Source: Afifellaceae bacterium (GTDB lineage: Bacteria; Pseudomonadota; Alphaproteobacteria; Rhizobiales; Afifellaceae). Taken from it: a stretch of 64,000 nt of DNA. Below, in pieces: positions 1-64,000 of the stretch (within the stretch, counting starts at the first letter, position 1; each line of letters begins with the position of its first letter). Location: assembly GCA_028284625.1 (NCBI GenBank), contig JANQRH010000013.1:62001-126000 (forward strand), given 5' to 3'. The notes below the pieces were generated by a model, which had not been told where the DNA came from, ran no database searches, and saw nothing but the letters and a program-made list of their open reading frames with translations. The position numbers and the translations under genes were made by a program.

Positions 1-2
1 CA

Positions 3-266
3 TTGCTGCGCAAGGGCGGCGAAGCGGAGGCGCTCGCCGGCGCGACGCCCTATCTCAGGCTTTTCGGGTTGGCGGCCGGAGGAGGCTATCTCGCCAAGGG
101 CGCGCTTAACGCGCTTGGGGGGCCGAAGGAAGGCGACACACGACACGTCGCAGTTGCGCGGTTCTTTGCCGAGCAGATGCTGCCGGAGACCGCAGCACTC
201 CGCGCGCAAGTCATGACGGGCGCCGATGCCGTCCTCGCCGCCGATCCGGCGCTCTGGGCGGAGTGA
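3..266 (+). CDS. Acyl-CoA dehydrogenase, C-terminal fragment (5' end outside window)
   Basis: This open frame enters from the left edge and ends at a TGA, so only the last 87 residues are visible and the TTG at its start is not a real start codon. The residues form an alanine-rich helical tail with the pattern YLRLFGLAAGGGYLAKGAL and a conserved-looking ARFFAEQMLP stretch. I recognise this as the C-terminal helical domain carried by long acyl-CoA dehydrogenases of the AcdA/FadE-like group, flavoenzymes that introduce the alpha-beta double bond of acyl-CoA. The next gene, an SDR, starts a few bases after this stop, which suggests an operon for fatty-acid or acyl-CoA breakdown. The family call rests only on the tail, so the exact substrate class is unknown. 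Confidence 0.7.
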   Translation: MLRKGGEAEALAGATPYLRLFGLAAGGGYLAKGALNALGGPKEGDTRHVAVARFFAEQMLPETAALRAQVMTGADAVLAADPALWAE

Positions 267-270
267 CCTC

Positions 271-1134
271 TTGAGCCTCAAGGGCAAGACGCTTTTCATC
301 ACCGGCGCCTCGCGCGGCATCGGGCTGGCGATTGCGCTCCGCGCCGCGAAAGACGGCGCCAACATCGCCATTGCCGCGAAGACGACCAAACCGCATCCCA
401 AGCTGGAAGGCACGATCTTCACTGCGGCTGAGGCGATTGAAAGCGCAGGCGGCCAGGCGCTGCCGCTTGCCGTCGACATCCGCGACGAAGAGGCCGTGCT
501 CGATGCCGCGAACAAGACGGCGGAGACTTTCGGCGGCATCGATATCGTTGTGAACAACGCGTCTGCGATCAGCCTCACCAAGACGCCCGACACGGCGATG
601 AAGCGCTTCGATCTGATGCATGAGATCAACGCGCGCGGCACGTATCTCGTAACCAAGGCTGCGCTGCCGCATCTGGAGAAGGCAGCCAACCCGCATGTGC
701 TGATGCTTTCGCCGCCGCTCGATATGCACGAGCGCTGGTTCGCACCGCATCTTGCCTATTCGCTGGCGAAGTTCGGCATGAGCCTCTGCGTGCTCGGCTT
801 CGCCGGTGAGTTCCGCGATCGCGGCATCGCCGTCAACGCGCTGTGGCCGCGCACCACCATCGCCACGGCGGCGATCAAGAACCTCCTCGGCGGCGACGCC
901 ATGATGCGGGCGTCGCGCACGCCTGAGATTCTCGCCGATGCGGCTTATCTCGTATTCCAGAAGCCGGCCCGGGATTTCACGGGGCATTTTCTGATCGACG
1001 ACACGTTCCTCGCCTCAGAAGGCGTCGGTGATCTCGATAGATATCGCGTCGACCCGAGCGTCGCGCTGCAGCCGGACTTCTTCGTGCCCGCGGACTCAAA
1101 GCCGCCTGTATCGCTCGGCCCGGTGAAAGACTGA
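271..1134 (+). CDS. SDR family oxidoreductase (HSDL2-like)
   Basis: Classical short-chain dehydrogenase of about 287 residues. The nucleotide-binding motif GASRGIG lies near residue 12, the NNAS motif follows in mid-protein, and the YSLAK sequence supplies the catalytic Tyr and Lys. The region after the active site (WPRTTIATAA) and the C-terminal extension past the Rossmann fold resemble the hydroxysteroid dehydrogenase-like 2 group, found near acyl-CoA dehydrogenases in many alphaproteobacteria. The ORF track starts at 226, but that ATG lies inside the upstream gene. The TTG at 271 places MSLKGKTLFITG at the normal SDR N terminus and leaves a 4-base gap after the upstream stop, so I chose it. 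Substrate unknown; a role in acyl-CoA or hydroxyacyl metabolism is inferred from the neighbour. Confidence 0.85.
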   Translation: MSLKGKTLFITGASRGIGLAIALRAAKDGANIAIAAKTTKPHPKLEGTIFTAAEAIESAGGQALPLAVDIRDEEAVLDAANKTAETFGGIDIVVNNASAISLTKTPDTAMKRFDLMHEINARGTYLVTKAALPHLEKAANPHVLMLSPPLDMHERWFAPHLAYSLAKFGMSLCVLGFAGEFRDRGIAVNALWPRTTIATAAIKNLLGGDAMMRASRTPEILADAAYLVFQKPARDFTGHFLIDDTFLASEGVGDLDRYRVDPSVALQPDFFVPADSKPPVSLGPVKD

Positions 1135-1160
1135 GTTGTTCGGAAGCCTTGTCCCTAAGG

Positions 1161-2048
1161 CTACGGCGTTGCGATCGTGCGCAGTCTCGCCAGCAAAGCC
1201 GAAAGGTCGGGCGGCTCCCGCCCGGTGAACAGCCGAAACGCCTGAACGCCCTGGTGAAGGAACAGCTCATAGCCGCTGAGGAACGTCCCGCCGGCGGCTT
1301 CCGCATGCGCTTTGAACGGCGTGTGGCTCGGTGTGTAGACGGCGTCGAAAGCCCACCGCAGCCCGCCAAAGCAAGCCGGCGGCACGGGCGACCCCGGATG
1401 GCCGGCCATGCCGACAGGCGTGCAATTGATCACGGCCTCTGCACCGTCGACGGCCGCCGCAGGATCTTCGCTCACGACGATGTCCGTGCCGTCCGGCGCA
1501 GCAGCGCGGAGCGCCCGGGCCAAAGACTCAGCACGCGCCATATCGATGTCGCTAAGGCGCAACGCGGTCGCGCCGAGTTCGACTAGCGCGAACGCAATGG
1601 CGCGACCCACACCCCCGGCGCCGATCTGCGCCACGACGCCCGGCGGCTGAGCGCCGAATGCCTCGCGATACGTCGCAAGGAAGCCCGTATAGTCGGTGTT
1701 GTGTCCGGTCGCACCGCCGGCTTCGAAGACAATTGTGTTGATCGCACCCATGCGCCGGACAGCCGGGTCCCCGATCTCCACACGCGACGCGGCGCGATGT
1801 TTGTACGGATAGGTGATGTTCAGGCCACGAAATCCGCCATCGCGGCAGGCCTCGAAGATGCCGTCAAAACCTTCGCCGATCTCATCCGGCACAAGCAGGT
1901 CGTACGTGACGTTAAGCCCGCACAGGTCTCCGGCGATGCGATGCAAATGGGGCGCACGCGATCGCGCGATGTTGTCGCCGATCAGGCCGAGCCGGATCGG
2001 CGACGTGCCGACGCCAGACTCCGCTTTGCCGCGCGCCGCGGCCATCAT
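1161..2048 (-). CDS. Shikimate/quinate dehydrogenase family protein (AroE/YdiB-like)
   Basis: 295 residues with the two-domain layout of shikimate dehydrogenases. The substrate domain carries SRAPHLH in place of the usual SxSPxxHN, the catalytic lysine motif appears as NITYPYKH, and the partner aspartate as NTDYTG. The nucleotide domain has GAGGVGRAI followed by an acidic DID at the end of the second strand. AroE enzymes that use NADP normally carry a basic residue there, so NAD use and a catabolic or quinate-type role are plausible inferences. It lies 20 bases downstream of the acyl-CoA synthetase/GNAT gene on the same strand. Two adjacent ATG codons (2048, 2045) could both be the start. The true biosynthetic aroE could be elsewhere in the genome. 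Confidence 0.82.
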   Translation of the reverse strand: MMAAARGKAESGVGTSPIRLGLIGDNIARSRAPHLHRIAGDLCGLNVTYDLLVPDEIGEGFDGIFEACRDGGFRGLNITYPYKHRAASRVEIGDPAVRRMGAINTIVFEAGGATGHNTDYTGFLATYREAFGAQPPGVVAQIGAGGVGRAIAFALVELGATALRLSDIDMARAESLARALRAAAPDGTDIVVSEDPAAAVDGAEAVINCTPVGMAGHPGSPVPPACFGGLRWAFDAVYTPSHTPFKAHAEAAGGTFLSGYELFLHQGVQAFRLFTGREPPDLSALLARLRTIATP

Positions 2049-2068
2049 GAGGATGGCACCGGCCCGCT

Positions 2069-4753
2069 CTAAAGCCAGCGCTCAACGGCGCGAAGGCTCT
2101 CGTCGTCCGTTGCGTGCTTGACCGAAAAACCGAGCGATTTCATCAGCGCAAGCATATCGCGATTGTCCGCCAGCACCGCGCCCTCGATGGTCTTCAGGCC
2201 GTGATAGCGCGCTGATTCCATCAGCCCTTTCATGAGCAGCGATCCGATGCCCTGCTTGCGGTGCCGGTCACTGACGACGATGGCGAATTCGCACGACTCC
2301 CCGTCGGGATTGATGACGTAGCGCGCCACCCCGATCTGTTCGTCCTTTCCGCCTTCGTTGACGACGGCGATCAGCGCCATCTCGCGGCTGTAGTCGATCT
2401 GCGTGAAGCGCACGAGCATTTCCGGCGTCAGCTCTTCGATGGAATGCATGAAGCGGAAGTAGCGCGCCTGCGGCGAGAGCCCCCGTACGAACGCCTGCTC
2501 GATCTCCGCGTCTTCCGGCCGGATAGGTCTGATGGTGAGCTGTGTGCCGTCCGGCAGCACGCTCGTTTCCGCCAGATGCGCCGGGTAGGGGTGGATCGCC
2601 ATATGCGCATAGGGCACCAGCGTCACAGGCGGCCGGTGCACCTTGATGCGGGCGTCAACGGCGATGATCTCGCTCTCGCTGGCGAAGAGCGGATTGATGT
2701 CGAGCTCCTCGACATGCGGCAGCTCGCAGGTGAGGTCCGACAGGCGCAGGAGCAGGTCCTCCATCGCCGTGCGGTCGATGGCGCGAAGATTACGGAACGG
2801 GCCCAAGAGCCGCGCGACCCGCGTGCGCCCGATGAGGCGGCTTGCGAGCACGCGGTTCAGCGGCGGGATGGCTACGCCGTAGTCGCGCAGCACCTCCGCC
2901 ATGGTGCCGCCGGCGCCGAACGAGATGGCCGGACCGAACACCGGATCGGATTTCACGCCGGCCATCAGCTCGCGCGTATCGTGGCCCGATGCCATGCGCT
3001 CGATCGTGACGCCGCGGATTTCGGCGTCGGGCCGCGCCTTGCGCGCATCTGCCACCATGCCCTCAAAGGCGACGCGCACGTCAGCGCCGCTCGCCAGATT
3101 TGTGCGCACGCCGCCGACATCGGATTTGTGCGTGATCTGCGGCGAGCTGATCTTCATGGCCACGGGAAAGCCGAGGGTCTGCGCAGCAACGAGCGCCTCC
3201 GCCGCGTTTTCCGCTTCGATGGTCTGGGTGCAATGGATGCCGAACGCGCTGAGCACCGCTTTCGATTCAATGTCGGAAAGCTGCGTGCGGCCATCGGCCA
3301 GCGCCGCTTCGATGATCATGCGCGCGCCCTCAACGTCCGGCGGCTTACGGTCATCGGAGAACGGGCCGGGCGTTTGCAGGAGAAGCTCCTGGTTGAGGCG
3401 ATGCCGCGCCAGATAGGAGAAGGCCTCCACCGCGCGCTCCGGTGTCGTGAAATCGGCGATGCCGTTCTCGGAGAGATAGGTGCGTGCGCCCGCCACGCTC
3501 GATTCGCCCATGAAGCAGGCAAGCACCGGTTTCGAGGTGTTCGTCTTCGCCGCCTCCACGATGGCGCGCGCCGCGTCGTCCGGCCCCGTCATTGCCTGCG
3601 GCGTGAGCATAACGATCAGTCCGTCGACGTTCTTGTCCTCCAGGCAGGCCGCAACTGCGGCGCCGTAGGTCTCCGCACTTGCGTCGCCCAGAATGTCGAC
3701 GGGATTGCCGTGCGACCAATAGGGCGGAAGCATCGCGTCGAGCGTGGCGAGGGTTTTCGGCTCAAGCTCGGTGAGCGAGATGCCGAGATCCTCCGCGCGG
3801 TCTGTGGCGAGCACGCCGACCCCACCGCCATTGGTGACGATCGCCAGCCGGCGACCGCGAGCGCGCTTGCCGGTTGAGAGCATCTCCGCTGCGGCGAAAA
3901 GCTGTCCGAACGTCATGGCGCGAACCACGCCGGCGCGCTCAAGCGCTGCGTCGAACACCTCGTCGGACCCGACCAAAGCGCCAGTATGCGTGCTCGCGGC
4001 TTGTGAGCCGCGTTCGTGCCGCCCGGCCTTCAACACGATCACCGGCTTGGCGCGCGCCGCCACGCGCAGGCCGCTGGTGAAGGCGCGCGCATCGTTGATG
4101 CCTTCGACGTAAAGCAGGATCGCGTCGGACTTGGGATCGCCGGCGAGATAATCGAGCAGATCCCCGAAACCGACATTGGTGGCGTTGCCGAGCGACACGA
4201 TGGTGGAGAAACCGAGGTGATGCTCGCTCGCCCAATCGGTGATCGCCGCACAGAGCGCGCCCGATTGCGAGACCAGCGCCAGCTTGCCCGCCGGTGCCGC
4301 CGCACCGAGAAACGTGGCGTTCAGCCCATGCACCGGGCGCATGATGCCGAGGCAGTTCGGCCCCACGAAGCGGATGCCGGCGTGACGCGCCGCGTCGGTG
4401 ATCTCCGCCTCCAGCCGCGCGCCTGCCTCACCCGTCTCGCCGAATCCGGCGGAAAGCACCAGCACGGAGCCGATACCCTTCTCGCCGCATTGGCGGATGA
4501 TCTCCGGCACCGTGCGCGCCGGCGTGGCGATCACGGCGAGGTCGGGGTCGCCGTCGACATCGAGGATGGACTTGAAGCATGGCCGGTCGCGCACGCGCTC
4601 ATGGCGCGGGTTCACCGGAATGACCGGGCCGGCAAAGCCGTGCTCGATCAGATTGTGGAACACCCGCCCGCCGACGCTTGTGAGGTCCTCGTTGGCCCCG
4701 AGCACCGCGACGCTCTCAGGGTTGAACATCTTTTCCAGACGATGCGGCTTCAT
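2069..4753 (-). CDS. Acetate-CoA ligase (ADP-forming)-like protein fused to GNAT acetyltransferase (Pat type)
   Basis: 894-residue multidomain protein. It begins with a CoA-binding Rossmann-like domain (SVAVLGANED near residue 14), continues with a succinyl-CoA-ligase-like domain holding the His of THTGALVGSDE, then an ATP-grasp domain from about residue 480 to 700, and ends with a GNAT domain (about 730-894) with the acetyl-CoA loop RKQGIGSLLM. This is the architecture of PatZ/YfiQ protein lysine acetyltransferases, which acetylate acetyl-CoA synthetase and other proteins and in which the ligase part is often only regulatory. Here the catalytic-type His is present, so ligase activity cannot be excluded. 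A CGGAG ribosome site precedes the ATG. No obvious partner besides the aroE-like gene downstream. Confidence 0.88.
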   Translation of the reverse strand: MKPHRLEKMFNPESVAVLGANEDLTSVGGRVFHNLIEHGFAGPVIPVNPRHERVRDRPCFKSILDVDGDPDLAVIATPARTVPEIIRQCGEKGIGSVLVLSAGFGETGEAGARLEAEITDAARHAGIRFVGPNCLGIMRPVHGLNATFLGAAAPAGKLALVSQSGALCAAITDWASEHHLGFSTIVSLGNATNVGFGDLLDYLAGDPKSDAILLYVEGINDARAFTSGLRVAARAKPVIVLKAGRHERGSQAASTHTGALVGSDEVFDAALERAGVVRAMTFGQLFAAAEMLSTGKRARGRRLAIVTNGGGVGVLATDRAEDLGISLTELEPKTLATLDAMLPPYWSHGNPVDILGDASAETYGAAVAACLEDKNVDGLIVMLTPQAMTGPDDAARAIVEAAKTNTSKPVLACFMGESSVAGARTYLSENGIADFTTPERAVEAFSYLARHRLNQELLLQTPGPFSDDRKPPDVEGARMIIEAALADGRTQLSDIESKAVLSAFGIHCTQTIEAENAAEALVAAQTLGFPVAMKISSPQITHKSDVGGVRTNLASGADVRVAFEGMVADARKARPDAEIRGVTIERMASGHDTRELMAGVKSDPVFGPAISFGAGGTMAEVLRDYGVAIPPLNRVLASRLIGRTRVARLLGPFRNLRAIDRTAMEDLLLRLSDLTCELPHVEELDINPLFASESEIIAVDARIKVHRPPVTLVPYAHMAIHPYPAHLAETSVLPDGTQLTIRPIRPEDAEIEQAFVRGLSPQARYFRFMHSIEELTPEMLVRFTQIDYSREMALIAVVNEGGKDEQIGVARYVINPDGESCEFAIVVSDRHRKQGIGSLLMKGLMESARYHGLKTIEGAVLADNRDMLALMKSLGFSVKHATDDESLRAVERWL

Positions 4754-4913
4754 CGCGTGCTCCGGAGTGACCGCAAGGATCCCGCTGCGCCCGGACTACA
4801 CCTGACGGGCGTTGAGCGTGTTGATGCAGATCAGCACCGCACGCGGCGTTTTCAACCGGCCTTTCGGCAGGTCAGCCATGCATCGGCTGGATGCGCGGAT
4901 GGGGACCCGGATA

Positions 4914-5957
4914 CTAGTCGAACGCCTTGCCGCGCGGGCTCGGTCGTTTCGCCTCCCGCCAGCGGCGCATGAGGTCGTCGAGCTCCTTGTCGGCGCCCTC
5001 CGGCAGCATGATGCGCGGGGTGACAAGGAGATCGCCGTGGCCACTGGCCTTCGGCAGGCCCTTGCCCTTCAGGCGCAGCACGCGGCCGCTGCTGGAATGC
5101 GGCTTGATGGTGACGTTCACCTTGCCCGACAGCGTCGGCACGGGAATCTTGGCGCCAAGCACCGCCTCGTCGAGGCTGACTGGCAGATCGAGGCGCAAAT
5201 CCGCGCCTTCCACCTTGAAGAGGGGATGCGGCACGAAGCGCACGCGGACCAGCGCATCGCCCGTCGCGCCGCCAGACGCCGGCGTCTGCCCCTGGCCTTT
5301 CAGGCGGATCACTTGCCCGTCGGCGACGCCCTTTGGGAGCGTCACCTGCACGGTCTTGCCATTGGGCAGCGTCACCTTTGGCTTGCGCCCGGCAGCAATA
5401 TCTTCCAGCCGCACGCCGACATCGGCGCGGAGGTCGGCGCCCTTGGCAGCGCTCCTTCCTGCCGTCGCTGTGCCCTGACCGCCGCCGGGCATGGCGCCGC
5501 CGAAGATGGAGCGCAAAATATCGTCTTCCGTCCCGCCGCCGGCTTGCTGCTGCCCTCCGCCTGGCGTCCGGGTGAAGCGGAAGGTGCGGGTGCCGCCCTG
5601 TTGGGCTCCACCGGGGCCGCCCGGGCCGCCGCCGGCGCCGCGGAACGCGGAGAAGATATCGGCGAAGGTGCTTGCGTCGACATTCTCAAAGCCGCCGCCC
5701 GGGCCGCCAAAGCCCCCAAAGCCTTGGAAGCGCTGCTTGCCGTCCGCGTCGATCTCGCCGCGGTCGAACTGCCCGCGCTTGTCCTTGTCGCCCAGAATCT
5801 CGTGCGCGGCGTTGATCTCAGCGAACTTCGCCTGCGCGCGCTTGTCGCCCGCATGGCGGTCGGGATGATAGTCCTTGGCGAGCTTGCGATAGGCGCGCTT
5901 GATCTCCGCCGCGTTGGCGGAGCGATCAACACCCAGCACCTCATAAGGATCGCGCAT
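4914..5957 (-). CDS. cbpA: J-domain co-chaperone, CbpA/DnaJ type without zinc finger
   Basis: 347 residues. The J domain fills about residues 1-65 and has the HPD tripeptide (YHPDRHAGD) that stimulates DnaK ATPase. A long Gly/Phe/Gln-rich linker follows ([15 protein letters not shown] and GGGPGGPGG runs), and then the two beta-barrel substrate-binding domains ([16 protein letters not shown] to LLVTPRI). No CxxCxGxG zinc-finger repeats are present, so this is the CbpA (type B) form and not DnaJ itself. CbpA-type proteins deliver unfolded clients to DnaK in the cytoplasm. The ATG at 5957 begins directly with the J-domain sequence [10 protein letters not shown]. It stands alone, separated by about 160 bases from the next gene on the same strand. 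Confidence 0.92.
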
Positions 5958-6052
5958 ATCGCCTCATACCCGAATTGAAAGCTGCGGCGCCGACGAACGG
6001 CACCGCCAAGCCACATCCGAATATGGTGAAAACCGGCGGAAATGCCAGCCCG

Positions 6053-6505
6053 TCAGCCCTCCTGGACGTCGGGCTCTGCGATCTTCAGGACGCTGCGGGT
6101 TTCATCGCGGCAGAGCGTCCCGGCATATTTATGGACGCCTGAAAGGCTCGTGACGGTGGTGGAGAACAGCCGGCATTCGTTCGACGCTTGGCTTCGGCTT
6201 GACGCCTCCAACGTCCCCGAGGACCCGGTCCGCGCATTGACCCACTCATCAGGCGCGCTGCCATCGGTCTGCCACAGCGCCGCGCGGGCGGCTTGGCCGA
6301 TCTTGGCGGCGTCGGAATAGGCCAGCGCCTCCGGCAGCGGCCGCTGGACCTCGACGGGCTCGGCGACCGAGCCCGTCGTCTCAGGCGCCGTCAGCGCGCC
6401 AATTGACGGAAGCGAGCAACCGGCGATTAAGAGGGGCGCGGCAAGTGGCATGACCCACCGCCTAGCCGCGCTGAGCCTTCGGCGGGTATAATTGGTACGC
6501 AACAC
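6053..6505 (-). CDS. Small outer-membrane lipoprotein, RT0821/Lpp0805 surface-protein-like
   Basis: A lipoprotein signal is visible: a basic stretch ([11 protein letters not shown]), a hydrophobic core ([10 protein letters not shown]) and a lipobox ending in Cys (LIAGC). The mature part of about 120 residues ends with a domain of the type [28 protein letters not shown], which resembles the short 17-kDa-type surface-protein domain found in many alphaproteobacterial lipoproteins. The ORF track start at 6577 would run across the pdxH start region. A GTG at 6505 gives a sensible n-region and leaves 17 bases to the divergent pdxH; an ATG at 6451 is also possible but removes most of the positive charges. 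Function unknown; envelope localisation is inferred from the lipobox. Confidence 0.72.
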
Positions 6506-6522
6506 GGGAATCTCAGAACCTG

Positions 6523-7173
6523 ATGACCGACGGCTACGAGACCGCCTTGGCGGAGGATGGCAACGCAAAGTTAACAAGCGGTGACCTGGCGGAGGCCAGG
6601 GAGCCGATTGCGCTGTTTTCTAAGTGGCTTGCGGAGGCAATCGAGAGCGAGCCGAACGATCCGACCGCCATGACTCTGGCGACGGTCGACGAAACCGGCT
6701 TGCCCGACGCCCGCATGGTTCTGTTGAAGGCGCACGACGCCGACGGCTTAGTGTTCTATACGAATCTCGGTAGCGAGAAGGGCCGCCAGCTCGCCGCGCA
6801 GCCGAAGGCCGCGCTGCTGTTTCATTGGAAATCGCTCAGGCGGCAGGTGCGAGTGCGCGGAACCGTCGACGCCGTCTCGGAGGAGGAGGCCGACGACTAT
6901 TTCGCCACCCGGCCACGCCTGGCGCGGCTTGGCGCGTGGGCGAGCCGGCAATCGGAGCCGCTGGAAAGCCGCTTCGCGCTGGAGCAGAGGGTCGCCCGCT
7001 ACGCCGCGCGATATCCCGCCGGCACAATACCGCGCCCGCCTTTCTGGTCAGGCTACCGATTGGTCCCGGCGGAGATGGAGTTCTGGCGCGACGGCGCCTT
7101 CCGACTGCACGACCGCATGCGCTTCACGCGTAGCGAAGACGGCGGGTGGACGAAGGCACGGCTTTATCCGTGA
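6523..7173 (+). CDS. pdxH: Pyridoxamine/pyridoxine 5'-phosphate oxidase
   Basis: 216 residues that match PdxH over the full length. The FMN and substrate motifs are visible: [42 protein letters not shown], and the C-terminal RLHDRMRF with the terminal ARLYP. The enzyme oxidises pyridoxine or pyridoxamine 5'-phosphate to pyridoxal 5'-phosphate using FMN and oxygen in the cytoplasm. It starts 17 bases from the divergent lipoprotein gene, so the two share a short promoter region. A TATAAT lies at 6487-6492 but I see no convincing -35 box at the right distance. A palindromic repeat follows the gene. Confidence 0.96.
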
Positions 7174-7193
7174 CTGCGTTGCCTCGATTTATT

Positions 7194-7294
7194 TGTCGTC
7201 ATTGCCGGGCTTGACCCGGCAATCCAATCCGCGGCCGTTTCGAGTGCGTTCGGCTCAGGTATGGATGCCCGGATCAGGTCCGGGCATGACGACA
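7194..7294. repeat. REP-like double palindrome of Rhizobiales type
   Basis: About 101 bases between pdxH and the next gene. Two palindromes are seen, one with arms ATTGCCGGG and CCCGGCAAT and one with arms ATGCCCGGA and TCCGGGCAT. The whole unit is bounded by TGTCGTCAT and its inverted copy ATGACGACA. Elements of this form are common intergenic repeats in Bradyrhizobium-like genomes. It lies between convergent genes, so it could also serve as a transcription barrier. Confidence 0.8.
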
Positions 7295-7345
7295 GAATAG
7301 GCGTCGGGCTCTCAAGAGTTCGGCATCGGCGGGCAAACACAGAAC

Positions 7346-8515
7346 CTAAAGCTTCACCCACGCCGCGTTGCGGCCGCTCGACTTCAGGCACGCCTCAATG
7401 AAGGCCACGCCTTTGACGCCGTCCTCAACGGTCGGGAAGTGCACGGCCGCGTCCGGCTTGCCGCCGGCTCGTGCCGCGATGATCGCCTCCGCCGCTTCGG
7501 AATAGACGTTGGCGAAGCCCTCCAGATAGCCCTCCGGATGGCCGGGCGGCACGCGCGTCACGCGCCCCGCCGCCTCGCCGGCGCCAGCGCCGCTCCGCGT
7601 AATCAGCCGCTTCGGCTCGCCGAACGGCGCGAACCAGAGATAGTTCGGATCCTCCTGCGCCCATTCCAAGCCGCCTTTGTCGCCATAGACCTTGAGCGTC
7701 AGGTTGTTCTCGTTGCCGGGTGCCACCTGGCTCGCCCAGATCATCCCACGGCCGCCGTCGGGATAGCGCAGCATCACATGCACATTGTCGTCGAGCCGCC
7801 GGCCGGGAACGAACGTCGTCAGATCGGCCGACAGACTTTCCGCGTCGAGCCCCGACACGAAGCAGGCGAGGTTATAGGCATGCGTGCCGATATCGCCGAT
7901 GGCACCGCCGGCGCCGGAGCGCGCCGGGTCGGTGCGCCATTCCGCCTGCTTCAGGCCGGTATCCTCCATCTTGGTGGTCAGCCAGTCCTGCACGTAATTG
8001 GCGTGCACCAGGCGGATGGTGCCAAGCTCGCCGCCGGCCACCATCGCCCGCGCCTGGCGGATCATCGGATAGCCGGTGTAATTGTGCGTGAGGGCAAAGA
8101 CCCTGCCGCTCTTCTCCACGAGTGCGGCGAGCTTCTTGGCGTCGCGCAAAGTCGTCGTCATCGGCTTGTCGCAGATGACATGGATGCCTTTATTGAGGAA
8201 CGCCTTGGCGGCGGCAAAGTGCATGTGGTTGGGCGTGACGATGGCGACTGCTTCAATGCCGTCCTTGATGCGCGCCTCGCGCTTCGCCATCTCCTCGAAC
8301 GATCCGTAGGAGCGGTCCTCCTTCAGCCCAAGCTCAGCACCCGACGCCTTGGCACGCGCCGGGTCTGAGGAGAGGGCGCCGGCCACGAATTCGTAGCGAT
8401 CGTCGAGCCGCGCCGCGATGCGGTGTACCGCGCCGATGAAGGCGCCCTGGCCGCCGCCGACCATGCCGAGGCGTATGCGCCCCGAAAACCGCTCGCTGCG
8501 TCCTTCAATGGCCAT
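7346..8515 (-). CDS. Gfo/Idh/MocA family NAD(P)-dependent oxidoreductase
   Basis: 389 residues. The N-terminal Rossmann fold has [15 protein letters not shown], followed by the TPNHMH and CDKPMTTT motifs, the latter holding the lysine usually involved in catalysis, and a GDIGTHAYN stretch with a candidate catalytic His. This family oxidises or epimerises sugars, cyclitols and their derivatives. The gene lies directly downstream of a TIM-barrel isomerase/epimerase gene on the same strand, 30 bases apart. That pairing is common in sugar or inositol-derivative catabolism, where the dehydrogenase makes a keto-sugar and the partner isomerises it. No transporter or regulator adjoins the pair, so the substrate is open. 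Confidence 0.9.
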
Positions 8516-8545
8516 GTCGTCCTCCCCCTGCTGTCGGCTAAGTGC

Positions 8546-9598
8546 CTATATGCCCAGCGCTTTCTTGTTCGCCTTCGTATCCATCGTGCCGCCGGCGAAG
8601 TCGTCGAAGGCGTGCTCGGTGACGCGGATGATATGGGCGGCGATGAACGGCGCGCCCTCCGCCGCACCTTGCTCCGGATGCTTGAGCGCGCACTCCCACT
8701 CCAGCACCGCCCAGGAATCGTAATCGTACTCGGCGAGCTTGGAGAACACGGCGCTGAAATCGACCTGTCCGTCGCCGAGCGAGCGGAAACGCCCAGCGCG
8801 CTTCACCCAGGATTGGAAGCCGGAATAGACGCCCTGCTTGCCGGTCGGATTGAACTCCGCATCCTTCACGTGAAAGGCGCAGATGCGCTCGTGGTAGAAG
8901 TCGATGAATTCGACATAATCGAGCTGCTGCAGCACGAAATGCGACGGGTCGTAATTGATCTGGCAGCGCGGATGGTTGTCGAGCCGCTCTAGGAACATTT
9001 CGAACGTCACGCCGTCCATCACATCTTCGCCCGGATGCAGCTCATACCCGACATCCACGCCGACTTTGTCATAAGCGTCGAGAATCGGCTTCCAGCGCTT
9101 CGCCAGCTCGTCGAAGGCGGTCTCAATCAGCCCCGGCGAGCGCGGCGGCCAGGGATAGAGGAAAGGCCAGGCGAGCGCGCCGGTGAACGAAACGCTGGCG
9201 TCCAGGCCGAGATTGCGCGACGCCTTGGCCGCCTTCTTCATCTGATCGACGGCCCACTTCTGGCGCGCCTTGGGATTGCCGTGCACCTTCTTCGGCGCAA
9301 AGGCATCGAAGGCGGCGTCAAAGGCGGGGTGAACGGCGACGAGCTGGCCCTGCAGATGCGTCGAGAGCTCGGTGATCTCAACGCCCGCATCGTGGCAGAT
9401 GCCCGCCACCTCGCTGCAATAGGTCTTCGAGGAGGCAGCCTTTTCAAGGTCGAAGAGCCGCCCGTCCCAGGAGGGAATCTGAATGCCCTTGTAGCCAACC
9501 GACGCGGCCCACTCGGCCATCGCTTTCAGTGAGTTGAACGGCGCTTTGTCGCCGGCGAACTGCGCGAGGAAGATCGCGGGTCCCTTCATCGTCTTCAT
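8546..9598 (-). CDS. Sugar phosphate isomerase/epimerase family protein (AP endonuclease 2-type TIM barrel)
   Basis: 350 residues of the xylose-isomerase-like TIM-barrel superfamily that includes IolE, IolI and YcjR. Metal-ligand patterns are visible: GYELHPGEDVMDG (a Glu and His), NYDPSHFVLQQLD (Asp and His), FHVKDAEFNP (His, Asp) and a late AVLEWECA (Glu). Proteins of this family bind a divalent metal and epimerise, isomerise or dehydrate keto-sugars. It is the first gene of a two-gene unit with the Gfo/Idh/MocA oxidoreductase. The ATG at 9598 is followed by KTMKGPAIFLAQF, the normal first strand. It is more distant from IolE than the protein at 47.6 kb, so a different substrate is likely. 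Confidence 0.88.
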   Translation of the reverse strand: MKTMKGPAIFLAQFAGDKAPFNSLKAMAEWAASVGYKGIQIPSWDGRLFDLEKAASSKTYCSEVAGICHDAGVEITELSTHLQGQLVAVHPAFDAAFDAFAPKKVHGNPKARQKWAVDQMKKAAKASRNLGLDASVSFTGALAWPFLYPWPPRSPGLIETAFDELAKRWKPILDAYDKVGVDVGYELHPGEDVMDGVTFEMFLERLDNHPRCQINYDPSHFVLQQLDYVEFIDFYHERICAFHVKDAEFNPTGKQGVYSGFQSWVKRAGRFRSLGDGQVDFSAVFSKLAEYDYDSWAVLEWECALKHPEQGAAEGAPFIAAHIIRVTEHAFDDFAGGTMDTKANKKALGI

Positions 9599-10001
9599 GT
9601 CGTGAATTCCCCTCCCTTTTCGGGATTATGATCGGCGGTCCGCAAATTAGGTGAGATGGCGCCGGAGGCCTCGCCCGCATGGACGGTTCCGGCATTTGTG
9701 GACCCCCTGGAACGAAATCGGACGCTATCTTTGGCCAGCCGGGACCGTCAAGTGCGATCACGGCGTCGAATTCACGGGAGCGGTTGCTTCTCAAATCGGG
9801 CCATTTGGCGCGCGCAACGGCGAAAACTTAATCGATTGTTAACGATATTCGAAGGGAGTTGCGTTTGACGCGCCGGATACGCTCGCCGGTGGCAAAGGAA
9901 ACGGAAAGCTAAAATTTGTGAGCGAGGTTCCCTTCGACGGTTCGCTGCGCCGCGTCCGGCCCCGTGTGGCCAATGCGCGGCGTGAACCCCCGGGAGGTCG
10001 A
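9599..10001. other. Intergenic region upstream of the Rpf-type module, no gene seen
   Basis: About 400 bases between two divergently transcribed units. It is less GC-rich than its surroundings near 9830-9860 (TTAATCGATTGTTAACG) and probably holds promoters for both sides. I could not assign a clear -35/-10 pair. The short ORFs listed here by the track lack coding character. If the regulator gene begins at the GTG at 9918 rather than at 10002, the last 84 bases are coding. Confidence 0.5.
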
Positions 10002-12146
10002 ATGCCGCTGGTCGTAATACTCGATGACCGCGAGACGAACCGGCACATCTATTCTCGATTGGCGGAATCCATCGAGTCGGGTGTGACGGTGAAGGCGTTC
10101 GCCGATCCGCTGACGGCGCTGAGCTGGCTTTCCGACAACACGCCCGACATCGTCATCACCGACTATAAGATGCCGCATCTCAACGGCTCGGAGTTCACGC
10201 AGCGCTTCCGCGAGCTGCCCGGCTGCGCCGATGTGCCGGTCGTTGTCATTACGGTCTATGACGAGCGCAGTTTCAGAATGGGCGCGCTGGAGGCCGGCGC
10301 CACCGACTTTCTGCACAGCCCGGTCGACCACAGCGAGTTCGTCACCCGCGCGCGCAATCTTCTGAAGCTGCGCAAACAGCAACAGCTCCTGCGCGTTCGC
10401 GCGCAGCGGCTTGAGCGCAAATTGCAGAAGAGCGAGCAGGCGCGCGAGGCCGCCTTGCGCGACAGCCACGAACGGCTGGCGCAGATCATCGACACCGTGC
10501 CGGCGATGGTCAGTGCTGCCGACCGCGACGGCCGCTGTGTCTTTTACAACGCCAGCCATGCTCAGGCGTATGGCATGGATCGCTCCGAAGGCGCCTGCGA
10601 CCAAGCCAGGAACGCAGCCGTCGATCGCAGCCGCAAGCTCGACCAGCTGGTGCTGGAAACCAAGAAGGCGCTGCCGAGCTTTGAGGAGGAGTTCGCCGGT
10701 CCTGAAGGCGACAAGCGCGTGCTCCTCACCACGAAGTCGCCGCTCCGCGATCTGAACGGCGAAATCGTCAGCGTGCTCACAACGTCTCTGGACATTACCG
10801 ACCGCAAACGCGCCGAGCGCCATCTTCTGCATCTGGCGCATCACGATTCGCTGACGGATCTCCCCAATCGCATGCTGCTTGCGCAGAAGCTCGGCATGGA
10901 GATGGAGTTCGCCCGCGCCGTTGAAGGGTGCTTTGCGCTGCACTTCATCGATCTCGACGATTTCAAGGGCATCAACGACGTGCTCGGTCACTCCGTCGGC
11001 GACCGGCTCTTGAGCGTGCTCGGCCAGGAGCTTCAGTCGGTGGTACGCGAGACCGATATCGTGGCGCGCCTGGGCGGCGACGAATTCGCCATCCTGCAGA
11101 CGCGCATCAACGGCGCCAGCGACGCCGCCGATCTCGCCCAGCGGATCGTTGAAGTCACGTCACGGCCCATCGATATCGACGGCAAGGAGATTCAGGCCAC
11201 CGCCAGCATCGGCATCACGCTGTTTCCCGCCGATGCCGACAGCGCCGACGAGCTTCTGAAGAATGCCGATCTGGCGATGTACGAAGCCAAGGCGGACGGC
11301 GGACGGAATTTTCGCTTCTACTCAAAAGAGATGCGTATCCACGCGCAGGATATCGGGCAGCTCGACGCCGATCTCCGGCGCGCCGTGGAGCATGAGCAGT
11401 TCCTCGTTCACTATCAGCCGCAGGTCGACACGAAGACCGGGCGCATCATCGGCGCGGAGGCGCTCGTCCGGTGGCGGCGCGACGGCGCGATCGTATTGCC
11501 AAGCAGTTTCCTGGCGCGCGCCGAAGCGAACGGCCTGATCATCCCCATCAACGAATGGGTCTTGCGTCAGGCCTGCAGTGACGCCCAGCGGTGGCGGCGC
11601 CTCGGCCTGCCGGCGGTGCGTATCGCGGTGAACATGTCGCCGGTGCAGTTTCGTCGACAGAACGTCGGCAAACTGGTCACCGACACATTGCAGGATACGG
11701 GCCTGGAGCCAGAACGGCTGGAGCTGGAGATCACAGAGAGCATCGTCATGGAGCACACCCATGCGCTCATCGGCGAGATGCGCTGGCTCCGCCGGCAGGG
11801 CGTCCAATTCTCCATCGACGATTTCGGCACCGGCTATTCCTCCTTCCGCTACATCAAGGCATTTCCCATCAGTCGCCTGAAGATCGACCAATCCTTCATC
11901 GCCAACATGCATCGCGACATGAGCGACGTGGCTATCGTCCAGTCGATCATCGGCCTGGCCAAGAACCTGAGCCTCGGCGTTCTTGCTGAAGGCGTGGAGA
12001 CGGAGGAGCAAAGAGCCTGGCTCGCCGAAGAAGGATGCAACGAGGCGCAGGGCTATCTCTTTAGTCCACCAGTTACGTCGGACGAGTTCGCCGAGCTCCT
12101 GCGGGCGCAAGAAGACGGGCAAGAGCAAATGGCGCGTTCGGCATGA
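10002..12146 (+). CDS. REC-PAS-GGDEF-EAL response regulator (RpfG-position c-di-GMP enzyme)
   Basis: 714 residues from the ATG at 10002, which has a strong GGGAGG site. The track start, GTG at 9918, adds 28 residues with no domain. A receiver domain comes first, with acidic DD near residue 8 and phospho-acceptor Asp54 in ITDYKMP. A coiled linker leads to a PAS domain (IIDTVPAMVSAADRDG...). The GGDEF domain is intact (RLGGDEFAIL), as is the EAL domain: GAEALVRW, VNMSPVQF, LEITES, IDDFGTGYSS, LKIDQSF and AEGVETEEQ all keep their catalytic or metal residues. It could therefore both make and break cyclic-di-GMP, switched by phosphorylation. Its stop overlaps the start of the RpfC-like kinase by 4 bases (ATGA). 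In Xanthomonas this place is held by RpfG (REC plus HD-GYP). Confidence 0.93.
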   Translation: MPLVVILDDRETNRHIYSRLAESIESGVTVKAFADPLTALSWLSDNTPDIVITDYKMPHLNGSEFTQRFRELPGCADVPVVVITVYDERSFRMGALEAGATDFLHSPVDHSEFVTRARNLLKLRKQQQLLRVRAQRLERKLQKSEQAREAALRDSHERLAQIIDTVPAMVSAADRDGRCVFYNASHAQAYGMDRSEGACDQARNAAVDRSRKLDQLVLETKKALPSFEEEFAGPEGDKRVLLTTKSPLRDLNGEIVSVLTTSLDITDRKRAERHLLHLAHHDSLTDLPNRMLLAQKLGMEMEFARAVEGCFALHFIDLDDFKGINDVLGHSVGDRLLSVLGQELQSVVRETDIVARLGGDEFAILQTRINGASDAADLAQRIVEVTSRPIDIDGKEIQATASIGITLFPADADSADELLKNADLAMYEAKADGGRNFRFYSKEMRIHAQDIGQLDADLRRAVEHEQFLVHYQPQVDTKTGRIIGAEALVRWRRDGAIVLPSSFLARAEANGLIIPINEWVLRQACSDAQRWRRLGLPAVRIAVNMSPVQFRRQNVGKLVTDTLQDTGLEPERLELEITESIVMEHTHALIGEMRWLRRQGVQFSIDDFGTGYSSFRYIKAFPISRLKIDQSFIANMHRDMSDVAIVQSIIGLAKNLSLGVLAEGVETEEQRAWLAEEGCNEAQGYLFSPPVTSDEFAELLRAQEDGQEQMARSA

Positions 12147-14809
12147 GCGACACGGCGACCAGCGGCATCACGCACGCACCGTTGAGCCTGCGCGGGGCCA
12201 TGCGCTTCGTGGCGAGCCGGTTCCGCGACCGGCCGGACACCGAACACCAGATGGTCATCAACCGGCTGGCGATCAGCACGCTGTTGATGATCTATCTCGC
12301 TATCTCCGGCCTTCTGCACACGCACGAAGTCGGCCAGGCGGTCATCGCCAATACCGTCTATGGCTGCATCTCGCTCGGCTTCTTCTTCCATCTCCTCGCC
12401 GTGCCCGGCACCTGCCATCCGCGCCGCATTGTCGGGATGTTTGTTGATATCGGCGCGCTGACCTACTGCCTGTCGGTCGGCGGCAGCACCACGGCCGTCC
12501 TCTTTCCGATCTACCTGTGGATCATCTTCGGCAACGGATTCCGGTTCGGCCTGAAATACATCTTCGCCGCCATGGGGCTGTCGCTCGTTGGCTTCGGCGC
12601 GCTTCTGATCGGTTCCGACTATTGGCGCAGCACCGGCCATCTTGGCGTCGGGCTGCTGTTCGGCCTCCTGGTGCTGCCGGCCTATGCCTCCACTTTGATC
12701 CGCAGCCTCAACATGGCGCGCCAGCAGGCTGAGGAGGCGAGCAAGGCCAAGACCCAGTTTCTGGCCAGCGTCAGCCATGAGCTGCGCACGCCGCTGAACG
12801 CGGTGATCGGCATGAGCGACCTGCTTCAGGATTCAAAGCTCAATGCGGAGCAGGGCGACATGGTCGGGACGATTTCCGGCTCTGCGCGGTCGCTGTTGTC
12901 GCTGATTGAGGGCATCCTGGACTTCTCGCGTATTGAAGCCGGGCGCATGCCGATCGAGAAGATCGACTTCGACCTGCATCAGACGCTGACGGCGGTGCGC
13001 AACATGGTGGCGCCGCAGGCGCGCGCAAAAGACCTACGTCTCGGCCTCCACGTGTCTCCGCGAACGCCTCATCTTCTGCGCGGTGACGGCCGGCACTTGC
13101 AGGAGATCCTCATCAACCTTGTCAGCAACGCGGTGAAGTTCACCGGTAGCGGACAGGTTGTCATCAGCGCCGATCTCGTCTCCGTCGAGGAGGGTGAAGC
13201 GCGCATCCGCTTTGAGGTGAGCGATACCGGTATCGGCATTTCGCCGGAGGCAACCGGCCGCATCTTTGAGCGCTTCACGCAGGCCGACGAGACCATCCTC
13301 AACAGGTTCGGCGGGACGGGCCTTGGCCTGGCGATCTGCCGGCAGCTTGCCGAGGCGCTCGGCGGCTCCATCGGCGTCGATAGCGTCGAGGGCGAGGGCA
13401 GCACCTTCTGGCTGGAGTTGGGCTTTGAGCCGCGCGCCGATGAAGCGCCGCCGCGTCTCGACGACCTCTCCGTCGTTCTTCTGACCAAGAACCCCGCAAC
13501 CATTGCAGCCGCCGGCACAGCCTTCGCCGATAGCGGCGCACAGGTTGCCGTTGCCGCCGATACGAACGAAGCGGCCGCACGCTCTGAGCATCATGCCTCC
13601 CACCGCGTGCTGCTTCTGGCGGATGAGGCCATCGACGGCATCGACGCCCTTGCCGCCGAGCTGACGCGGGAAGCAGGCAGCAAAGTATCGGCTGCACTCA
13701 TCTCAGACGCAGACCAGACCGCGTTGTCCAAGGACCGAGCGGCAATCTACTGCGCCGCGCTGCCGCATGAATTTGATCAGACCGCCGCGCTGGCGACCGC
13801 CAACCTCGCCATGGGCCGTGCGCTTGGCGCCGGAACGTTGGGCAGCGCCGTCGAAGCGAGCCGTGGCCGCGCTTTGTCGATCCTTGTGGCGGAGGACAAC
13901 GGGGTCAATCAGAAGGTCATCACCAAGATTCTGGAGCGCGCCGGCCACGAGGTGACGATCGTTGAGGATGGCGAGAAAGCTGTCGACCTGATGCTGGCTG
14001 AGCCGTTCGACATCGTACTGATGGACATCAACATGCCGGTGATGAACGGCATTGAGGCGACCAAGCTCTATCGCTTCGCGGCACTTGGCCGGGAGCATAT
14101 GCCGATCGTTGCGCTGACGGCAGACGCAACGCAAGAAGGACGCGACCGCTGTATCGCCGCCGGCATGGATGGCTGCGCCACCAAGCCGATCGATGCCGCC
14201 GAGCTCTTCGGCATCATCGACAACCTGGTGGATCGCACGGTCAAGGAAGGCGAGGGGGTCGCGGCCGTTGCCATCCCCGATGGCGACGAAATTGTTGCCG
14301 ACATCGCTTCCCATCCGCGCTTCAAGTCAGAGGCGCGCGCCATCGACATGACGACGATCGAACAACTGCGCAGCCTCGGCGGCGACGACTTCGTCGCCGA
14401 CCTTGCCGAGGTCTATGTGAAGGAAGGCGAGCGCATCCTGGAGGAGCTCCGCGGCAGCGTCAGCGACGGTGACCACGAGCTTTTCCGAGATCGGCTTCAC
14501 GCGCTTCGGAGCGGCGCTGCCAATATCGGGGCGCTCCCGCTCTATCAGATGTGCCTGGCGCTTCGCGGCATGACGGCCGACGCGTTCACCGAAGAGGGCC
14601 GTCAAAAAACCGAGGAGATCGGCAACGAGTTTGCGCGTTCGCGCCGTGAGCTCGACGAGGACGTCGCTTCGCGATCGGCATCACGCAAAGACGATGCGGA
14701 CAATAAGCCTCCCGAAAGCGGCCGTGCAGCCGCCGGCGACGCCGCCTCTATACGGCCGCTGCGAGCTGCTGCCGCCGGCCGTTCCAGCGTCGATTCTGCG
14801 CGATCGTAA
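12143..14809 (+). CDS. rpfC: RpfC-like hybrid sensor histidine kinase (TM sensor-HisKA-HATPase-REC-HPt)
   Basis: 888 residues. After a short cytoplasmic start, RPDTEHQMVINRLAIS leads into five or six membrane segments (about residues 44-190), the input layout of RpfC-type DSF sensors. The kinase core has His212 in SVSHELRTPLN and ATP-binding boxes in NLVSNAVKFT, DTGIGI and GGTGLGLAI. A receiver has Asp628 in VLMDINMPVMNG, with an LTADAT and TKPID pattern typical of RpfC. A C-terminal HPt domain has His786 in LHALRSGAANIGA. This gives a full four-step phosphorelay, presumably ending on Asp54 of the co-translated regulator. The last 62 bases overlap the 3' end of the convergent rpfF-like gene and encode a low-complexity Ala/Arg/Ser tail. 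The specific signal is inferred from the neighbour. Confidence 0.88.
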   Translation: MSDTATSGITHAPLSLRGAMRFVASRFRDRPDTEHQMVINRLAISTLLMIYLAISGLLHTHEVGQAVIANTVYGCISLGFFFHLLAVPGTCHPRRIVGMFVDIGALTYCLSVGGSTTAVLFPIYLWIIFGNGFRFGLKYIFAAMGLSLVGFGALLIGSDYWRSTGHLGVGLLFGLLVLPAYASTLIRSLNMARQQAEEASKAKTQFLASVSHELRTPLNAVIGMSDLLQDSKLNAEQGDMVGTISGSARSLLSLIEGILDFSRIEAGRMPIEKIDFDLHQTLTAVRNMVAPQARAKDLRLGLHVSPRTPHLLRGDGRHLQEILINLVSNAVKFTGSGQVVISADLVSVEEGEARIRFEVSDTGIGISPEATGRIFERFTQADETILNRFGGTGLGLAICRQLAEALGGSIGVDSVEGEGSTFWLELGFEPRADEAPPRLDDLSVVLLTKNPATIAAAGTAFADSGAQVAVAADTNEAAARSEHHASHRVLLLADEAIDGIDALAAELTREAGSKVSAALISDADQTALSKDRAAIYCAALPHEFDQTAALATANLAMGRALGAGTLGSAVEASRGRALSILVAEDNGVNQKVITKILERAGHEVTIVEDGEKAVDLMLAEPFDIVLMDINMPVMNGIEATKLYRFAALGREHMPIVALTADATQEGRDRCIAAGMDGCATKPIDAAELFGIIDNLVDRTVKEGEGVAAVAIPDGDEIVADIASHPRFKSEARAIDMTTIEQLRSLGGDDFVADLAEVYVKEGERILEELRGSVSDGDHELFRDRLHALRSGAANIGALPLYQMCLALRGMTADAFTEEGRQKTEEIGNEFARSRRELDEDVASRSASRKDDADNKPPESGRAAAGDAASIRPLRAAAAGRSSVDSARS

Positions 14810-15692
14810 GCCGTTCCATTCTGCGCAGGTCGTTTTCTGAGAGCGCCAGCGCCGCCTCGACCCAAATCTGCGAAATCTCGCGCAGCTCGTCATAGGAGAC
14901 CGGCGCGACGCAGCGCCCGGCGCGGAAGATGCCGCTTTGTGCGTTGTGGCGCTTGCCGTTCTTCTCGATGAACTCCCGCACCGCCTGCTCGCCCATATTC
15001 GGCTCCGCGAGCATATGCACGATGCCGAGCTCATGCAGCTCCTCGGCCGTGTAGATACGGCCGCTCAGGACCATCTTCTCTGCTTGTGCGGCGCCGAGCC
15101 GGCGCGCCAGGAAGCTGTAGGCTCCCATGCCCGGGAAGAGATTGAACAACACCTCCGGCAGGCCGAAGCGGGCGCCGCGCTCCGCCACGATCATGTCGCA
15201 TGACAGCGCCGCCTCGAAGCCGCCGCCGAGCGCGTCGCCCTGCACAAGCGCGATCGTGACGACGGGCAGGTTGAAGCTGACTGCGTTGTTGTAGAGCACG
15301 TCGATGCAGCTGCGCGCATAATGCGTCAGAGCCGCGCCGTCGCGGTCGCGGATCCTGTCGGCAAAGACGGTGAGGTCGCCACCGAGACTGAAGATGCCCG
15401 GGAGCTCCGACCCCAGCACATAATAGCGAAGCGGCGTGTCGGCGTTGGCGGCCATGCGAACAAGGCTGCGCTGCATGTCGGCCAAATCGGCGAGCAGATC
15501 CGGCGTGAAGCTCGGTCGCTCATGTGGCTGCATGCGGCACCAATAGACGCCATGCCGCGCCTCATATGCCACGTTGAGATTTTCGAATGAGGGTGTGTCC
15601 GCCTCCGGCCACCGAACCGCCGCCCCACGTGCCGACCCAAACAGGGGGGTGGCGAAGTCCACAGGGTGGACCGCCTTCGCAACGCTACTCAT
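14748..15692 (-). CDS. rpfF: RpfF-type DSF synthase (crotonase superfamily)
   Basis: 314 residues. Two catalytic-type glutamates, Glu160 in GDALGGGFEAALSC and Glu180 in GLPEVLFNLFPGMGAY, sit 20 residues apart, as Glu141 and Glu161 do in Xanthomonas RpfF. Other RpfF signatures are YYVLGSELPGIFSLGGDL, VIVAERGAR-like MIVAERGARFG and the C-terminal MERLTIAQNRRW. RpfF turns acyl-ACP into cis-2-unsaturated fatty-acid signals by combined dehydratase and thioesterase activity. Ordinary enoyl-CoA hydratases lack these strings. The gene converges on the RpfC-like kinase and has its own promoter side (GGAG site 10 bases before the ATG). Its position beside an RpfC-type sensor supports signal synthesis as the role. 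Confidence 0.92.
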   Translation of the reverse strand: MSSVAKAVHPVDFATPLFGSARGAAVRWPEADTPSFENLNVAYEARHGVYWCRMQPHERPSFTPDLLADLADMQRSLVRMAANADTPLRYYVLGSELPGIFSLGGDLTVFADRIRDRDGAALTHYARSCIDVLYNNAVSFNLPVVTIALVQGDALGGGFEAALSCDMIVAERGARFGLPEVLFNLFPGMGAYSFLARRLGAAQAEKMVLSGRIYTAEELHELGIVHMLAEPNMGEQAVREFIEKNGKRHNAQSGIFRAGRCVAPVSYDELREISQIWVEAALALSENDLRRMERLTIAQNRRWNGRRQQLAAAV

Positions 15693-16045
15693 TGCGCTTA
15701 CTCCGCCGCTTCAGGCATGGCGGCCTCTGCCACGCCTCCGCGTTGATTAAGGGATCATTTACCACGTCTAGTCACCACAATTTGACCGGCTTGGTTAACG
15801 CCAAGCCGACCGGCGGCGCCTCACCAAAGGCCTGTCGACCGCGACGGCGGTGGCACCGGAGCTGGTAGAAGCCGGCGTTCTGACGGGCACGCAGCGTCTT
15901 TCTCATGCTTGAGATGCTGCATCGCGATGCGCCGGCGCGCAATCCTAAATGTTAGTGAACACAATCTTAAATTGCGAAGCGTAACGCCGCTATCCAAAGT
16001 TCTCGAACATGATCGGCAGCGCGGATAAGGGCTTCCGTCGCCGGC
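15693..16045. other. Intergenic region upstream of rpfF-like gene, no gene seen
   Basis: About 350 bases between the rpfF-like start and the stop of the gamma-glutamyltransferase gene on the same strand. It contains locally AT-richer patches near 15745-15800 and 15945-15985 that could hold the rpfF promoter. I see no reading frame with coding character and no hairpin with a T run. An overlapping ORF in the track (15587-15868) is an antisense shadow of rpfF. Confidence 0.5.
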
Positions 16046-17614
16046 TCACAATCCAACCGCACAGCCGTCTCTGCGGCTTTCGCTCGCTGCGATGTAGCCG
16101 CTGCCGTGTCTAAGAATGATCTGAGCGGCGCCCAAATCAAGGGGCGAAATCGCCGCCAGCCTGTGACCTCGTGCCGCGAGCCCGTCGCGGGCCGCCACCG
16201 GCATGGAATCCTCCATATGCACATCGCCGTCGCCATAGCGCCAGCGTGGCGCGTCAATCGCCGTTTGCGGGTTCTGCCCTGAAACCAGCATACGGCTTGC
16301 GACTTGCAGATGCCCCTGCGGCTGCATCGACCCACCCATCACACCGAAGGCGGCGACCGGCGCATCGTCTTTTGTGATGAAACCGGGAATGATGGTGTTG
16401 AAGGGACGCTTCTTCGGCCCCACGCGATTGGGATGGCCGGGTGTCGTGACAAAGCACGCACCGCGATTGTTGAGGGCGATGCCCGTGCCGGGCACCACAA
16501 TTCCGCAGCCGAAGCCGCCGTAATTCGACTGGATGAACGACACCATCATGCCGTCCGCATCCGCCGCCGCGAGATAGATGGTTGAGCTGGTGGCAAGCGG
16601 TTCCATCGTCGGCGTGCTGGCGCTGTCGCCGCGCACGGAGCGCGCGAGATCATCGAGCCGCGCCGGGTCGAGGAGGTCGTCGGGCGTGACCTCCATGTAG
16701 TCCGGATCGGCGACATGCGTTTCGGCGTCGCGCGCGCCGAGCTTGAGTGCCTCAATCTGCAAATGCAGCATCTCTGGACTGTCGGGCGGCAACCCGGCAA
16801 TGTCGCAGCGCTCAAGGATACCAAGCGCAATCAGTGCCGCGATGCCCTGGCCATTGGGCGGCGTCTCGCGAATGCGGTGGCCAGCGAAATCGACATGGAT
16901 CGGCGTCACCCAGTCGCTTTGATGCGCCGCCAGGTCCTCCGCTGTCAGCAGCCCGCCATCCGCCGCCGACGCCTTCACCAAAGCATCGCCGAGGGCGCCG
17001 TGATAAAGGCTCTCGCCGCGCGTCTCGGCGATCTCCGCCAACGTCTCTGCTTGGTGGGGCGGACGGAAATGCTCTCCCGCTTGCGGCGCGCGCCCGTGCG
17101 GCAGGAACGTCTCGGCGAATCCTGTCTGCCGCTCAAGCCGCGACACCTGCTTCTCCCAAATCTGCGCAATGACGGGCGACACGAGAAAGCCGTCGCTGGC
17201 ATAGCGGATCGCCGGCTCAAACAATGCATCGAAGGGGAGGGCACCGTAGCGCTCGCTGAGCGTCACCCAGGCGGATACGGCGCCGGGGATTGTCGCGGCG
17301 TTCCAGCCTTCTTCGGGCATTTCGGGGCCGGCGAAGCGATCCGGCGTCCATCCGGCGGGCGAGCGTCCCGAGCCGTTCAGCGCGACGAGCGCTTCGCCGT
17401 CCCAGATGATGGCGAAGGCGTCGCTGCCAAGGCCGTTATTGACCGGCTCGACAATGGTGAGTGCAATCGCCGTCGCCAGCGCTGCGTCCACGGCGTTGCC
17501 GCCGCGATGGAGCATGGCGAGCCCGGCTTGCGCGGCAAGCGGCTGAGTCGTGGCTACGCAATTGCGCGCCAGAACCGGCATACGAAACGACGGGTAGGGG
17601 AACGCCCAGTCCAT
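16046..17614 (-). CDS. Gamma-glutamyltransferase family protein (cytoplasmic, Ntn-hydrolase)
   Basis: 522 residues with the GGT layout: VATTQPLAAQAGLAMLHRGGNAVDAALATA near the N terminus, NGLGSDAF, and the small-subunit region starting near TIYLAAADADGMMVSFIQSNYGGFG. The Thr of TIYLAAAD aligns with the autocatalytic Thr of TTHYSVVD in E. coli GGT, so self-processing is plausible. The later GGSMQPQGH motif matches the oxyanion/binding loop. No signal peptide is visible, which fits the soluble GGT-like or acylase/oxamate-type members and not the periplasmic glutathione enzyme. Substrate therefore open (gamma-glutamyl compounds or related amides). A CGGAG site precedes the ATG. Neighbours give no functional hint. 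Confidence 0.85.
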   Translation of the reverse strand: MDWAFPYPSFRMPVLARNCVATTQPLAAQAGLAMLHRGGNAVDAALATAIALTIVEPVNNGLGSDAFAIIWDGEALVALNGSGRSPAGWTPDRFAGPEMPEEGWNAATIPGAVSAWVTLSERYGALPFDALFEPAIRYASDGFLVSPVIAQIWEKQVSRLERQTGFAETFLPHGRAPQAGEHFRPPHQAETLAEIAETRGESLYHGALGDALVKASAADGGLLTAEDLAAHQSDWVTPIHVDFAGHRIRETPPNGQGIAALIALGILERCDIAGLPPDSPEMLHLQIEALKLGARDAETHVADPDYMEVTPDDLLDPARLDDLARSVRGDSASTPTMEPLATSSTIYLAAADADGMMVSFIQSNYGGFGCGIVVPGTGIALNNRGACFVTTPGHPNRVGPKKRPFNTIIPGFITKDDAPVAAFGVMGGSMQPQGHLQVASRMLVSGQNPQTAIDAPRWRYGDGDVHMEDSMPVAARDGLAARGHRLAAISPLDLGAAQIILRHGSGYIAASESRRDGCAVGL

Positions 17615-17756
17615 TTTGTCTCCGTGGGGTCAGCCGCGGGCCCGCCCATCTCATTAGGGCAAAGCCTCCGCGGGGCCAACGTTGCACCATGGCCGCGACC
17701 GCCCGCCCCTGATAAGAGACCGCCGATTGGTCGACGGCGCGGGTGAATCCTAGACG

Positions 17757-18629
17757 ATGTCGGAGCCACTTTTACTCGGCGTGGATGGCGGCGGCACGGA
17801 GTGCCGCGCGCGTCTTTGCGATCGCGCCGGCAATGTGCTCGGCAACGGCCTCGGCGGCCCGGCGAACGCGCGGCTTGGCTCAGCGTTTGTGATGGGCTCC
17901 ATCCTGACGGCAAGCCGGCAGGCCGCTGCGGCCGCCGGGCTCGCTGAGGCCGATCTGAAGCGGGCGCATGCAGGCTTCGGGCTCGCAGGCGCCAACCTGC
18001 CGAGCGCCTGTGACGCGCTTCTGGCCGAGCCGCATCCCTTCGCCTCCGTTCACATTGAGACCGATGCCTACGTCGCCTGGCTCGGCGCGTTTGAAGGCGA
18101 GGATGGCGCCATCCTGATCATGGGGACGGGCTCTTGCGGCCTTGCCGTTGTCGGCGGCCAGAAATTTGACGTCGGCGGGTGGGGCGCGGAGGTCTCAGAC
18201 GAGGCAAGCGGCCAGTGGATCGGTCGCGAAGCCGTCCGCCGCTCGCTCTGGGCCTATGACGGACGCGCTGCCCCTTCGCCGCTATCCGATGAGGTGCTGG
18301 CGCGTCTCGGCGGCAGCGGCGAGACGGTGGTCGCGTTCGCCACCACGGCACGACCGGCCGACTTTGCCGCTTTGGTGCCGCTTGTGATGGAACACGCTGA
18401 GGCGGGCGAACCGCTGGCCGTGGCGCTGATGAATCAGGCGGCGGCCGATGCGGTGTGGTTCATCGAGCGGCTCCTGGAAGTCGGCGCGCCTGCCGTGGCC
18501 CTGATTGGCGGTCTGTCCGGACCGCTATCGGCCTGGCTGCCAGAGCGCATTCGCCCGCATCTCGTCGTCCCGCGCCACGATGCGACTCACGGCGGCGTTC
18601 TATTGGCGCGGCGGGGATTGGCGGACTGA
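17757..18629 (+). CDS. BadF/BadG/BcrA/BcrD-type ATPase, N-acetylglucosamine kinase-like
   Basis: 290 residues of the actin-like ATPase fold. The phosphate-1 motif is LLLGVDGGGTECRARL, followed by GGPANARLG, the phosphate-2 type ILIMGTGSCGLAV, GGWGAEVSDEASGQWIGREAV and the adenosine motif LIGGLSGPLSAWL. These strings match the small N-acetylglucosamine kinase group (NagK-like BadF proteins) that phosphorylates amino sugars during murein recycling or chitin-derived sugar use. It stands alone, divergent from the GGT gene and convergent with amn. Amino-sugar kinase is the best guess; activity on another sugar cannot be excluded. Confidence 0.83.
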   Translation: MSEPLLLGVDGGGTECRARLCDRAGNVLGNGLGGPANARLGSAFVMGSILTASRQAAAAAGLAEADLKRAHAGFGLAGANLPSACDALLAEPHPFASVHIETDAYVAWLGAFEGEDGAILIMGTGSCGLAVVGGQKFDVGGWGAEVSDEASGQWIGREAVRRSLWAYDGRAAPSPLSDEVLARLGGSGETVVAFATTARPADFAALVPLVMEHAEAGEPLAVALMNQAAADAVWFIERLLEVGAPAVALIGGLSGPLSAWLPERIRPHLVVPRHDATHGGVLLARRGLAD

Positions 18630-18643
18630 TCGGCGCGGCCGAT

Positions 18644-20131
18644 CTAACGGAACGCCGGTTCGTCGAAGCCGCGCAATTTGCGTGAATGTAGCCGGTCGAC
18701 GCCCTGCTCACGCAGGAGCCGCATTGTCTCCAGGCCCACCTTGAGATGCTGGCTCACGCGCTCGCGGTAGAACGCGTTGGCCATGCCGGAGAGTTTGAGC
18801 TCGCCATGCAGCGGCTTGTCGGAAACGCAGAGCAGCGTGCCGTATGGGACGCGGAAGCGTAGGCCATTCGCCGCCACGGTTGCCGATTCCATGTCCACTG
18901 CAATGGCGCGCGACTGGTTGAGCCGATTGAAGAGCTCGTCGAAGCGGAGCTCCCAATTGCGGTTGTCGGTGGTGGCGACCGTGCCGGTGCGAAGCCGCGT
19001 CTTCAATTCGTGGCCGCGCAATCCGGTGACCTTGGCGGTCGCCTCCTGGAGCGCCACCTGCAATTCGGCGATCGGCGGCACCGGCACCCACATCGGCAGG
19101 TCCTGATCGAGCACGTGGTCGTCGCGCACATAGCCATGCGCCAGCACGTAATCGCCCAGAAGCTGGCTGCGTCGAAGGCCGGCGCAATGGCCGAGCATCA
19201 GCCAGCAATGCGGCCGCGTCACCGCCAGATGGTCGGTGATCGTCTTGGCGTTGGCCGGCCCGACGCCGATATTGACCAGCGTGATGCCGTCGAGGTCGTC
19301 GCGCGTTAGATGGTAGGCCGGCATCTGCGGCAGGTAGCGCGGTGATTCCGGCTCCGGCGCACCGGCCGAACGCGGCTCGGAAGGGAAGACGAGGTTCCCC
19401 GGCGCCACGAAGCTCGTATAGCCGTCCTTGCCGACCTGCTCGCGGCCGAACGCGATGAACTCGTCGACATAGCGCTGATAGTTGGTGAGGAGCACGAAGC
19501 TCTGGAAATGCTCCGCTGACGTGCCGGTGTAATGCTGCAAACGGGCGAGCGAGTAGTCGACACGCTCCGCCGTGAAGAGCGCAAGCGGCCGCGGCTGACC
19601 CGGCGCGCCGACGAACGATCCGTTGGCAATGCCGTCATCCGTGGCACTGAGGTCGGGCAGCGCGAAATAGCTTTGCAGCGCACGCACATCCTCTTCCGTG
19701 ATGTCGGTGACGCTCTCTTCAACGACGAAGGGCAGGGGGATCTGCCGGTCGCTGACGCCGACATGGACGGGCACTTCGTGGTGGCCCAGCACGAAGGCGA
19801 TTTGGTCCCGATAATAGCGGTCGAAAAGGTCCGGCCGGGTGAGCGTCGTGCCGTAGACGCCAGGCTCAAGAAGCACGCCGTAGGATAGCCGCGCATCGAC
19901 ATGCAGGTCGGAGCGCCGCACCGGAACGGCGACATAGGGATAGGCCGCATCGATGCGTTCAAGTTTTTTGCCCTTGGCGCCGGCCGCGAAGGCATCGCGG
20001 ATCTTGGCCGCGTTGCCGTCATAGATCTCGGTGATCCGCTCCACCGCCTTGTGCGGGTCGTCGAACGGCTGCAGGTCGCGCGCAAAAGGTCCCGCGAGGG
20101 ACTTGGACGTCGTGGCGCGCTTGCTGGTCAT
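18644..20131 (-). CDS. amn: AMP nucleosidase
   Basis: 495 residues, the usual length for Amn. The N-terminal regulatory domain includes YPYVAVPVRRSDLHVDARLSYG and the strongly conserved TTLTRPDLF. The C-terminal nucleoside-phosphorylase-like catalytic domain contains YHLTRDDLDGITLVNIGVGPANAKTITDHLAVTRPHCWLMLGHCAGLR and the closing IAVDMESATVAANGLRFRVPYGTLLCVSDKPLHGE. The enzyme hydrolyses AMP to adenine and ribose 5-phosphate and helps control adenylate levels. It is a single gene, convergent with the kinase upstream, with a short GC-rich inverted repeat (GATCGGC/GCCGATC, 18628-18644) at the junction that might act as a weak two-way terminator. Its ribose 5-phosphate product fits the sugar-kinase-rich neighbourhood. 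Confidence 0.95.
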   Translation of the reverse strand: MTSKRATTSKSLAGPFARDLQPFDDPHKAVERITEIYDGNAAKIRDAFAAGAKGKKLERIDAAYPYVAVPVRRSDLHVDARLSYGVLLEPGVYGTTLTRPDLFDRYYRDQIAFVLGHHEVPVHVGVSDRQIPLPFVVEESVTDITEEDVRALQSYFALPDLSATDDGIANGSFVGAPGQPRPLALFTAERVDYSLARLQHYTGTSAEHFQSFVLLTNYQRYVDEFIAFGREQVGKDGYTSFVAPGNLVFPSEPRSAGAPEPESPRYLPQMPAYHLTRDDLDGITLVNIGVGPANAKTITDHLAVTRPHCWLMLGHCAGLRRSQLLGDYVLAHGYVRDDHVLDQDLPMWVPVPPIAELQVALQEATAKVTGLRGHELKTRLRTGTVATTDNRNWELRFDELFNRLNQSRAIAVDMESATVAANGLRFRVPYGTLLCVSDKPLHGELKLSGMANAFYRERVSQHLKVGLETMRLLREQGVDRLHSRKLRGFDEPAFR

Positions 20132-20219
20132 GCTGGCTGTTTATGCCACCTCATGTGTGGAATGCGACGTTGCACAAATCCATCGCGGAGGAAAGCCGCC
20201 GCGGCAGTCGATGATCATG

Positions 20220-21218
20220 CTAGTCGCTGCTGACCGCCACCGGCCGGCCCTCTTTGCGCGACTGCGTCGCCGCATCGGCGAGGCGTTGCGCCTGTAGACC
20301 GTCGCGGCCGCTTGGCGACGGTGCCTTGCCGCTAGAGACCGCCTCCACGAACGCCGCCAACTCGCGCCGATACGCGAGCGCATAGCGCTCCAAGAAGAAG
20401 TGCAGCGCCGGATCTTTTTGAAAGCCGCTCCCTCCGGCGACTTCCACCGTCGATTCCAGCACATTGTCGGCCCGCAGCATGCCGCCCGATCCGTGCACCT
20501 CGATGCGCTGGTCGTAGCCATAGGTCGCGCGTCGCGAATTGGATATCTGTACGAGTTTGCCCGAAGCCGTGCGCATGATCACAAGCGCGGTGTCGACGTC
20601 GCCAGCTTCGCCCACCGCCGGGTCGACAAGCGCAGAACCATAGGCGGTGACTTCCACCGGCTCTTCGCCCCCGAGGAGGAAGCGCGCCAGATCGAAATCG
20701 TGGATCATCATGTCGCGATAGAGCCCGCCGGACCGCTCCACATAGGACAGCGGCGGCGGCTCCGGGTCACGCGAGATGATGGTCACGATCTCCACTGCTC
20801 CGATCGCCCCGTCTGTAATCCGCTGCTGAAGCGCTGCGAAGTTGGGGTCGAAGCGACGGTTGAAGCCGATCATCAGCGGCGTGCCGGCCGCTTCGACGAC
20901 TTTGAGGCAACTCGCCACGCGCGACGCGTCAAGGTCCACGGGCTTCTCGCAAAGCACCGCCTTGCCGGCCCGCGCGCCGCTTTCGATCAGATCGGCATGC
21001 ATGTCGGTCGGCGTGCCGATCAAAATGGCGTCGATGTCGCCCGCCTCGATGATGGCTTTCAGATCGCGGACCTCTGCCCCGGTCGCCTCCGCCAGCCGGG
21101 CCGCCGTCGCCTGATCGACATCGGCCACAGCGACCAGTTTGGCCTTCTTGGAGGCTGCGATATTGCCGCCGTGAATCTGACCGATACGGCCGGCACCCAG
21201 AACGCCGAAACGAAGCAT
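20220..21218 (-). CDS. iolG: Inositol 2-dehydrogenase
   Basis: 332 residues from the ATG at 21218, chosen because GGGGAGGAG lies 8-10 bases before it and MLRFGVLGAGRIGQIHG is the family N terminus; the track ORF extends 54 codons into the iolC side. The cofactor loop is GAGRIGQIHGGNI, the catalytic Lys lies in LCEKPVDLD, and the Asp/His pair in MMIHDFDLARFLLG. IolG oxidises myo-inositol to 2-keto-myo-inositol (scyllo-inosose) with NAD. It is divergent from iolC across 78 bases, so both likely share a control region. The close match to the IolG pattern and the neighbours make this the inositol enzyme and not one of the three other Gfo/Idh/MocA proteins in the window. Confidence 0.92.
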   Translation of the reverse strand: MLRFGVLGAGRIGQIHGGNIAASKKAKLVAVADVDQATAARLAEATGAEVRDLKAIIEAGDIDAILIGTPTDMHADLIESGARAGKAVLCEKPVDLDASRVASCLKVVEAAGTPLMIGFNRRFDPNFAALQQRITDGAIGAVEIVTIISRDPEPPPLSYVERSGGLYRDMMIHDFDLARFLLGGEEPVEVTAYGSALVDPAVGEAGDVDTALVIMRTASGKLVQISNSRRATYGYDQRIEVHGSGGMLRADNVLESTVEVAGGSGFQKDPALHFFLERYALAYRRELAAFVEAVSSGKAPSPSGRDGLQAQRLADAATQSRKEGRPVAVSSD

Positions 21219-21296
21219 CTTAAGAACTCCTCCCCATCGCCATTTGGTCACGCGCGCGACTGGACCGGACGGGGCGCGGCGTGAGATGAATGGCCC

Positions 21297-23234
21297 ATGC
21301 CTATAGCCACATCCTCCGGGCCAGCGCCAGAGCTTGACGTGATCACCATCGGCCGCTCGTCGGTCGATCTCTACGGGCAACAGATCGGTTCACGGCTGGA
21401 GGATGTCGCCAGTTTCGCCAAATCGGTCGGCGGCTCGCCCACGAATATCGCCATCGGTGCGGCGCGGCTCGGTCTGAAAAGCGCCGTCATCACCGGCGTC
21501 GGCGATGAGCAATTCGGTCGCTTCATCCGCGAGCAGCTTGAGCGCGAAGGCGTGGCGCTCACCGGCGTGAAAGTCGATCCGGAGCGCCTGACCGCGCTTG
21601 CCATTCTGTCGGTGGAGGACGACCGCACGTTTCCACTCCTCTTCTACCGCGAGAATTGCGCCGACATGGCGCTCAGCGAAGCCGACATCGATCCCGACTT
21701 CATCCGCTCCGCCAGCGCCGTCGTCGTCACCGGCACGCATTTCTCCAAGCCCGGCCCGGAGGCGGCGCAAAAGAAAGCGATCCGCATCGCCCGCGAGGCC
21801 GGGCGCCGTGTGGCTTTCGATGTCGACTATCGTCCCAATTTGTGGGGCCTCGCCGGACACGCCGCTGGCGAGGAGCGCTATATCGCGTCAGACCGCGTGT
21901 CGGAGCATCTGCAAGCTGTGCTGCCCGATTGCGATCTGATCGTCGGCACGCAGGAAGAACTTCACATCGCCTCCGGCGAGGAGGACGACCTGGCGGCGCT
22001 GAAGCGCATTCGCTCATTGAGCGCCGCGACGATCGTGTTGAAGCGCGGGCCCATGGGATGCGTCGTCTTTCCCGGCGACATCCCCGACAGCGTGGATGAC
22101 GGGATCGTCGGCCAGGGCTTTCCGATCGAGGTCTTTAACGTGCTCGGCGCCGGCGATGCCTTCATGGGTGGCTTCCTGCGCGGTTGGCTCCGCGACGAGC
22201 CACACGCCACCTCCGCGACTTGGGCCAATGCGTGTGGCGCGTTCGCAGTGTCGCGGCTCTTATGCTCACCGGAATATCCGACCTGGACGGAGCTGCAGGC
22301 CTTCCTGGTGAAGGGCGTCACACATCACGCGCTCCGCCGCGACACGGAGCTCAACCACATCCACTGGGCGACGACGCGCCGCCGCCAGCCGGATTCGCTG
22401 TGCGCGCTGGCCATCGATCATCGCGCACAGCTTGTGGCGATGGCTGATGAGGTGGGCGCACCGCATGATCGCATCGGCGCCTTCAAGCAACTGGCCGTGA
22501 AGGCCGCGGCCCGTGTCGCCCAAGGCCGGCCGGGCTTCGGCCTGCTTCTCGACGAGACCTATGGCCGCGAGGCGCTCTTTGATGCGGCTGAGCATCCGTT
22601 CTGGATCGGCCGTCCGGTGGAGTTGCCCGGGTCGCGGCCGTTGCGCTTTGAGGGCGGGGCGGATGTCGGTTCACGATTGGTCGAGTGGCCGACCCATCAC
22701 ACCGTCAAGTGCCTCGCCTTCTACCACCCAGACGACGCGTCGGCGCTGAAGGATGAGCAAACGCGGGCGCTCTCCGGCCTTTACGACGCCACGCGGCGGC
22801 TTGGCCTGGAGCTATTGATTGAGATCATAGCCGGCCGCGACGGTCCGGTGTCCGATGACACAATCGCCCGCGCGCTCGGCGAGCTTTACGTCGCCGGCAT
22901 CCGGCCCGATTGGTGGAAGTTGGAGCCGCAGGCCTCAGCTGTTGCCTGGGAGGCAATCGGCAACGTGATTGCCGACAACGATCCCTGGTGCCGCGGTGTC
23001 GTGATGCTTGGGCTGGACGCGCCGGAGGAAGACCTGGCGTGCGCGCTCCAGGCAGCCGCCAAGGCGCCGGTCGTACGCGGCTTCGCCGTCGGGCGCACCA
23101 TCTTCGCACCCGCGGCCAAGGACTGGCTCGCCGGCAGAATCGACGACGCGGCGGCGATTGACGACATGGCGTCGCGTTATGGCCGGCTCGTCGGGATGTG
23201 GGAAAACGCAAGAAACGATTCTGCGGAGGGATAG
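21297..23234 (+). CDS. iolC: 5-dehydro-2-deoxygluconokinase fused to DUF2090 domain (IolC-IolJ-like)
   Basis: 645-residue fusion. Residues 1 to about 330 are a PfkB-type kinase: GRSSVDLYGQQIGSRLEDV, VGGSPTNIAIGAARLG and the C-terminal NVLGAGDAFMGGFLRG with the catalytic Asp. This half phosphorylates 5-dehydro-2-deoxygluconate. From about residue 335 a DUF2090 domain follows (CALAIDHRAQLVAMADEVGA..., GLLLDETYG, WWKLEPQ, RGVVMLGLDAPEED), a TIM-barrel domain related to class I aldolases. In proteobacteria it is thought to supply the DKGP aldolase step done by IolJ elsewhere; no separate iolJ is seen here. The stop is followed at once by the iolB GTG, so the two are co-translated. Confidence 0.94.
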   Translation: MPIATSSGPAPELDVITIGRSSVDLYGQQIGSRLEDVASFAKSVGGSPTNIAIGAARLGLKSAVITGVGDEQFGRFIREQLEREGVALTGVKVDPERLTALAILSVEDDRTFPLLFYRENCADMALSEADIDPDFIRSASAVVVTGTHFSKPGPEAAQKKAIRIAREAGRRVAFDVDYRPNLWGLAGHAAGEERYIASDRVSEHLQAVLPDCDLIVGTQEELHIASGEEDDLAALKRIRSLSAATIVLKRGPMGCVVFPGDIPDSVDDGIVGQGFPIEVFNVLGAGDAFMGGFLRGWLRDEPHATSATWANACGAFAVSRLLCSPEYPTWTELQAFLVKGVTHHALRRDTELNHIHWATTRRRQPDSLCALAIDHRAQLVAMADEVGAPHDRIGAFKQLAVKAAARVAQGRPGFGLLLDETYGREALFDAAEHPFWIGRPVELPGSRPLRFEGGADVGSRLVEWPTHHTVKCLAFYHPDDASALKDEQTRALSGLYDATRRLGLELLIEIIAGRDGPVSDDTIARALGELYVAGIRPDWWKLEPQASAVAWEAIGNVIADNDPWCRGVVMLGLDAPEEDLACALQAAAKAPVVRGFAVGRTIFAPAAKDWLAGRIDDAAAIDDMASRYGRLVGMWENARNDSAEG

Positions 23235-24038
23235 GTGTCGAACTTGAAGATCAGACCAACCGCGCCGAACGGCGGCAGCCGCACGATCCACGTGACGCCT
23301 GATAGTGCGGGTTGGACCTATGTCGGCTTCGACCTCCATCGCCTCGCGGCGGGCGAGACCGTCCGTGCCGAGACCGGCGACCGCGAAGTCTGCCTCGTCC
23401 TGGTCACCGGTATTGCCGAGATCACCGGCGGCGGTCAGGATTTCGGCCGCATCGGCGAACGCATGAGCCCGTTTGAGGGCAAGCCATGGTCCGTCTACGT
23501 GCCGGCTGGCGCCGATTGGGCCGTGACGGCGGAGACGGATACGGAGCTTGCGATCTGCTCCGCACCCGGCGCGGCGGGGCACTATGAGGCGCGGCTGATC
23601 GGCCCCGATACGCTGCATCAGGAGACGCGCGGCACCGGCTCCAACACGCGTCATGTCACCAACATTCTGCCGGAATGGGAGCCGGCGGAGAGCCTGCTCG
23701 TGGTGGAGGTGATCACGCCGGGCGGCAACACCTCATCCTACCCGCCGCATAAGCACGACACCGACAATCTGCCGGAGGAATCGGTGCTGGAGGAGGTCTA
23801 CTATCACCGGCTTAACCCGCCGCAGGGTTACGCCTTCCAGCGCATCTATACCGACGATCGTACGCTAGACGAGGCAGTGACGGTTGAGGATGGCGACATG
23901 ACCCTGGTGCCGCGCGGCTACCACCCCTGCGCCGCGATCCACGGCTACGATCTCTATTATCTCAACGTGATGGCCGGCCCGAAGCGCACCTGGAAGTTCC
24001 GCAACGAGCCGGCGCATGAGTGGCTGGTGACGGCCTGA
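23235..24038 (+). CDS. iolB: 5-deoxy-glucuronate isomerase
   Basis: 267 residues, full-length IolB. Typical strings are WTYVGFDLHRLAAGE near the start, GPDTLHQETRGTGSNTRHVTNILPE in the middle, and the metal-binding cupin region SSYPPHKHDTDNLPEESVLEEVYYHRLNPPQGYAFQRIYTDD, closing with VTVEDGDMTLVPRGYHPCAAIHGYDLYYLNVMAGP. It isomerises 5-deoxy-glucuronate to 5-dehydro-2-deoxygluconate, the substrate of the IolC kinase encoded just upstream. Start is GTG directly after the iolC TAG, with GCGGAGGG as ribosome site inside the iolC 3' end. Confidence 0.96.
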   Translation: MSNLKIRPTAPNGGSRTIHVTPDSAGWTYVGFDLHRLAAGETVRAETGDREVCLVLVTGIAEITGGGQDFGRIGERMSPFEGKPWSVYVPAGADWAVTAETDTELAICSAPGAAGHYEARLIGPDTLHQETRGTGSNTRHVTNILPEWEPAESLLVVEVITPGGNTSSYPPHKHDTDNLPEESVLEEVYYHRLNPPQGYAFQRIYTDDRTLDEAVTVEDGDMTLVPRGYHPCAAIHGYDLYYLNVMAGPKRTWKFRNEPAHEWLVTA

Positions 24039-24045
24039 GAGCGAT

Positions 24046-24528
24046 TCACTCCGCCGCTTGTTGCGTGTCCGTGTAGCCGTCGAGCGTGCCGGTGATCGTG
24101 TAGCGCAGGATCGCCACCACTTGCTCAGGCGTTTCCGCGACGGCCAACGCTGCAGCATCGACCTCCTTCAAAGCATGCTGGTGCTCGGCGGAATGCACCA
24201 CGATGATCAGTTTGCCGAGTGCTGCGGCATATCCAGCGTCAAAGGCTGCGTTCCACTGCTTGTATTTCTCGCCGAAGCGCACCACGACGATATCGGCCCG
24301 CTGGATGAGCGTGCGCGTGCGGATCGCGTTGACCTTGGCGCCCTTGTGATCGTGCCAGAACTTGTCGGCCTCCGCGCCGAGGATCGCCACGCCGCAATCG
24401 TCTGACGCTTCGTGGTGCGTCACCGGCGCGGTGAAGGTGACGTCGAGACCGGCTGAAGCCGCGCCGGTCGCAATCCGCTCGCGCCAGTCTGTGTGGATCT
24501 CGCCGGAGAGATAGACGCTCCAGGCCAT
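24046..24528 (-). CDS. YtoQ family protein
   Basis: 160 residues with the conserved YtoQ pattern: VYLSGEIHTDWRERI at the N terminus, FTAPVTHHEASDDCGVAILG, DKFWHDHKGAKVNAIRTRTLIQRADIVVVRFGEKYKQWNAAFDAGYAAALGK. The fold is expected to be nucleoside 2-deoxyribosyltransferase-like, given the SGEI start and the late NAAFDAG motif, but no activity is established for the family. It lies convergent with iolB with 7 bases between the stops and is divergent from the SDR gene. Placement inside an inositol block may be accidental. Confidence 0.9.
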   Translation of the reverse strand: MAWSVYLSGEIHTDWRERIATGAASAGLDVTFTAPVTHHEASDDCGVAILGAEADKFWHDHKGAKVNAIRTRTLIQRADIVVVRFGEKYKQWNAAFDAGYAAALGKLIIVVHSAEHQHALKEVDAAALAVAETPEQVVAILRYTITGTLDGYTDTQQAAE

Positions 24529-24667
24529 GTCGTGCTCCCTCTATGATGCCCCGTACGGTTGCTGTCGGTCTGGTGGAGACCGGGTTGAAACCGCGCCGGG
24601 GCGTGCTAAGCGCGAGTGTAATGCGCAGGAAAGCTCAGAGCCAGCAGGCCAGCATGAGGGAGGTATG

Positions 24668-25486
24668 ATGAGCGACCAATTCAAAGGCAAGGTCGGGATC
24701 GTCACGGGCGGAACCCAGGGATTGGGCGAAGCCATCGCGCGGCTCTTCGCCGAGCGCGGCGCCGCAGGCCTGGTGATCGTCGGACGCAACGAAGAGCGCG
24801 GCAAGGCCGTGGCCGATGACATCTCAAAGAGCGGCTGCCCGACGCATTTCGTCGCCGCCGACCTGGCGGACATCGCCGCCTGCCGCAAAATCGTCCCCGC
24901 GGCGGAGGAAGCTTTCGACCGCGTCGATGTTCTGGTCAATGCCGCCGCTATCACCGACCGCGGGACCATACTCGACACCAGCCCGGAGCTGTTCGACGCC
25001 TTGTTCAACGTCAATGTGCGCGCGCCGTTCTTCCTCATGCAGGACGCCGCCAAGGCGATGATCAAGCGCGGTATTTCAGGCACGATCGTCAACATCCTCT
25101 CCGTCGCCGCGCATGGCGGCATGCCCTCAATCATCGCCTATAGCGGGACGAAGGGCGCGCTCGCGATCCTGACCAAGAGCGCGGCCTTCTCGCTCATGCG
25201 CAACAACATCCGCATCAACGGCCTCAACATCGGCTGGATGGACACGCCGGGCGAAGATCGCATCCAGCGCCTCTATCACGATGGCGGCGACGACTGGCTC
25301 GCCAAGGCGGAAGCCGAGGCGCCCTTCAAGCGGATATTGAAGCCGCAGGAGGTGGCGCGCGCGGTCGCGTTCGCGGCAAGCGAGGAGTCCGGCATGATGA
25401 CCGGGTCGCTCATCGACTTCGAGCAACAGATTCAGGGTTGCGCGGAAGGCGCCGTCTGGCCGAGCGCCGCAATGACGCTCGACTGA
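24668..25486 (+). CDS. SDR family oxidoreductase in the inositol block
   Basis: 272 residues. Classical SDR with GGTQGLGEAI for cofactor, VNAAAITD, catalytic Ser in NILSVAAHGG and YSGTKGA for Tyr and Lys. The C-terminal segment GWMDTPGEDRIQRLYHDG and DFEQQIQG matches a subgroup that I associate with rhizobial inositol and polyol clusters, where it may act on inosose or a similar cyclitol. The start was moved from the track value because MSDQFKGKVGIVTGG is the natural N terminus and GGGAGG lies 5 bases before the second of two adjacent ATGs (24665, 24668). Substrate is inferred only from context. Confidence 0.87.
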   Translation: MSDQFKGKVGIVTGGTQGLGEAIARLFAERGAAGLVIVGRNEERGKAVADDISKSGCPTHFVAADLADIAACRKIVPAAEEAFDRVDVLVNAAAITDRGTILDTSPELFDALFNVNVRAPFFLMQDAAKAMIKRGISGTIVNILSVAAHGGMPSIIAYSGTKGALAILTKSAAFSLMRNNIRINGLNIGWMDTPGEDRIQRLYHDGGDDWLAKAEAEAPFKRILKPQEVARAVAFAASEESGMMTGSLIDFEQQIQGCAEGAVWPSAAMTLD

Positions 25487-25505
25487 TTGGATGGGTGCGC
25501 TCGCC

Positions 25506-25694
25506 TTAGAGCCTGTTTGAAAAGCCAACCTCACGGCGCGCGGCCGGATAATCAGACGTTGGCTTGCGCCAAAATGGTCGGTTCCGGCTCTAAGATCAAA
25601 AGACCAAGAGCCCGGAACCGGCCTTTTCCGGGCAGGCGGTCGTCTGATTGGCCATCGACAAGGGCGTGGCCGGCATTCTCAAACGGGCTCTTAA
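25506..25694. repeat. Foldback (MITE-like) intergenic element
   Basis: About 189 bases that form an imperfect palindrome over their whole length. Outer arms are GAGCCTGTTTGA and TCAAACGGGCTC (one mismatch), a middle pair is ATCAGACG and CGTCTGAT, and inner arms are CGGTTCCGG and CCGGAACCG. There is no coding capacity. The right end supplies the stop codon of the next gene on the minus strand. No transposase is nearby, so a non-autonomous element is the inference. Confidence 0.65.
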
Positions 25695-26212
25695 AGCTTG
25701 GCGAGCGCCAGCCGCGTCACCTGAGCGGTTGGGCCGCCCGGCCGCACCTTGTCGGTGACCGTAATGGCGAGCTGGCCATTGCCGGCGTTGCGGATGGTCA
25801 TCGTCGCTTTGGTGTCGCCGTTCACCGGCTGCGGCCAGGTGATGGTCAAGACGACGGAATCGCCGCGCCGCCGACCCGACAGGCTGGCCGGTCCGATGGA
25901 GGATCCGACATAGACGCCGCTATAGCGGCCCGATGCAGGATCGAAGCTGATATTGGCGCGAATCTGCTTGGAAAAGACGAAAGCGCCGCACTTGCCGCTC
26001 ATGGTGACGGCGTTGGCCGACGGCTGGCCGGTCAAGGTGCAGCGCACGCGATTGGGTCGTTCGCTGGCGTTGCGCAAGACCTCGCCGGAGCCGGAGAACG
26101 ACCCGGCAAATCTCTCAAAGAAACGCGCCTCAGACGCGTTTGCCGTTCCGATAAAGAGCCCCCCAACAAGCGCCAGGCCGGCAAGCGCGGCGCTGATGGA
26201 ATGTAAGTGCAT
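25691..26212 (-). CDS. Small secreted protein of unknown function
   Basis: 173 residues from the ATG at 26212, chosen because GGAGG lies 8 bases ahead and because MHLHSISAALAGLALVGGLFIGTANASEA is a clean Sec signal peptide with cleavage after ANA. The mature part is beta-rich (RFAGSFSGSGEVLRN..., VRCTLTG, GKCGAFVFSKQIRANISFDPASGRYSGVYVGSSIGPASLSGRRRGDSVVLTITW) and has two cysteines that could pair. This resembles small periplasmic proteins with a lipocalin-like or beta-sandwich fold seen in rhizobia, but I do not recognise a named family. The TAA stop lies in the end of the foldback element, so the C terminus may have been set by its insertion. Confidence 0.75.
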   Translation of the reverse strand: MHLHSISAALAGLALVGGLFIGTANASEARFFERFAGSFSGSGEVLRNASERPNRVRCTLTGQPSANAVTMSGKCGAFVFSKQIRANISFDPASGRYSGVYVGSSIGPASLSGRRRGDSVVLTITWPQPVNGDTKATMTIRNAGNGQLAITVTDKVRPGGPTAQVTRLALAKL

Positions 26213-26356
26213 CTCAAATGCCTCCGAAGTGATGTGTCGCCTCCTAGCGCAACCGCCGGCCAAAGACCGGGCTCATCGCCGATTAGGCTAAATGCGTAAG
26301 GAAGGATGCGCCGCCGTTAACCGCGCCAACGCGGCGGCAATGCGGTCGCGATGCGG

Positions 26357-27682
26357 CTATTGTGAGCCGAGCGCCGCGCGGATCGCCTGGTTGCCGCGCG
26401 CCACAGCATTGGCAAGCGCCTGACGCGCGCTCTGCTGCCCCGCGAGCATCGCCTCGAACTCATCGTTCTGGATATTGCGCAGTTCCGGTAGGTTAATGGC
26501 GCGGATGCCGCGCGAATTCTGCGTCGGCTCCTTGCCGATCATCTGCAGGATCGGCTGCTCGCGCCCCGGGCCCGCATCGTAGAAGCCTGCCGCCTTGGTC
26601 GCCTCATAGGCCGCCATGGTGACCGGAAGATAGCCGGAGGCCTGATGCAGCGCCGACTGCACGTCCGGCTGAGACAGATAATCGAAGAAGGCGGCGACGC
26701 CCGCGTAGTCGGTCTCTGCGTGTCCGGCGAAGACCCACAAACTGGCGCCGCCGGGGACGGTGTTTTGCGGCGCGCCTTCGGCAGCCGGCTCGTAAGGCAG
26801 CGGGCCCGTCCCGAAGTCGACGCCCGACGCCGCGATATCGCCGAGCCCGCCTGAGGATTCCGTCAGGAGGCCGCATTCGCCCGACATGAAGAGGTTCTTG
26901 GCCTCCGACGTGCGGCCGCCGTAACGAAACACACCATCGCGCGCCAGACTGGCGATCTCCTGCATGTGCTTCACGTAGAGCGGCTGATCGATCATCAGCT
27001 CAATGTCCAGACCGGCGAGCCCGTTTTCCTTCGTCGCGTAGGGCAGGTTGTTCCACGCCGCATAATTCTCCAGATGGATCCAGGTGAACCAGGTCGAGGT
27101 GTAGCCACACGACGCGGCGCGCGCGCCGACGATGCGACGCGCGTGCCGCCACACCTCCGGCCAGGTCTGAGGCGGCATATCGGGGTCGAGCCCGGCGCGC
27201 GCGTAGACCGCCTTGTTGTAATAGAGGATCGGCGAGGAGCTGTTATACGGGAAGGACAGCATCTGCCCGTCGGGTCTTGAGTAATAGGCGACGATGCCGG
27301 GCAGGTACTGGCTCTTGTCGAAGGCGCCGCCGCCCATCTCAAGAACCTCCGAGACCGGCACGATGGCGTGGTCGGCGTTCATCATCACGCCGGTTCCGAC
27401 ATCGAAGACCTGGATGATGTGCGGTTGGTCGCCGGACTCGAAGGCCGCAAGGCCGGCCTCAAGCACCTCCGCATAGGTTCCCTTGAAGACCGGGACGACG
27501 CGATAGTCGGATTGAGAGCGGTTGAAATCGTCGGCGAGATTGCTCAGCACCTGATTGCGCGCGCCAGTCATGGCGTGCCACCACTCAATCTCAGTGTCCG
27601 CCAAAGCGACGCTCGCAAAGTTCGCTGCGAGCGCGGCGGCGGCAAATGAGGTGAGCAAACGGTTTCGCTGAAGGCCTTGCAT
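26357..27682 (-). CDS. ugpB: sn-Glycerol-3-phosphate ABC transporter substrate-binding protein (orphan)
   Basis: 441 residues. A signal peptide (RLLTSFAAAALAANFASVALA) leads into TEIEWWHAMTGARNQVLSNLADDFNRSQSDYRVVPVFKGTYAEVLEAGLAAF, the UgpB N terminus. Further matches are QVFDVGTGVMMNA, SFPYNSSSPILYYNK, GECGLLTESSGGLGD and the loop PEDAGGASLW-like NTVPGGASLWVFAGH. UgpB binds glycerol-3-phosphate or glycerophosphodiesters in the periplasm and passes them to UgpAE with ATPase UgpC. Those partners are not in this window, so it either serves a transporter encoded elsewhere or is a second copy. No Pho box could be identified by eye. Confidence 0.9.
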   Translation of the reverse strand: MQGLQRNRLLTSFAAAALAANFASVALADTEIEWWHAMTGARNQVLSNLADDFNRSQSDYRVVPVFKGTYAEVLEAGLAAFESGDQPHIIQVFDVGTGVMMNADHAIVPVSEVLEMGGGAFDKSQYLPGIVAYYSRPDGQMLSFPYNSSSPILYYNKAVYARAGLDPDMPPQTWPEVWRHARRIVGARAASCGYTSTWFTWIHLENYAAWNNLPYATKENGLAGLDIELMIDQPLYVKHMQEIASLARDGVFRYGGRTSEAKNLFMSGECGLLTESSGGLGDIAASGVDFGTGPLPYEPAAEGAPQNTVPGGASLWVFAGHAETDYAGVAAFFDYLSQPDVQSALHQASGYLPVTMAAYEATKAAGFYDAGPGREQPILQMIGKEPTQNSRGIRAINLPELRNIQNDEFEAMLAGQQSARQALANAVARGNQAIRAALGSQ

Positions 27683-27811
27683 CAGCTAAGCATACGCCCC
27701 CCGCGCCAGCGGTCCATGACAGGTTTGTGACGATCTTATGTCGTTTCGAATGCCAGCGATAGGTTGCATCCGGCGCCCGAAGCACAATCGTGGGGGATCG
27801 CTCGGAGGGAA

Positions 27812-28717
27812 ATGCAGGTGATCACGGTCTTCGGCTCCATCAACCTCGATCTAATCGGACGCGTGGATCGCCTGCCGCGACCTGGCGAAACCGTGCCCGG
27901 CGACGCCTTTGCCACCGCGCCGGGCGGCAAGGGCGCCAACCAGGCGCTGGCTGCCGTGCGCGCCGGTGCGGCCGTGCAGATGGTCGGCGCGGTCGGTGAC
28001 GGCGCCTTTAGAGACGAGGCGCTGGCGCTGCTTCGCGCCGATGGCGTCGATCTTGAACGCGTGCGCGTTGCGGGCGGCGCCACCGGCGTCGCGCTCATCC
28101 TTGTCGATCAGGCGGGTGAGAACGTCATCGCGGTCATTCCAGGCGCCAACGGCACACTCACACCGGACGACGCGGCGGCGCTCACCTTTACGGCCGAGGA
28201 CGTCCTGCTGCTTCAGCTTGAGGTGCCCGTCGCCGCGATCGAGATGGCGGCGAAGCGCGCCCGCGATGGCGGAGCGGCGGTGCTTCTCAACCTGGCGCCG
28301 TTTCGCACCGATGCGCTTCATCTGGTGCAGCACGCCACGCATCTCATCGTCAACGAGACGGAATGCGCGGGCGCAGCGGATGCGCTGGGGGTCGCCGAGG
28401 GGACATTGGAAGACCGCGCCAAAGCGCTTGCCGCCGACCAGGCCGTCAGCGTGATTGTCACGCTGGGCAAGGACGGCGTGATGGCGATTGCCGATGGCGC
28501 CATGGAGCGTGTTGCGGCGCCTCAGGTTGAAGCCATCGACACGGTCGGGGCAGGCGACACGTTCTGCGGTTACTTCGCCGCCGGTCTTCTGGAGGGGCTG
28601 GCGCAGGCCGACGCTTTGGAGCTTGCTGCAACAGCGGGAAGCCTCGCCTGCACAAAGGCCGGCGCACAGCCCTCCATCCCGCTTCGTCGTGACGTCGCGT
28701 CTATGCTTGACCGATAG
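27812..28717 (+). CDS. rbsK: Ribokinase
   Basis: 301 residues from the ATG at 27812, which has GGAGGGA directly ahead; the track start 48 bases upstream lacks a site and adds non-family residues. PfkB motifs are GSINLDLIGRVDRLPRPGET, the substrate motif APGGKGANQALAAVRAG and the catalytic DTVGAGDTFCGYFAAGL. NETE and GKDGVM in between agree with RbsK. It phosphorylates D-ribose at O5. No ribose transporter or RbsD is adjacent; ribose may come from inside the cell, for instance via nucleosidases. Other PfkB substrates are possible, though GGKGANQA and INLD fit ribokinase best. Confidence 0.88.
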   Translation: MQVITVFGSINLDLIGRVDRLPRPGETVPGDAFATAPGGKGANQALAAVRAGAAVQMVGAVGDGAFRDEALALLRADGVDLERVRVAGGATGVALILVDQAGENVIAVIPGANGTLTPDDAAALTFTAEDVLLLQLEVPVAAIEMAAKRARDGGAAVLLNLAPFRTDALHLVQHATHLIVNETECAGAADALGVAEGTLEDRAKALAADQAVSVIVTLGKDGVMAIADGAMERVAAPQVEAIDTVGAGDTFCGYFAAGLLEGLAQADALELAATAGSLACTKAGAQPSIPLRRDVASMLDR

Positions 28718-28829
28718 TCCGGTTCGCATCTCTGTTCGGCTTTTGAGGCAAATCAACGCGCGGCGTGGCGCAATACCGACGCGTTCAGATGACCGACACG
28801 AGAACCGGGCTGCGCTGACGCCCAGTACG

Positions 28830-29996
28830 ATGTCCGCTGAGAAATCCGCACCGCGACTGCACCATCTGGATCATCTGCGCGCTGCTCTGGTCATCCTCGT
28901 GGTGCTGCATCACGTCGCGCTCGTCTATGGCGCCGCCGCGCCGTTCTATTACCAGGAGCCGCCCTTCGACGACCCTGTTGCGTTTATGGGTTTGGCGGTC
29001 TTTGTGCTTCTGAATCAGTCCTGGTTCATGGGCGCGCTTTTCTTGTTAGCGGGCTACTTCACGCCGGCATCGTTCGACAGCAAAGGCCCGGCGCAGTTTC
29101 TCAAGGGTCGTCTCGTCCGCCTCGGCATTCCGATCCTGGTGGGCATCTTCGTGCTTGAGCCGATCGCGCGGCTCGGCTTCTTCCTCATGCCGGCAAGCAT
29201 GACCGGGATAACGGACGAGCCCGATTGGTCGACCTACCCGCACCTACTCGGCCTTGGGCCGCTTTGGTTCATCGCCATGCTGTTGGCTTTCGACTTCGGC
29301 TACGCCGCGTGGCGGGCCGTGACAAAACCGCCATCCACGGCCGCGCACGACAGCATGCGTCCTGGCTTAGTTACGGTCTGCGCGTTTGTTCTGGGACTGG
29401 CGGCGGCGAGCTATCTCCTGCGCATCGTGGTTCCGCTGGGTGAGGAGGTTCGTTTGATCGCGCCGTTCCTGAACTTCCCGACGATCGCCTACCTCCCGCA
29501 ATATCTGAGCTTCTTCGTGCTCGGCATTGCCGCCTACCGGCTCAACTGGCTCAACGATCTGCCCCAGGCAGTCGGGCTTGCGGGCTTCGCGGTCGCCTTG
29601 GCCGCGGCGGTGCTGTTGCTTCCGCTCGCGCTGAGCGGTGAATTCCTGAATCTGATATTCGCCGAGAACGGAGGCTTCACCGGCCGCGGGCATTGGCAGT
29701 CGGCAATCTATGCGTTGTGGGATTCAACGATGGCGGTCGGCCTGTCGCTTGGCGCAATCGTGCTCTTCCGCCGGTTCTTCGATCAAAGCGGGCGGCTCGG
29801 CGCGTTCCTGTCGCAGCACAGCTACGCGGTCTACGTCATCCACGCCCCGATCCTTGTGTTCGGCGCCTATGCGATGCGTACTGTCGAGCTGCCGGCGTTG
29901 GCAAAATTCTGTCTGGCCGCGATCGTGCTGACCCCGCTCTGCTTTGCGGCGGCGTTCGTCATCCGGAAGCTGCCCTTGGCAAAGCGCGTCTTCTGA
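28830..29996 (+). CDS. Membrane acyltransferase, acyltransferase-3 / OpgC-like
   Basis: 388 residues from the ATG at 28830. The sequence starts RLHHLDHLRAALVILVVLHHVALVYG, the acyltransferase-3 signature with the catalytic-type His in HH, and continues with about ten hydrophobic segments (for example FMGALFLLAGYFTP, LVRLGIPILVGIFVLEPIARL, GPLWFIAMLLAF, YLSFFVLGIAAYRLNWL). Such proteins transfer acyl or succinyl groups to glycans, glucans or lipids across the inner membrane; OpgC modifies periplasmic glucans. Substrate unknown. The long track ORF starting at 28488 overlaps ribokinase in another frame and is not real at its N terminus. Convergent with the SLC13 gene, 7 bases between stops. Confidence 0.84.
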   Translation: MSAEKSAPRLHHLDHLRAALVILVVLHHVALVYGAAAPFYYQEPPFDDPVAFMGLAVFVLLNQSWFMGALFLLAGYFTPASFDSKGPAQFLKGRLVRLGIPILVGIFVLEPIARLGFFLMPASMTGITDEPDWSTYPHLLGLGPLWFIAMLLAFDFGYAAWRAVTKPPSTAAHDSMRPGLVTVCAFVLGLAAASYLLRIVVPLGEEVRLIAPFLNFPTIAYLPQYLSFFVLGIAAYRLNWLNDLPQAVGLAGFAVALAAAVLLLPLALSGEFLNLIFAENGGFTGRGHWQSAIYALWDSTMAVGLSLGAIVLFRRFFDQSGRLGAFLSQHSYAVYVIHAPILVFGAYAMRTVELPALAKFCLAAIVLTPLCFAAAFVIRKLPLAKRVF

Positions 29997-30003
29997 ACAC
30001 CGA

Positions 30004-31806
30004 TCAGCCCGTGAACGGGAATATCAGCGCAATCAGCGGCGTTCCGACCACCACGACGAGGATGGAGAGCGGCAGACCGAGCCGCCAATAATCGCTGAAC
30101 CGATAGCCGCCAGGGCCCATCACCAGCGTGTTCGACTGGTGGCCGATCGGCGTGAGAAAATCCGACGCCGCGCCGAGCGCTACCGCCATCAGGAACGGAT
30201 CGGGATTGTAGCCGAGGCCATTGGCGAACTGCGCGGCGATCGGCGCCATCACGAGCACGGTCGCTGCGTTGTTGAGGAAGGGCGTGACCGCCATGCCGGC
30301 AATCAGGATGAGCGCCAGCGCACCGTGCGGCGGCAGAGCGGACCCGGCGGCGGAGAGCCACATCGCGATCAAATCGGTGGCGCCGGTCGATTGCATGGCG
30401 GCGCTGATGGGGATGAGCGAGCCGATCAGGATGAGGAGAGGCCAGTCCATGACGTCATACGCTTGGCGTAGGCTGATCGACTTCAACACGACGAGAAGCA
30501 CCGCCGCGCCGAAGAACCCGAAGGCCACCGGCACGATCTGCGTTGCTACCAAGGCCATCGCCGCTGCGAGCACGAGGATCGGAAGATAGCGCCGGCGGTC
30601 CTGTCCAAGCCGGATGTCGCGATCCGCAAGCGGCAGGCATCGCAACTCGCCGAGCGCCTCCGGCATCTGCTTGAGATTACCCTGCAGCACGACCACATCG
30701 CCCGCCTGGAACCGGATGGTGCGCAGGCGTCGCGTCAGGCGCTGGCCGCTGCGGCTGACAGCGAGCACGCCGACCTGATAGCGCTCCGCAAGCTGCGCCT
30801 GCCCGGGCGTGCGCTCCACCAGCGGGGATCCGGCCATGACCACCGCTTCCATGACGCCGAAATCGTCGCCGGCGCTGGCAGCCTTTCCAGACTCCGGCTC
30901 CGTTGCATCATCATTGTCGCTGCCGGCGAGCTTCAGCTTGGCCTGCGCGACGATCTGCTCCAGCGCTGAGGACTCGCCCTCAAGAAGCAGCGTGTCACCC
31001 GCTTCCAACGTCCAGCTCGGCGAGGGTGTGACGCGGCGAAAGCGCTCGCGGATGATCGTGACGACCTGAACCTCGCCCTCGCCGATCAACTCGAGATCGG
31101 CGACGGTCTTGCCGACATAGGGCGAGTCGTCCGTGAGCAGCGCCTCCGTCGTGTAGCTGTGGATGCTGAAAGCCGCATCGACGGAGGCAGCACCCTTGCG
31201 GTCGCCGGGCAGGAGGCGATAGCCGAATGTGAGAAACACGACACCGGCGGCGGCGATGCAAAAGCCGACCGGTGTGAAGTCGAACATGCGGAACGGCGCG
31301 CCGAGCAAGTCCTCCCGCATTTGCGAGACAATCACATTGGGCGAGGTACCAACCAGCGTCATGGTGCCGCCCATCAGCGAGCCGAAGGCCATCGGCATGA
31401 GCAGGAACGACGGCGATGTGTTGGTGCGTCGCGCCAATTGAAAGGCGACAGGCATCAACATGGCGAGTGCGCCGATATTCTTGACGAAAGCCGCCATCAG
31501 CGTCACCGCGGTGACGAGAACAAAGATCACCGCTTGCGGCGAGGTAAGGTAGGGCCCGAGCTGGCGCAGCACCTGCTCCACGATCCCCGAACGCGCGACC
31601 GCCGAGCTGACCAGAAGCGCCGACGCGACAATGATGACGATGTCGTCGCTATAGCCGAAGAAGGCCTCTTTGGCGGGGACGATCCCGACCACGACCGCGA
31701 CAGCGAGCGCGCAAAGCGCCACCAGGTCGTAGCGGTAACGGCCCCACACGAAGAAACCCATCATGCCGAGGATGACGGCAAACGCGAGGCCCTGCTGAAG
31801 CGTCAT
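30004..31806 (-). CDS. SLC13/DASS-type permease with central RCK_C (TrkA-C) domains
   Basis: 600 residues. Two membrane halves (about 1-205 and 405-600) flank a soluble middle part with two TrkA-C modules (SPYVGKTVADLELIGEGEVQVVTIIRE...LEAGDTLLLEGE and SPLVERTPGQAQLAERYQVGVLAVSRSGQRL...FQAGDVVVLQG). Each half has the anion-transporter motif, GTMTLVGTSPNVIVS in the first and LTPIGHQSNTLVMGPGGY in the second. Members move dicarboxylates, sulfate or other anions with sodium or protons, and the RCK_C modules suggest gating by a ligand. It follows the CBS-domain gene by 18 bases on the same strand, so both sensors probably act on the same transport function. Confidence 0.92.
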   Translation of the reverse strand: MTLQQGLAFAVILGMMGFFVWGRYRYDLVALCALAVAVVVGIVPAKEAFFGYSDDIVIIVASALLVSSAVARSGIVEQVLRQLGPYLTSPQAVIFVLVTAVTLMAAFVKNIGALAMLMPVAFQLARRTNTSPSFLLMPMAFGSLMGGTMTLVGTSPNVIVSQMREDLLGAPFRMFDFTPVGFCIAAAGVVFLTFGYRLLPGDRKGAASVDAAFSIHSYTTEALLTDDSPYVGKTVADLELIGEGEVQVVTIIRERFRRVTPSPSWTLEAGDTLLLEGESSALEQIVAQAKLKLAGSDNDDATEPESGKAASAGDDFGVMEAVVMAGSPLVERTPGQAQLAERYQVGVLAVSRSGQRLTRRLRTIRFQAGDVVVLQGNLKQMPEALGELRCLPLADRDIRLGQDRRRYLPILVLAAAMALVATQIVPVAFGFFGAAVLLVVLKSISLRQAYDVMDWPLLILIGSLIPISAAMQSTGATDLIAMWLSAAGSALPPHGALALILIAGMAVTPFLNNAATVLVMAPIAAQFANGLGYNPDPFLMAVALGAASDFLTPIGHQSNTLVMGPGGYRFSDYWRLGLPLSILVVVVGTPLIALIFPFTG

Positions 31807-31824
31807 AGGAATGGTCCGCCGAGC

Positions 31825-32343
31825 TTAGCCGCGCTTGCCGGCGGCATCGGCAGCCTTTGCTTCGCGCTTCGGGTCGCTCGCGGCCGCATCGTAAGCGTCG
31901 TCCTTGTCCGGCGCTTCGCGGCTGCGATGTGGCTCCGATATCGTGCGGATCGCCTCCTGCAGCTGCTCCGGCCCGGTGATGCCCTTTGCCAGATCGCTCA
32001 AGGTCACGATGCCGACAACCTTGCCGCTATCGTCGAGGACCGGCATGCGGCGGATCTGGTGCTCGCGCATCTCCGCCACGACCGCTTCGAGCGCGTCGTC
32101 ATCCCGGCAGGTGTGAAGCGCCTTCGACATGACATCTTGTACGATCGCCTCGGCTGGATGCCGGCCTTCGACCACCACACGCAGAATGACGTCGCGGTCG
32201 GTCAGGACGCCGACAAGCCCGTTCTCGTCGCCGACCAAAACGGCGCCGACATCGAACTCCGCCATCTGCGTCGCGGCTTCCTGCACCGTCGCGGTCGGAG
32301 CGACGGGATCAATGCCGCGCGTCATCACCTCAGCCACTCTCAT
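31825..32343 (-). CDS. Double CBS-domain protein
   Basis: 172 residues with a pair of CBS motifs. The first is VAEVMTRGIDPVAPTATVQEAATQMAEFDVGAVLVGDENGLVGVLTDRDVILRVV and the second VQDVMSKALHTCRDDDALEAVVAEMREHQIRRMPVLDDSGKVVGIVTLSDLAKG. Such Bateman modules bind adenine nucleotides or similar ligands and control partner proteins. The C-terminal 40 residues are charged and probably disordered. It is the first gene of a two-gene unit with the SLC13 permease, so it may sense energy state for that carrier. A double-hairpin repeat lies just upstream of its start. Confidence 0.93.
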   Translation of the reverse strand: MRVAEVMTRGIDPVAPTATVQEAATQMAEFDVGAVLVGDENGLVGVLTDRDVILRVVVEGRHPAEAIVQDVMSKALHTCRDDDALEAVVAEMREHQIRRMPVLDDSGKVVGIVTLSDLAKGITGPEQLQEAIRTISEPHRSREAPDKDDAYDAAASDPKREAKAADAAGKRG

Positions 32344-32382
32344 CCGACCGCCGCACCTTAGAATTGTCTACCGGGAAACCGC

Positions 32383-32552
32383 CTAGTGTCCCGAATCTGA
32401 CGTTCGCATCATTGTTCAGCCCGCTCCGAACGAACGTCAGATTCGATAGGGACACCAGGCAAAATATTGAGTTGAGTGCGGTTTTTGGGGTTTGAAGTTC
32501 CACTGATGAGCCCGCCGGAGCAATGGTAGGAACTTCAAACCCACCACACTGG
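32383..32552. repeat. Double-hairpin intergenic element, copy 1
   Basis: Two consecutive palindromes. The first has arms GAATCTGACGTTCG and CGAACGTCAGATTC inside outer CTAGTGTCC and GGACACCAG. The second has arms GGGTTTGAAGTTCC and GGAACTTCAAACCC with an outer CACACTGG end. A second copy is present at 50353-50517, and the differences between the copies keep the stems paired. It sits between the CBS gene start and the VOC gene stop. The rest of the 290-base gap holds nothing recognisable. Confidence 0.85.
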
Positions 32553-32633
32553 TATAACTGCGTCCGCTATGGTTCCGCCGGGCGAGAGCGCGCCGCAGCA
32601 TAGCGGCGACGTTCGACGGACGGAAGCACGGAA

Positions 32634-33155
32634 TCAGGCGTTGAGGAGATCGTCCAGGCCGAGGGGCTCTGTGACCATTGCCAGCGTGCCGCTGGCGTCG
32701 CGCGGCCAGGCCTCGCGCGGCCTATCGCAATAGAGCTCCACGCCATTCTGGTCGGGATCACGCAGATAAAGCGCCTCGGAGACGCCGTGGTCGCTGGCGC
32801 CATCCAGCTCAATGCCGGCCTTGATGAGCCGGCGAAGCGCATCGCCCAGAGCCGCACGCGTGGGGTAGAGGATGGCGAGATGATAGAGCCCGGTCGTGCC
32901 CGGCGCGGGCGGCTGGCCGCCGGCGCTTTCCCATGTGTTGAGCGCGATGTGGTGGTGGTATCCGCCGGCGGAGATGAACGCCGCCTGCGATCCGTAGCGT
33001 TGCATCACCTGAAAGCCGAGCACGCCGCAATAGAAGCCAAGCGCACGCTCAATATCGGCAACCTTCAAGTGGATGTGGCCGATACGCACATCCGGGGCGA
33101 TCGGCGCGGCTAGGTCGGTCGTCGCGACTTCCGGCGCGTCGGGTTTATCGAGCAT
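32634..33155 (-). CDS. VOC superfamily protein (glyoxalase / extradiol dioxygenase-like)
   Basis: 173 residues with two VOC half-motifs. The first reads RIGHIHLKVADIERALGFYCGVLGFQVMQRYGSQAAFISAGGYHHHIALNTW, holding the first metal His (HIHLKV) and a second in HHHIALN. The second half reads GLYHLAILYPTRAALGDALRRL...LYLRDPDQNGVELYCDRP with the metal Glu of GVELY. This pattern is that of the CatE/YfiE-type single-chain proteins often annotated as catechol-2,3-dioxygenase. Metal ligands look complete. The actual substrate is not evident. It lies 44 bases upstream of the next stop and downstream of the MFS transporter gene on the same strand. Confidence 0.88.
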   Translation of the reverse strand: MLDKPDAPEVATTDLAAPIAPDVRIGHIHLKVADIERALGFYCGVLGFQVMQRYGSQAAFISAGGYHHHIALNTWESAGGQPPAPGTTGLYHLAILYPTRAALGDALRRLIKAGIELDGASDHGVSEALYLRDPDQNGVELYCDRPREAWPRDASGTLAMVTEPLGLDDLLNA

Positions 33156-33199
33156 TGGTCCTACCTAGTGGTCGGGGCTCAGGCCGGCAAGGCGCGGCA

Positions 33200-34402
33200 C
33201 TATTCGGCGCGAGCCGCGACAGGCTCCGTTGCCGGGCCGCGCGTCAGGATGAAGAAGCCGATGGCGCTGCCGAAGACGACCGCCCCGAGCAACGCCGTAA
33301 CGCCGAGCACAAGCGGAAAGCCGTTGATCCCATGCAGGAGCGCGATCATGGGAACCGCCAGGCCGCTCACGCCGAAACCGAGAAAATAGCGCAAGCCAAA
33401 CGCCTTGGCTCTGAGATGCGGGGCGACGTAGCGCGCGATCATGGCGTCGTTGATCACCACCTGGCCGTAGATGGACGCCATGGCGAGCACCATACCGATG
33501 ATCATGGGAATGCCGAGCGCAAACGCGGCAATGGCCAGGCCGACCGGTTGCAGTAGCGATAGTCCGACGAACAGTTTTGGCAGCTCGATCCGGTCGACGA
33601 GGCGGCCCATGGTGAGCTGCGTCAGCGCACCGAGGATGAAGACCGACGTGGCCAGCATGCCGATTGAGGATAGCGGCAGATCGAAACCGAGGCGCTCATC
33701 GAACACCTTTGGCAGCGCGATCGTCACGACATTGAAGGTGATGCCGCCGGCGATCACGGCCACCAGATAAAGCGTCGCGATCGCTGCGGGGCGAGCGATC
33801 GGCAGCGTCTTTGCAGTCTCGCCGGGCGGCTTATGCGCTGCGTTTCGCTCGCTTGGAACCTGCGCAATGAACAGAACGCCGATGGCGATGGAAATGGCGC
33901 CGGGAAGGGCGAAAGCGGCGCGCCATCCAAGCTCCGCCGCGATAAGCGCCGTGACGCCGGAGGCGAGTGCCGCGCCGATGTTTCCCCACACGCCGTTTTT
34001 GCCGAGTTCGCGTCCGAGCCTCGTGGCATTGCTGACCAGCATCGCGGACCCGACCGGGTGATAGATCGCCGCGAAGCAGCCGAGAATCAGAAGCAGCAGC
34101 GCAAAGACGAGTGGCGTCGTCGCGAATGCCAGGCCGACGCACGACACGCCCGAGCCCAGGAAGAAAGCAGCAAGCAGATTGCGCCGTCCGACCCGGTCCG
34201 CGACCCAACCGATCGGCAGAGACAGGAGGCCAAAGGCGAGAAAGGTGCCGGTCGCCAGCCCGATCAACTCGCCATAGGCGAGCCCGCGCTCCGCCGCGAT
34301 CGCGATCACCGCGGTCGGATAGATCAGGACGACGAAATGCACAAAGGCATGCGCGATGTTGACGAAGCGGATCGTGCGGGTGGCGATGATGTCGGGATTC
34401 AT
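33200..34402 (-). CDS. MFS transporter
   Basis: About 400 residues with 12 hydrophobic segments. Motif A appears as GWVADRVGRRNLL between the second and third segments and again in weaker form as GRLVDRIELPK after the eighth. The first segment starts IRFVNIAHAFVHFVVLIYPTAV. The central loop (VPSERNAAHKPPGETAKT) separates the two six-helix bundles. Substrate unknown; the gene follows an aldose epimerase on the same strand with about 65 bases between, so sugar or sugar-acid transport is a reasonable inference. Three in-frame ATGs (34426, 34417, 34402) are candidate starts and none has a good ribosome site; I took the last because it lies closest to the first helix. A perfect palindrome lies just upstream. 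Confidence 0.88.
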   Translation of the reverse strand: MNPDIIATRTIRFVNIAHAFVHFVVLIYPTAVIAIAAERGLAYGELIGLATGTFLAFGLLSLPIGWVADRVGRRNLLAAFFLGSGVSCVGLAFATTPLVFALLLLILGCFAAIYHPVGSAMLVSNATRLGRELGKNGVWGNIGAALASGVTALIAAELGWRAAFALPGAISIAIGVLFIAQVPSERNAAHKPPGETAKTLPIARPAAIATLYLVAVIAGGITFNVVTIALPKVFDERLGFDLPLSSIGMLATSVFILGALTQLTMGRLVDRIELPKLFVGLSLLQPVGLAIAAFALGIPMIIGMVLAMASIYGQVVINDAMIARYVAPHLRAKAFGLRYFLGFGVSGLAVPMIALLHGINGFPLVLGVTALLGAVVFGSAIGFFILTRGPATEPVAARAE

Positions 34403-34429
34403 GGCGATCCGATTCATCTGGGGCATAGC

Positions 34430-34457
34430 TTCGCTATTCCCATTAGGGAATAGCGAA
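34430..34457. promoter_or_regulatory. Perfect 12-bp inverted repeat, candidate operator
   Basis: TTCGCTATTCCC and GGGAATAGCGAA are separated by ATTA, giving a perfect 28-base palindrome in the gap between the epimerase stop and the MFS start. No T run follows on either strand, which speaks against an intrinsic terminator. The compact arms and central AT spacer look like a dimeric repressor site. Which regulator binds is not known; an intercistronic hairpin in the mRNA is the alternative. Confidence 0.55.
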
Positions 34458-34466
34458 CGCGCGCGG

Positions 34467-35357
34467 TCAAAGCAACTTTGCGGCAAACTTGACGCGCATC
34501 TCCGTCGTCTCTCCTGGCTGAAGCACGCGCAGATCGTTGGCTTCCGGGCCACCCGGTTTGGCGAAGGCGTTGACTTCGTGCGTCACCGGCTCAAAGCAGA
34601 AGAAGTCGCAATCCCTGTCGGGCGAGAAGACGTGGTAATAACGCGTCGCCCGATCCGCCTCGATATCGAGAGCCACGCCGCGATCGGGCCATTCGATGCG
34701 GGCGCTTCCGTCCCATCCGGCAAATCCGTTGTCGATGAGATCGTCGGGCAGGCCGCGCGCTTTGGAATAGTCCCATCGCTCCGGAACTGGCTCCGGCTCG
34801 CGCGTCTCAGGCGCGTCTGGCGGCTGCTCAAGCCAGGCGCCTTTGGCCCTGGCCTCAAGCGTGACACCCGGCGACCGCACGAACCACGGATGCAGGCCGA
34901 GGCCGTAGGGGAGAGGCTCTGCGCCGCGATGTGTCACGGAAAGCGCGATGTCCAGCGCGGCGTCGGTCAGGCGAAACACCTGTTCCGCCTCGTAGTCGAA
35001 GGGCGGGATGGTGCGGCTCCGCAGCGTCAGCACAACGCGGTCGCTTGTGTGCGCCGCAACCTCCCATGGCGCCTGCCACCCGTCACCGTGCAGCGGAAAG
35101 GGCTCAAGCGGGTCGTTGGGTGCGATCGGATGAAAACGACCGTTGAACGAGATGCCGCCGCCTGACAGACGGCCGAACCACGGCACCATCGGGCTGCACG
35201 CCATGGCCCGCGGGTTCTCTGTCTTGCCGTCCCAGGGCCGCAGGATCGGCACCGACGTTTCGCCTTGCTTCAGGTGGAAGGCGGCAACGGCACCGCCGAT
35301 TGCAGGCAAGAGGTCCACCCGCGCGGCATCCGACTCCATGATAATGCGGCCGTCCAT
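34467..35357 (-). CDS. Aldose 1-epimerase family protein
   Basis: 296 residues from the ATG at 35357, which has GGGAGGCG four bases ahead; the track start further upstream runs toward the divergent gene. Family strings are PWDGKTENPRAMACSPMVPWFGRL, the catalytic-type His in FPLHGDGWQAPWEV, GLGLHPWF, and the late VFSPDRDCDFFCFEPVTHEVNAF with the catalytic Glu in FEPVTH. Mutarotases interconvert alpha and beta anomers of galactose or related sugars so that dehydrogenases and kinases can use them. It is divergent from the araD1-type gene and fits the galactose/arabinose oxidation block. The same subgroup is often found with oxidative sugar pathways in rhizobia. Confidence 0.88.
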   Translation of the reverse strand: MDGRIIMESDAARVDLLPAIGGAVAAFHLKQGETSVPILRPWDGKTENPRAMACSPMVPWFGRLSGGGISFNGRFHPIAPNDPLEPFPLHGDGWQAPWEVAAHTSDRVVLTLRSRTIPPFDYEAEQVFRLTDAALDIALSVTHRGAEPLPYGLGLHPWFVRSPGVTLEARAKGAWLEQPPDAPETREPEPVPERWDYSKARGLPDDLIDNGFAGWDGSARIEWPDRGVALDIEADRATRYYHVFSPDRDCDFFCFEPVTHEVNAFAKPGGPEANDLRVLQPGETTEMRVKFAAKLL

Positions 35358-35521
35358 CTCGCCTCCCACGAAACGCCCTTGACGAAGGATTAGCCCGCCG
35401 CGATAGATCATACAAATTGCGGGCCGTGAGCGTGGCCTGTGATCGCTTCTACGGCCGCGCGGGTTCTCCACGGGCCGCCGGATCGAGGGGCCGAGGCCGG
35501 CGGGGTCTCCGGGGAGTTGGG

Positions 35522-36511
35522 ATGCGTCTCATCCAGTTTGTCGAACGCGACGGCGCGCGCGCCGTGGGCGCCATCTTGGATGGCGCGACGCCAAGGCTCG
35601 TGGAAGGTGCGGAAAGCGTTCGCGATCTCGCCCTTGAGGCGCATCGCGAAGGCCGCACGCTGGCTGCGACCGTGGAAGCGCATGGGCTGGGCGAGGCGGT
35701 GGACTACGATGCCATCATGGCGGAGAAGCGCATATGCCTGCCGCTTGATCATCCTGAGCCGTCGCGCTGCGTGGTGGCGCTGACCGGCCTGACGCATCTC
35801 GGGAGCGCGCAATCGCGCGACGACATGCACGCCAAGCTGCAATCCGACGACCTCACCGATTCCATGAAGATGTTCAAGCTCGGCTTGGAGGGCGGCAGGC
35901 CCGCGGCCGGCGCGATCGGCGTGCAGCCGGAATGGGCCTACAAGGGCGACGGTTCGTGGCTTGTTGCGCCCGAAGAGCCGCTTGAGCTGCCGGGCCATGC
36001 CGATGACGGTGGCGAGGAGGGCGAGGTCGCCGGCCTTTACGTGATTGGCGATGACGGCGCGGTGCTGCGCGTCGGCTTTGCACTCGGCAACGAGTATTCC
36101 GACCATGTCATGGAGCGGAAGAACTACCTCTTTCTCGCGCATTCCAAGCTCCGGCAATCGTCGTTCGGTCCGGAGCTTCTTGTCGGCGATTTGCCGGAGG
36201 CTGTGTCCGGCACCATCCGTATCGTCCGCGATGGGGCCGACCTGTGGCAGGGCGAGCTTCTCTCCGGCGAAGCCAATATGTGCCACTCCATCGCCAACCT
36301 TGAGCAGCATCACTTCAAATATGCCGGCTTCCGTCGCCCCGGCGACGTGCATGTCTACTTCTATGGCGCAAGCGGACTGAGCTGCTCCGATGGCGTCACG
36401 GCCAAGCCCGGCGATGTGTTTGAAGTGGCCTGTCCGGAATTCGGCCGGCCGCTGCGCAATCCACTGGTCGCCGGCCCGCCCGACGCGGCGCTGTCGGTGA
36501 CGAAACTCTGA
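35522..36511 (+). CDS. AraD1/GguC family protein (FAH fold)
   Basis: 329 residues from the ATG at 35522 (GGGGAG ahead); the track start adds an unlikely Arg/Gly-rich stretch. The sequence MRLIQFVERDGARAVGAI, the conserved GLTHLGSAQSRDDMH, FKLGLEGGRPAAGAIGVQPEWAYKGDG and GNEYSDHVMERKNYLFLAHSKLRQSSFGPELL identify the AraD1/GguC group. Metal-ligand type residues (DEE- or GNE-like) belong to the fumarylacetoacetate hydrolase fold. Members take part in the oxidative arabinose/galactose-acid route and are placed there as a dehydratase- or hydrolase-type step next to ketoglutarate semialdehyde dehydrogenase. The gene leads a four-gene run with short gaps (23, 8 and 13 bases). Confidence 0.87.
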   Translation: MRLIQFVERDGARAVGAILDGATPRLVEGAESVRDLALEAHREGRTLAATVEAHGLGEAVDYDAIMAEKRICLPLDHPEPSRCVVALTGLTHLGSAQSRDDMHAKLQSDDLTDSMKMFKLGLEGGRPAAGAIGVQPEWAYKGDGSWLVAPEEPLELPGHADDGGEEGEVAGLYVIGDDGAVLRVGFALGNEYSDHVMERKNYLFLAHSKLRQSSFGPELLVGDLPEAVSGTIRIVRDGADLWQGELLSGEANMCHSIANLEQHHFKYAGFRRPGDVHVYFYGASGLSCSDGVTAKPGDVFEVACPEFGRPLRNPLVAGPPDAALSVTKL

Positions 36512-36534
36512 TTGGTACTGACACGGGGACATAA

Positions 36535-37977
36535 ATGAGCGAGCTGCACCGTAACCTCGTCGCCGGCGAATGGGTCGAAGGCGACGAGGTCTCTGACAAC
36601 ATCAACCCGTCCAACACAGACGAGGTGGTCGGCCGCTATGCGCGCGCCTCCAAGGCCGATGCTGAGCGCGCCGTCGCCGCCGCCAAGGCCGCACTTCCCG
36701 CCTGGTCGCGCTCTGGCATTCAGCAGCGCTACGACATCCTCAAAGCCGCGTCGGATGAAATTCTCGCCCGCAAGGCCGAGCTCGGCCGACTTCTGTCGCA
36801 AGAGGAGGGCAAGACGCTCGCCGAAGGCATCGGCGAGACCGTTCGCGCTGGGCAGATCTTTGCGTTCTTCGCCGGCGAGGCGCTGCGAATTTCCGGCGAG
36901 CTCATCCCCAGCGTCCGTCCCGGCGTGGAGGTGACGACACAACGCGAACCCGTCGGGGTCGTCGGGGTGATCACGCCGTGGAACTTCCCGATCGCCATCC
37001 CCGCCTGGAAGATCGCGCCGGCCTTGGCCTACGGCAACACAGTGGTCTTCAAGCCGGCCGACCTCGTGCCGGGCTGCGGCTGGGCGCTGGCCGATATTTT
37101 GGCGCGCGCCGGTCTGCCGGAAGGCGTGCTGAATCTCGCCATGGGGCGCGGCTCTGTCGTCGGGCAGACGATCCTCGATAGTCCTGACGTGGACGCGATT
37201 TCCTTCACCGGCTCCGTGGAGACCGGCAAGCGTGTCGCCGCTGCTTCCGCTGAGAACATGCGCCGCTTCCAGCTAGAGATGGGCGGTAAGAACCCGCTGG
37301 TCGTGGTCGATGACGCCGATCTGGCGAATGCGGTGGAATGCGCCGCCAATGGCGCGTTCTTCTCCACCGGCCAGCGCTGCACCGCGTCGTCTCGACTGAT
37401 CGTGACGGAGGGCATCCACGACCGCTTCGTCGATGCGTTGGTTGAACGCATGCAGGCGCTCAACGTCGATGATGCGCTGAAAGATGGCACGCATATCGGG
37501 CCGGTCGTCGACGCCTCGCAGCTCAAGCAGGACGAGGACTACATCGATATTGGCCGCAAGGAGGGCGCCAAGCTCGCCTGGGGTGGCGAACGGCTGAACC
37601 GCGGCACGCCCGGCTTCTACCTGCAACCTGCGCTCTTCACCGAGACGACCAACACTATGCGCATCAACCGTGAAGAGATTTTCGGGCCGGTGGCGACAGT
37701 GATCAGGGTGAAGGATTACGACGAGGCGCTTGCCGTCGCCAACGACACGCCCTTCGGGCTGTCATCGGGCATCTGCACCACGAACCTGAAGATCGCCACG
37801 CACTTCCGCGACAACTCTGAGGCCGGCATGGTGATGGTGAACCTGCCGACGGCAGGGGTCGATTATCACGTGCCTTTCGGCGGCCGCAAAGGCTCCTCCT
37901 ACGGTCCGCGTGAACAAGGTCGCTACGCAGTGGAGTTCTACACCGCGGTCAAGACCAGCTACACCCTGCCGGTTTAG
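36535..37977 (+). CDS. 2-Ketoglutarate semialdehyde dehydrogenase-type aldehyde dehydrogenase
   Basis: 480-residue ALDH. The cofactor region has TPWNFPIAIPAWKIAPALAYGNTVVFKPAD, the Rossmann loop FTGSVETGKRV, the general base Glu in QLEMGGKNPLVV and the nucleophile Cys in STGQRCTASSRLI. The end FGGRKGSSYGPREQGRYAVEFYT matches the ketoglutarate-semialdehyde dehydrogenase group, which produces 2-oxoglutarate in oxidative arabinose, xylose and glucarate routes. It lies 23 bases after the AraD1-type gene, an arrangement widely seen in sugar-acid operons. Other small aldehydes may also be used. Confidence 0.88.
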   Translation: MSELHRNLVAGEWVEGDEVSDNINPSNTDEVVGRYARASKADAERAVAAAKAALPAWSRSGIQQRYDILKAASDEILARKAELGRLLSQEEGKTLAEGIGETVRAGQIFAFFAGEALRISGELIPSVRPGVEVTTQREPVGVVGVITPWNFPIAIPAWKIAPALAYGNTVVFKPADLVPGCGWALADILARAGLPEGVLNLAMGRGSVVGQTILDSPDVDAISFTGSVETGKRVAAASAENMRRFQLEMGGKNPLVVVDDADLANAVECAANGAFFSTGQRCTASSRLIVTEGIHDRFVDALVERMQALNVDDALKDGTHIGPVVDASQLKQDEDYIDIGRKEGAKLAWGGERLNRGTPGFYLQPALFTETTNTMRINREEIFGPVATVIRVKDYDEALAVANDTPFGLSSGICTTNLKIATHFRDNSEAGMVMVNLPTAGVDYHVPFGGRKGSSYGPREQGRYAVEFYTAVKTSYTLPV

Positions 37978-37985
37978 CTTCAGGT

Positions 37986-38897
37986 ATGGCAATGGCGGCG
38001 GGCGCGCTTATCGGGGTCGACTGGGGCACGACGAGCCTGCGCGCCTTCTTGCTCGATGGCGACGGCGCCATTCTCGATCGCCGCGAGGGGCCGCACGGCA
38101 TCATGAACGTCAAGGACGGCGGCTTTGCGGGCGTGCTGTCTGAAACGATCGGGCCATGGCTCAGCGCCGGCGCGCCACCCGTGCTATTATCCGGGATGAT
38201 CGGCAGCCAACAGGGCTGGGTCGAGGCGCCTTATGTCGAAGTGCCGGCGGGGATTGCCGATCTCGCTTCGGCTCTCGTCACCGTGCCCTTCGATGATGCC
38301 AGTGTGCGGCTGGTCGCCGGCCTCAAGGACACGTCCGGGACGATGGCCGATGTGGTGCGGGCAGAAGAGGTGCAGGTGCTTGGCGCCATGACGCGACTCA
38401 GCATCGACAAGGGTCGCTTCCTGCTGCCCGGCACGCATTCCAAGTGGATTGAGGCCGAAGGTGGCCGCATCGCGCGCTTCGCGACCTACATGACCGGCGA
38501 GGTCTACGACGTGATGCGCAGCCACACGCTTCTCGGCCGGATGATGCAAGACGGCGAGATGGACGTCGAGGCCTTTCACCAAGGGGTCAGCGCCGGGGCG
38601 GAGGAGGGCACGCCGGGCGCGCTGCTTCATCGCTTCTTCGGCGTACGCACGGCCGGCCTGTTCGGACGCTGCGCGCCATCCGGTCTGGCCGATCTGTTGA
38701 GCGGGCTCCTGATCGGCGCGGAGCTTGCCGATCAGCTCCGCGTTGACCGCGGCGACGTCCATATCGTTGCATCGGCGTCACTCGCCAAACGCTACGAGCT
38801 GGCGGCGTCGCATCTCGGGCTGAAGGCCCATTCCGTCTCCGCCGATTGCGTCGCCGATGGGCACGTCGCCATCGCCAAGCTGGCCGGCATAATCTGA
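37986..38897 (+). CDS. dgoK: 2-Dehydro-3-deoxygalactonokinase
   Basis: 303 residues. The sequence starts ALIGVDWGTTSLRAFLLDGDG, the phosphate motif of the DgoK family, and continues with the conserved GIMNVKDGGF, LLSGMIGSQQGWVEAPYVEVPAG, QVLGAMTRL, LLPGTHSKWIEAEGGRI and ATYMTGEVYDVMRSHTLLGRMM. The enzyme phosphorylates 2-keto-3-deoxy-galactonate (KDGal) to KDPGal in the De Ley-Doudoroff galactose route. It starts 8 bases after the aldehyde dehydrogenase gene and precedes dgoA by 13 bases, so all are likely one transcript. Two ATGs (37986, 37992) are close together. Confidence 0.94.
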   Translation: MAMAAGALIGVDWGTTSLRAFLLDGDGAILDRREGPHGIMNVKDGGFAGVLSETIGPWLSAGAPPVLLSGMIGSQQGWVEAPYVEVPAGIADLASALVTVPFDDASVRLVAGLKDTSGTMADVVRAEEVQVLGAMTRLSIDKGRFLLPGTHSKWIEAEGGRIARFATYMTGEVYDVMRSHTLLGRMMQDGEMDVEAFHQGVSAGAEEGTPGALLHRFFGVRTAGLFGRCAPSGLADLLSGLLIGAELADQLRVDRGDVHIVASASLAKRYELAASHLGLKAHSVSADCVADGHVAIAKLAGII

Positions 38898-38910
38898 GGT
38901 TTCGCACGGC

Positions 38911-39540
38911 ATGAAAGACCTCTCCGAAGCCATGGCCGAACTGCCGCTTGTCGCCATCCTGCGCGGCCTCAATCCGCATGAAGCGGAAGCCGTTGGCGGC
39001 GCGCTGGTGGAGGCGGGGTTTCGACTGATCGAGGTGCCGCTCAATTCGCCCGACCCGCTGCGCTCCATCGAGATCCTCGCCAAGCGCTTTGGCGATGACG
39101 CGCTGATCGGCGCCGGCACCGTGATGTCTCCACAGGAGGCGCGCGCGACGTTGGCGGCCGGAGGACGGCTTGTGGTGACGCCGCATGTTGACCCGGAGGT
39201 GATCGGCGCGGCCAAAGCATCGGGCGCTTGGTGCGTGCCCGGCATTGCCACGCCGAGCGAGGCTTTTGCGGCGCTGAGGTCGCGGGCCGATGCGCTGAAA
39301 CTCTTTCCGGCCGAGGTGCTGCCGCCGTCCTTCGTCAAGGCGGTGAAGGCGGTGATTCCTCCCGACGTGCCGCTCCTGCCGGTCGGCGGCATCAATCCGC
39401 AGACGATGAGCGACTACGTGGCGGCCGGCGCTGCCGGTTTTGGTATCGGCTCAGCACTTTATGCGCCGGGCGTCACGGCAGACGAGATCAGCCGCCGTGC
39501 CCAGGCTTTCGTCGTTGCGTGGCGCGCCATCGGCCACTGA
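38911..39540 (+). CDS. dgoA: 2-Dehydro-3-deoxy-6-phosphogalactonate aldolase
   Basis: 209 residues of the KDPG/KDPGal aldolase family. The Glu near ILRGLNPHEAEAVGGAL, GAGTVMSPQEARATLAAGG, and the Schiff-base Lys in ADALKLFPAEVLPP are visible, together with LPVGGINPQTMSDYVAAGAAGFGIGSALY at the phosphate site. LRGLNPHEA and the VPLNSPDPLRSIE stretch are typical for DgoA over Eda. It splits KDPGal into pyruvate and glyceraldehyde 3-phosphate, the step after DgoK. No dgoD dehydratase or galactonolactonase is present in the window, so the pathway must be completed elsewhere or by divergent enzymes. Confidence 0.94.
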   Translation: MKDLSEAMAELPLVAILRGLNPHEAEAVGGALVEAGFRLIEVPLNSPDPLRSIEILAKRFGDDALIGAGTVMSPQEARATLAAGGRLVVTPHVDPEVIGAAKASGAWCVPGIATPSEAFAALRSRADALKLFPAEVLPPSFVKAVKAVIPPDVPLLPVGGINPQTMSDYVAAGAAGFGIGSALYAPGVTADEISRRAQAFVVAWRAIGH

Positions 39541-39633
39541 TTCCGCCGAGGTCCGGCGCCAAGCGGCCATCATGGACCGGACACGATAGAGTGCTTAGAC
39601 TTTCAACTCGCCGAGCAAGCATTGTAGTCGCCC

Positions 39634-39736
39634 GATAGAGCGTCAAAGAGGTTTGTTGAATCGCCCCGACGCTCTATCTCTTTGTTGAAGCATGATCTTT
39701 TCCGAAAACCGGTGACCACTTTTCGGGATCATGCTT
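39634..39736. repeat. Rhizobiales-type double palindrome upstream of NAD-GDH
   Basis: Two hairpins in tandem. The first has perfect arms GATAGAGCGTC and GACGCTCTATC. The second has arms AAGCATGATC and GATCATGCTT with a loop region containing CCGAAAACCGG and CACTTTTCGG. The second type is familiar as a widespread intergenic repeat of Rhizobium/Bradyrhizobium-type genomes. It ends 20 bases before the start codon of the glutamate dehydrogenase, so it may lie in its leader. Confidence 0.8.
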
Positions 39737-39756
39737 AGCAGCGCCGGAGGTGGAAG

Positions 39757-42700
39757 GTGCCCAGCAGGTTCGACGAAGAGAAGGCTCGCCGCATTGCCGA
39801 TGCGGTCAAGATCGTCGCCACCGATCCGGACGGCGAGATGCTGTCGTGCTTCACCGAGCTTCTGTTTGCGCACGCCGCCGGCGAGGACATCGTTGAGTAT
39901 GGGTCCGATGCGCTCGCCGCGATCAGCCGCGAGGCCTTCGCGTTCTTCCGCCGGCGACCTGAGCCGAGCGCGGTGCGCGTCGGCGATATCGCCGGAACCG
40001 ACCTCAAGGGCCGCTCGCACACCGCCATTGAGCTGAGCACCGCCAACCGGCCCTTCATTTTCGATTCCGTTCTTGGCGAGCTGCAAGCGCTTGGGCACAT
40101 GGCACATCTTGTTGTGCATCCCATCATCGAGGTGGAACGCGACGAGGCCGGCGACGTCACGGCCATCGGTCCGTCGTCATCCGGCGACCGCCCGCGCGAA
40201 AGCTTCGTGCATGTGCATGTGGTGCTTATCCGCGACGAGGCGACCAAGGCGGAGCTCGTCGATAAGCTGACGGGGCTGCTCCGTGAAGTGAAGCTCGCCA
40301 CCGAAGATTGGCGCGCCATGCGCGTGAAGCTTCACAGCGCCATCAACGATTTCAGCATCGATCATCCGACGCTGGATGAGGCTGTCACCGACGAGACGAT
40401 CGCTTTCCTGCAATGGCTGGAGGAGGACAATTTCGTTTTCCTCGGCATGCGCGAATTTGCCTATAGCGGCGGCCCGGACGATCTCGTCGAGACGCCGAAG
40501 CAGGGCCTCGGACTGTTGCGCGACCCCGACGTGACGGTGCTGAGGCGCGGCTCGGAGGCGGTGACCATGACGCCGGAAATCCGCGCTTTCCTCGTCGCTA
40601 ACGATCCAATCATCGTCACCAAGGCCAACGTCAAGTCGCGCGTCCACCGCCGCGACTACATGGACTATATCGGCATCAAGATATTCCAAGACGGCAAGGT
40701 CACCGGCGAGTTGCGCATCGTTGGCCTTTTCACGTCGACCGCCTTCACGCGCTCCGTGCAGCGCATTCCGCTGATCCGTCGCCAGGTCGATGAGATTTTG
40801 CGTTGCGCCGGCCTCGATCCCGTCAGCCATTCCGGCAAGGCGTTGCTCAACGCCCTGGAGCATTATCCGCGCACCGAGCTGTTCCAGGCCGACATTCAAT
40901 ATCTCTACGAATCGGCCATGGCCATCCTGCGGCTGGAGGAACGGCCGCGCGTGCGGGCATTGCCGCGGCGTGACCGCTTCGACCGTTTTGTCTCAGTCCT
41001 CGTCTTCGTGCCGCGCGACCGCTATTCCTCCGACCTTCGCGAGCGGATCGGCCTGGCGCTGTCGGAAATGTATGACGGTCGGCTGTCGGCCTTCTTCCCC
41101 GACTTCTCCCTGACGCATCTGACGCGCGTGCAGTTCATCGTCGGGCGCAATCCGGGCGAAGGGCCGGACCCGGCACAGGACGAGCTGGAGCAGCGCATCC
41201 GCGCATTGGTGCGCAACTTCGACGACGATCTCGCGGAAGCGCTTTCCGCCGCTTTTCCGCCGGACCAAGCAAGCCAGCTACAGGCAACCTATGCCGGCGC
41301 CTTCACGACCGACTATCGTGCCGCTTTCACGGCTCAGGACGCACTGCGCGACATGGAGGTCGCCGAGCAGCTGAGCGCTGACGACATTGAGGTCTGTTTC
41401 TTCCGGCGCCCCGGCATGCCGGAAGCCCGGACGATCATGAGCTTCCATCATTTGGGCGACCCGATCCCGTTGTCGCGGCGCGTGCCGCTTTTAGAGTTCC
41501 TCGGCTTCTCCGTGATCAACGAGCGCACCTACCGCATCCGCCGCGTCGGCGCAGAGCATCTTTATCTGCACGACATGACGCTCGTGCGCGCCGACGATGC
41601 GCCGTTCGACGTTGATGCCGCCGAGCGCCTCCACGACACCGTGCTCGCAGTGTGGGGCGGCAAGGCGGAAAGCGACGGCTTCAACATGCTGGTGCTGACC
41701 GCCGGGCTGACCTGGCGTCGCGCAGCGCTGCTGCGTGCCGTGGCGCGTTACCTCCGGCAGACCGATCTTCGCTATTCCATCGACTATCTGGCCGGCGCGC
41801 TGCAGCGTTATCCGGCCATTGCCCAGCTTCTCGTGGAGCGCTTCTTTGCGCGCTTCGATCCGACGACCAAGCAGCGCGACAAGACCGAGCAGCGGCTGAA
41901 GAAGGCATTCGAGGCAGCGCTGGAAGAGGTGGCGAGCCTCGACGACGACACCATCCTGCGCGCCTACGGCAGCGTCATTGACGCCACGCAGCGCACCGAC
42001 TTCTTTGCAATCGCCGAGGCAGACGAGCCGGCGGCCGTGACGCTGAAGATCGATCCGCAAGACCTGCCCTTCGTGCCGCTGCCGCGCCCATTCCGCGAAA
42101 TCTTCGTGCATTCGCCGGAAGTGGAGGGCGTGCATCTGCGCTTCGGTCCGGTGGCGCGCGGGGGCCTGCGCTGGTCCGACCGGCCGCAGGATTTCCGCAC
42201 TGAGGTGCTCGGCCTCGTCAAGGCGCAGCAGGTGAAGAACGCCGTCATCGTGCCGGTCGGCGCTAAAGGCGGTTTCGTGCCGCAACGCCTTCCGGTCGGC
42301 AGCCGCGATGTCGTGTTCGAGGCCGGGCGCCAGGCCTATATGGCCTTCATCGATCGGCTGCTCTCCGTCACTGACGACATTGAGGGCGACGACATCGTAT
42401 CGCCAGAAGATGTCGTCGTGCACGACGGTATCGACGCCTATCTCGTCGTCGCCGCCGACAAGGGAACCGCGACCTTCTCCGACACGGCGAACGGCATCGC
42501 CCTTGAGCGTGGCTTCTGGCTGGGCGACGCGTTCGCCTCCGGCGGCTCTGCCGGCTACGACCACAAAGAGATGGGCATCACCGCGCGCGGCGCCTGGGAG
42601 GCCGTGAAGCGCCATTTCCGTGAGATGGACGTCGATATCCAAACGCAGCCCTTCACGACGGTGGGTGTCGGCGACATGTCGGGCGACGTTTTTGGCAACG

Positions 42701-44535
42701 GCATGTTGCTCTCGCCTGCGACCAAACTCGTGGCGGCGTTCGATCACCGCGACATTTTCCTCGATCCCAACCCCGACCCGGAGGTCTCGTTCGCGGAGCG
42801 CAAACGGCTTTTCGAGAAGCCGCGCTCAAGTTGGCAGGACTACGACCGCTCGCGGCTGTCGGCCGGCGGCGGCGTGTTCTCGCGCGCGGAAAAGGAGATC
42901 ACGCTGACGCCGGAGGTGCGAAAAGCGCTGAAGGCCGGCAAGACGCGCATGCGCCCGAACGAGCTGATCACCGCGATCCTGAAAGCGCCGGTCGACCTTT
43001 TGTGGTTCGGTGGCATCGGCACCTATGTGCGCGGGCCGGCGGAGGCCAACGCCGAGGTTGGCGACAAGGCCAATGATTCCATCCGCATCACGGCCTTGGA
43101 GGTCGGCGCGAAGGTGGTAGGCGAGGGCGCCAATCTTGGCATGACGCAGAAGGCGCGGATCGCCTACGGCCTCGCCGGCGGCCGCTGCAATTCCGACGCA
43201 ATCGATAATTCCGCTGGCGTCAACACCTCCGACGTTGAGGTCAACATCAAGATCGCGCTGACGCCCGCATTGAAAGCCAGCAAGCTGTCTGAGGACGCGC
43301 GCCTTGAGCTGCTTGGTGAGATGACGGGCGATGTGGCGTCGCTCGTGCTCCGCAACAACTACCAGCAGACGCTGGCCATCTCGCTTGAGGAGCTGCGCGG
43401 CCACGACAATCTCGGCAATCAGATGCGCCTGATGGACGAGCTTGAGGAGCGCGGGCTGCTTGACCGCGACGTAGAGGATCTGCCGTCAAACGCGATTCTT
43501 GAGGAGCGCGCCGATGCCGGAAAAGGGCTGACGCGCGCGGAGATTGGCACGCTGCTCGCTTTCGCCAAGATCGCACTCTTCAATGATCTCGTCGATAGCC
43601 CCGTGCCGGATAATCCCTATCTCGCGCGCGAGCTTCACCGCTATTTCCCGCCGCAAATGCGCGAGCGCTTCGCCGGCGAAATCGAAGCGCATCGCCTGCG
43701 CCGCGAGATCATCGCCACGCAGCTTTCCAACTCTGTAATCAATCGCGGCGGGCCGACGCTGCTTGTTGCGGCGCGCGACCGCACCGGTGATTCCGTCGCC
43801 GACCTGACCCATGCTTATGCCGCGGTGCGCGACAGTTTTGCGCTGCAGGAGCTGCATGCGGAGATCGACGCGCTCGACACAAAGATCGACGGCCGGTTGC
43901 AGCTTGAACTCTACGCCATCGCCCAGGATCTGCTTGTCGACCGCATTGCCTGGTTCACCAGCAACCTCGACCCGACCGTCGGCCTCAGCGATATCGTCGC
44001 GCATTACGGCGCTGCCTTGAAGGAGTTCGCCGGAGCACTTCCGTCGCTCGTGCCGAAGGACAAAGCCAAGGCCATGCGCGAGACGGAGCGGCGCCTGAAG
44101 AGCGGCGGCGTTCCGGAGGACCTCGCGGCGCGGCTGACGCTCCTGCCGACGCTGGCGCGCTCCAGCGATGTCGTGCTGATCGCCGACCGCACCGAACGCA
44201 GCCTCCAGGAGGCGGCGCAGTCTTTCTTCGCTATCTCCAACCGCTTCGGCTTTGGCCGCATCGACGCCATGACCGAGGAGGTGGAGACGAGCGGCTATTA
44301 CGAAGGGCTGGCGCTTCAGAAGGCGCGCGACAGCCTGGAGACCGCGCATCGCGATCTCGCCCGCAGCCTCATCGCCAATGGCGGCGCCATCGACGTTGCC
44401 GCCTGGGAAGCGGCGTCCGGCGAACGCATCACGGCGACCGCCCTGCAAGTGGACAAGATTCTCTCAGACCGGCGGCCGTCCATGGCCAAGGTCAGCGTCG
44501 CCGCGAGCCTCTTATCGGAGCTGGCGCGGGGGTAG
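39757..44535 (+). CDS. NAD-specific glutamate dehydrogenase, large type (GDH-180)
   Basis: 1592 residues, the usual size of the proteobacterial large GDH. The N-terminal half carries the ACT-like regulatory region (for example RPFIFDSVLGELQALGHMAHLVVHPI and the FVFLGMREFAY stretch). The catalytic part starts near residue 760 with HSPEVEGVHLRFGPVARGGLRWSDRPQDFRTEVLGLVKAQQVKNAVIVPVGAKGGFV, which holds the substrate lysine, then TVGVGDMSGDVFGNGMLLS, GGIGTYVRG and VVGEGANLGMTQKARI for NAD binding. It converts glutamate to 2-oxoglutarate and ammonia in catabolism. The start is GTG with AGGTGGAAG ahead. The gene separates the dgo block from the GntR-SDR-ABC group. Its partner in proline breakdown, putA, is 11 kb away. 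Confidence 0.96.
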   Translation: MPSRFDEEKARRIADAVKIVATDPDGEMLSCFTELLFAHAAGEDIVEYGSDALAAISREAFAFFRRRPEPSAVRVGDIAGTDLKGRSHTAIELSTANRPFIFDSVLGELQALGHMAHLVVHPIIEVERDEAGDVTAIGPSSSGDRPRESFVHVHVVLIRDEATKAELVDKLTGLLREVKLATEDWRAMRVKLHSAINDFSIDHPTLDEAVTDETIAFLQWLEEDNFVFLGMREFAYSGGPDDLVETPKQGLGLLRDPDVTVLRRGSEAVTMTPEIRAFLVANDPIIVTKANVKSRVHRRDYMDYIGIKIFQDGKVTGELRIVGLFTSTAFTRSVQRIPLIRRQVDEILRCAGLDPVSHSGKALLNALEHYPRTELFQADIQYLYESAMAILRLEERPRVRALPRRDRFDRFVSVLVFVPRDRYSSDLRERIGLALSEMYDGRLSAFFPDFSLTHLTRVQFIVGRNPGEGPDPAQDELEQRIRALVRNFDDDLAEALSAAFPPDQASQLQATYAGAFTTDYRAAFTAQDALRDMEVAEQLSADDIEVCFFRRPGMPEARTIMSFHHLGDPIPLSRRVPLLEFLGFSVINERTYRIRRVGAEHLYLHDMTLVRADDAPFDVDAAERLHDTVLAVWGGKAESDGFNMLVLTAGLTWRRAALLRAVARYLRQTDLRYSIDYLAGALQRYPAIAQLLVERFFARFDPTTKQRDKTEQRLKKAFEAALEEVASLDDDTILRAYGSVIDATQRTDFFAIAEADEPAAVTLKIDPQDLPFVPLPRPFREIFVHSPEVEGVHLRFGPVARGGLRWSDRPQDFRTEVLGLVKAQQVKNAVIVPVGAKGGFVPQRLPVGSRDVVFEAGRQAYMAFIDRLLSVTDDIEGDDIVSPEDVVVHDGIDAYLVVAADKGTATFSDTANGIALERGFWLGDAFASGGSAGYDHKEMGITARGAWEAVKRHFREMDVDIQTQPFTTVGVGDMSGDVFGNGMLLSPATKLVAAFDHRDIFLDPNPDPEVSFAERKRLFEKPRSSWQDYDRSRLSAGGGVFSRAEKEITLTPEVRKALKAGKTRMRPNELITAILKAPVDLLWFGGIGTYVRGPAEANAEVGDKANDSIRITALEVGAKVVGEGANLGMTQKARIAYGLAGGRCNSDAIDNSAGVNTSDVEVNIKIALTPALKASKLSEDARLELLGEMTGDVASLVLRNNYQQTLAISLEELRGHDNLGNQMRLMDELEERGLLDRDVEDLPSNAILEERADAGKGLTRAEIGTLLAFAKIALFNDLVDSPVPDNPYLARELHRYFPPQMRERFAGEIEAHRLRREIIATQLSNSVINRGGPTLLVAARDRTGDSVADLTHAYAAVRDSFALQELHAEIDALDTKIDGRLQLELYAIAQDLLVDRIAWFTSNLDPTVGLSDIVAHYGAALKEFAGALPSLVPKDKAKAMRETERRLKSGGVPEDLAARLTLLPTLARSSDVVLIADRTERSLQEAAQSFFAISNRFGFGRIDAMTEEVETSGYYEGLALQKARDSLETAHRDLARSLIANGGAIDVAAWEAASGERITATALQVDKILSDRRPSMAKVSVAASLLSELARG

Positions 44536-44565
44536 GGCGCGACTCTAGGAACGACCGGCCCGCCC

Positions 44566-45291
44566 TTACCGCAGACCCTCGCCGTAGCGGGCGCGTTGCA
44601 GCGATTCCTCCGTGATGTCGAGGACGGTGTGCATCGCCTTGCGCGCCGCCGTCGGATTGCGGTCGCGGACCGCCCTGAACACGGCCAGGTGCTTGTCCAG
44701 CGCAAACGGGCTGCCGACTTCAGGATGCGAGCTGACGTTGATGGATCCGCGCAGCGCCTCTTCGATGCACGCGCCGAGGCCGGAAAGAAGCGTGTTGCCG
44801 CTGGCTGCAAGCAGCAGGCGATGGAAAATCACATCCGCCTCGATCGTGGCGGGCGTATGCATGCCGTTGCCCTCCGCCATCGCCGTGACCGCCGCCTCCA
44901 GCCTGTCGATCATCGCCGGCGATGCGTTGACGGCGGCGAGTGCCGCCGTCTCCGGTTCCACGATGCGGCGCACGGCAAAAAGCTCGCGCAGGAACACGGG
45001 CCGCGAGACCACCTGCTGCCGCAGGCGCAGAATATCGGCGTCGAGGAAGTTCCAGTCGTGCTTCTCGCGCACGAACGTGCCGAGCTTTGGCCGCGAGCGC
45101 ACAAGCCCGCGCGCCCCGAGCATCTGCAGCGCCTCGCGCAGGCACGTGCGGCTGACGCCGAACTCGTTGAGCAGTGTGGCTTCGTTGGGCAGCGGCGTTG
45201 CAGGCGGGTATTCGCCGCTTAGGATGCGCAGCGTCAGCGTTTCCGCCACCATCGTCTTTCCACGCGCGACCGGCTTCACCGCTGTTGGCAT
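44566..45291 (-). CDS. GntR family regulator, FCD (FadR-like) subgroup
   Basis: About 241 residues from the ATG at 45291; the track start is a TTG 39 bases upstream. A winged helix-turn-helix fills the first 70 residues (LTLRILSGEYPPATPLPNEATLLNEFGVSRTCLREALQMLGARGLVRSRPKLGTFV). The FCD effector domain follows and has the helical pattern ELFAVRRIVEPETAALAAVNAS, DVIFHRLLLAASGNTLL and HPEVGSPFALDKHLAVFRAVRDRN with two of the metal His positions. Such proteins repress sugar-acid genes until their ligand binds. It is divergent from an SDR-ABC pair and near the dgo block, so control of galactonate-type genes is the likely role. Confidence 0.9.
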   Translation of the reverse strand: MPTAVKPVARGKTMVAETLTLRILSGEYPPATPLPNEATLLNEFGVSRTCLREALQMLGARGLVRSRPKLGTFVREKHDWNFLDADILRLRQQVVSRPVFLRELFAVRRIVEPETAALAAVNASPAMIDRLEAAVTAMAEGNGMHTPATIEADVIFHRLLLAASGNTLLSGLGACIEEALRGSINVSSHPEVGSPFALDKHLAVFRAVRDRNPTAARKAMHTVLDITEESLQRARYGEGLR

Positions 45292-45469
45292 GAGGGCCTG
45301 GCTCCGAAAGCTGGAGATATCATTCCACAATTTGGATCAAGTCATACGAGGATGCTGGCCTCTTCACAACGGCGGGGAGGCCGCCAGATCGCGGTTGCCA
45401 CGACGAATCGAGCTTTCTAGAACCGAGAGGCCGGCGTGCGGGATCCGAGCCCAAGGGCAGCAGTCATCA

Positions 45470-46240
45470 ATGAGTGAACCGAACGACGCCATCTATCCGA
45501 GCCTGCAAGGGCGCACGGTCTTCGTGTCGGGCGGGGCAAGCGGCATCGGCGAAGCGATGGTGCGCGCATTTGTCGGTCAAGGTGCGAAGGTGGGCTTCGT
45601 CGATATCCTCGAACAGGAAGGGACGGCGCTTGCCGAAGAGTTGACCGATTCCGGCGCAGAGGTGCGCTTCCTCACCGAGGACATCACCGATATCTCTGCT
45701 CTGCAGGATGCGATCCTGGGTGTCGGCGAGGTCTTCGGCACCATCACCGTGCTGGTCAACAACGCCGCCAACGACACGCGCCACGATTGGCAGAGCGAAA
45801 CCCCGCGGAGTTGGGACGACCGCATCGCGGTGAACCTGAAACATCAGTTCTTCGCTATCCAGGCTGTCGCGCCTGGCATGATCGAAGCAGGCGGCGGCTC
45901 CATCATCAATCTTGGCTCGATCTCGTGGCGACTGGGCATGGGCGGCATGCCCGCATACACGGCCTCAAAGGCGGGTATTGAAGCGCTGACGCGCTCATAT
46001 GCGCGCGACCTTGGCAAGCACCGTATTCGCGTCAACGCGGTTCTACCGGGCTGGGTGATGACACAGCGGCAGCTCGATCTTTGGGTCGACGAGAACACCG
46101 AACGCGTGCTTGCCGAACGGCAGTGCCTACCTGATAAACTCAAGCCGGACGACATTGCGCGTCTGGTCCTGTTCCTTGCTTCAGATGAGAGCGCCATGTG
46201 CACCTCGCAGAACTTCATCGTCGACGGCGGGTGGGTGTAA
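45470..46240 (+). CDS. SDR family oxidoreductase, sugar dehydrogenase-like
   Basis: 256 residues from the ATG at 45470; upstream codons of the 542-codon track ORF are antisense to the GntR gene. Cofactor loop is VSGGASGIGEAMVRAF with an acidic FVDI at the second strand, which suggests NAD. VNNAAND, Ser in NLGSISWRLG and YTASKAG give the catalytic set, and the end is MCTSQNFIVDGGWV. This SDR subgroup contains galactose, arabinose and fucose 1-dehydrogenases, so it may provide the missing first oxidation step for the 34-39 kb block. The stop overlaps the ATG of the ABC ATPase by one base. Sugar specificity is inferred from location. Confidence 0.87.
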   Translation: MSEPNDAIYPSLQGRTVFVSGGASGIGEAMVRAFVGQGAKVGFVDILEQEGTALAEELTDSGAEVRFLTEDITDISALQDAILGVGEVFGTITVLVNNAANDTRHDWQSETPRSWDDRIAVNLKHQFFAIQAVAPGMIEAGGGSIINLGSISWRLGMGGMPAYTASKAGIEALTRSYARDLGKHRIRVNAVLPGWVMTQRQLDLWVDENTERVLAERQCLPDKLKPDDIARLVLFLASDESAMCTSQNFIVDGGWV

Positions 46241-47025
46241 TGGTGGCGGCACAAGCGCTTGATACGACGAGCGAAACGGCCGCAGCGCCGGTCCTGGAGC
46301 TCAAGGGAATCTCCAAGAATTTCGGCGCTATCCAGGCGCTGCAGGACGTCTCGCTCACTATGGGCCGGGCGGAAGTCGTCGGCCTGATGGGGGACAACGG
46401 CGCCGGCAAGTCGACGCTGGTCAAGATCATTGCCGGCAATTTCGCGCCGTCGGCCGGGACAATGGTCATCGACGGCGAGGAAGTTCACTTCCACAAACCG
46501 ATCGAGGCACGCGAGCACGGCGTTGAGATCGTCTACCAGGACCTGGCGCTCTGCGACAACCTCAGCGCCGCCGCCAACGTCTTTCTCTCCCGCGAGATTC
46601 GCAAGGGCATCGGTCCGTTCAGAGTGCTCGATTATTCCACGATGTACAAGCGTGCCGCCGAGCTCTTCATGGAGCTGAAATCGGAGACGCGGCCGCGCGA
46701 TCTCGTCAAGCAGATGTCGGGCGGTCAGCGCCAGGCCGTGGCGATTGCCCGCACGCGGCTCTCCGATCCGAAGATCGTGCTGATGGACGAGCCGACCGCC
46801 GCCATCAGCGTGCGTCAGGTCGCCGAGGTGCTTAACCTCATCCGCCACATGCGCGATCAGGGCGACGCGGTGATCCTCATCTCGCATCGTATGCCCGATG
46901 TGTTCGCCGTGGCGGACCGCATCGTCGTACTGAGGCGCGGCCGCAAGGTCGCCGACAAGTCGATCACCGAATCCTCGCCGGAGGAGGTGACCGGCCTGAT
47001 AACTGGCGCGATCGAGACGGCCTAG
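46240..47025 (+). CDS. Sugar ABC transporter ATP-binding protein, single-domain FrcA-like (orphan)
   Basis: 261 residues from the ATG at 46240 (TAATG overlap with the SDR stop). Walker A is MGDNGAGKSTLVKIIAG, the signature MSGGQRQAVAIART and Walker B IVLMDEPTAAISV, with a switch His in ILISHRMPDV. Sequence and length fit the one-domain FrcA group, not the double RbsA/XylG type. It should energise a carbohydrate permease such as FrcC, with a periplasmic binding protein. Neither is adjacent or elsewhere in the window. It may be shared with a carrier encoded elsewhere, or its partners may have been lost or moved. Confidence 0.9.
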   Translation: MVAAQALDTTSETAAAPVLELKGISKNFGAIQALQDVSLTMGRAEVVGLMGDNGAGKSTLVKIIAGNFAPSAGTMVIDGEEVHFHKPIEAREHGVEIVYQDLALCDNLSAAANVFLSREIRKGIGPFRVLDYSTMYKRAAELFMELKSETRPRDLVKQMSGGQRQAVAIARTRLSDPKIVLMDEPTAAISVRQVAEVLNLIRHMRDQGDAVILISHRMPDVFAVADRIVVLRRGRKVADKSITESSPEEVTGLITGAIETA

Positions 47026-47081
47026 CGCGCGGCCCGACACGACCGGGAGGGCCCGCAGGCAGAAAGCTTGGGAGGCCCGTC

Positions 47082-47576
47082 ATGTCCAGCGAGACGTTCC
47101 GCTTCGACGAAGAGTGGATCATTCCGAACGCGACGCCGTCGGAGGTCTACGAAGTCATCGCCAACGGGGAGCTTCTGCCGCAATGGTGGAAGGGCGTCTA
47201 TCTTGAGGCAGAACCGTTTGAGCCTGGTGCGGAGCCACGCGTCGGCGCCAAGCTTCGCGCCAAGGCGCGCGGCTTCCTGCCCTACCGATTGAACTTCGTG
47301 CTTGAGACCGTCGAGCTGGTGCCCGACCAGCTCGTCGCGGTGAAGGTGATCGGCGACTTTGACGGGCGCTGGCGCGCGACGCTCTCACCAAGAGACGGCG
47401 GCACCCACGTCAATCTGATCTGGGAGACGACGCTGAAACGACCGTGGATGCGCCGCCTGGCGCCAATACTGCGCCCGGTCTTTGCCTGGAACCATTACTG
47501 GACAACGCCGCGCGGCGAGGCTGGGTTGAAAGCCTATCTGGAGGAACGCCGCCGGTCTCACTCCTCGATGGAGTAG
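47082..47576 (+). CDS. SRPBCC (START-like) family protein
   Basis: 164 residues: ETFRFDEEWIIPNATPSEVYEVIANGELLPQWWKGVYLEAEPFEPGAEPRVGAKLRAKARGFLPYRLNFVLETVELVPDQLVAVKVIGDFDGRWRATLSPRDGGTHVNLIWETTLKRPWMRRL. The helix-grip fold with a hydrophobic cavity is inferred from the pattern of a Trp-Trp loop and alternating strands, as in polyketide cyclase or ligand-transfer proteins. No catalytic set is evident. The ATG has GGGAGG 8 bases ahead. The last 19 bases overlap the 3' end of the convergent iolE gene. Function unknown. Confidence 0.85.
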   Translation: MSSETFRFDEEWIIPNATPSEVYEVIANGELLPQWWKGVYLEAEPFEPGAEPRVGAKLRAKARGFLPYRLNFVLETVELVPDQLVAVKVIGDFDGRWRATLSPRDGGTHVNLIWETTLKRPWMRRLAPILRPVFAWNHYWTTPRGEAGLKAYLEERRRSHSSME

Positions 47577-48457
47577 CCCGCCTCGCCAAGCGCTTCCACC
47601 AGCGCGTCGTGGCCGATCTTGGCGTATTCCAGCGGATTGGCCTTGGCCGGATCCTGCTCCGCCTCCACGACGAACCAGCCCTCATAGCCGATCTCCGCGC
47701 AAAGCGCCGCGACCGCCTTGAAGTCGATCATGCCGTCGCCGGGCACCGTGAACACGCCGGCGAGCACCGCATCGAGGAACGATTGGTGCTCGCGGTCAAT
47801 GCTCTTCAGAACATCCTCACGAACGTCCTTCGTGTGCACGTGATTGACCCGCGCGCCGTAGCGCTTCGCCATCCGGAGACCGTCGCCGCCCGCAAAGGCG
47901 ATATGGCCGGTGTCGAACAACAGCCCCACCGCTTCGCCTGAAAAATTCATCAGTCGGTCGACGTCGTCCTCCGTCTCCACCGCCGTTCCCATGTGATGAT
48001 GGAAGGAAAGCGGCACGCCTTCTTCATGACAATGCTCCGCGAAGGCGGTGAGCTTGCGGCCGTAGGCGCGCATCTGTTCGTCGTCGAGCCGCGGGCGTTG
48101 GGCGAGTGGCACTTCGCGCCGGTTCTGGATCGTGCCTGTCGTCTCGCCGTAGACAAAGACGGCCGCATCATTCTCGCGGAACAGTTCAAGCTGAGCCGCG
48201 GCGCGGTCCTTTTCTTGAGCGAGATCGTTCTCCAGCATCCGGCCGGAATACCAGCCGGAGACGAGCTTGATGTCATGTTCCGCAAGCACGGCCTTCAGTT
48301 CGGCCGGATTGGTCGGGAACTTGCCTCCGGTCTCCGTGCCTGAGAATCCGGCTTCGCGGCTTTCTTTCAGGCAGGTCTCCAGCGGCGTATCGCCGCCAAG
48401 CTCCGGCAGGTCGTCATTCGACCAGGCGATGGGCGCAACGCCCAGACGTGCTTTCAT
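47558..48457 (-). CDS. iolE: myo-Inosose-2 dehydratase
   Basis: 299 residues, full IolE length. Key strings are GVAPIAWSNDDLPELGGDTPLETCLKESREAGFSGTETGGKFP at the N terminus, the metal ligands in FHHHMGTAVETEDDVDRLM, LLFDTGHIAFAGGD, VNHVHTKDVR and the late GWFVVEAEQDPAKANPLEYA. The enzyme dehydrates scyllo-inosose, the IolG product, to the trione substrate of IolD. It lies 21 bases downstream of iolD on the same strand, so the two form an operon iolD-iolE. These genes are 23 kb away from iolG-iolCB. Confidence 0.95.
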   Translation of the reverse strand: MKARLGVAPIAWSNDDLPELGGDTPLETCLKESREAGFSGTETGGKFPTNPAELKAVLAEHDIKLVSGWYSGRMLENDLAQEKDRAAAQLELFRENDAAVFVYGETTGTIQNRREVPLAQRPRLDDEQMRAYGRKLTAFAEHCHEEGVPLSFHHHMGTAVETEDDVDRLMNFSGEAVGLLFDTGHIAFAGGDGLRMAKRYGARVNHVHTKDVREDVLKSIDREHQSFLDAVLAGVFTVPGDGMIDFKAVAALCAEIGYEGWFVVEAEQDPAKANPLEYAKIGHDALVEALGEAGYSIEE

Positions 48458-48478
48458 GTCTTCCCCCAGGGGCCTTTA

Positions 48479-50320
48479 CTAAACGCCGACGCGCTGCTTC
48501 TTGCGGCCATCGGAATGGTCGGCGCGCGCCTTGTTGACCGCATCGCGCTCGCTCACCTCCGGCACGCCGACATCCCACCAGGCGTCGCCCGGCGTCCAGG
48601 TATAGGCGTCGGATTTCACGACAAGAACGGTCGTGCGGTCATTGCCCTTGGCCCAGCGGAACGCGTCTTCCAGATCGGTGAGGCTTTCCACCTTGCGTGA
48701 ATAGGCGCCCATGGAGGCCGCATGCGCGGCGAAATCCACGTCGACCTTGTTGACGATCTTGCAATCCTCGATCTGGTTGTTGAACGACGGCACGCCCTTG
48801 AAATTCTGCAGCCGGTTGATGACGGCGAACCCGCCATTGTCGCAGACGACGACGATCAGCTTATGGCCGGTCAAGACCGTCGAATAGATGTCGGAGTTCA
48901 TCATCAGGTAGGAGCCGTCGCCGACAAAGACGATCACGTCGCGGCCTTCATCCGCCATCTTGGCGCCCCAGCCACCGGCGATCTCGTAGCCCATGCAGGA
49001 GAAGCCGAACTCGCAGTCGAACGTGCCCGGCGTCTTGATCTGCCAGTTCTTGCAGAGCTCGCCCGGGAAGCCGCCGGCCGCTGTCAGCGCGAGGTCGGTG
49101 GCGTCGGCGGCGCGGTTCACCGCACCCACGACCTGCGCGTAGCTCGGTACGTCCGTGTTGGTCGGCTTGGTCGCCGCCGCCACCATGTCGTTCCATTGCG
49201 CGTATTCAGCTTGCGCGCGCAGCATCCACGATTCTTCCGCCGACCAGTCGCCGAGCGCGGCGGAGAGCTCCGCGAGACCTTCGCGCGCATCGGCGACTAC
49301 GGAGAGCGAGCGATGCTTGGTGGCGTCGAAGCGCGCAGCGTTGATGGCGACGAAGCGTGCCTCCGGCGAGAACACAGACCACGAGCCGGTAGTGAAATCC
49401 TGCAGCCGCGTGCCGACTGCGACCACCACATCGGCCTCGCCCGCGAGCGCGTTTGCGGAGGCCGCCCCGATCACCCCGATCGGCCCGGCATTTTGCGGAT
49501 GGTCGTGGACGATTGCGCCGCGCCCGGCGATCGTCTCCGTGACCGGAACGCCGTGTGTCCTGGCGAACTCCGTCAGCGCCTCTTCGGCGGCCGAATAGCG
49601 CACGCCACCGCCGGCGATCAGAACCGGTTTCTCCGCCGATTTGAGCAGCTCGGCAGCACGCGCGATCTCGCCGCTGTCCGGCCGCGGCCGGCGGATATGA
49701 TGGACGCGCGGCTCAAAGAACGCCTCCGGATAATCAAAGGCGATTTCCTGCGTGTCCTGGCAAAGACCGATGAAGGCCGGACCGCAATCGGCCGGGTCGA
49801 GCATGCACGCCACCGCCTGCGGCAGCGAGGAGATGATCTGCTCCGGATGCGTGATGCGATCCCAGTAGCGCGTCACCGCACGGAAGGCGTCGTTCACCGT
49901 GGTGGTAGGATTGTTGTAGTGCTCCACCTGCTGCAGCACCGGGTCGGGCCGGCGATTGGCGAAGACGTCGCCGGAGATGATCAGGATCGGCAGACGGTTG
50001 GCCATGGCCACACCCGCCGCCGTCACCATGTTGGCGGCACCCGGGCCGATGGAGCTGGTGGCCACCATGATCTGCCGCCGGCGCTTGGCCTTGGCGAAAC
50101 CGATAGCTGCCAGCGCCATGGATTGCTCGTTCTGGCCACGCCATGTGGGAAGGTCGTCCTGAACCGCCTCGAGCGCCTCCGAAAGGCAGGTGACGTTGCC
50201 GTGGCCGAAGATGGCGAAGACGCCCGGAAAGAGCGGCACAATCTTGCCGTCGATCTCAGTCTTCTGGTTGACGAGGTAGCGCACCAGGGCCTGCGCCATT
50301 GTCAGCCGGATGGTTGTCAT
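48479..50320 (-). CDS. iolD: 3D-(3,5/4)-trihydroxycyclohexane-1,2-dione acylhydrolase
   Basis: 613 residues of the thiamine-diphosphate enzyme family. The N-terminal part has RLTMAQALVRYLVNQ and FGHGNVTCLSEAL with the catalytic-type Glu region EQSMALAAIGFAKA, and the C-terminal cofactor motif is VGDGSYLMMNSDIYSTVLTGHKLIVVVCDNGGFAVI. Additional IolD strings are GCEFGFSCMGYEIAGGWGAKM-like DCEFGFSCMGYEIAGGWGAKM. It opens the inositol ring to 5-deoxy-glucuronate, the substrate of IolB. Start ATG at 50320 has a GGGAGGAGAGG site. The double-hairpin repeat copy 2 lies just upstream in the promoter region. Confidence 0.96.
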   Translation of the reverse strand: MTTIRLTMAQALVRYLVNQKTEIDGKIVPLFPGVFAIFGHGNVTCLSEALEAVQDDLPTWRGQNEQSMALAAIGFAKAKRRRQIMVATSSIGPGAANMVTAAGVAMANRLPILIISGDVFANRRPDPVLQQVEHYNNPTTTVNDAFRAVTRYWDRITHPEQIISSLPQAVACMLDPADCGPAFIGLCQDTQEIAFDYPEAFFEPRVHHIRRPRPDSGEIARAAELLKSAEKPVLIAGGGVRYSAAEEALTEFARTHGVPVTETIAGRGAIVHDHPQNAGPIGVIGAASANALAGEADVVVAVGTRLQDFTTGSWSVFSPEARFVAINAARFDATKHRSLSVVADAREGLAELSAALGDWSAEESWMLRAQAEYAQWNDMVAAATKPTNTDVPSYAQVVGAVNRAADATDLALTAAGGFPGELCKNWQIKTPGTFDCEFGFSCMGYEIAGGWGAKMADEGRDVIVFVGDGSYLMMNSDIYSTVLTGHKLIVVVCDNGGFAVINRLQNFKGVPSFNNQIEDCKIVNKVDVDFAAHAASMGAYSRKVESLTDLEDAFRWAKGNDRTTVLVVKSDAYTWTPGDAWWDVGVPEVSERDAVNKARADHSDGRKKQRVGV

Positions 50321-50352
50321 CCTCTCCTCCCGCGATCCGATTTTTGTTCGTT

Positions 50353-50517
50353 CTAGTGCCCCGAATCTGAAGTTCGGGGGAGCCGCAGCATGCTCAGAAC
50401 GAACTTCAGATTCGAAAAGGACACTAGGTCAATTTCTTATTCTAGTGTGGTTTTGGATTTGAAGCTCCTGAAGGCCCCCCTGCAAAAAGAGCAGGAGCTT
50501 CAAATCCACCACACTAG
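50353..50517. repeat. Double-hairpin intergenic element, copy 2
   Basis: Same two-hairpin layout as copy 1. Outer ends are CTAGTGCCC and GGACACTAG; inner arms are GAATCTGAAGTTCG and CGAACTTCAGATTC. The second hairpin has arms GGATTTGAAGCTCC and GGAGCTTCAAATCC bounded by CTAGTGTGG and CCACACTAG. Both arms change together relative to copy 1, which keeps base pairing. It lies in the gap between the divergent iolD and Gfo/Idh/MocA genes. Confidence 0.85.
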
Positions 50518-50593
50518 CCAAACCCGCCGCGTTTCGCGAGATGGTTCCCGGCCAAACTTCTGCTATGGCGTGCGGCGACGGGAGAGGGCGCAA

Positions 50594-51715
50594 ATGGGCG
50601 TGAAACGGCTCGGCATCGGTCTGGTGGGAAGTGGCTTCATGGGCCGCTCGCACGCCTTTGCCTTCAATGCGGTGGGCCAGGTCTTCGACCTACCGTTCCG
50701 GCCGGCGCTTGCTGTGCTCGCCGATCGCGACGAAGCGATTGCGGCGGAGGCCGCCGGCGCCCTCGGCTTTGAGCGCGCGGTCGGCGATTGGCGGCGGTTG
50801 GTCGACGATGCAAGCGTCGATCTCGTGGCGATCGCCGCGCCCAACAGATTCCACAAACCGATCGCGCTGGCGGCGTTTGAGGCGGGCAAGCACGTCTATT
50901 GCGAGAAGCCGCTCGCCACGTCGCTCGCAGATGCGCGCGCCATGGTCGAGGCTGCCGAGCGTTCCGGCCGCGTCGGCCTGGTCGGCTTCAACTATCTGAA
51001 GAACCCGATCATCGCGCTTGCCCGAGAGATGATCGAAGCAGGCGAGATCGGCGCACTTGTCGCCTTCCGCGGCATCCACGCGGAAGATTACATGATAGAT
51101 CCCGACGCGCCGCACAGCTTCCGCACCGAGCCGGAGGGCGGCGGCGTCCTCATGGATCTCGGCAGCCACATCGTATCGCTCGCCCGCCATCTGGTCGGTC
51201 CGATCGAGGAGGTGTCGGCGATGGCGGCAACGGTGCACGAAAGCCGTCCAGCCGATGGCGCACGCCGGACCGTGCCGGTTGAGGACCACGGACATCTCGT
51301 CGCGCGCTTTCAGAACGGCGCGCTCGGTGCGCTGAGCGCCAACTGGCTGGCGCCGGGGCGGAAGATGCAGCTTGAATTTGAGCTCACCGGCACGCGCGGC
51401 ACGATCGCCTTCACCCAGGAGCGCTTCAACGAACTGCGCGTCTACGCTGCCGGAGACCCGCCCGGCCGTGGCGGCTTCAAGACGATCGTCGCCGGCCCCG
51501 ATACGCCGCCTTACGGCCGCTTCTGCCCGGCGCCGGGCCACCAGCTCGGCTTCAACGACCTGAAGACCATCGAGGTCGCGCATCTCATCGCCGCCATCGC
51601 CGGCGAGGAAGCGCCGAGCCCCGACTTCCGAGAGGGCTACGAGGTCCAGCGTACGGTGACCGCCGCCCTGCGCTCAGCCAAGGAGCGGAACTGGGTGCGT
51701 GTCGACGGCGTGTGA
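50594..51715 (+). CDS. Gfo/Idh/MocA family oxidoreductase next to iolD
   Basis: 373 residues from the ATG at 50594 (GGAGAGGG ahead). The track ORF begins 204 bases earlier inside the repeat element and is not credible there. Cofactor loop is GLVGSGFMGRSHAFAF, catalytic Lys motif CEKPLATSLADA, followed by GFNYLKNPI and a MDLGSHIVSLARHL motif with the candidate His. This subgroup includes scyllo- and other inositol dehydrogenases. Its divergent position beside iolD-iolE suggests oxidation of another inositol isomer or inositol derivative. The C-terminal pattern GHQLGFNDLKTIEVAHLIAAI is typical of sugar and inositol dehydrogenases. Substrate inferred from context only. Confidence 0.88.
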   Translation: MGVKRLGIGLVGSGFMGRSHAFAFNAVGQVFDLPFRPALAVLADRDEAIAAEAAGALGFERAVGDWRRLVDDASVDLVAIAAPNRFHKPIALAAFEAGKHVYCEKPLATSLADARAMVEAAERSGRVGLVGFNYLKNPIIALAREMIEAGEIGALVAFRGIHAEDYMIDPDAPHSFRTEPEGGGVLMDLGSHIVSLARHLVGPIEEVSAMAATVHESRPADGARRTVPVEDHGHLVARFQNGALGALSANWLAPGRKMQLEFELTGTRGTIAFTQERFNELRVYAAGDPPGRGGFKTIVAGPDTPPYGRFCPAPGHQLGFNDLKTIEVAHLIAAIAGEEAPSPDFREGYEVQRTVTAALRSAKERNWVRVDGV

Positions 51716-51725
51716 CGCCCGTTCG

Positions 51726-53600
51726 CTACTCCACGGGTCGAAAAGTCAACTCCGTCCCCGGCAATGAGCCATAGGTGAACGGCTGCTGTTGGTTGTTGGT
51801 CGCAGCCATGACGGTGTCGCGCACCTTGGCGAACATCAGCCGGATGTCGAGCCCCGGCTCGCCGAGATGCTGCACGAACGCCGAAACAAACGGGCTGTTA
51901 TCGCCTTCGCCGTCGAGCGCCACCTGTCCGTCACGCGCCGCATAGGCGACCAGCGTCCCACCCGTCGGCTCAATGCGCGCCAGGCCACGGCCGATTGAGC
52001 GCGTCGTGACGGTGCGCTGCATCTGCGCGGCGAAGGGATTGTCGCGGCAGGCGTCGAGGATGACGAGCCGCAGCGTGTCGGCGCCGCCCGCTGCCTCCAG
52101 CACATCGTCGAGTGACACGGTCTCCAGCCGCACATGCCGGTCCTGCTTAAGCTGCGCGTCGACCGGCACGAGATAGTTTTCGCCATCCATCTCCATGCCG
52201 TGGCCGGCGAAGTAGATGACCGCCCAATCGGCGCTTTGCGCACGACCGGTGAAGTCGATCAGCGCCCGCTCCATGGCCTGCTTCGACAGGTCATTGAGGA
52301 GCTCAACCTCGGCAAAGCCGAGCCGGCGGAACGCATCGGCCACGGTCTGTGCGTCGCGTTTCGGGTTCGGCAGCTTGGATACGGAATGATAGTTGGAGTT
52401 GCCGATCACCAGCGCGACGCGCCGATCCGGCAGGACGACGGGATCCGGCTGATCGGGCCCTTGCTCCAGCACCGCCAGCTGCTCGCGGGCCGTGCGGTGC
52501 GCCCACTCGCCGTTCTCGTATTTCTGCGGCACCGCAAGCGCGGCTCGAAACTCCGCGATGGCGCGTTCGGTGTCGCCCTTCTGCTGATAGGCAAGCGCGC
52601 GGCTCGTATAGGCGGCGGTGTATTCCGGGTCGGCGCGGATGGCCTGCCCGAAATCGGCGATCGCCTGATCGTAATCACCCTTGTCGACATAGACATTGCC
52701 GCGGTTGCGATAGGCGGTGGCGTGATCGGGATCGAGCTCCAGCGCCTTGTCGTAGTCGGCAATCGCCAGGTCGTATTCGCCCTTGTAGCGATAGGCGAGG
52801 CCGCGATTGTTGAAGGCTGTTGCGTAATCGGGATCGAGGCGGAGCGCCTCGTTGTAGTCGGCGATGGCGCGGTCGTATTCGCCCTTGCGCCGATAGGCGA
52901 GGCCGCGATTGCTGAAGGCTGACGCATAGTCCGGATCGAGTTCCAGCGCCTTGTCGTAATCCGCGATCGCTAGGTCGTATTCGCCTTTGTAGCGATAGGC
53001 TACACCACGATTGTTGTAGGCGGTGGCGTAATCCAGCTTGATCCGGATGGCCTCGCTGTAATCCGCGATCGCCTGGTCGTAATCGCCCTTCAGCCGGTAG
53101 GCGATGCCGCGATTGTTGAAGGCGGTACTGTAATCCGGTTTAAGGCGAATGGCCTCGCTGTAATCTGCGATCGCCTGGTCGTAGTCACCCTTGTAGCGAT
53201 AGGCACGGCCACGATTGTGGTAGGCGGTGCTGTAGTCGGGCTTGAGGCGGAGGGCCTCGCTATAGTCGGCGATCGCCTGATCGTAATTACGCTTGTAACG
53301 ATATGCGAGGCCGCGATTGTTGAAGGCCGTGTGATAGTCGGGTCGCAGCCGGATCGCCTCGTTGTATTCCGCGATTGCCCGGTCGTAATCGCCGCTGCGT
53401 CGGTAGCCGCGGCCACGATAATTGTGGGCCGTGGCGCGGTCGTAGGCGTTGAGCGCAGTGTCGCCGAGAACGCGCGTGCAACCGTCGATGGCCGTCTGCG
53501 CCTTGCTTGACTTGCAATCGCTCCAATCGGCGTCGCTTGCGGCGTGCGCATTGGTAGCAAGCAGCACGGCTGCAAAAAGAAGCGGAAGCTTGAGGCGCAT
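51726..53600 (-). CDS. Secreted TPR-repeat protein with C-terminal caspase-like (C14) domain
   Basis: 624 residues from the ATG at 53600 (GGGGGAACG ahead). A signal peptide (LKLPLLFAAVLLATNAHA) precedes nine TPR units of 34 residues, each like FNNRGLAYRYKGEYDQAIADYSEALRL, between about residues 50 and 365. A caspase-type peptidase domain follows (RVALVIGNSNYHSVSKLPNPKRDAQTVADAF) with the dyad His467 in YFAGHGMEM and Cys518 in ILDACRDNPF, so it looks catalytically competent. Bacterial C14 proteins with repeats are poorly understood; periplasmic protein processing or stress response are guesses. The TPR units are very alike at DNA level, which invites repeat-number change. Confidence 0.92.
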   Translation of the reverse strand: MRLKLPLLFAAVLLATNAHAASDADWSDCKSSKAQTAIDGCTRVLGDTALNAYDRATAHNYRGRGYRRSGDYDRAIAEYNEAIRLRPDYHTAFNNRGLAYRYKRNYDQAIADYSEALRLKPDYSTAYHNRGRAYRYKGDYDQAIADYSEAIRLKPDYSTAFNNRGIAYRLKGDYDQAIADYSEAIRIKLDYATAYNNRGVAYRYKGEYDLAIADYDKALELDPDYASAFSNRGLAYRRKGEYDRAIADYNEALRLDPDYATAFNNRGLAYRYKGEYDLAIADYDKALELDPDHATAYRNRGNVYVDKGDYDQAIADFGQAIRADPEYTAAYTSRALAYQQKGDTERAIAEFRAALAVPQKYENGEWAHRTAREQLAVLEQGPDQPDPVVLPDRRVALVIGNSNYHSVSKLPNPKRDAQTVADAFRRLGFAEVELLNDLSKQAMERALIDFTGRAQSADWAVIYFAGHGMEMDGENYLVPVDAQLKQDRHVRLETVSLDDVLEAAGGADTLRLVILDACRDNPFAAQMQRTVTTRSIGRGLARIEPTGGTLVAYAARDGQVALDGEGDNSPFVSAFVQHLGEPGLDIRLMFAKVRDTVMAATNNQQQPFTYGSLPGTELTFRPVE

Positions 53601-53738
53601 GGTCGTTCCCCCACGGCTGGCGCTAGCGCCGAGTCTGACGCAAATCGCCCGCGGAGCCAACCGCCACGCCGCAAGCGAGCGCACCCTCAGCCGTTCACAG
53701 TGCCGTTAACGAACGAGTATGGCAGAGCGCTTTCACAA

Positions 53739-54515
53739 TCACCGCAATTGGGCAAGGATCGCCGCGTGCAGCTCTGGTGTTGCAGCGGCGATGATTGTCC
53801 CGTCGGAGTGGAGCCCCAGCCGCTCGCCCTGCCAGTCAGTGACGATTCCGCCGGCCGCCTCGATCACCGGCGCGACCGGCAAGTAGTCATAAGGCTGCAG
53901 GCCCATCTCCACGACCGCATCGATCTTGCCGGCGGCAAGAAGCGCGTATGAATAGCAATCCGTGAAGAAGCGAAAGATGTGGCCCATGCCCATCAGTCGC
54001 GCCAGCCGCTGCGGCTCTTCGGTGACGAGTTGATTGGCTTCGTTGACGAAGATCCGGGCGTCATCCGCCTTTGTGATCTGCCGGCAGCCGATCGCCGCGC
54101 CGCTAAGGTTGGCACCGCCGCCGCGGCAGCCGGCGTAGCTTTCGCCAAGCGCCGGCATGCGGATCACGCCGGCGACCGGCTCGCCCGCCTCCAACACGCC
54201 GATGAGCATGCCGAAAAGCGGCACGCCGCAAATGAAGGACTTTGTGCCGTCGATCGGGTCGATGATCCACGTGAATTCTGAGTCCGTCTCTTGCCGCCCG
54301 TACTCCTCGCCGAAGATGCCGTGGTCGGGAAAGCGATCTGCAAGCTCCGCGCGGATGCGCTTCTCCGTCTCGCGGTCCGCGATCGTGACCGGGCTCTCGT
54401 CGGGTTTGTCCTCCACAGCGAGGTCTGAGCGAAAGTGCTTCAGCGCGGTCGGTTCCGCCGCAGCGCCGATATCCAGCGCGGCGTTCATGAGGTCGTTTGG
54501 GGTAATGTGCGGCAT
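53739..54515 (-). CDS. hisN: Inositol monophosphatase family protein, HisN-type histidinol-phosphatase
   Basis: 258 residues from the ATG at 54515; an earlier ATG at 54551 adds 12 residues. Metal-binding motifs are complete: GEEYG, WIIDPIDGTKSFICGVPLFG, and the C-terminal PYDYLPVAPVIEAAGGIVTDWQG. PIDGTKSFI is the form seen in HisN-type histidinol phosphatases of actinobacteria and rhizobia, while inositol-1-phosphatases usually read DGTxNF. So the likely reaction is dephosphorylation of histidinol phosphate in histidine synthesis, with inositol or nucleotide monophosphatase as the alternative. It has no his neighbours here. It lies about 50 bases downstream of the phosphotransferase gene on the same strand. 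Confidence 0.83.
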   Translation of the reverse strand: MPHITPNDLMNAALDIGAAAEPTALKHFRSDLAVEDKPDESPVTIADRETEKRIRAELADRFPDHGIFGEEYGRQETDSEFTWIIDPIDGTKSFICGVPLFGMLIGVLEAGEPVAGVIRMPALGESYAGCRGGGANLSGAAIGCRQITKADDARIFVNEANQLVTEEPQRLARLMGMGHIFRFFTDCYSYALLAAGKIDAVVEMGLQPYDYLPVAPVIEAAGGIVTDWQGERLGLHSDGTIIAAATPELHAAILAQLR

Positions 54516-54568
54516 TGGGAGGCTCGGTCTGGTTCGCGTCCTCGCTACCATGCCGCGCCGCCCTTGTC

Positions 54569-55489
54569 TCAGGTGTCGCGCAGCGTCTCCAGCGCAGTGC
54601 TGAAGGCCGGGCTCGCCATCCGCGCGCTGGCGCGCGATAGAGTCCGCTCCGCGTAGTCGAGGAGACCCGGCACGCTATTGTCCTGTGCTTCCCGCACCAG
54701 CGACCACAATCCCGCCAGTACTTCGCAGACTGCCTTGGTGAGCATCATCCGCGCCGCCTCGGCCGCATTCGGCGCCCGCTCAAAGTAAGCGGCGAGCAGC
54801 TCGTGGTCGGCCGCCTCGTCGAGGCTGGATTCGATGGAGAAATAGGCGAGATCCCACAAGGGGTCGTTCATCGCAGAATATTCCCAGTCGATCAGCCAGA
54901 CGCGTGCGCCGGTATCGATCAAATTGGGGCCGGTGGGATCGCAATGACACGGGCGGAGCGGGGCGGGACGCGCGTCGAGTGCGGTCCTGATCCTCTGCAT
55001 TTGTGACAAGGCGCGACGATGCCCATCCGATAGCGGTGCGCCGTTTTGCTCAAGCTCTGCTGCATAGGCCTCCATCGTCTCAAAGGCCCGAAATCGCCCG
55101 GCGAAAGCTGCTCCGCTCGCGTGCAGTCGGGCAAGAGTCGCCGCCACCCGCCGCAGCGCGCTCGCGTCGCCTTGAAGATGCGCCGGCGTGACAAGCATGC
55201 CCTCCACGAAGCGCGTGAGCATGGTGCCGTCGGTGGCGAAATGGACGATCTCAGGCGTCAGGCCGGAAGCGGCGGCGGCGCGCGCATTCGCCTCCTCCAC
55301 GCCCCGGTCGACGAGAGCGTCTGAGCCGTCGCCGGGAACGCGCAGGCAGAGCACCTCGCCGTCCAGCTCCACCTTGAAGACCCGATTGGACAGTCCGCCG
55401 AGCTGCGTGAGAAGCGCGCGCTCCACGCGCCCGGCATCGAAGCCGGGAAGCGCGGTAAGCCGCGATCGTGCGTCTTGGGCGTCACTCAC
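54569..55489 (-). CDS. APH/choline-kinase-like phosphotransferase
   Basis: 306 residues of the aminoglycoside-phosphotransferase fold. The nucleotide loop is GGLSNRVFKVELDGEVLCLRVPGDGSD, the catalytic loop CHCDPTGPNLIDTG with Asp and Asn in the place of the usual HNDLxxxN, and the metal motif VWLIDWEYSAMNDPLWDLAYF. The motif IDWEYS-N-P-WDLA is typical of choline/ethanolamine kinase (LicA-type) proteins and of thiamine kinase. It would phosphorylate a small alcohol in the cytoplasm. Start is GTG with no clear ribosome site. It is divergent from putA and followed by the HisN-type gene. Confidence 0.85.
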   Translation of the reverse strand: MSDAQDARSRLTALPGFDAGRVERALLTQLGGLSNRVFKVELDGEVLCLRVPGDGSDALVDRGVEEANARAAAASGLTPEIVHFATDGTMLTRFVEGMLVTPAHLQGDASALRRVAATLARLHASGAAFAGRFRAFETMEAYAAELEQNGAPLSDGHRRALSQMQRIRTALDARPAPLRPCHCDPTGPNLIDTGARVWLIDWEYSAMNDPLWDLAYFSIESSLDEAADHELLAAYFERAPNAAEAARMMLTKAVCEVLAGLWSLVREAQDNSVPGLLDYAERTLSRASARMASPAFSTALETLRDT

Positions 55490-55683
55490 CGCGCGGTTCT
55501 TAAGCGTGCTTCAAGCATGGGCCGAACGCCCTGATCCCGGACAACATGATCATGACCTAGCACTTTCCCAGGGCGAGGTGAGGTGCCGTTCGATCCGCGT
55601 GACAAGATTGTGCCGCGCTCTGCGGCGTTGCGTATCCGGTGCTCTCGCGCCGCACCGCGCTTCAGGCTAATCTCGCCCGCGCC

Positions 55684-58600
55684 ATGACGACCGCCGCGGA
55701 CCCCCATGCCTCCGCCGAGACGCACGAGAACGGCGTTGCCCTTCGTCCGTTCGCCGCCGATTACGCCCCGCCCGACGAAACGCTGATCCCGGAGCTGATC
55801 GTCGAGACGGCGCACGATCAGGCGGTCGAGGCCCGTATCGCGGCGCGCGCCCGCCGCTACATCCAGGCCATCCGCGATGCGCGCGGCGGCATCGGCGGGC
55901 TTGAAGATTTCATGCACGAATACACGCTCTCCACACGCGAGGGCCTGGCGCTGATGTCGCTTGCCGAGGCACTTCTCAGGGTGCCCGACGCCGCCACGCA
56001 AGACCGGCTGATTGAGGACAAGCTCGGCGCCGGCGATTGGGAACACGCCGATGCGCGCGACAGTGAAAGCTGGCTGGTCTCCGCCACGACCTGGGCGCTC
56101 GGCCTGACGGTGCGGCTCGTCCATCCGAGCGAGACCCCGGAAGGCATCATTGCCCGCATCGCGCAGCGGTTGGGCACGCCGACCGTGCGCACAGCCGCGC
56201 GCCAGGCGATGCGCCTGCTCGGGCATCAATTCGTGCTCGGCGAGACGATTGAGGACGCGTTGAAACGTGCCGCTGACGCGCGCGCCAAGACCTATCGCCA
56301 TTCCTTCGACATGCTGGGGGAGGGCGCCCGCACTGCGCCTGACGCGGAGCGTTATTTCAACGCCTATGCCGATGCGATCGAAGTGATCGGGCAAAGCGCA
56401 TCGGGCGCCCTTCCGGCGCGCTCCGGCATTTCCGTGAAGCTTTCTGCGCTGCATCCGCGCTATCAGGCGCGGCAACGCGACCGTGTGCTCAAGGAGCTGA
56501 CGCCGCGGCTCATCGCGCTCTGCCAGGCCGCCAAGGCGCACGACCTCAATCTGACGGTGGACGCGGAGGAGGCCGACCGCCTCGAGCTGTCGCTCGATGT
56601 TTTCGCCAAGCTGGTGACCGAGCCGAGTCTTGCAGGTTGGGACGGCCTGGGCCTGGCCGTGCAATCTTATCTGAAGCGCGCGCCGCGGGTAATCGATTGG
56701 CTCGCCGAGGCGTCGGCGGCCGCCAATCGCCGGCTGATGGTGCGTCTGGTCAAGGGCGCCTATTGGGACACGGAGATCAAGCACGCGCAGGAGAGCGGCG
56801 TCGACGACTTCCCGGTGTTCACGCGCAAGCCGGCCACGGACGTCTGCTATCTGGCCTGCGCCAAGCGCCTCATTGCGGCGCGCCCGCTTCTCTATCCGCA
56901 ATTTGCCACGCACAACGCGCTGACCGTCTCTGCCATCATCGAGATGGCCGGCGACACGGATTTTGAGTTTCAACGCCTGCACGGCATGAGCGAGGCGCTT
57001 TATGCCGAAGTGCATGAGCGCGAGAATTTCGACTGCCGCATCTACGCGCCGGTCGGCAGCCACAAGGAGCTTCTCGCCTATCTTGTGCGCCGCTTGCTGG
57101 AGAACGGCGCCAATTCCTCCTTCGTCAACGCTGTCAACGATCCCGACGAGCCGATCGAGCACCTTCTGGAGCCGCCCGAAGCGAGCTTTGCTGGCGGTGC
57201 CGCGGCGCGCCATCCCAAGATCGCGATGCCGTCGCAGCTATTCGGTGCGCGCGGCAACTCGCGTGGCATCGAGTTCGGCAGCCGTGCGGAATTGGAAGCG
57301 CTGGCGAGCGGCATGGCGGACGTCGCATTGCCGATCGCCGACGCCGCGCCGCTGATCGATGGTCGGCCGCATGACGGATGGCGGCACGCAAAGCACGCCC
57401 CAGCCGATCCGGATGTGGTGGTGGGCACTGTGGCGGAAGCCGACGCAGCGGCGGTCCGGCATGCGGTAGGCGCCGCCTGCGATGGGTTCTGGTCCTGGAG
57501 TGAGACGCCGGCAGAAGACCGCGCCGCGGCACTTGAGCAGGCCGCCGATCTATTGGAGACGCGCCGCGACCGCTTCATGGCGCTGCTGGCCCATGAGGCC
57601 GGCAAGACGGTGGATGACGGGATTGCCGAGATCCGCGAAGCGGTCGATTTCCTCCGCTACTACGCCTCGGAATCGCGCCGTCTTTTCGGAACCGAAACAA
57701 TCCTGCCCGGGCCCACCGGTGAAGAGAACCGCTATCGCATGCGCGGCCGCGGCGCCTTCGTTTGCATCTCGCCGTGGAACTTCCCACTGGCCATCTTCAC
57801 CGGCCAGGTGGCTGCGGCTCTGGCCGCCGGCAACAGCGTGATCGCCAAGCCGGCCGAGCAGACGCCGCTCATCGCCCATGAGATGGTGCGGCTCCTGCAC
57901 GAGGCGGGGGTGCCCACGACCGCGCTCCACTTGATCACCGGCGACGGCGAGGTCGGTGCGGCTCTTGTGGCCGACCCCAGCATCGCCGGCGTTGCCTTCA
58001 CCGGCTCCACCGAGGTGGGCCGTCTCATCAACCGCGCGCTTGCCGCCAAGGATGGGCCGATCGTGCCGCTGATTGCTGAGACCGGCGGCATCAACGCCAT
58101 GATCGCCGATGCCACGGCTCTGCCTGAGCAGGTCACCGACGACGTGATCACATCCGCCTTCCGCTCCGCCGGTCAGCGCTGCTCGGCCGCGCGCATCCTG
58201 TTCGTGCAGGACGACGTTGCCGACACGATGACGGCCATGATCGCCGGTGCCGCCGCCGAGCTTCGCCTCGGCGACCCGGCCGATCACGCCACCGATGTCG
58301 GCCCGGTCATCGACGCGGCCGCCAAAGCGGACCTTGAGGCGCACATCGAGACGATACGGCGCGACCAGACCATCCGCTTCGCCGGCGATGCGCCGAAGCA
58401 GGGCTCCTTCGTTGCGCCGCATATCGTGGAGTTGGAGAGCGCCGACGCACTCGACCGCGAAGTGTTCGGCCCGATTCTGCACGTCGTTCGCTGGCCGGCC
58501 GGCCACATCGACGATGTGATCGACTGGATCAGGAGCAGCGGCTTCGGCCTGACTTTCGGCATCCACACCCGTGTCGGCGGCCGGGCGGAGCGTGTGGCGC

Positions 58601-58821
58601 GCGCCTTGCAGGTCGGCAATGTCTATGTGAACCGCAACACGATCGGCGCCATCGTCGGCTCGCAGCCCTTCGGCGGCATGGGGCTTTCCGGCACCGGGCC
58701 GAAGGCGGGGGGACCCAACTATCTTCAGCGCTTTGCGCTTGAGCAGGTCGTCTCCACCGATACGACCGCAGCCGGCGGCAATGCCAGCCTAGTCACGATG
58801 GAGGATGCCGGCGGCGATTAG
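55684..58821 (+). CDS. putA: Bifunctional proline dehydrogenase / L-glutamate gamma-semialdehyde dehydrogenase
   Basis: 1045 residues from the ATG at 55684; a GTG at 55639 adds 15 residues and neither has a clear ribosome site. The FAD-barrel proline dehydrogenase spans about 90-480 (SGISVKLSALHPRYQ, RLMVRLVKGAYWDTEIKHAQ, YAPVGSHKELLAYLVRRLLENGANSSFV). The ALDH half follows with SPWNFPLAIFTGQVAAALAAGNSVIAKPAEQTPL, AETGGINAMI and the nucleophile Cys in SAGQRCSAARIL. There is no N-terminal ribbon-helix-helix domain, so this short PutA is not its own repressor. It turns proline into glutamate at the membrane, passing electrons to quinone. The product feeds the NAD-GDH encoded at 40 kb. Confidence 0.96.
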   Translation: MTTAADPHASAETHENGVALRPFAADYAPPDETLIPELIVETAHDQAVEARIAARARRYIQAIRDARGGIGGLEDFMHEYTLSTREGLALMSLAEALLRVPDAATQDRLIEDKLGAGDWEHADARDSESWLVSATTWALGLTVRLVHPSETPEGIIARIAQRLGTPTVRTAARQAMRLLGHQFVLGETIEDALKRAADARAKTYRHSFDMLGEGARTAPDAERYFNAYADAIEVIGQSASGALPARSGISVKLSALHPRYQARQRDRVLKELTPRLIALCQAAKAHDLNLTVDAEEADRLELSLDVFAKLVTEPSLAGWDGLGLAVQSYLKRAPRVIDWLAEASAAANRRLMVRLVKGAYWDTEIKHAQESGVDDFPVFTRKPATDVCYLACAKRLIAARPLLYPQFATHNALTVSAIIEMAGDTDFEFQRLHGMSEALYAEVHERENFDCRIYAPVGSHKELLAYLVRRLLENGANSSFVNAVNDPDEPIEHLLEPPEASFAGGAAARHPKIAMPSQLFGARGNSRGIEFGSRAELEALASGMADVALPIADAAPLIDGRPHDGWRHAKHAPADPDVVVGTVAEADAAAVRHAVGAACDGFWSWSETPAEDRAAALEQAADLLETRRDRFMALLAHEAGKTVDDGIAEIREAVDFLRYYASESRRLFGTETILPGPTGEENRYRMRGRGAFVCISPWNFPLAIFTGQVAAALAAGNSVIAKPAEQTPLIAHEMVRLLHEAGVPTTALHLITGDGEVGAALVADPSIAGVAFTGSTEVGRLINRALAAKDGPIVPLIAETGGINAMIADATALPEQVTDDVITSAFRSAGQRCSAARILFVQDDVADTMTAMIAGAAAELRLGDPADHATDVGPVIDAAAKADLEAHIETIRRDQTIRFAGDAPKQGSFVAPHIVELESADALDREVFGPILHVVRWPAGHIDDVIDWIRSSGFGLTFGIHTRVGGRAERVARALQVGNVYVNRNTIGAIVGSQPFGGMGLSGTGPKAGGPNYLQRFALEQVVSTDTTAAGGNASLVTMEDAGGD

Positions 58822-58845
58822 CGTTGGCGCAAAAGGGATACCGGC

Positions 58846-59304
58846 TCAGACCAGGCTGAAGAAGACAGCGGAGCCGCCGATGATCGCCGCGATGATCTGC
58901 GCCACCGCCGCGACACCCTGCCAGATGAGCAACCGCCGCGTGCCGGCAAAGCGCCGGGCGATCGGCTGGCCAGCGCCCCCGGAAGGGGTGAGGCGGAGCG
59001 CCAGCAGCGCCGAATCGAAGGCCGCCACGTCAAGGTGGCCGGCCGTTGCGTCGTCGGCCAGACGCCTCAGAAGCGTGGCGTTGAGATTGACGCGCGACGC
59101 CAGATAGATCTCCACCATCCCGATCAGCGCGACCACGATCGCTGTCGGCACCGTCGCCTGCGACGCCGGGAACACCGGGAGAAGCAGGACCGCGACGGCA
59201 ATGGCCGTCACCGCCAGCGACAGACGGTTGACGATCTGCCCCTGATCGAGGAGGTCGGCAGCCGCCGCCAGCATGTAGGCGGCTCTTTGGTGTGCGTTCG
59301 TCAT
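58846..59304 (-). CDS. Small membrane protein of unknown function
   Basis: 152 residues from the ATG at 59304 (GGCAGGACA ahead; the track start adds 14 Arg-rich residues). Hydrophobic segments are seen at LSLAVTAIAVAVLLLPVFPA, TVPTAIVVALIGMVEIYLAS and, after a soluble stretch with a helical look (ATLLRRLADDATAGHLDVAAFDSALLAL), at LLIWQGVAAVAQIIAAIIGG. So three membrane passes with a cytoplasmic or periplasmic loop are expected. I do not recognise a family. It converges on putA with 24 bases between the stops and is divergent from the FAH gene. Confidence 0.7.
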   Translation of the reverse strand: MTNAHQRAAYMLAAAADLLDQGQIVNRLSLAVTAIAVAVLLLPVFPASQATVPTAIVVALIGMVEIYLASRVNLNATLLRRLADDATAGHLDVAAFDSALLALRLTPSGGAGQPIARRFAGTRRLLIWQGVAAVAQIIAAIIGGSAVFFSLV

Positions 59305-59445
59305 TGTCCTGCCGGGAGCAATCCTTGCCTTGCGCCGCTCCGTCAAGCCCGGCCGCGACAGGTTGCGGCGACCTGGGCGTGCTTACCGGCGGCGACGAGG
59401 TCTGATAGGGGACGGGGGAGGAACAGCAAGAACGGACGGGGTGAA

Positions 59446-60617
59446 ATGAAGTTTAGCGAGGGGGCGTTCGACCCGCTGCCGAATGACGCGGCCGACGCGA
59501 TCCTGGTCGGTCGTGTCTGGGACCAGCATGTCGACGGCCCCTGCGTGGTCTCCGTACGCGGCGATCGGGTCGTCGACATAACGTCGGCCGCGCCGACCAT
59601 GCGCGACCTTTGCGAGGCGGACGATCCCGCAGCTTCTGCCCGCACTGCCGATGGCCGCGACATCGGGCCGCTCGCCGACATCCTCGCCAATACGCCGCGC
59701 GAGAGCCGTGACCCCACCAAGCCGTGGCTCTTGGCGCCGATCGACCTCCAGGCAATCAAAGCCGCCGGCGTCACTTTCGTTGTCTCCATGCTTGAGCGCG
59801 TCATCGAGGAGCAGGCGCGCGGCGACCCCAGCCGGGCCGAGGCGATCCGCACCGAAATCAGCGCCACGATCGGCGACGACTTCCGCGGCCTGCAGCCGGG
59901 CTCGGAGCAGGCGATGGCGCTGAAAGCGCTGCTCATCGAAAAGGGCATGTGGTCGCAATATCTGGAGGTCGGCATCGGCCCCGACGCGGAAATCTTCACC
60001 AAGGCGCAGCCCATGTCGGCGGTGGGCCATCTCGCTGAGGCCGGCGTGCATCCCAAATCGAGCTGGAGCAATCCGGAGCCGGAGGTGGCGGTCGTGGTAT
60101 CGAGCGCCGGTGCGATCGTCGGCGCAACGCTCGGCAATGACGTGAACCTGCGCGATTTTGAAGGCCGCTCTGCGCTGCTTCTTTCCAAGGCCAAGGACAA
60201 CAATGCCAGCGCCGCCATCGGGCCTTTCATCCGTTTGTTCGATGGAGGCTTCACGCTTGACGATGTGCGGCAAGGCCAGCTCAGCCTGATTGTGGAGGGC
60301 GGTGACGGCTTCCGCCTTGAAGGCGCCAGCGACATCGGACAGATCAGCCGCGACCCGGAAGACCTGGTTGGCCAGACGATCGGGCCGAACCATCAATATC
60401 CCGACGGGTTCGTGCTTTATCTCGGCACAATGTTTGCGCCGACGGACGACCGCGATCGCCCCGGCGAAGGTTTTACGCACAAGGTCGGCGACGTGGTGAC
60501 GATCGAGTCGCCCAGGCTCGGCCGGCTCGTAAATGTGATGGTGGAATCGCCCGACGCCGAACCCTGGACGTTCGGCACGGCCGCGCTCATGCGCAACTTG
60601 GCGAAGCGTGGGTTGCT

Positions 60618-60621
<4 letters not shown>
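59446..60621 (+). CDS. Fumarylacetoacetate hydrolase family protein
   Basis: 391 residues from the ATG at 59446; upstream codons of the track ORF are not family-like. Metal-binding acidic residues of the FAH fold appear in WSNPEPEVAVVVSSAGAIVGATLGNDVNLRDFEGRSALLLSKAKDNNASAAIGPFIRL, and the end GEGFTHKVGDVVTIESPRLGRLVNVM matches the FAH C terminus. This longer subgroup acts on 2-keto acids from sugar or aromatic breakdown (hydratase, hydrolase or decarboxylase type). Its stop overlaps the TTG start of psuG by four bases, so it is translated with the pseudouridine genes. It is distinct from the AraD1-type protein at 35.5 kb. Reaction unknown. Confidence 0.88.
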
Positions 60622-61532
<911 letters not shown>

Positions 61533-61547
61533 AGCGACCGGCTAGGC

Positions 61548-62435
61548 ATGCCCAAAGTCCTGGTGATCGGCGACGTGACGACCGACATCGTCGTCAAGCC
61601 GACCGGCCCGATCGCCGTTGGCGCCGACACAAACGCCATGATCCGTGCGCTGCCCGGCGGCTCCGGAGCCAACCAGGCGGCGTGGCTGGCCGACGCCGGA
61701 ATTGATGTGCGCTTGGCCGGCCGCGTGGGCGCAGCGGATCGCGCAGAGCAGATGGCGGACTTTGCCGAGCATGGCATCGACGCGCGCCTCGGCGTCGACG
61801 ACACGCGCCCGACCGGCCAGCTAGTGACGCTCGTCGCCGCCGACGGTGAGCGAAGCTTTCTGACCGACCGCGGCGCCAACGAGAATCTCTGCGAGGCCGA
61901 TCTTTCGGACGCGCTGCTGGATGGCATCGATCTCCTCAGCGTGTCCGGATACGCGCTCTTCAAGGACGGTCCGCGGGCAGCCGTGCTGTCGCTGTTGGAG
62001 AGCGCCAAGGATCGAGAAGTCCCCATCGCGGTCGATCCGGGCTCCTACTCGTTTTTGCGCGACGTGGGTGCGAGCGCCTTTATCGAGTGGACCGCCGGCG
62101 CGAAGTTCTGTTTTCCGAACGAGGAAGAGGCCGCCGTCCTCACCGGCATGGAGGCGCTGGAAGCGCAGCTCGATCTGTTGGCGCGGCATTACCGGATCGT
62201 CGTTATCAAGCGCGGCGCCGCCGGAGCAGTTGCGCTTGACGCGGAGAGCGGTGATCGCGCAGAAGCCGTAGCGCTTGCCGCTGACGTGGTCGATACGACC
62301 GGCGCCGGCGACGCCTTCGTCGCAGGCTTTCTCGCCGCTCACCTGGCGGGGGAGGGGTTGGAGGCGGCTGTAGACGCGGGCGTCGCCTATGGCGCGCGCG
62401 CCGTCACACAGCTGGGCGGACGGCCCGGCCGTTAG
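61548..62435 (+). CDS. psuK: PfkB family kinase, probable pseudouridine kinase
   Basis: 295 residues. PfkB motifs are VIGDVTTDIVVKPTGPIAVGADTNAMIRALPGGSGANQAAWLADAG and the catalytic DTTGAGDAFVAGFLAAHLAG. FPNEEEAAVLTG is the usual mid-protein motif. Because it follows psuG by 15 bases, pseudouridine kinase (makes pseudouridine 5'-phosphate, the PsuG substrate) is the likely role. The sequence alone would allow other sugar or nucleoside kinases. The last 32 bases overlap the 3' end of a convergent Gfo/Idh/MocA gene. Confidence 0.88.
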   Translation: MPKVLVIGDVTTDIVVKPTGPIAVGADTNAMIRALPGGSGANQAAWLADAGIDVRLAGRVGAADRAEQMADFAEHGIDARLGVDDTRPTGQLVTLVAADGERSFLTDRGANENLCEADLSDALLDGIDLLSVSGYALFKDGPRAAVLSLLESAKDREVPIAVDPGSYSFLRDVGASAFIEWTAGAKFCFPNEEEAAVLTGMEALEAQLDLLARHYRIVVIKRGAAGAVALDAESGDRAEAVALAADVVDTTGAGDAFVAGFLAAHLAGEGLEAAVDAGVAYGARAVTQLGGRPGR

Positions 62436-63438
62436 CAGCCGATTCGTACGCCGCCTCGCACACAGCATAGGTCTTCAGATTGTCGCGGCCCGAGGTCGCC
62501 GCTTCGCGCCCTTCCTGAATGCAGGCGAGCATGTGCGCACAGGTCTGGAAGACGCTCTCCTCCACCATATGCCAGGGCGGCTTGGCCCAGGCGAGCATCG
62601 GAATGTCGAAGTCGCTGCCATTCATCTCATCGCCTTGCGTCAGCTCCATCCGGTAGCCCGGCTTGGTGACGAGCGCGCCGCGCGGCCCTTCGATCTCCAG
62701 GAGCGTCTCGGGGAAGGGGTCAGGCAGCGTCTTCGACTCGTATGTGGCCTCGACAAGGGACACGGCGCCGGACGTATGGCGCAGCATCATCGTGGCCGTA
62801 TCCTCCGCCTTGACCTTGGGATTGCGCCTTTGCGTTTCGCACGAGACATGCGCGACCTCGCCGAGCATGAACCGCGCGACATCCACGACGTGAACGCCGA
62901 GGTCGAGAATGGCGAAGCGCTCCTCGTCGTAGAAATAGGGTTGGCCGGAATAGACATCGTAATGCGTGCGAAAGCTGATGCGCGCCCAGGACGGTTCTCC
63001 GATCGCATCGGACTCCAACAGCGCCTTCACGCGCCTGAGCGGCGCTTGAAAGCGGAAATTCTCATGGACGGCGAGAAAGAGCCCGGCCTCCTCGGCGGCC
63101 GCGACCATGGCGGCGCAATCGGCGAATGTCGGCGCAAAAGGCTTTTGCACGATGGCCGGCACGTTGTGGCGGAACGCCAGCTCCGCCAGCGCACGGTGCG
63201 TGTTCATCCGCGTCACGATATCGACCAGGCCGAGCGCCTGTTCGCGGAACATGGTCTCCGCGTCCGTGTAGACATGCGGCACGGCGAAAGCCTCCGCCGC
63301 CGCCTGTGCCTTGGCGGGATCGCTGTCGCACACCGCCACCAGGTCCGCCCCGTTCGGCGCCAGATCTCGCCAGGAATTGAGATGGTTGCCGGAGAAAAAA
63401 CCGCATCCGATGACACCAATCGAAATCCGCTCGGCCAT
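62404..63438 (-). CDS. Gfo/Idh/MocA family oxidoreductase
   Basis: 344 residues. Cofactor loop is GVIGCGFFSGNHLNSWRDLAPNGADLVAVCDSD, the Lys motif is VQKPFAPTFADCAAMV (QKP in place of EKP), followed by VHENFRFQAPLRRV and a LDLGVHVVDVARFMLG motif with the candidate His. It is the fourth member of this family in the window. QKP with ENFRFQ is typical of a rhizobial subgroup near sugar-acid or rhamnose-type catabolism. Substrate unknown. The gene is divergent from the HAD hydrolase gene, with 134 bases between, and its 3' end overlaps psuK. Confidence 0.88.
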   Translation of the reverse strand: MAERISIGVIGCGFFSGNHLNSWRDLAPNGADLVAVCDSDPAKAQAAAEAFAVPHVYTDAETMFREQALGLVDIVTRMNTHRALAELAFRHNVPAIVQKPFAPTFADCAAMVAAAEEAGLFLAVHENFRFQAPLRRVKALLESDAIGEPSWARISFRTHYDVYSGQPYFYDEERFAILDLGVHVVDVARFMLGEVAHVSCETQRRNPKVKAEDTATMMLRHTSGAVSLVEATYESKTLPDPFPETLLEIEGPRGALVTKPGYRMELTQGDEMNGSDFDIPMLAWAKPPWHMVEESVFQTCAHMLACIQEGREAATSGRDNLKTYAVCEAAYESAANGRAVRPAV

Positions 63439-63572
63439 GCGTTTGCCCCTCGTGGTTCAGACTTGTCCTATCACAAGGGCCGGCGGCGTGGCGCGCTCCC
63501 GCGATCGCCGCTTTTCAGCACGGAGTTGCTGGTTTAAGTGGCGGTCGACGGCAATTGCCGAGGTGCCCGGAC

Positions 63573-64000
63573 ATGTCCCTCAAGCTCGTAGGCCTCGATG
63601 CCGACGACACGCTTTGGCACACCGAATCCGTCTTTCGTTTGACCCACGAGCGGTTCAACGAATTGCTGGCTCCGTTTGCCGATGCGGCCACGCTTGAAGC
63701 AAAGCTGGCAGAAACCGAGCGCCGCAACATCCAGATCTTCGGCTACGGCGCCAAGGGCTTCACGCTCTCCATGATGGAGACGGCGCTGGAGGTCAGCGAC
63801 AGAAACGTCAGCGCCGATGTGCTCGGAGAGATTCTCGCTGCGGGCCGGGAGATGATGACGCATCCGGTCGAGCCGCTGCCGGGCGTGCACGAGACGCTCA
63901 CCGCCCTTGCCGCCGACCATCGGCTGATCCTTATCACCAAGGGCGATCTCTTCCATCAGGAGAGCAAGCTGGCGGCCTCCGGCCTGGGCGCATTTTTCTC
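63573..64000 (+). CDS. HAD family hydrolase, N-terminal part (3' end outside window)
   Basis: This frame is absent from the ORF track because it runs off the right edge. From the ATG at 63573 it reads SLKLVGLDADDTLWHTESVF, the HAD motif I with nucleophile and acid/base Asp (DADDT), then ERFNELLAPFADAATLE, GYGAKGFTLSMMETALE (cap helices), PVEPLPGVHETLTALAADHRLILITKGD with motif II Thr in ITKGD. So about 142 residues of a phosphatase of the YjjG/HAD subfamily I are visible. No in-frame stop was met. A nucleotide or sugar phosphatase role is possible, given psuGK nearby, but not shown. Confidence 0.88.
   Translation, partial: MSLKLVGLDADDTLWHTESVFRLTHERFNELLAPFADAATLEAKLAETERRNIQIFGYGAKGFTLSMMETALEVSDRNVSADVLGEILAAGREMMTHPVEPLPGVHETLTALAADHRLILITKGDLFHQESKLAASGLGAFF

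Follow-up and report, generated by a model that had tools for sequence, protein, structure and literature searches.

An IS5-related MITE family in one Afifellaceae genus whose C-TNA-G target preserves neighbouring stop codons

Introduction

The closest described relatives of the element reported here are IS1031-like members of the IS5 family. One of them, the IS1031-group element ISLrh, has the ends GAACCTGTCTAGTATCT and inserts at TNA with duplication of this trimer (PMC12016507). Other systems resemble the element in part. MITEAba12 is a short, many-copied repeat with IS-like ends (PMC6382973), and 36 copies of the pneumococcal BOX repeat encode the stop codon of a neighbouring gene without clear truncation (PMC3049150). 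The NuwaII group of the PHIS superfamily, which is IS5-related and eukaryotic, prefers the target C/TNA/G (PMC4482050), and REP/BIME repeats are short palindromes of 20-40 bp (PMC3733652).

Here, we analyzed a foldback element in a 64,000-nucleotide stretch (the window) of the genome of an Afifellaceae bacterium. The element belongs to a MITE family that is real, related to IS5, present in many copies and restricted to one genus. It is an ordinary new family, and its most interesting feature is its stop-codon-preserving target, for which the BOX repeats are a precedent.

Results

The element lies between two convergent genes. The features of the locus, in window coordinates, are as follows.

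24527-25486, plus strand: gene for an SDR-family oxidoreductase, the convergent neighbour; its stop is 22 bp ahead of the element
25506-25508, no strand: left copy of the target duplication, TTA, 3 bp; a single CCTTAAAGC stands at the empty site in L038 and G001, and TNA duplications occur family-wide
25509-25690, plus strand: MITE copy, 182 bp, with repeat matches in its own genome and in the congener
25509-25520, plus strand: left terminal inverted repeat, GAGCCTGTTTGA; the start, C-TNA followed by GAGCCTG, is also seen in IS5-type elements
25532-25547, plus strand: CACGGCGCGCGGCCGG, one half of an internal direct repeat, with a decayed partner at about 25662-25673
25551-25558, plus strand: middle foldback arm, ATCAGACG, with its partner CGTCTGAT at 25641-25648
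25579-25587, plus strand: inner foldback arm, CGGTTCCGG, with its partner CCGGAACCG at 25612-25620
25679-25690, minus strand: right terminal inverted repeat, GAGCCCGTTTGA as read on the minus strand
25691-25693, minus strand: right copy of the target duplication, TTA, which on the minus strand is TAA, the stop codon of the secreted-protein gene
25691-26212, minus strand: gene for a small, probably secreted protein of 173 aa, 96% identical in L038 and of no known family

An initial sequence-only reading of the window had described a nested foldback with outer, middle and inner arms, spanning 25506-25694 (189 bases). We found all three arm pairs, and the foldback stands; its extent is corrected to 25506-25693, a complete unit of TTA, 182 bp and TTA that measures 188 bases. 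The outer arms (25509-25520 and 25679-25690) pair with one mismatch, and the terminal inverted repeats are accordingly imperfect (GAGCCTGTTTGA and TCAAACGGGCTC). When the segment was folded as DNA together with short flanks, it scored -57.4 kcal/mol versus -37.8 ± 3.7 for shuffled sequences (z -5.3), and none of 200 shuffles did as well. No Rfam covariance model matched the element at E values of up to 1.

The search for further genomic copies that the same reading had proposed was fruitful, revealing 13 full-length copies in the element's own Afifellaceae (Hyphomicrobiales) genome, which comprises 31 contigs and 3.9 Mb. Twelve of these were near-full-length blastn matches, the window copy at 100% and the other 11 at 78-85% identity, and the thirteenth lies in L014. 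The one congener examined, G001, carries about 33 copies. Beyond these two genomes, nine other genomes of the family held no full-length copy and a single weak partial match, the plasmid records searched held no match, and a scan of 150 genomes of the order for the terminal-repeat pattern returned only the own genome. Across the 46 copies that we compared, nearly all measure 178-186 bp, and the element contains no gene. Their tree has the shape of a star, its tip branches making up about 80% of the total length, as would be expected of copies that derive from a common source and decay independently. Tandem copies occur at L006/L008, L014, L050, L053 and L056, an arrangement that fits the target since each junction is again C-TNA-G. 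Mini forms of 58 bp, built of the two ends only, occur in L013, L014, L059 and L060 and read GAGCC..ACGGCGCGCGGCCGGCATTCTCAAACGGGCTC or close variants. The mini form looks like a deletion between the internal direct repeats CACGGCGCGCGGCCGG. Two mini forms have clean duplications (TTA and TGA), and both deletion in place and separate transposition are possible origins.

The flanks of the 46 copies mostly read C-TNA before the element and TNA-G after it. The two flanking trimers are identical in 18 copies, compared with 7.5 ± 2.2 when the pairing of flanks was shuffled (0 of 20,000 shuffles gave as many); an exact duplication is missing from 28 copies, and no 4- or 5-bp duplication occurs in the set. 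At the window site, the MAG L038 carries a single CCTTAAAGC in place of the element, and the flanks are likewise contiguous in G001, although L038 and G001 are perhaps one genome. A comparison of nine further own-genome sites with G001 found five empty and four occupied. In total, six of the ten compared sites, that of the window included, are empty in the congener, and therefore the element has moved. In two of the pairs at shared sites, identity between the copies is only 83%, compared with about 89-93% in their flanks; these pairs may represent either independent insertions or fast decay.

The element thus shows short and near-constant length, terminal repeats, target duplications and empty sites, and it lacks a transposase gene. 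The proposal that a non-autonomous mobile element sits at the gene end was confirmed by the many copies, the terminal repeats, the TNA duplications and the empty sites, and by the existence elsewhere of IS5-type transposases whose elements have matching ends. We consider it very likely that this is a MITE mobilized in trans by an IS1031-like transposase of the IS5 family, which inserts at C-TNA-G and duplicates TNA.

The strong foldback could also be read as that of a palindromic repeat of the REP/BIME or RIME type, kept by the host for RNA stability or termination, with no TNA-duplicating MITE involved. Several features of the copies agree with such host retention. Some core columns, for example the inner GGCTC, never vary among the 45 aligned copies, and CAGACG and CGTCTG hardly do; allowing site-rate variation (HKY+G) raises lnL by 88, with alpha 1.27; and where the element abuts a gene at its stop codon, the right end faces that gene in 16 cases versus 4. 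However, transposition is evident from the 3-bp duplications and the empty sites, the covariation term is near zero with a double change in only two of 20 predicted pairs, and the terminator scan gave one weak site where 0.3 were expected. We therefore regard a host-kept palindrome as very improbable. A role as RNA is unsupported by covariation, with essentially no compensatory change, and the case for a terminator comes down to the one weak terminator-like site. A REP/BIME identity was rejected: such repeats are far shorter and make no target duplication, whereas this unit of 182 bp has terminal repeats and duplicates 3 bp of its target. Sequence-level constraint on the core columns is possible.

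The gene whose stop codon adjoins the window copy has an open reading frame spanning 25691-26263 on the minus strand, with a likely start at the ATG at 26212, and matches no Pfam or NCBIfam family. The closest named relative carrying it is an Afifellaceae MAG of the order Hyphomicrobiales. A diverged paralogue at G000:C26:129033-129439 is about 75% identical at the DNA level. The TAA of this gene is the complement of the TTA at 25691-25693, directly abutting the terminal repeat. The sequence-only reading had placed this TAA within the terminal repeat and supposed that the insertion might have reset the C terminus. Instead, the TAA is the duplicated target, just outside the repeat, and the C terminus is unchanged: it reads ...QVTRLALAKL TAA both in the filled allele and in the empty allele of the congener. 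That reading had named a single copy, and the same stop in strains lacking the palindrome, as observations that would tell against it; the latter is what we observed, and the former failed, given the many copies.

Two observations lend some plausibility to the idea that the element brought in a new stop codon, altering the C terminus of the secreted protein, namely the direct contact between TAA and terminal repeat and, in five of the 12 stop-codon insertions tested, the use of the element's own first base as the final G of a TAG. Nevertheless, the idea is refuted by the empty allele, with its identical TAA and C terminus, and in all 12 stop-codon insertions with a readable empty allele the stop lies at an unchanged codon position (offset 0 codons). 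We give it next to no credence. The stop triplet itself sometimes differs between species in these 12 cases. Four of them (L003, L026, L030 and L054) have TAA in the filled allele and TGA in the empty orthologue, which could mean either that TTA targets are preferred or that the stop codon has drifted.

Applying one simple gene caller to all sites, we found that 20 of the 46 insertions coincide precisely with the stop codon of a neighbouring gene, 25 lie elsewhere between genes and one lies inside a called gene. As a control, the C-TNA-G sites in 864 kb of the own genome numbered 1278 within genes, 294 between genes and 92 at stop codons, placing stop codons at 24% of the non-genic sites. Relative to this control, insertions at stop codons are in excess by 2.6-fold in odds (p = 0.006; p = 0.005 with shared sites dropped). 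The excess above 24% may reflect either targeting or selection against promoter insertions. The right end abuts the stop-codon gene in 16 of the 20 cases and the left end in four (p = 0.012), or in 15 of 19 once duplicates are removed (p = 0.019); this orientation bias was noticed post hoc and is offered as a lead only. A family adapted to gene ends, with a stop-favouring C-TNA-G target, scarless ends and a conserved core that, preferentially in one orientation, helps to form the 3' end of the upstream mRNA, seems unlikely to us.

Which transposase moves the MITE was approached through its ends and target, on which the link to IS5 rests. A scan of IMG/VR for the ends revealed L094, a 942-bp element that starts with GAGCCTGTTTGAG and encodes an IS5 transposase (NF033580, 139 bits), and L110, a 995-bp element with the same start, whose ends are perfect, whose duplications read TAA and whose NF033580-type IS5 gene is broken. 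In other Hyphomicrobiales, CTNA/GAGCCTG stands at each end of two IS5 elements, L153 of 931 bp and L156 of 854 bp, whose duplications match; in G059 and G095, IS5 transposases lie next to this start. Matching ends are found in L094, L110, L153 and L156, together with copies in G044, G059 and G095. A different, MITE-like element of 214 bp is also present in an IMG/VR contig (L104:8670-8883). Its ends, GAGCCTGTTTGAAAA, are almost identical and its duplications read TTA, a hint that one mobilization system may serve unrelated interiors.

The proposed search for a transposase with matching terminal repeats therefore succeeded in IMG/VR contigs and among other Hyphomicrobiales and failed in both host genomes. 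In the draft own genome no IS5 transposase (PF01609 or PF13340) was found, and the draft of G001 yielded nothing but a weak PF13586 fragment that has no matching ends; both host genomes being drafts, a repeated IS may be missing from the assemblies. None of the IS5 elements found through PF13586 had GAGCCTG ends. No autonomous element sharing the interior was present among the examined genomes, IMG/VR having been compared by ends, and a literature text search for the terminal sequence gave only unrelated papers among the matches listed. Because neither PF01609 nor PF13340 was found in the own genome, the element is classed as an IS5-related MITE and not as an IS5 element. We infer both the IS5-type mobilization and the present absence of its enzyme from the host. 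Host genomes with no IS5 transposase beyond a weak fragment would also suit a MITE driven by another transposase family that makes 3-bp TNA duplications. Yet several IS5-family elements from the same order agree with the MITE in their ends as well as in the C-TNA-G target, and we judge a different enzyme to be highly unlikely.

Discussion

In the proposed course of events, an IS5-type transposase would bind the GAGCCTGTTTGA ends and put the element into C/TNA/G, and staggered cuts followed by repair would duplicate the TNA. With G as its first base and C as its last, the element restores C-TNA-G at each junction, so a TAA, TGA or TAG within the pentamer survives on either strand and protein length is kept. 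The target in the window would have been the CTTAA that ends the minus-strand secreted-protein gene. Each of the four TNA trimers reads as a stop codon (TAA or TGA) on one strand or the other, and such transposons can consequently occupy gene ends with the protein unharmed.

A stop codon that is the duplicated target explains why some bacterial repeats seem to "encode" the stop of their neighbour. Scarless landing on stop codons also offers an explanation, open to testing, for the accumulation of such elements in compact genomes. Our open-literature search for bacterial MITEs that target stop codons gave BOX as the only precedent.

Among known systems, the IS1031-like IS5 elements such as ISLrh share the repeat pattern (GAACCTGTCTAG versus GAGCCTGTTTGA) and the 3-bp TNA duplication; unlike the geneless MITE, they encode a transposase and measure about 0.85-1 kb, and no common interior was found. 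MITEAba12 is similar in being short, in its many copies and IS-like ends, and in the share of clean duplications (40% there, 39% here), but it makes 9-bp duplications and has a resident partner IS, whereas this MITE uses C-TNA-G and no partner was found. The comparison with PHIS NuwaII, a eukaryotic group, is limited to target logic. The BOX repeats are unrelated in sequence, and here, in contrast to BOX, the mechanism is visible: the stop codon is the duplicated target.
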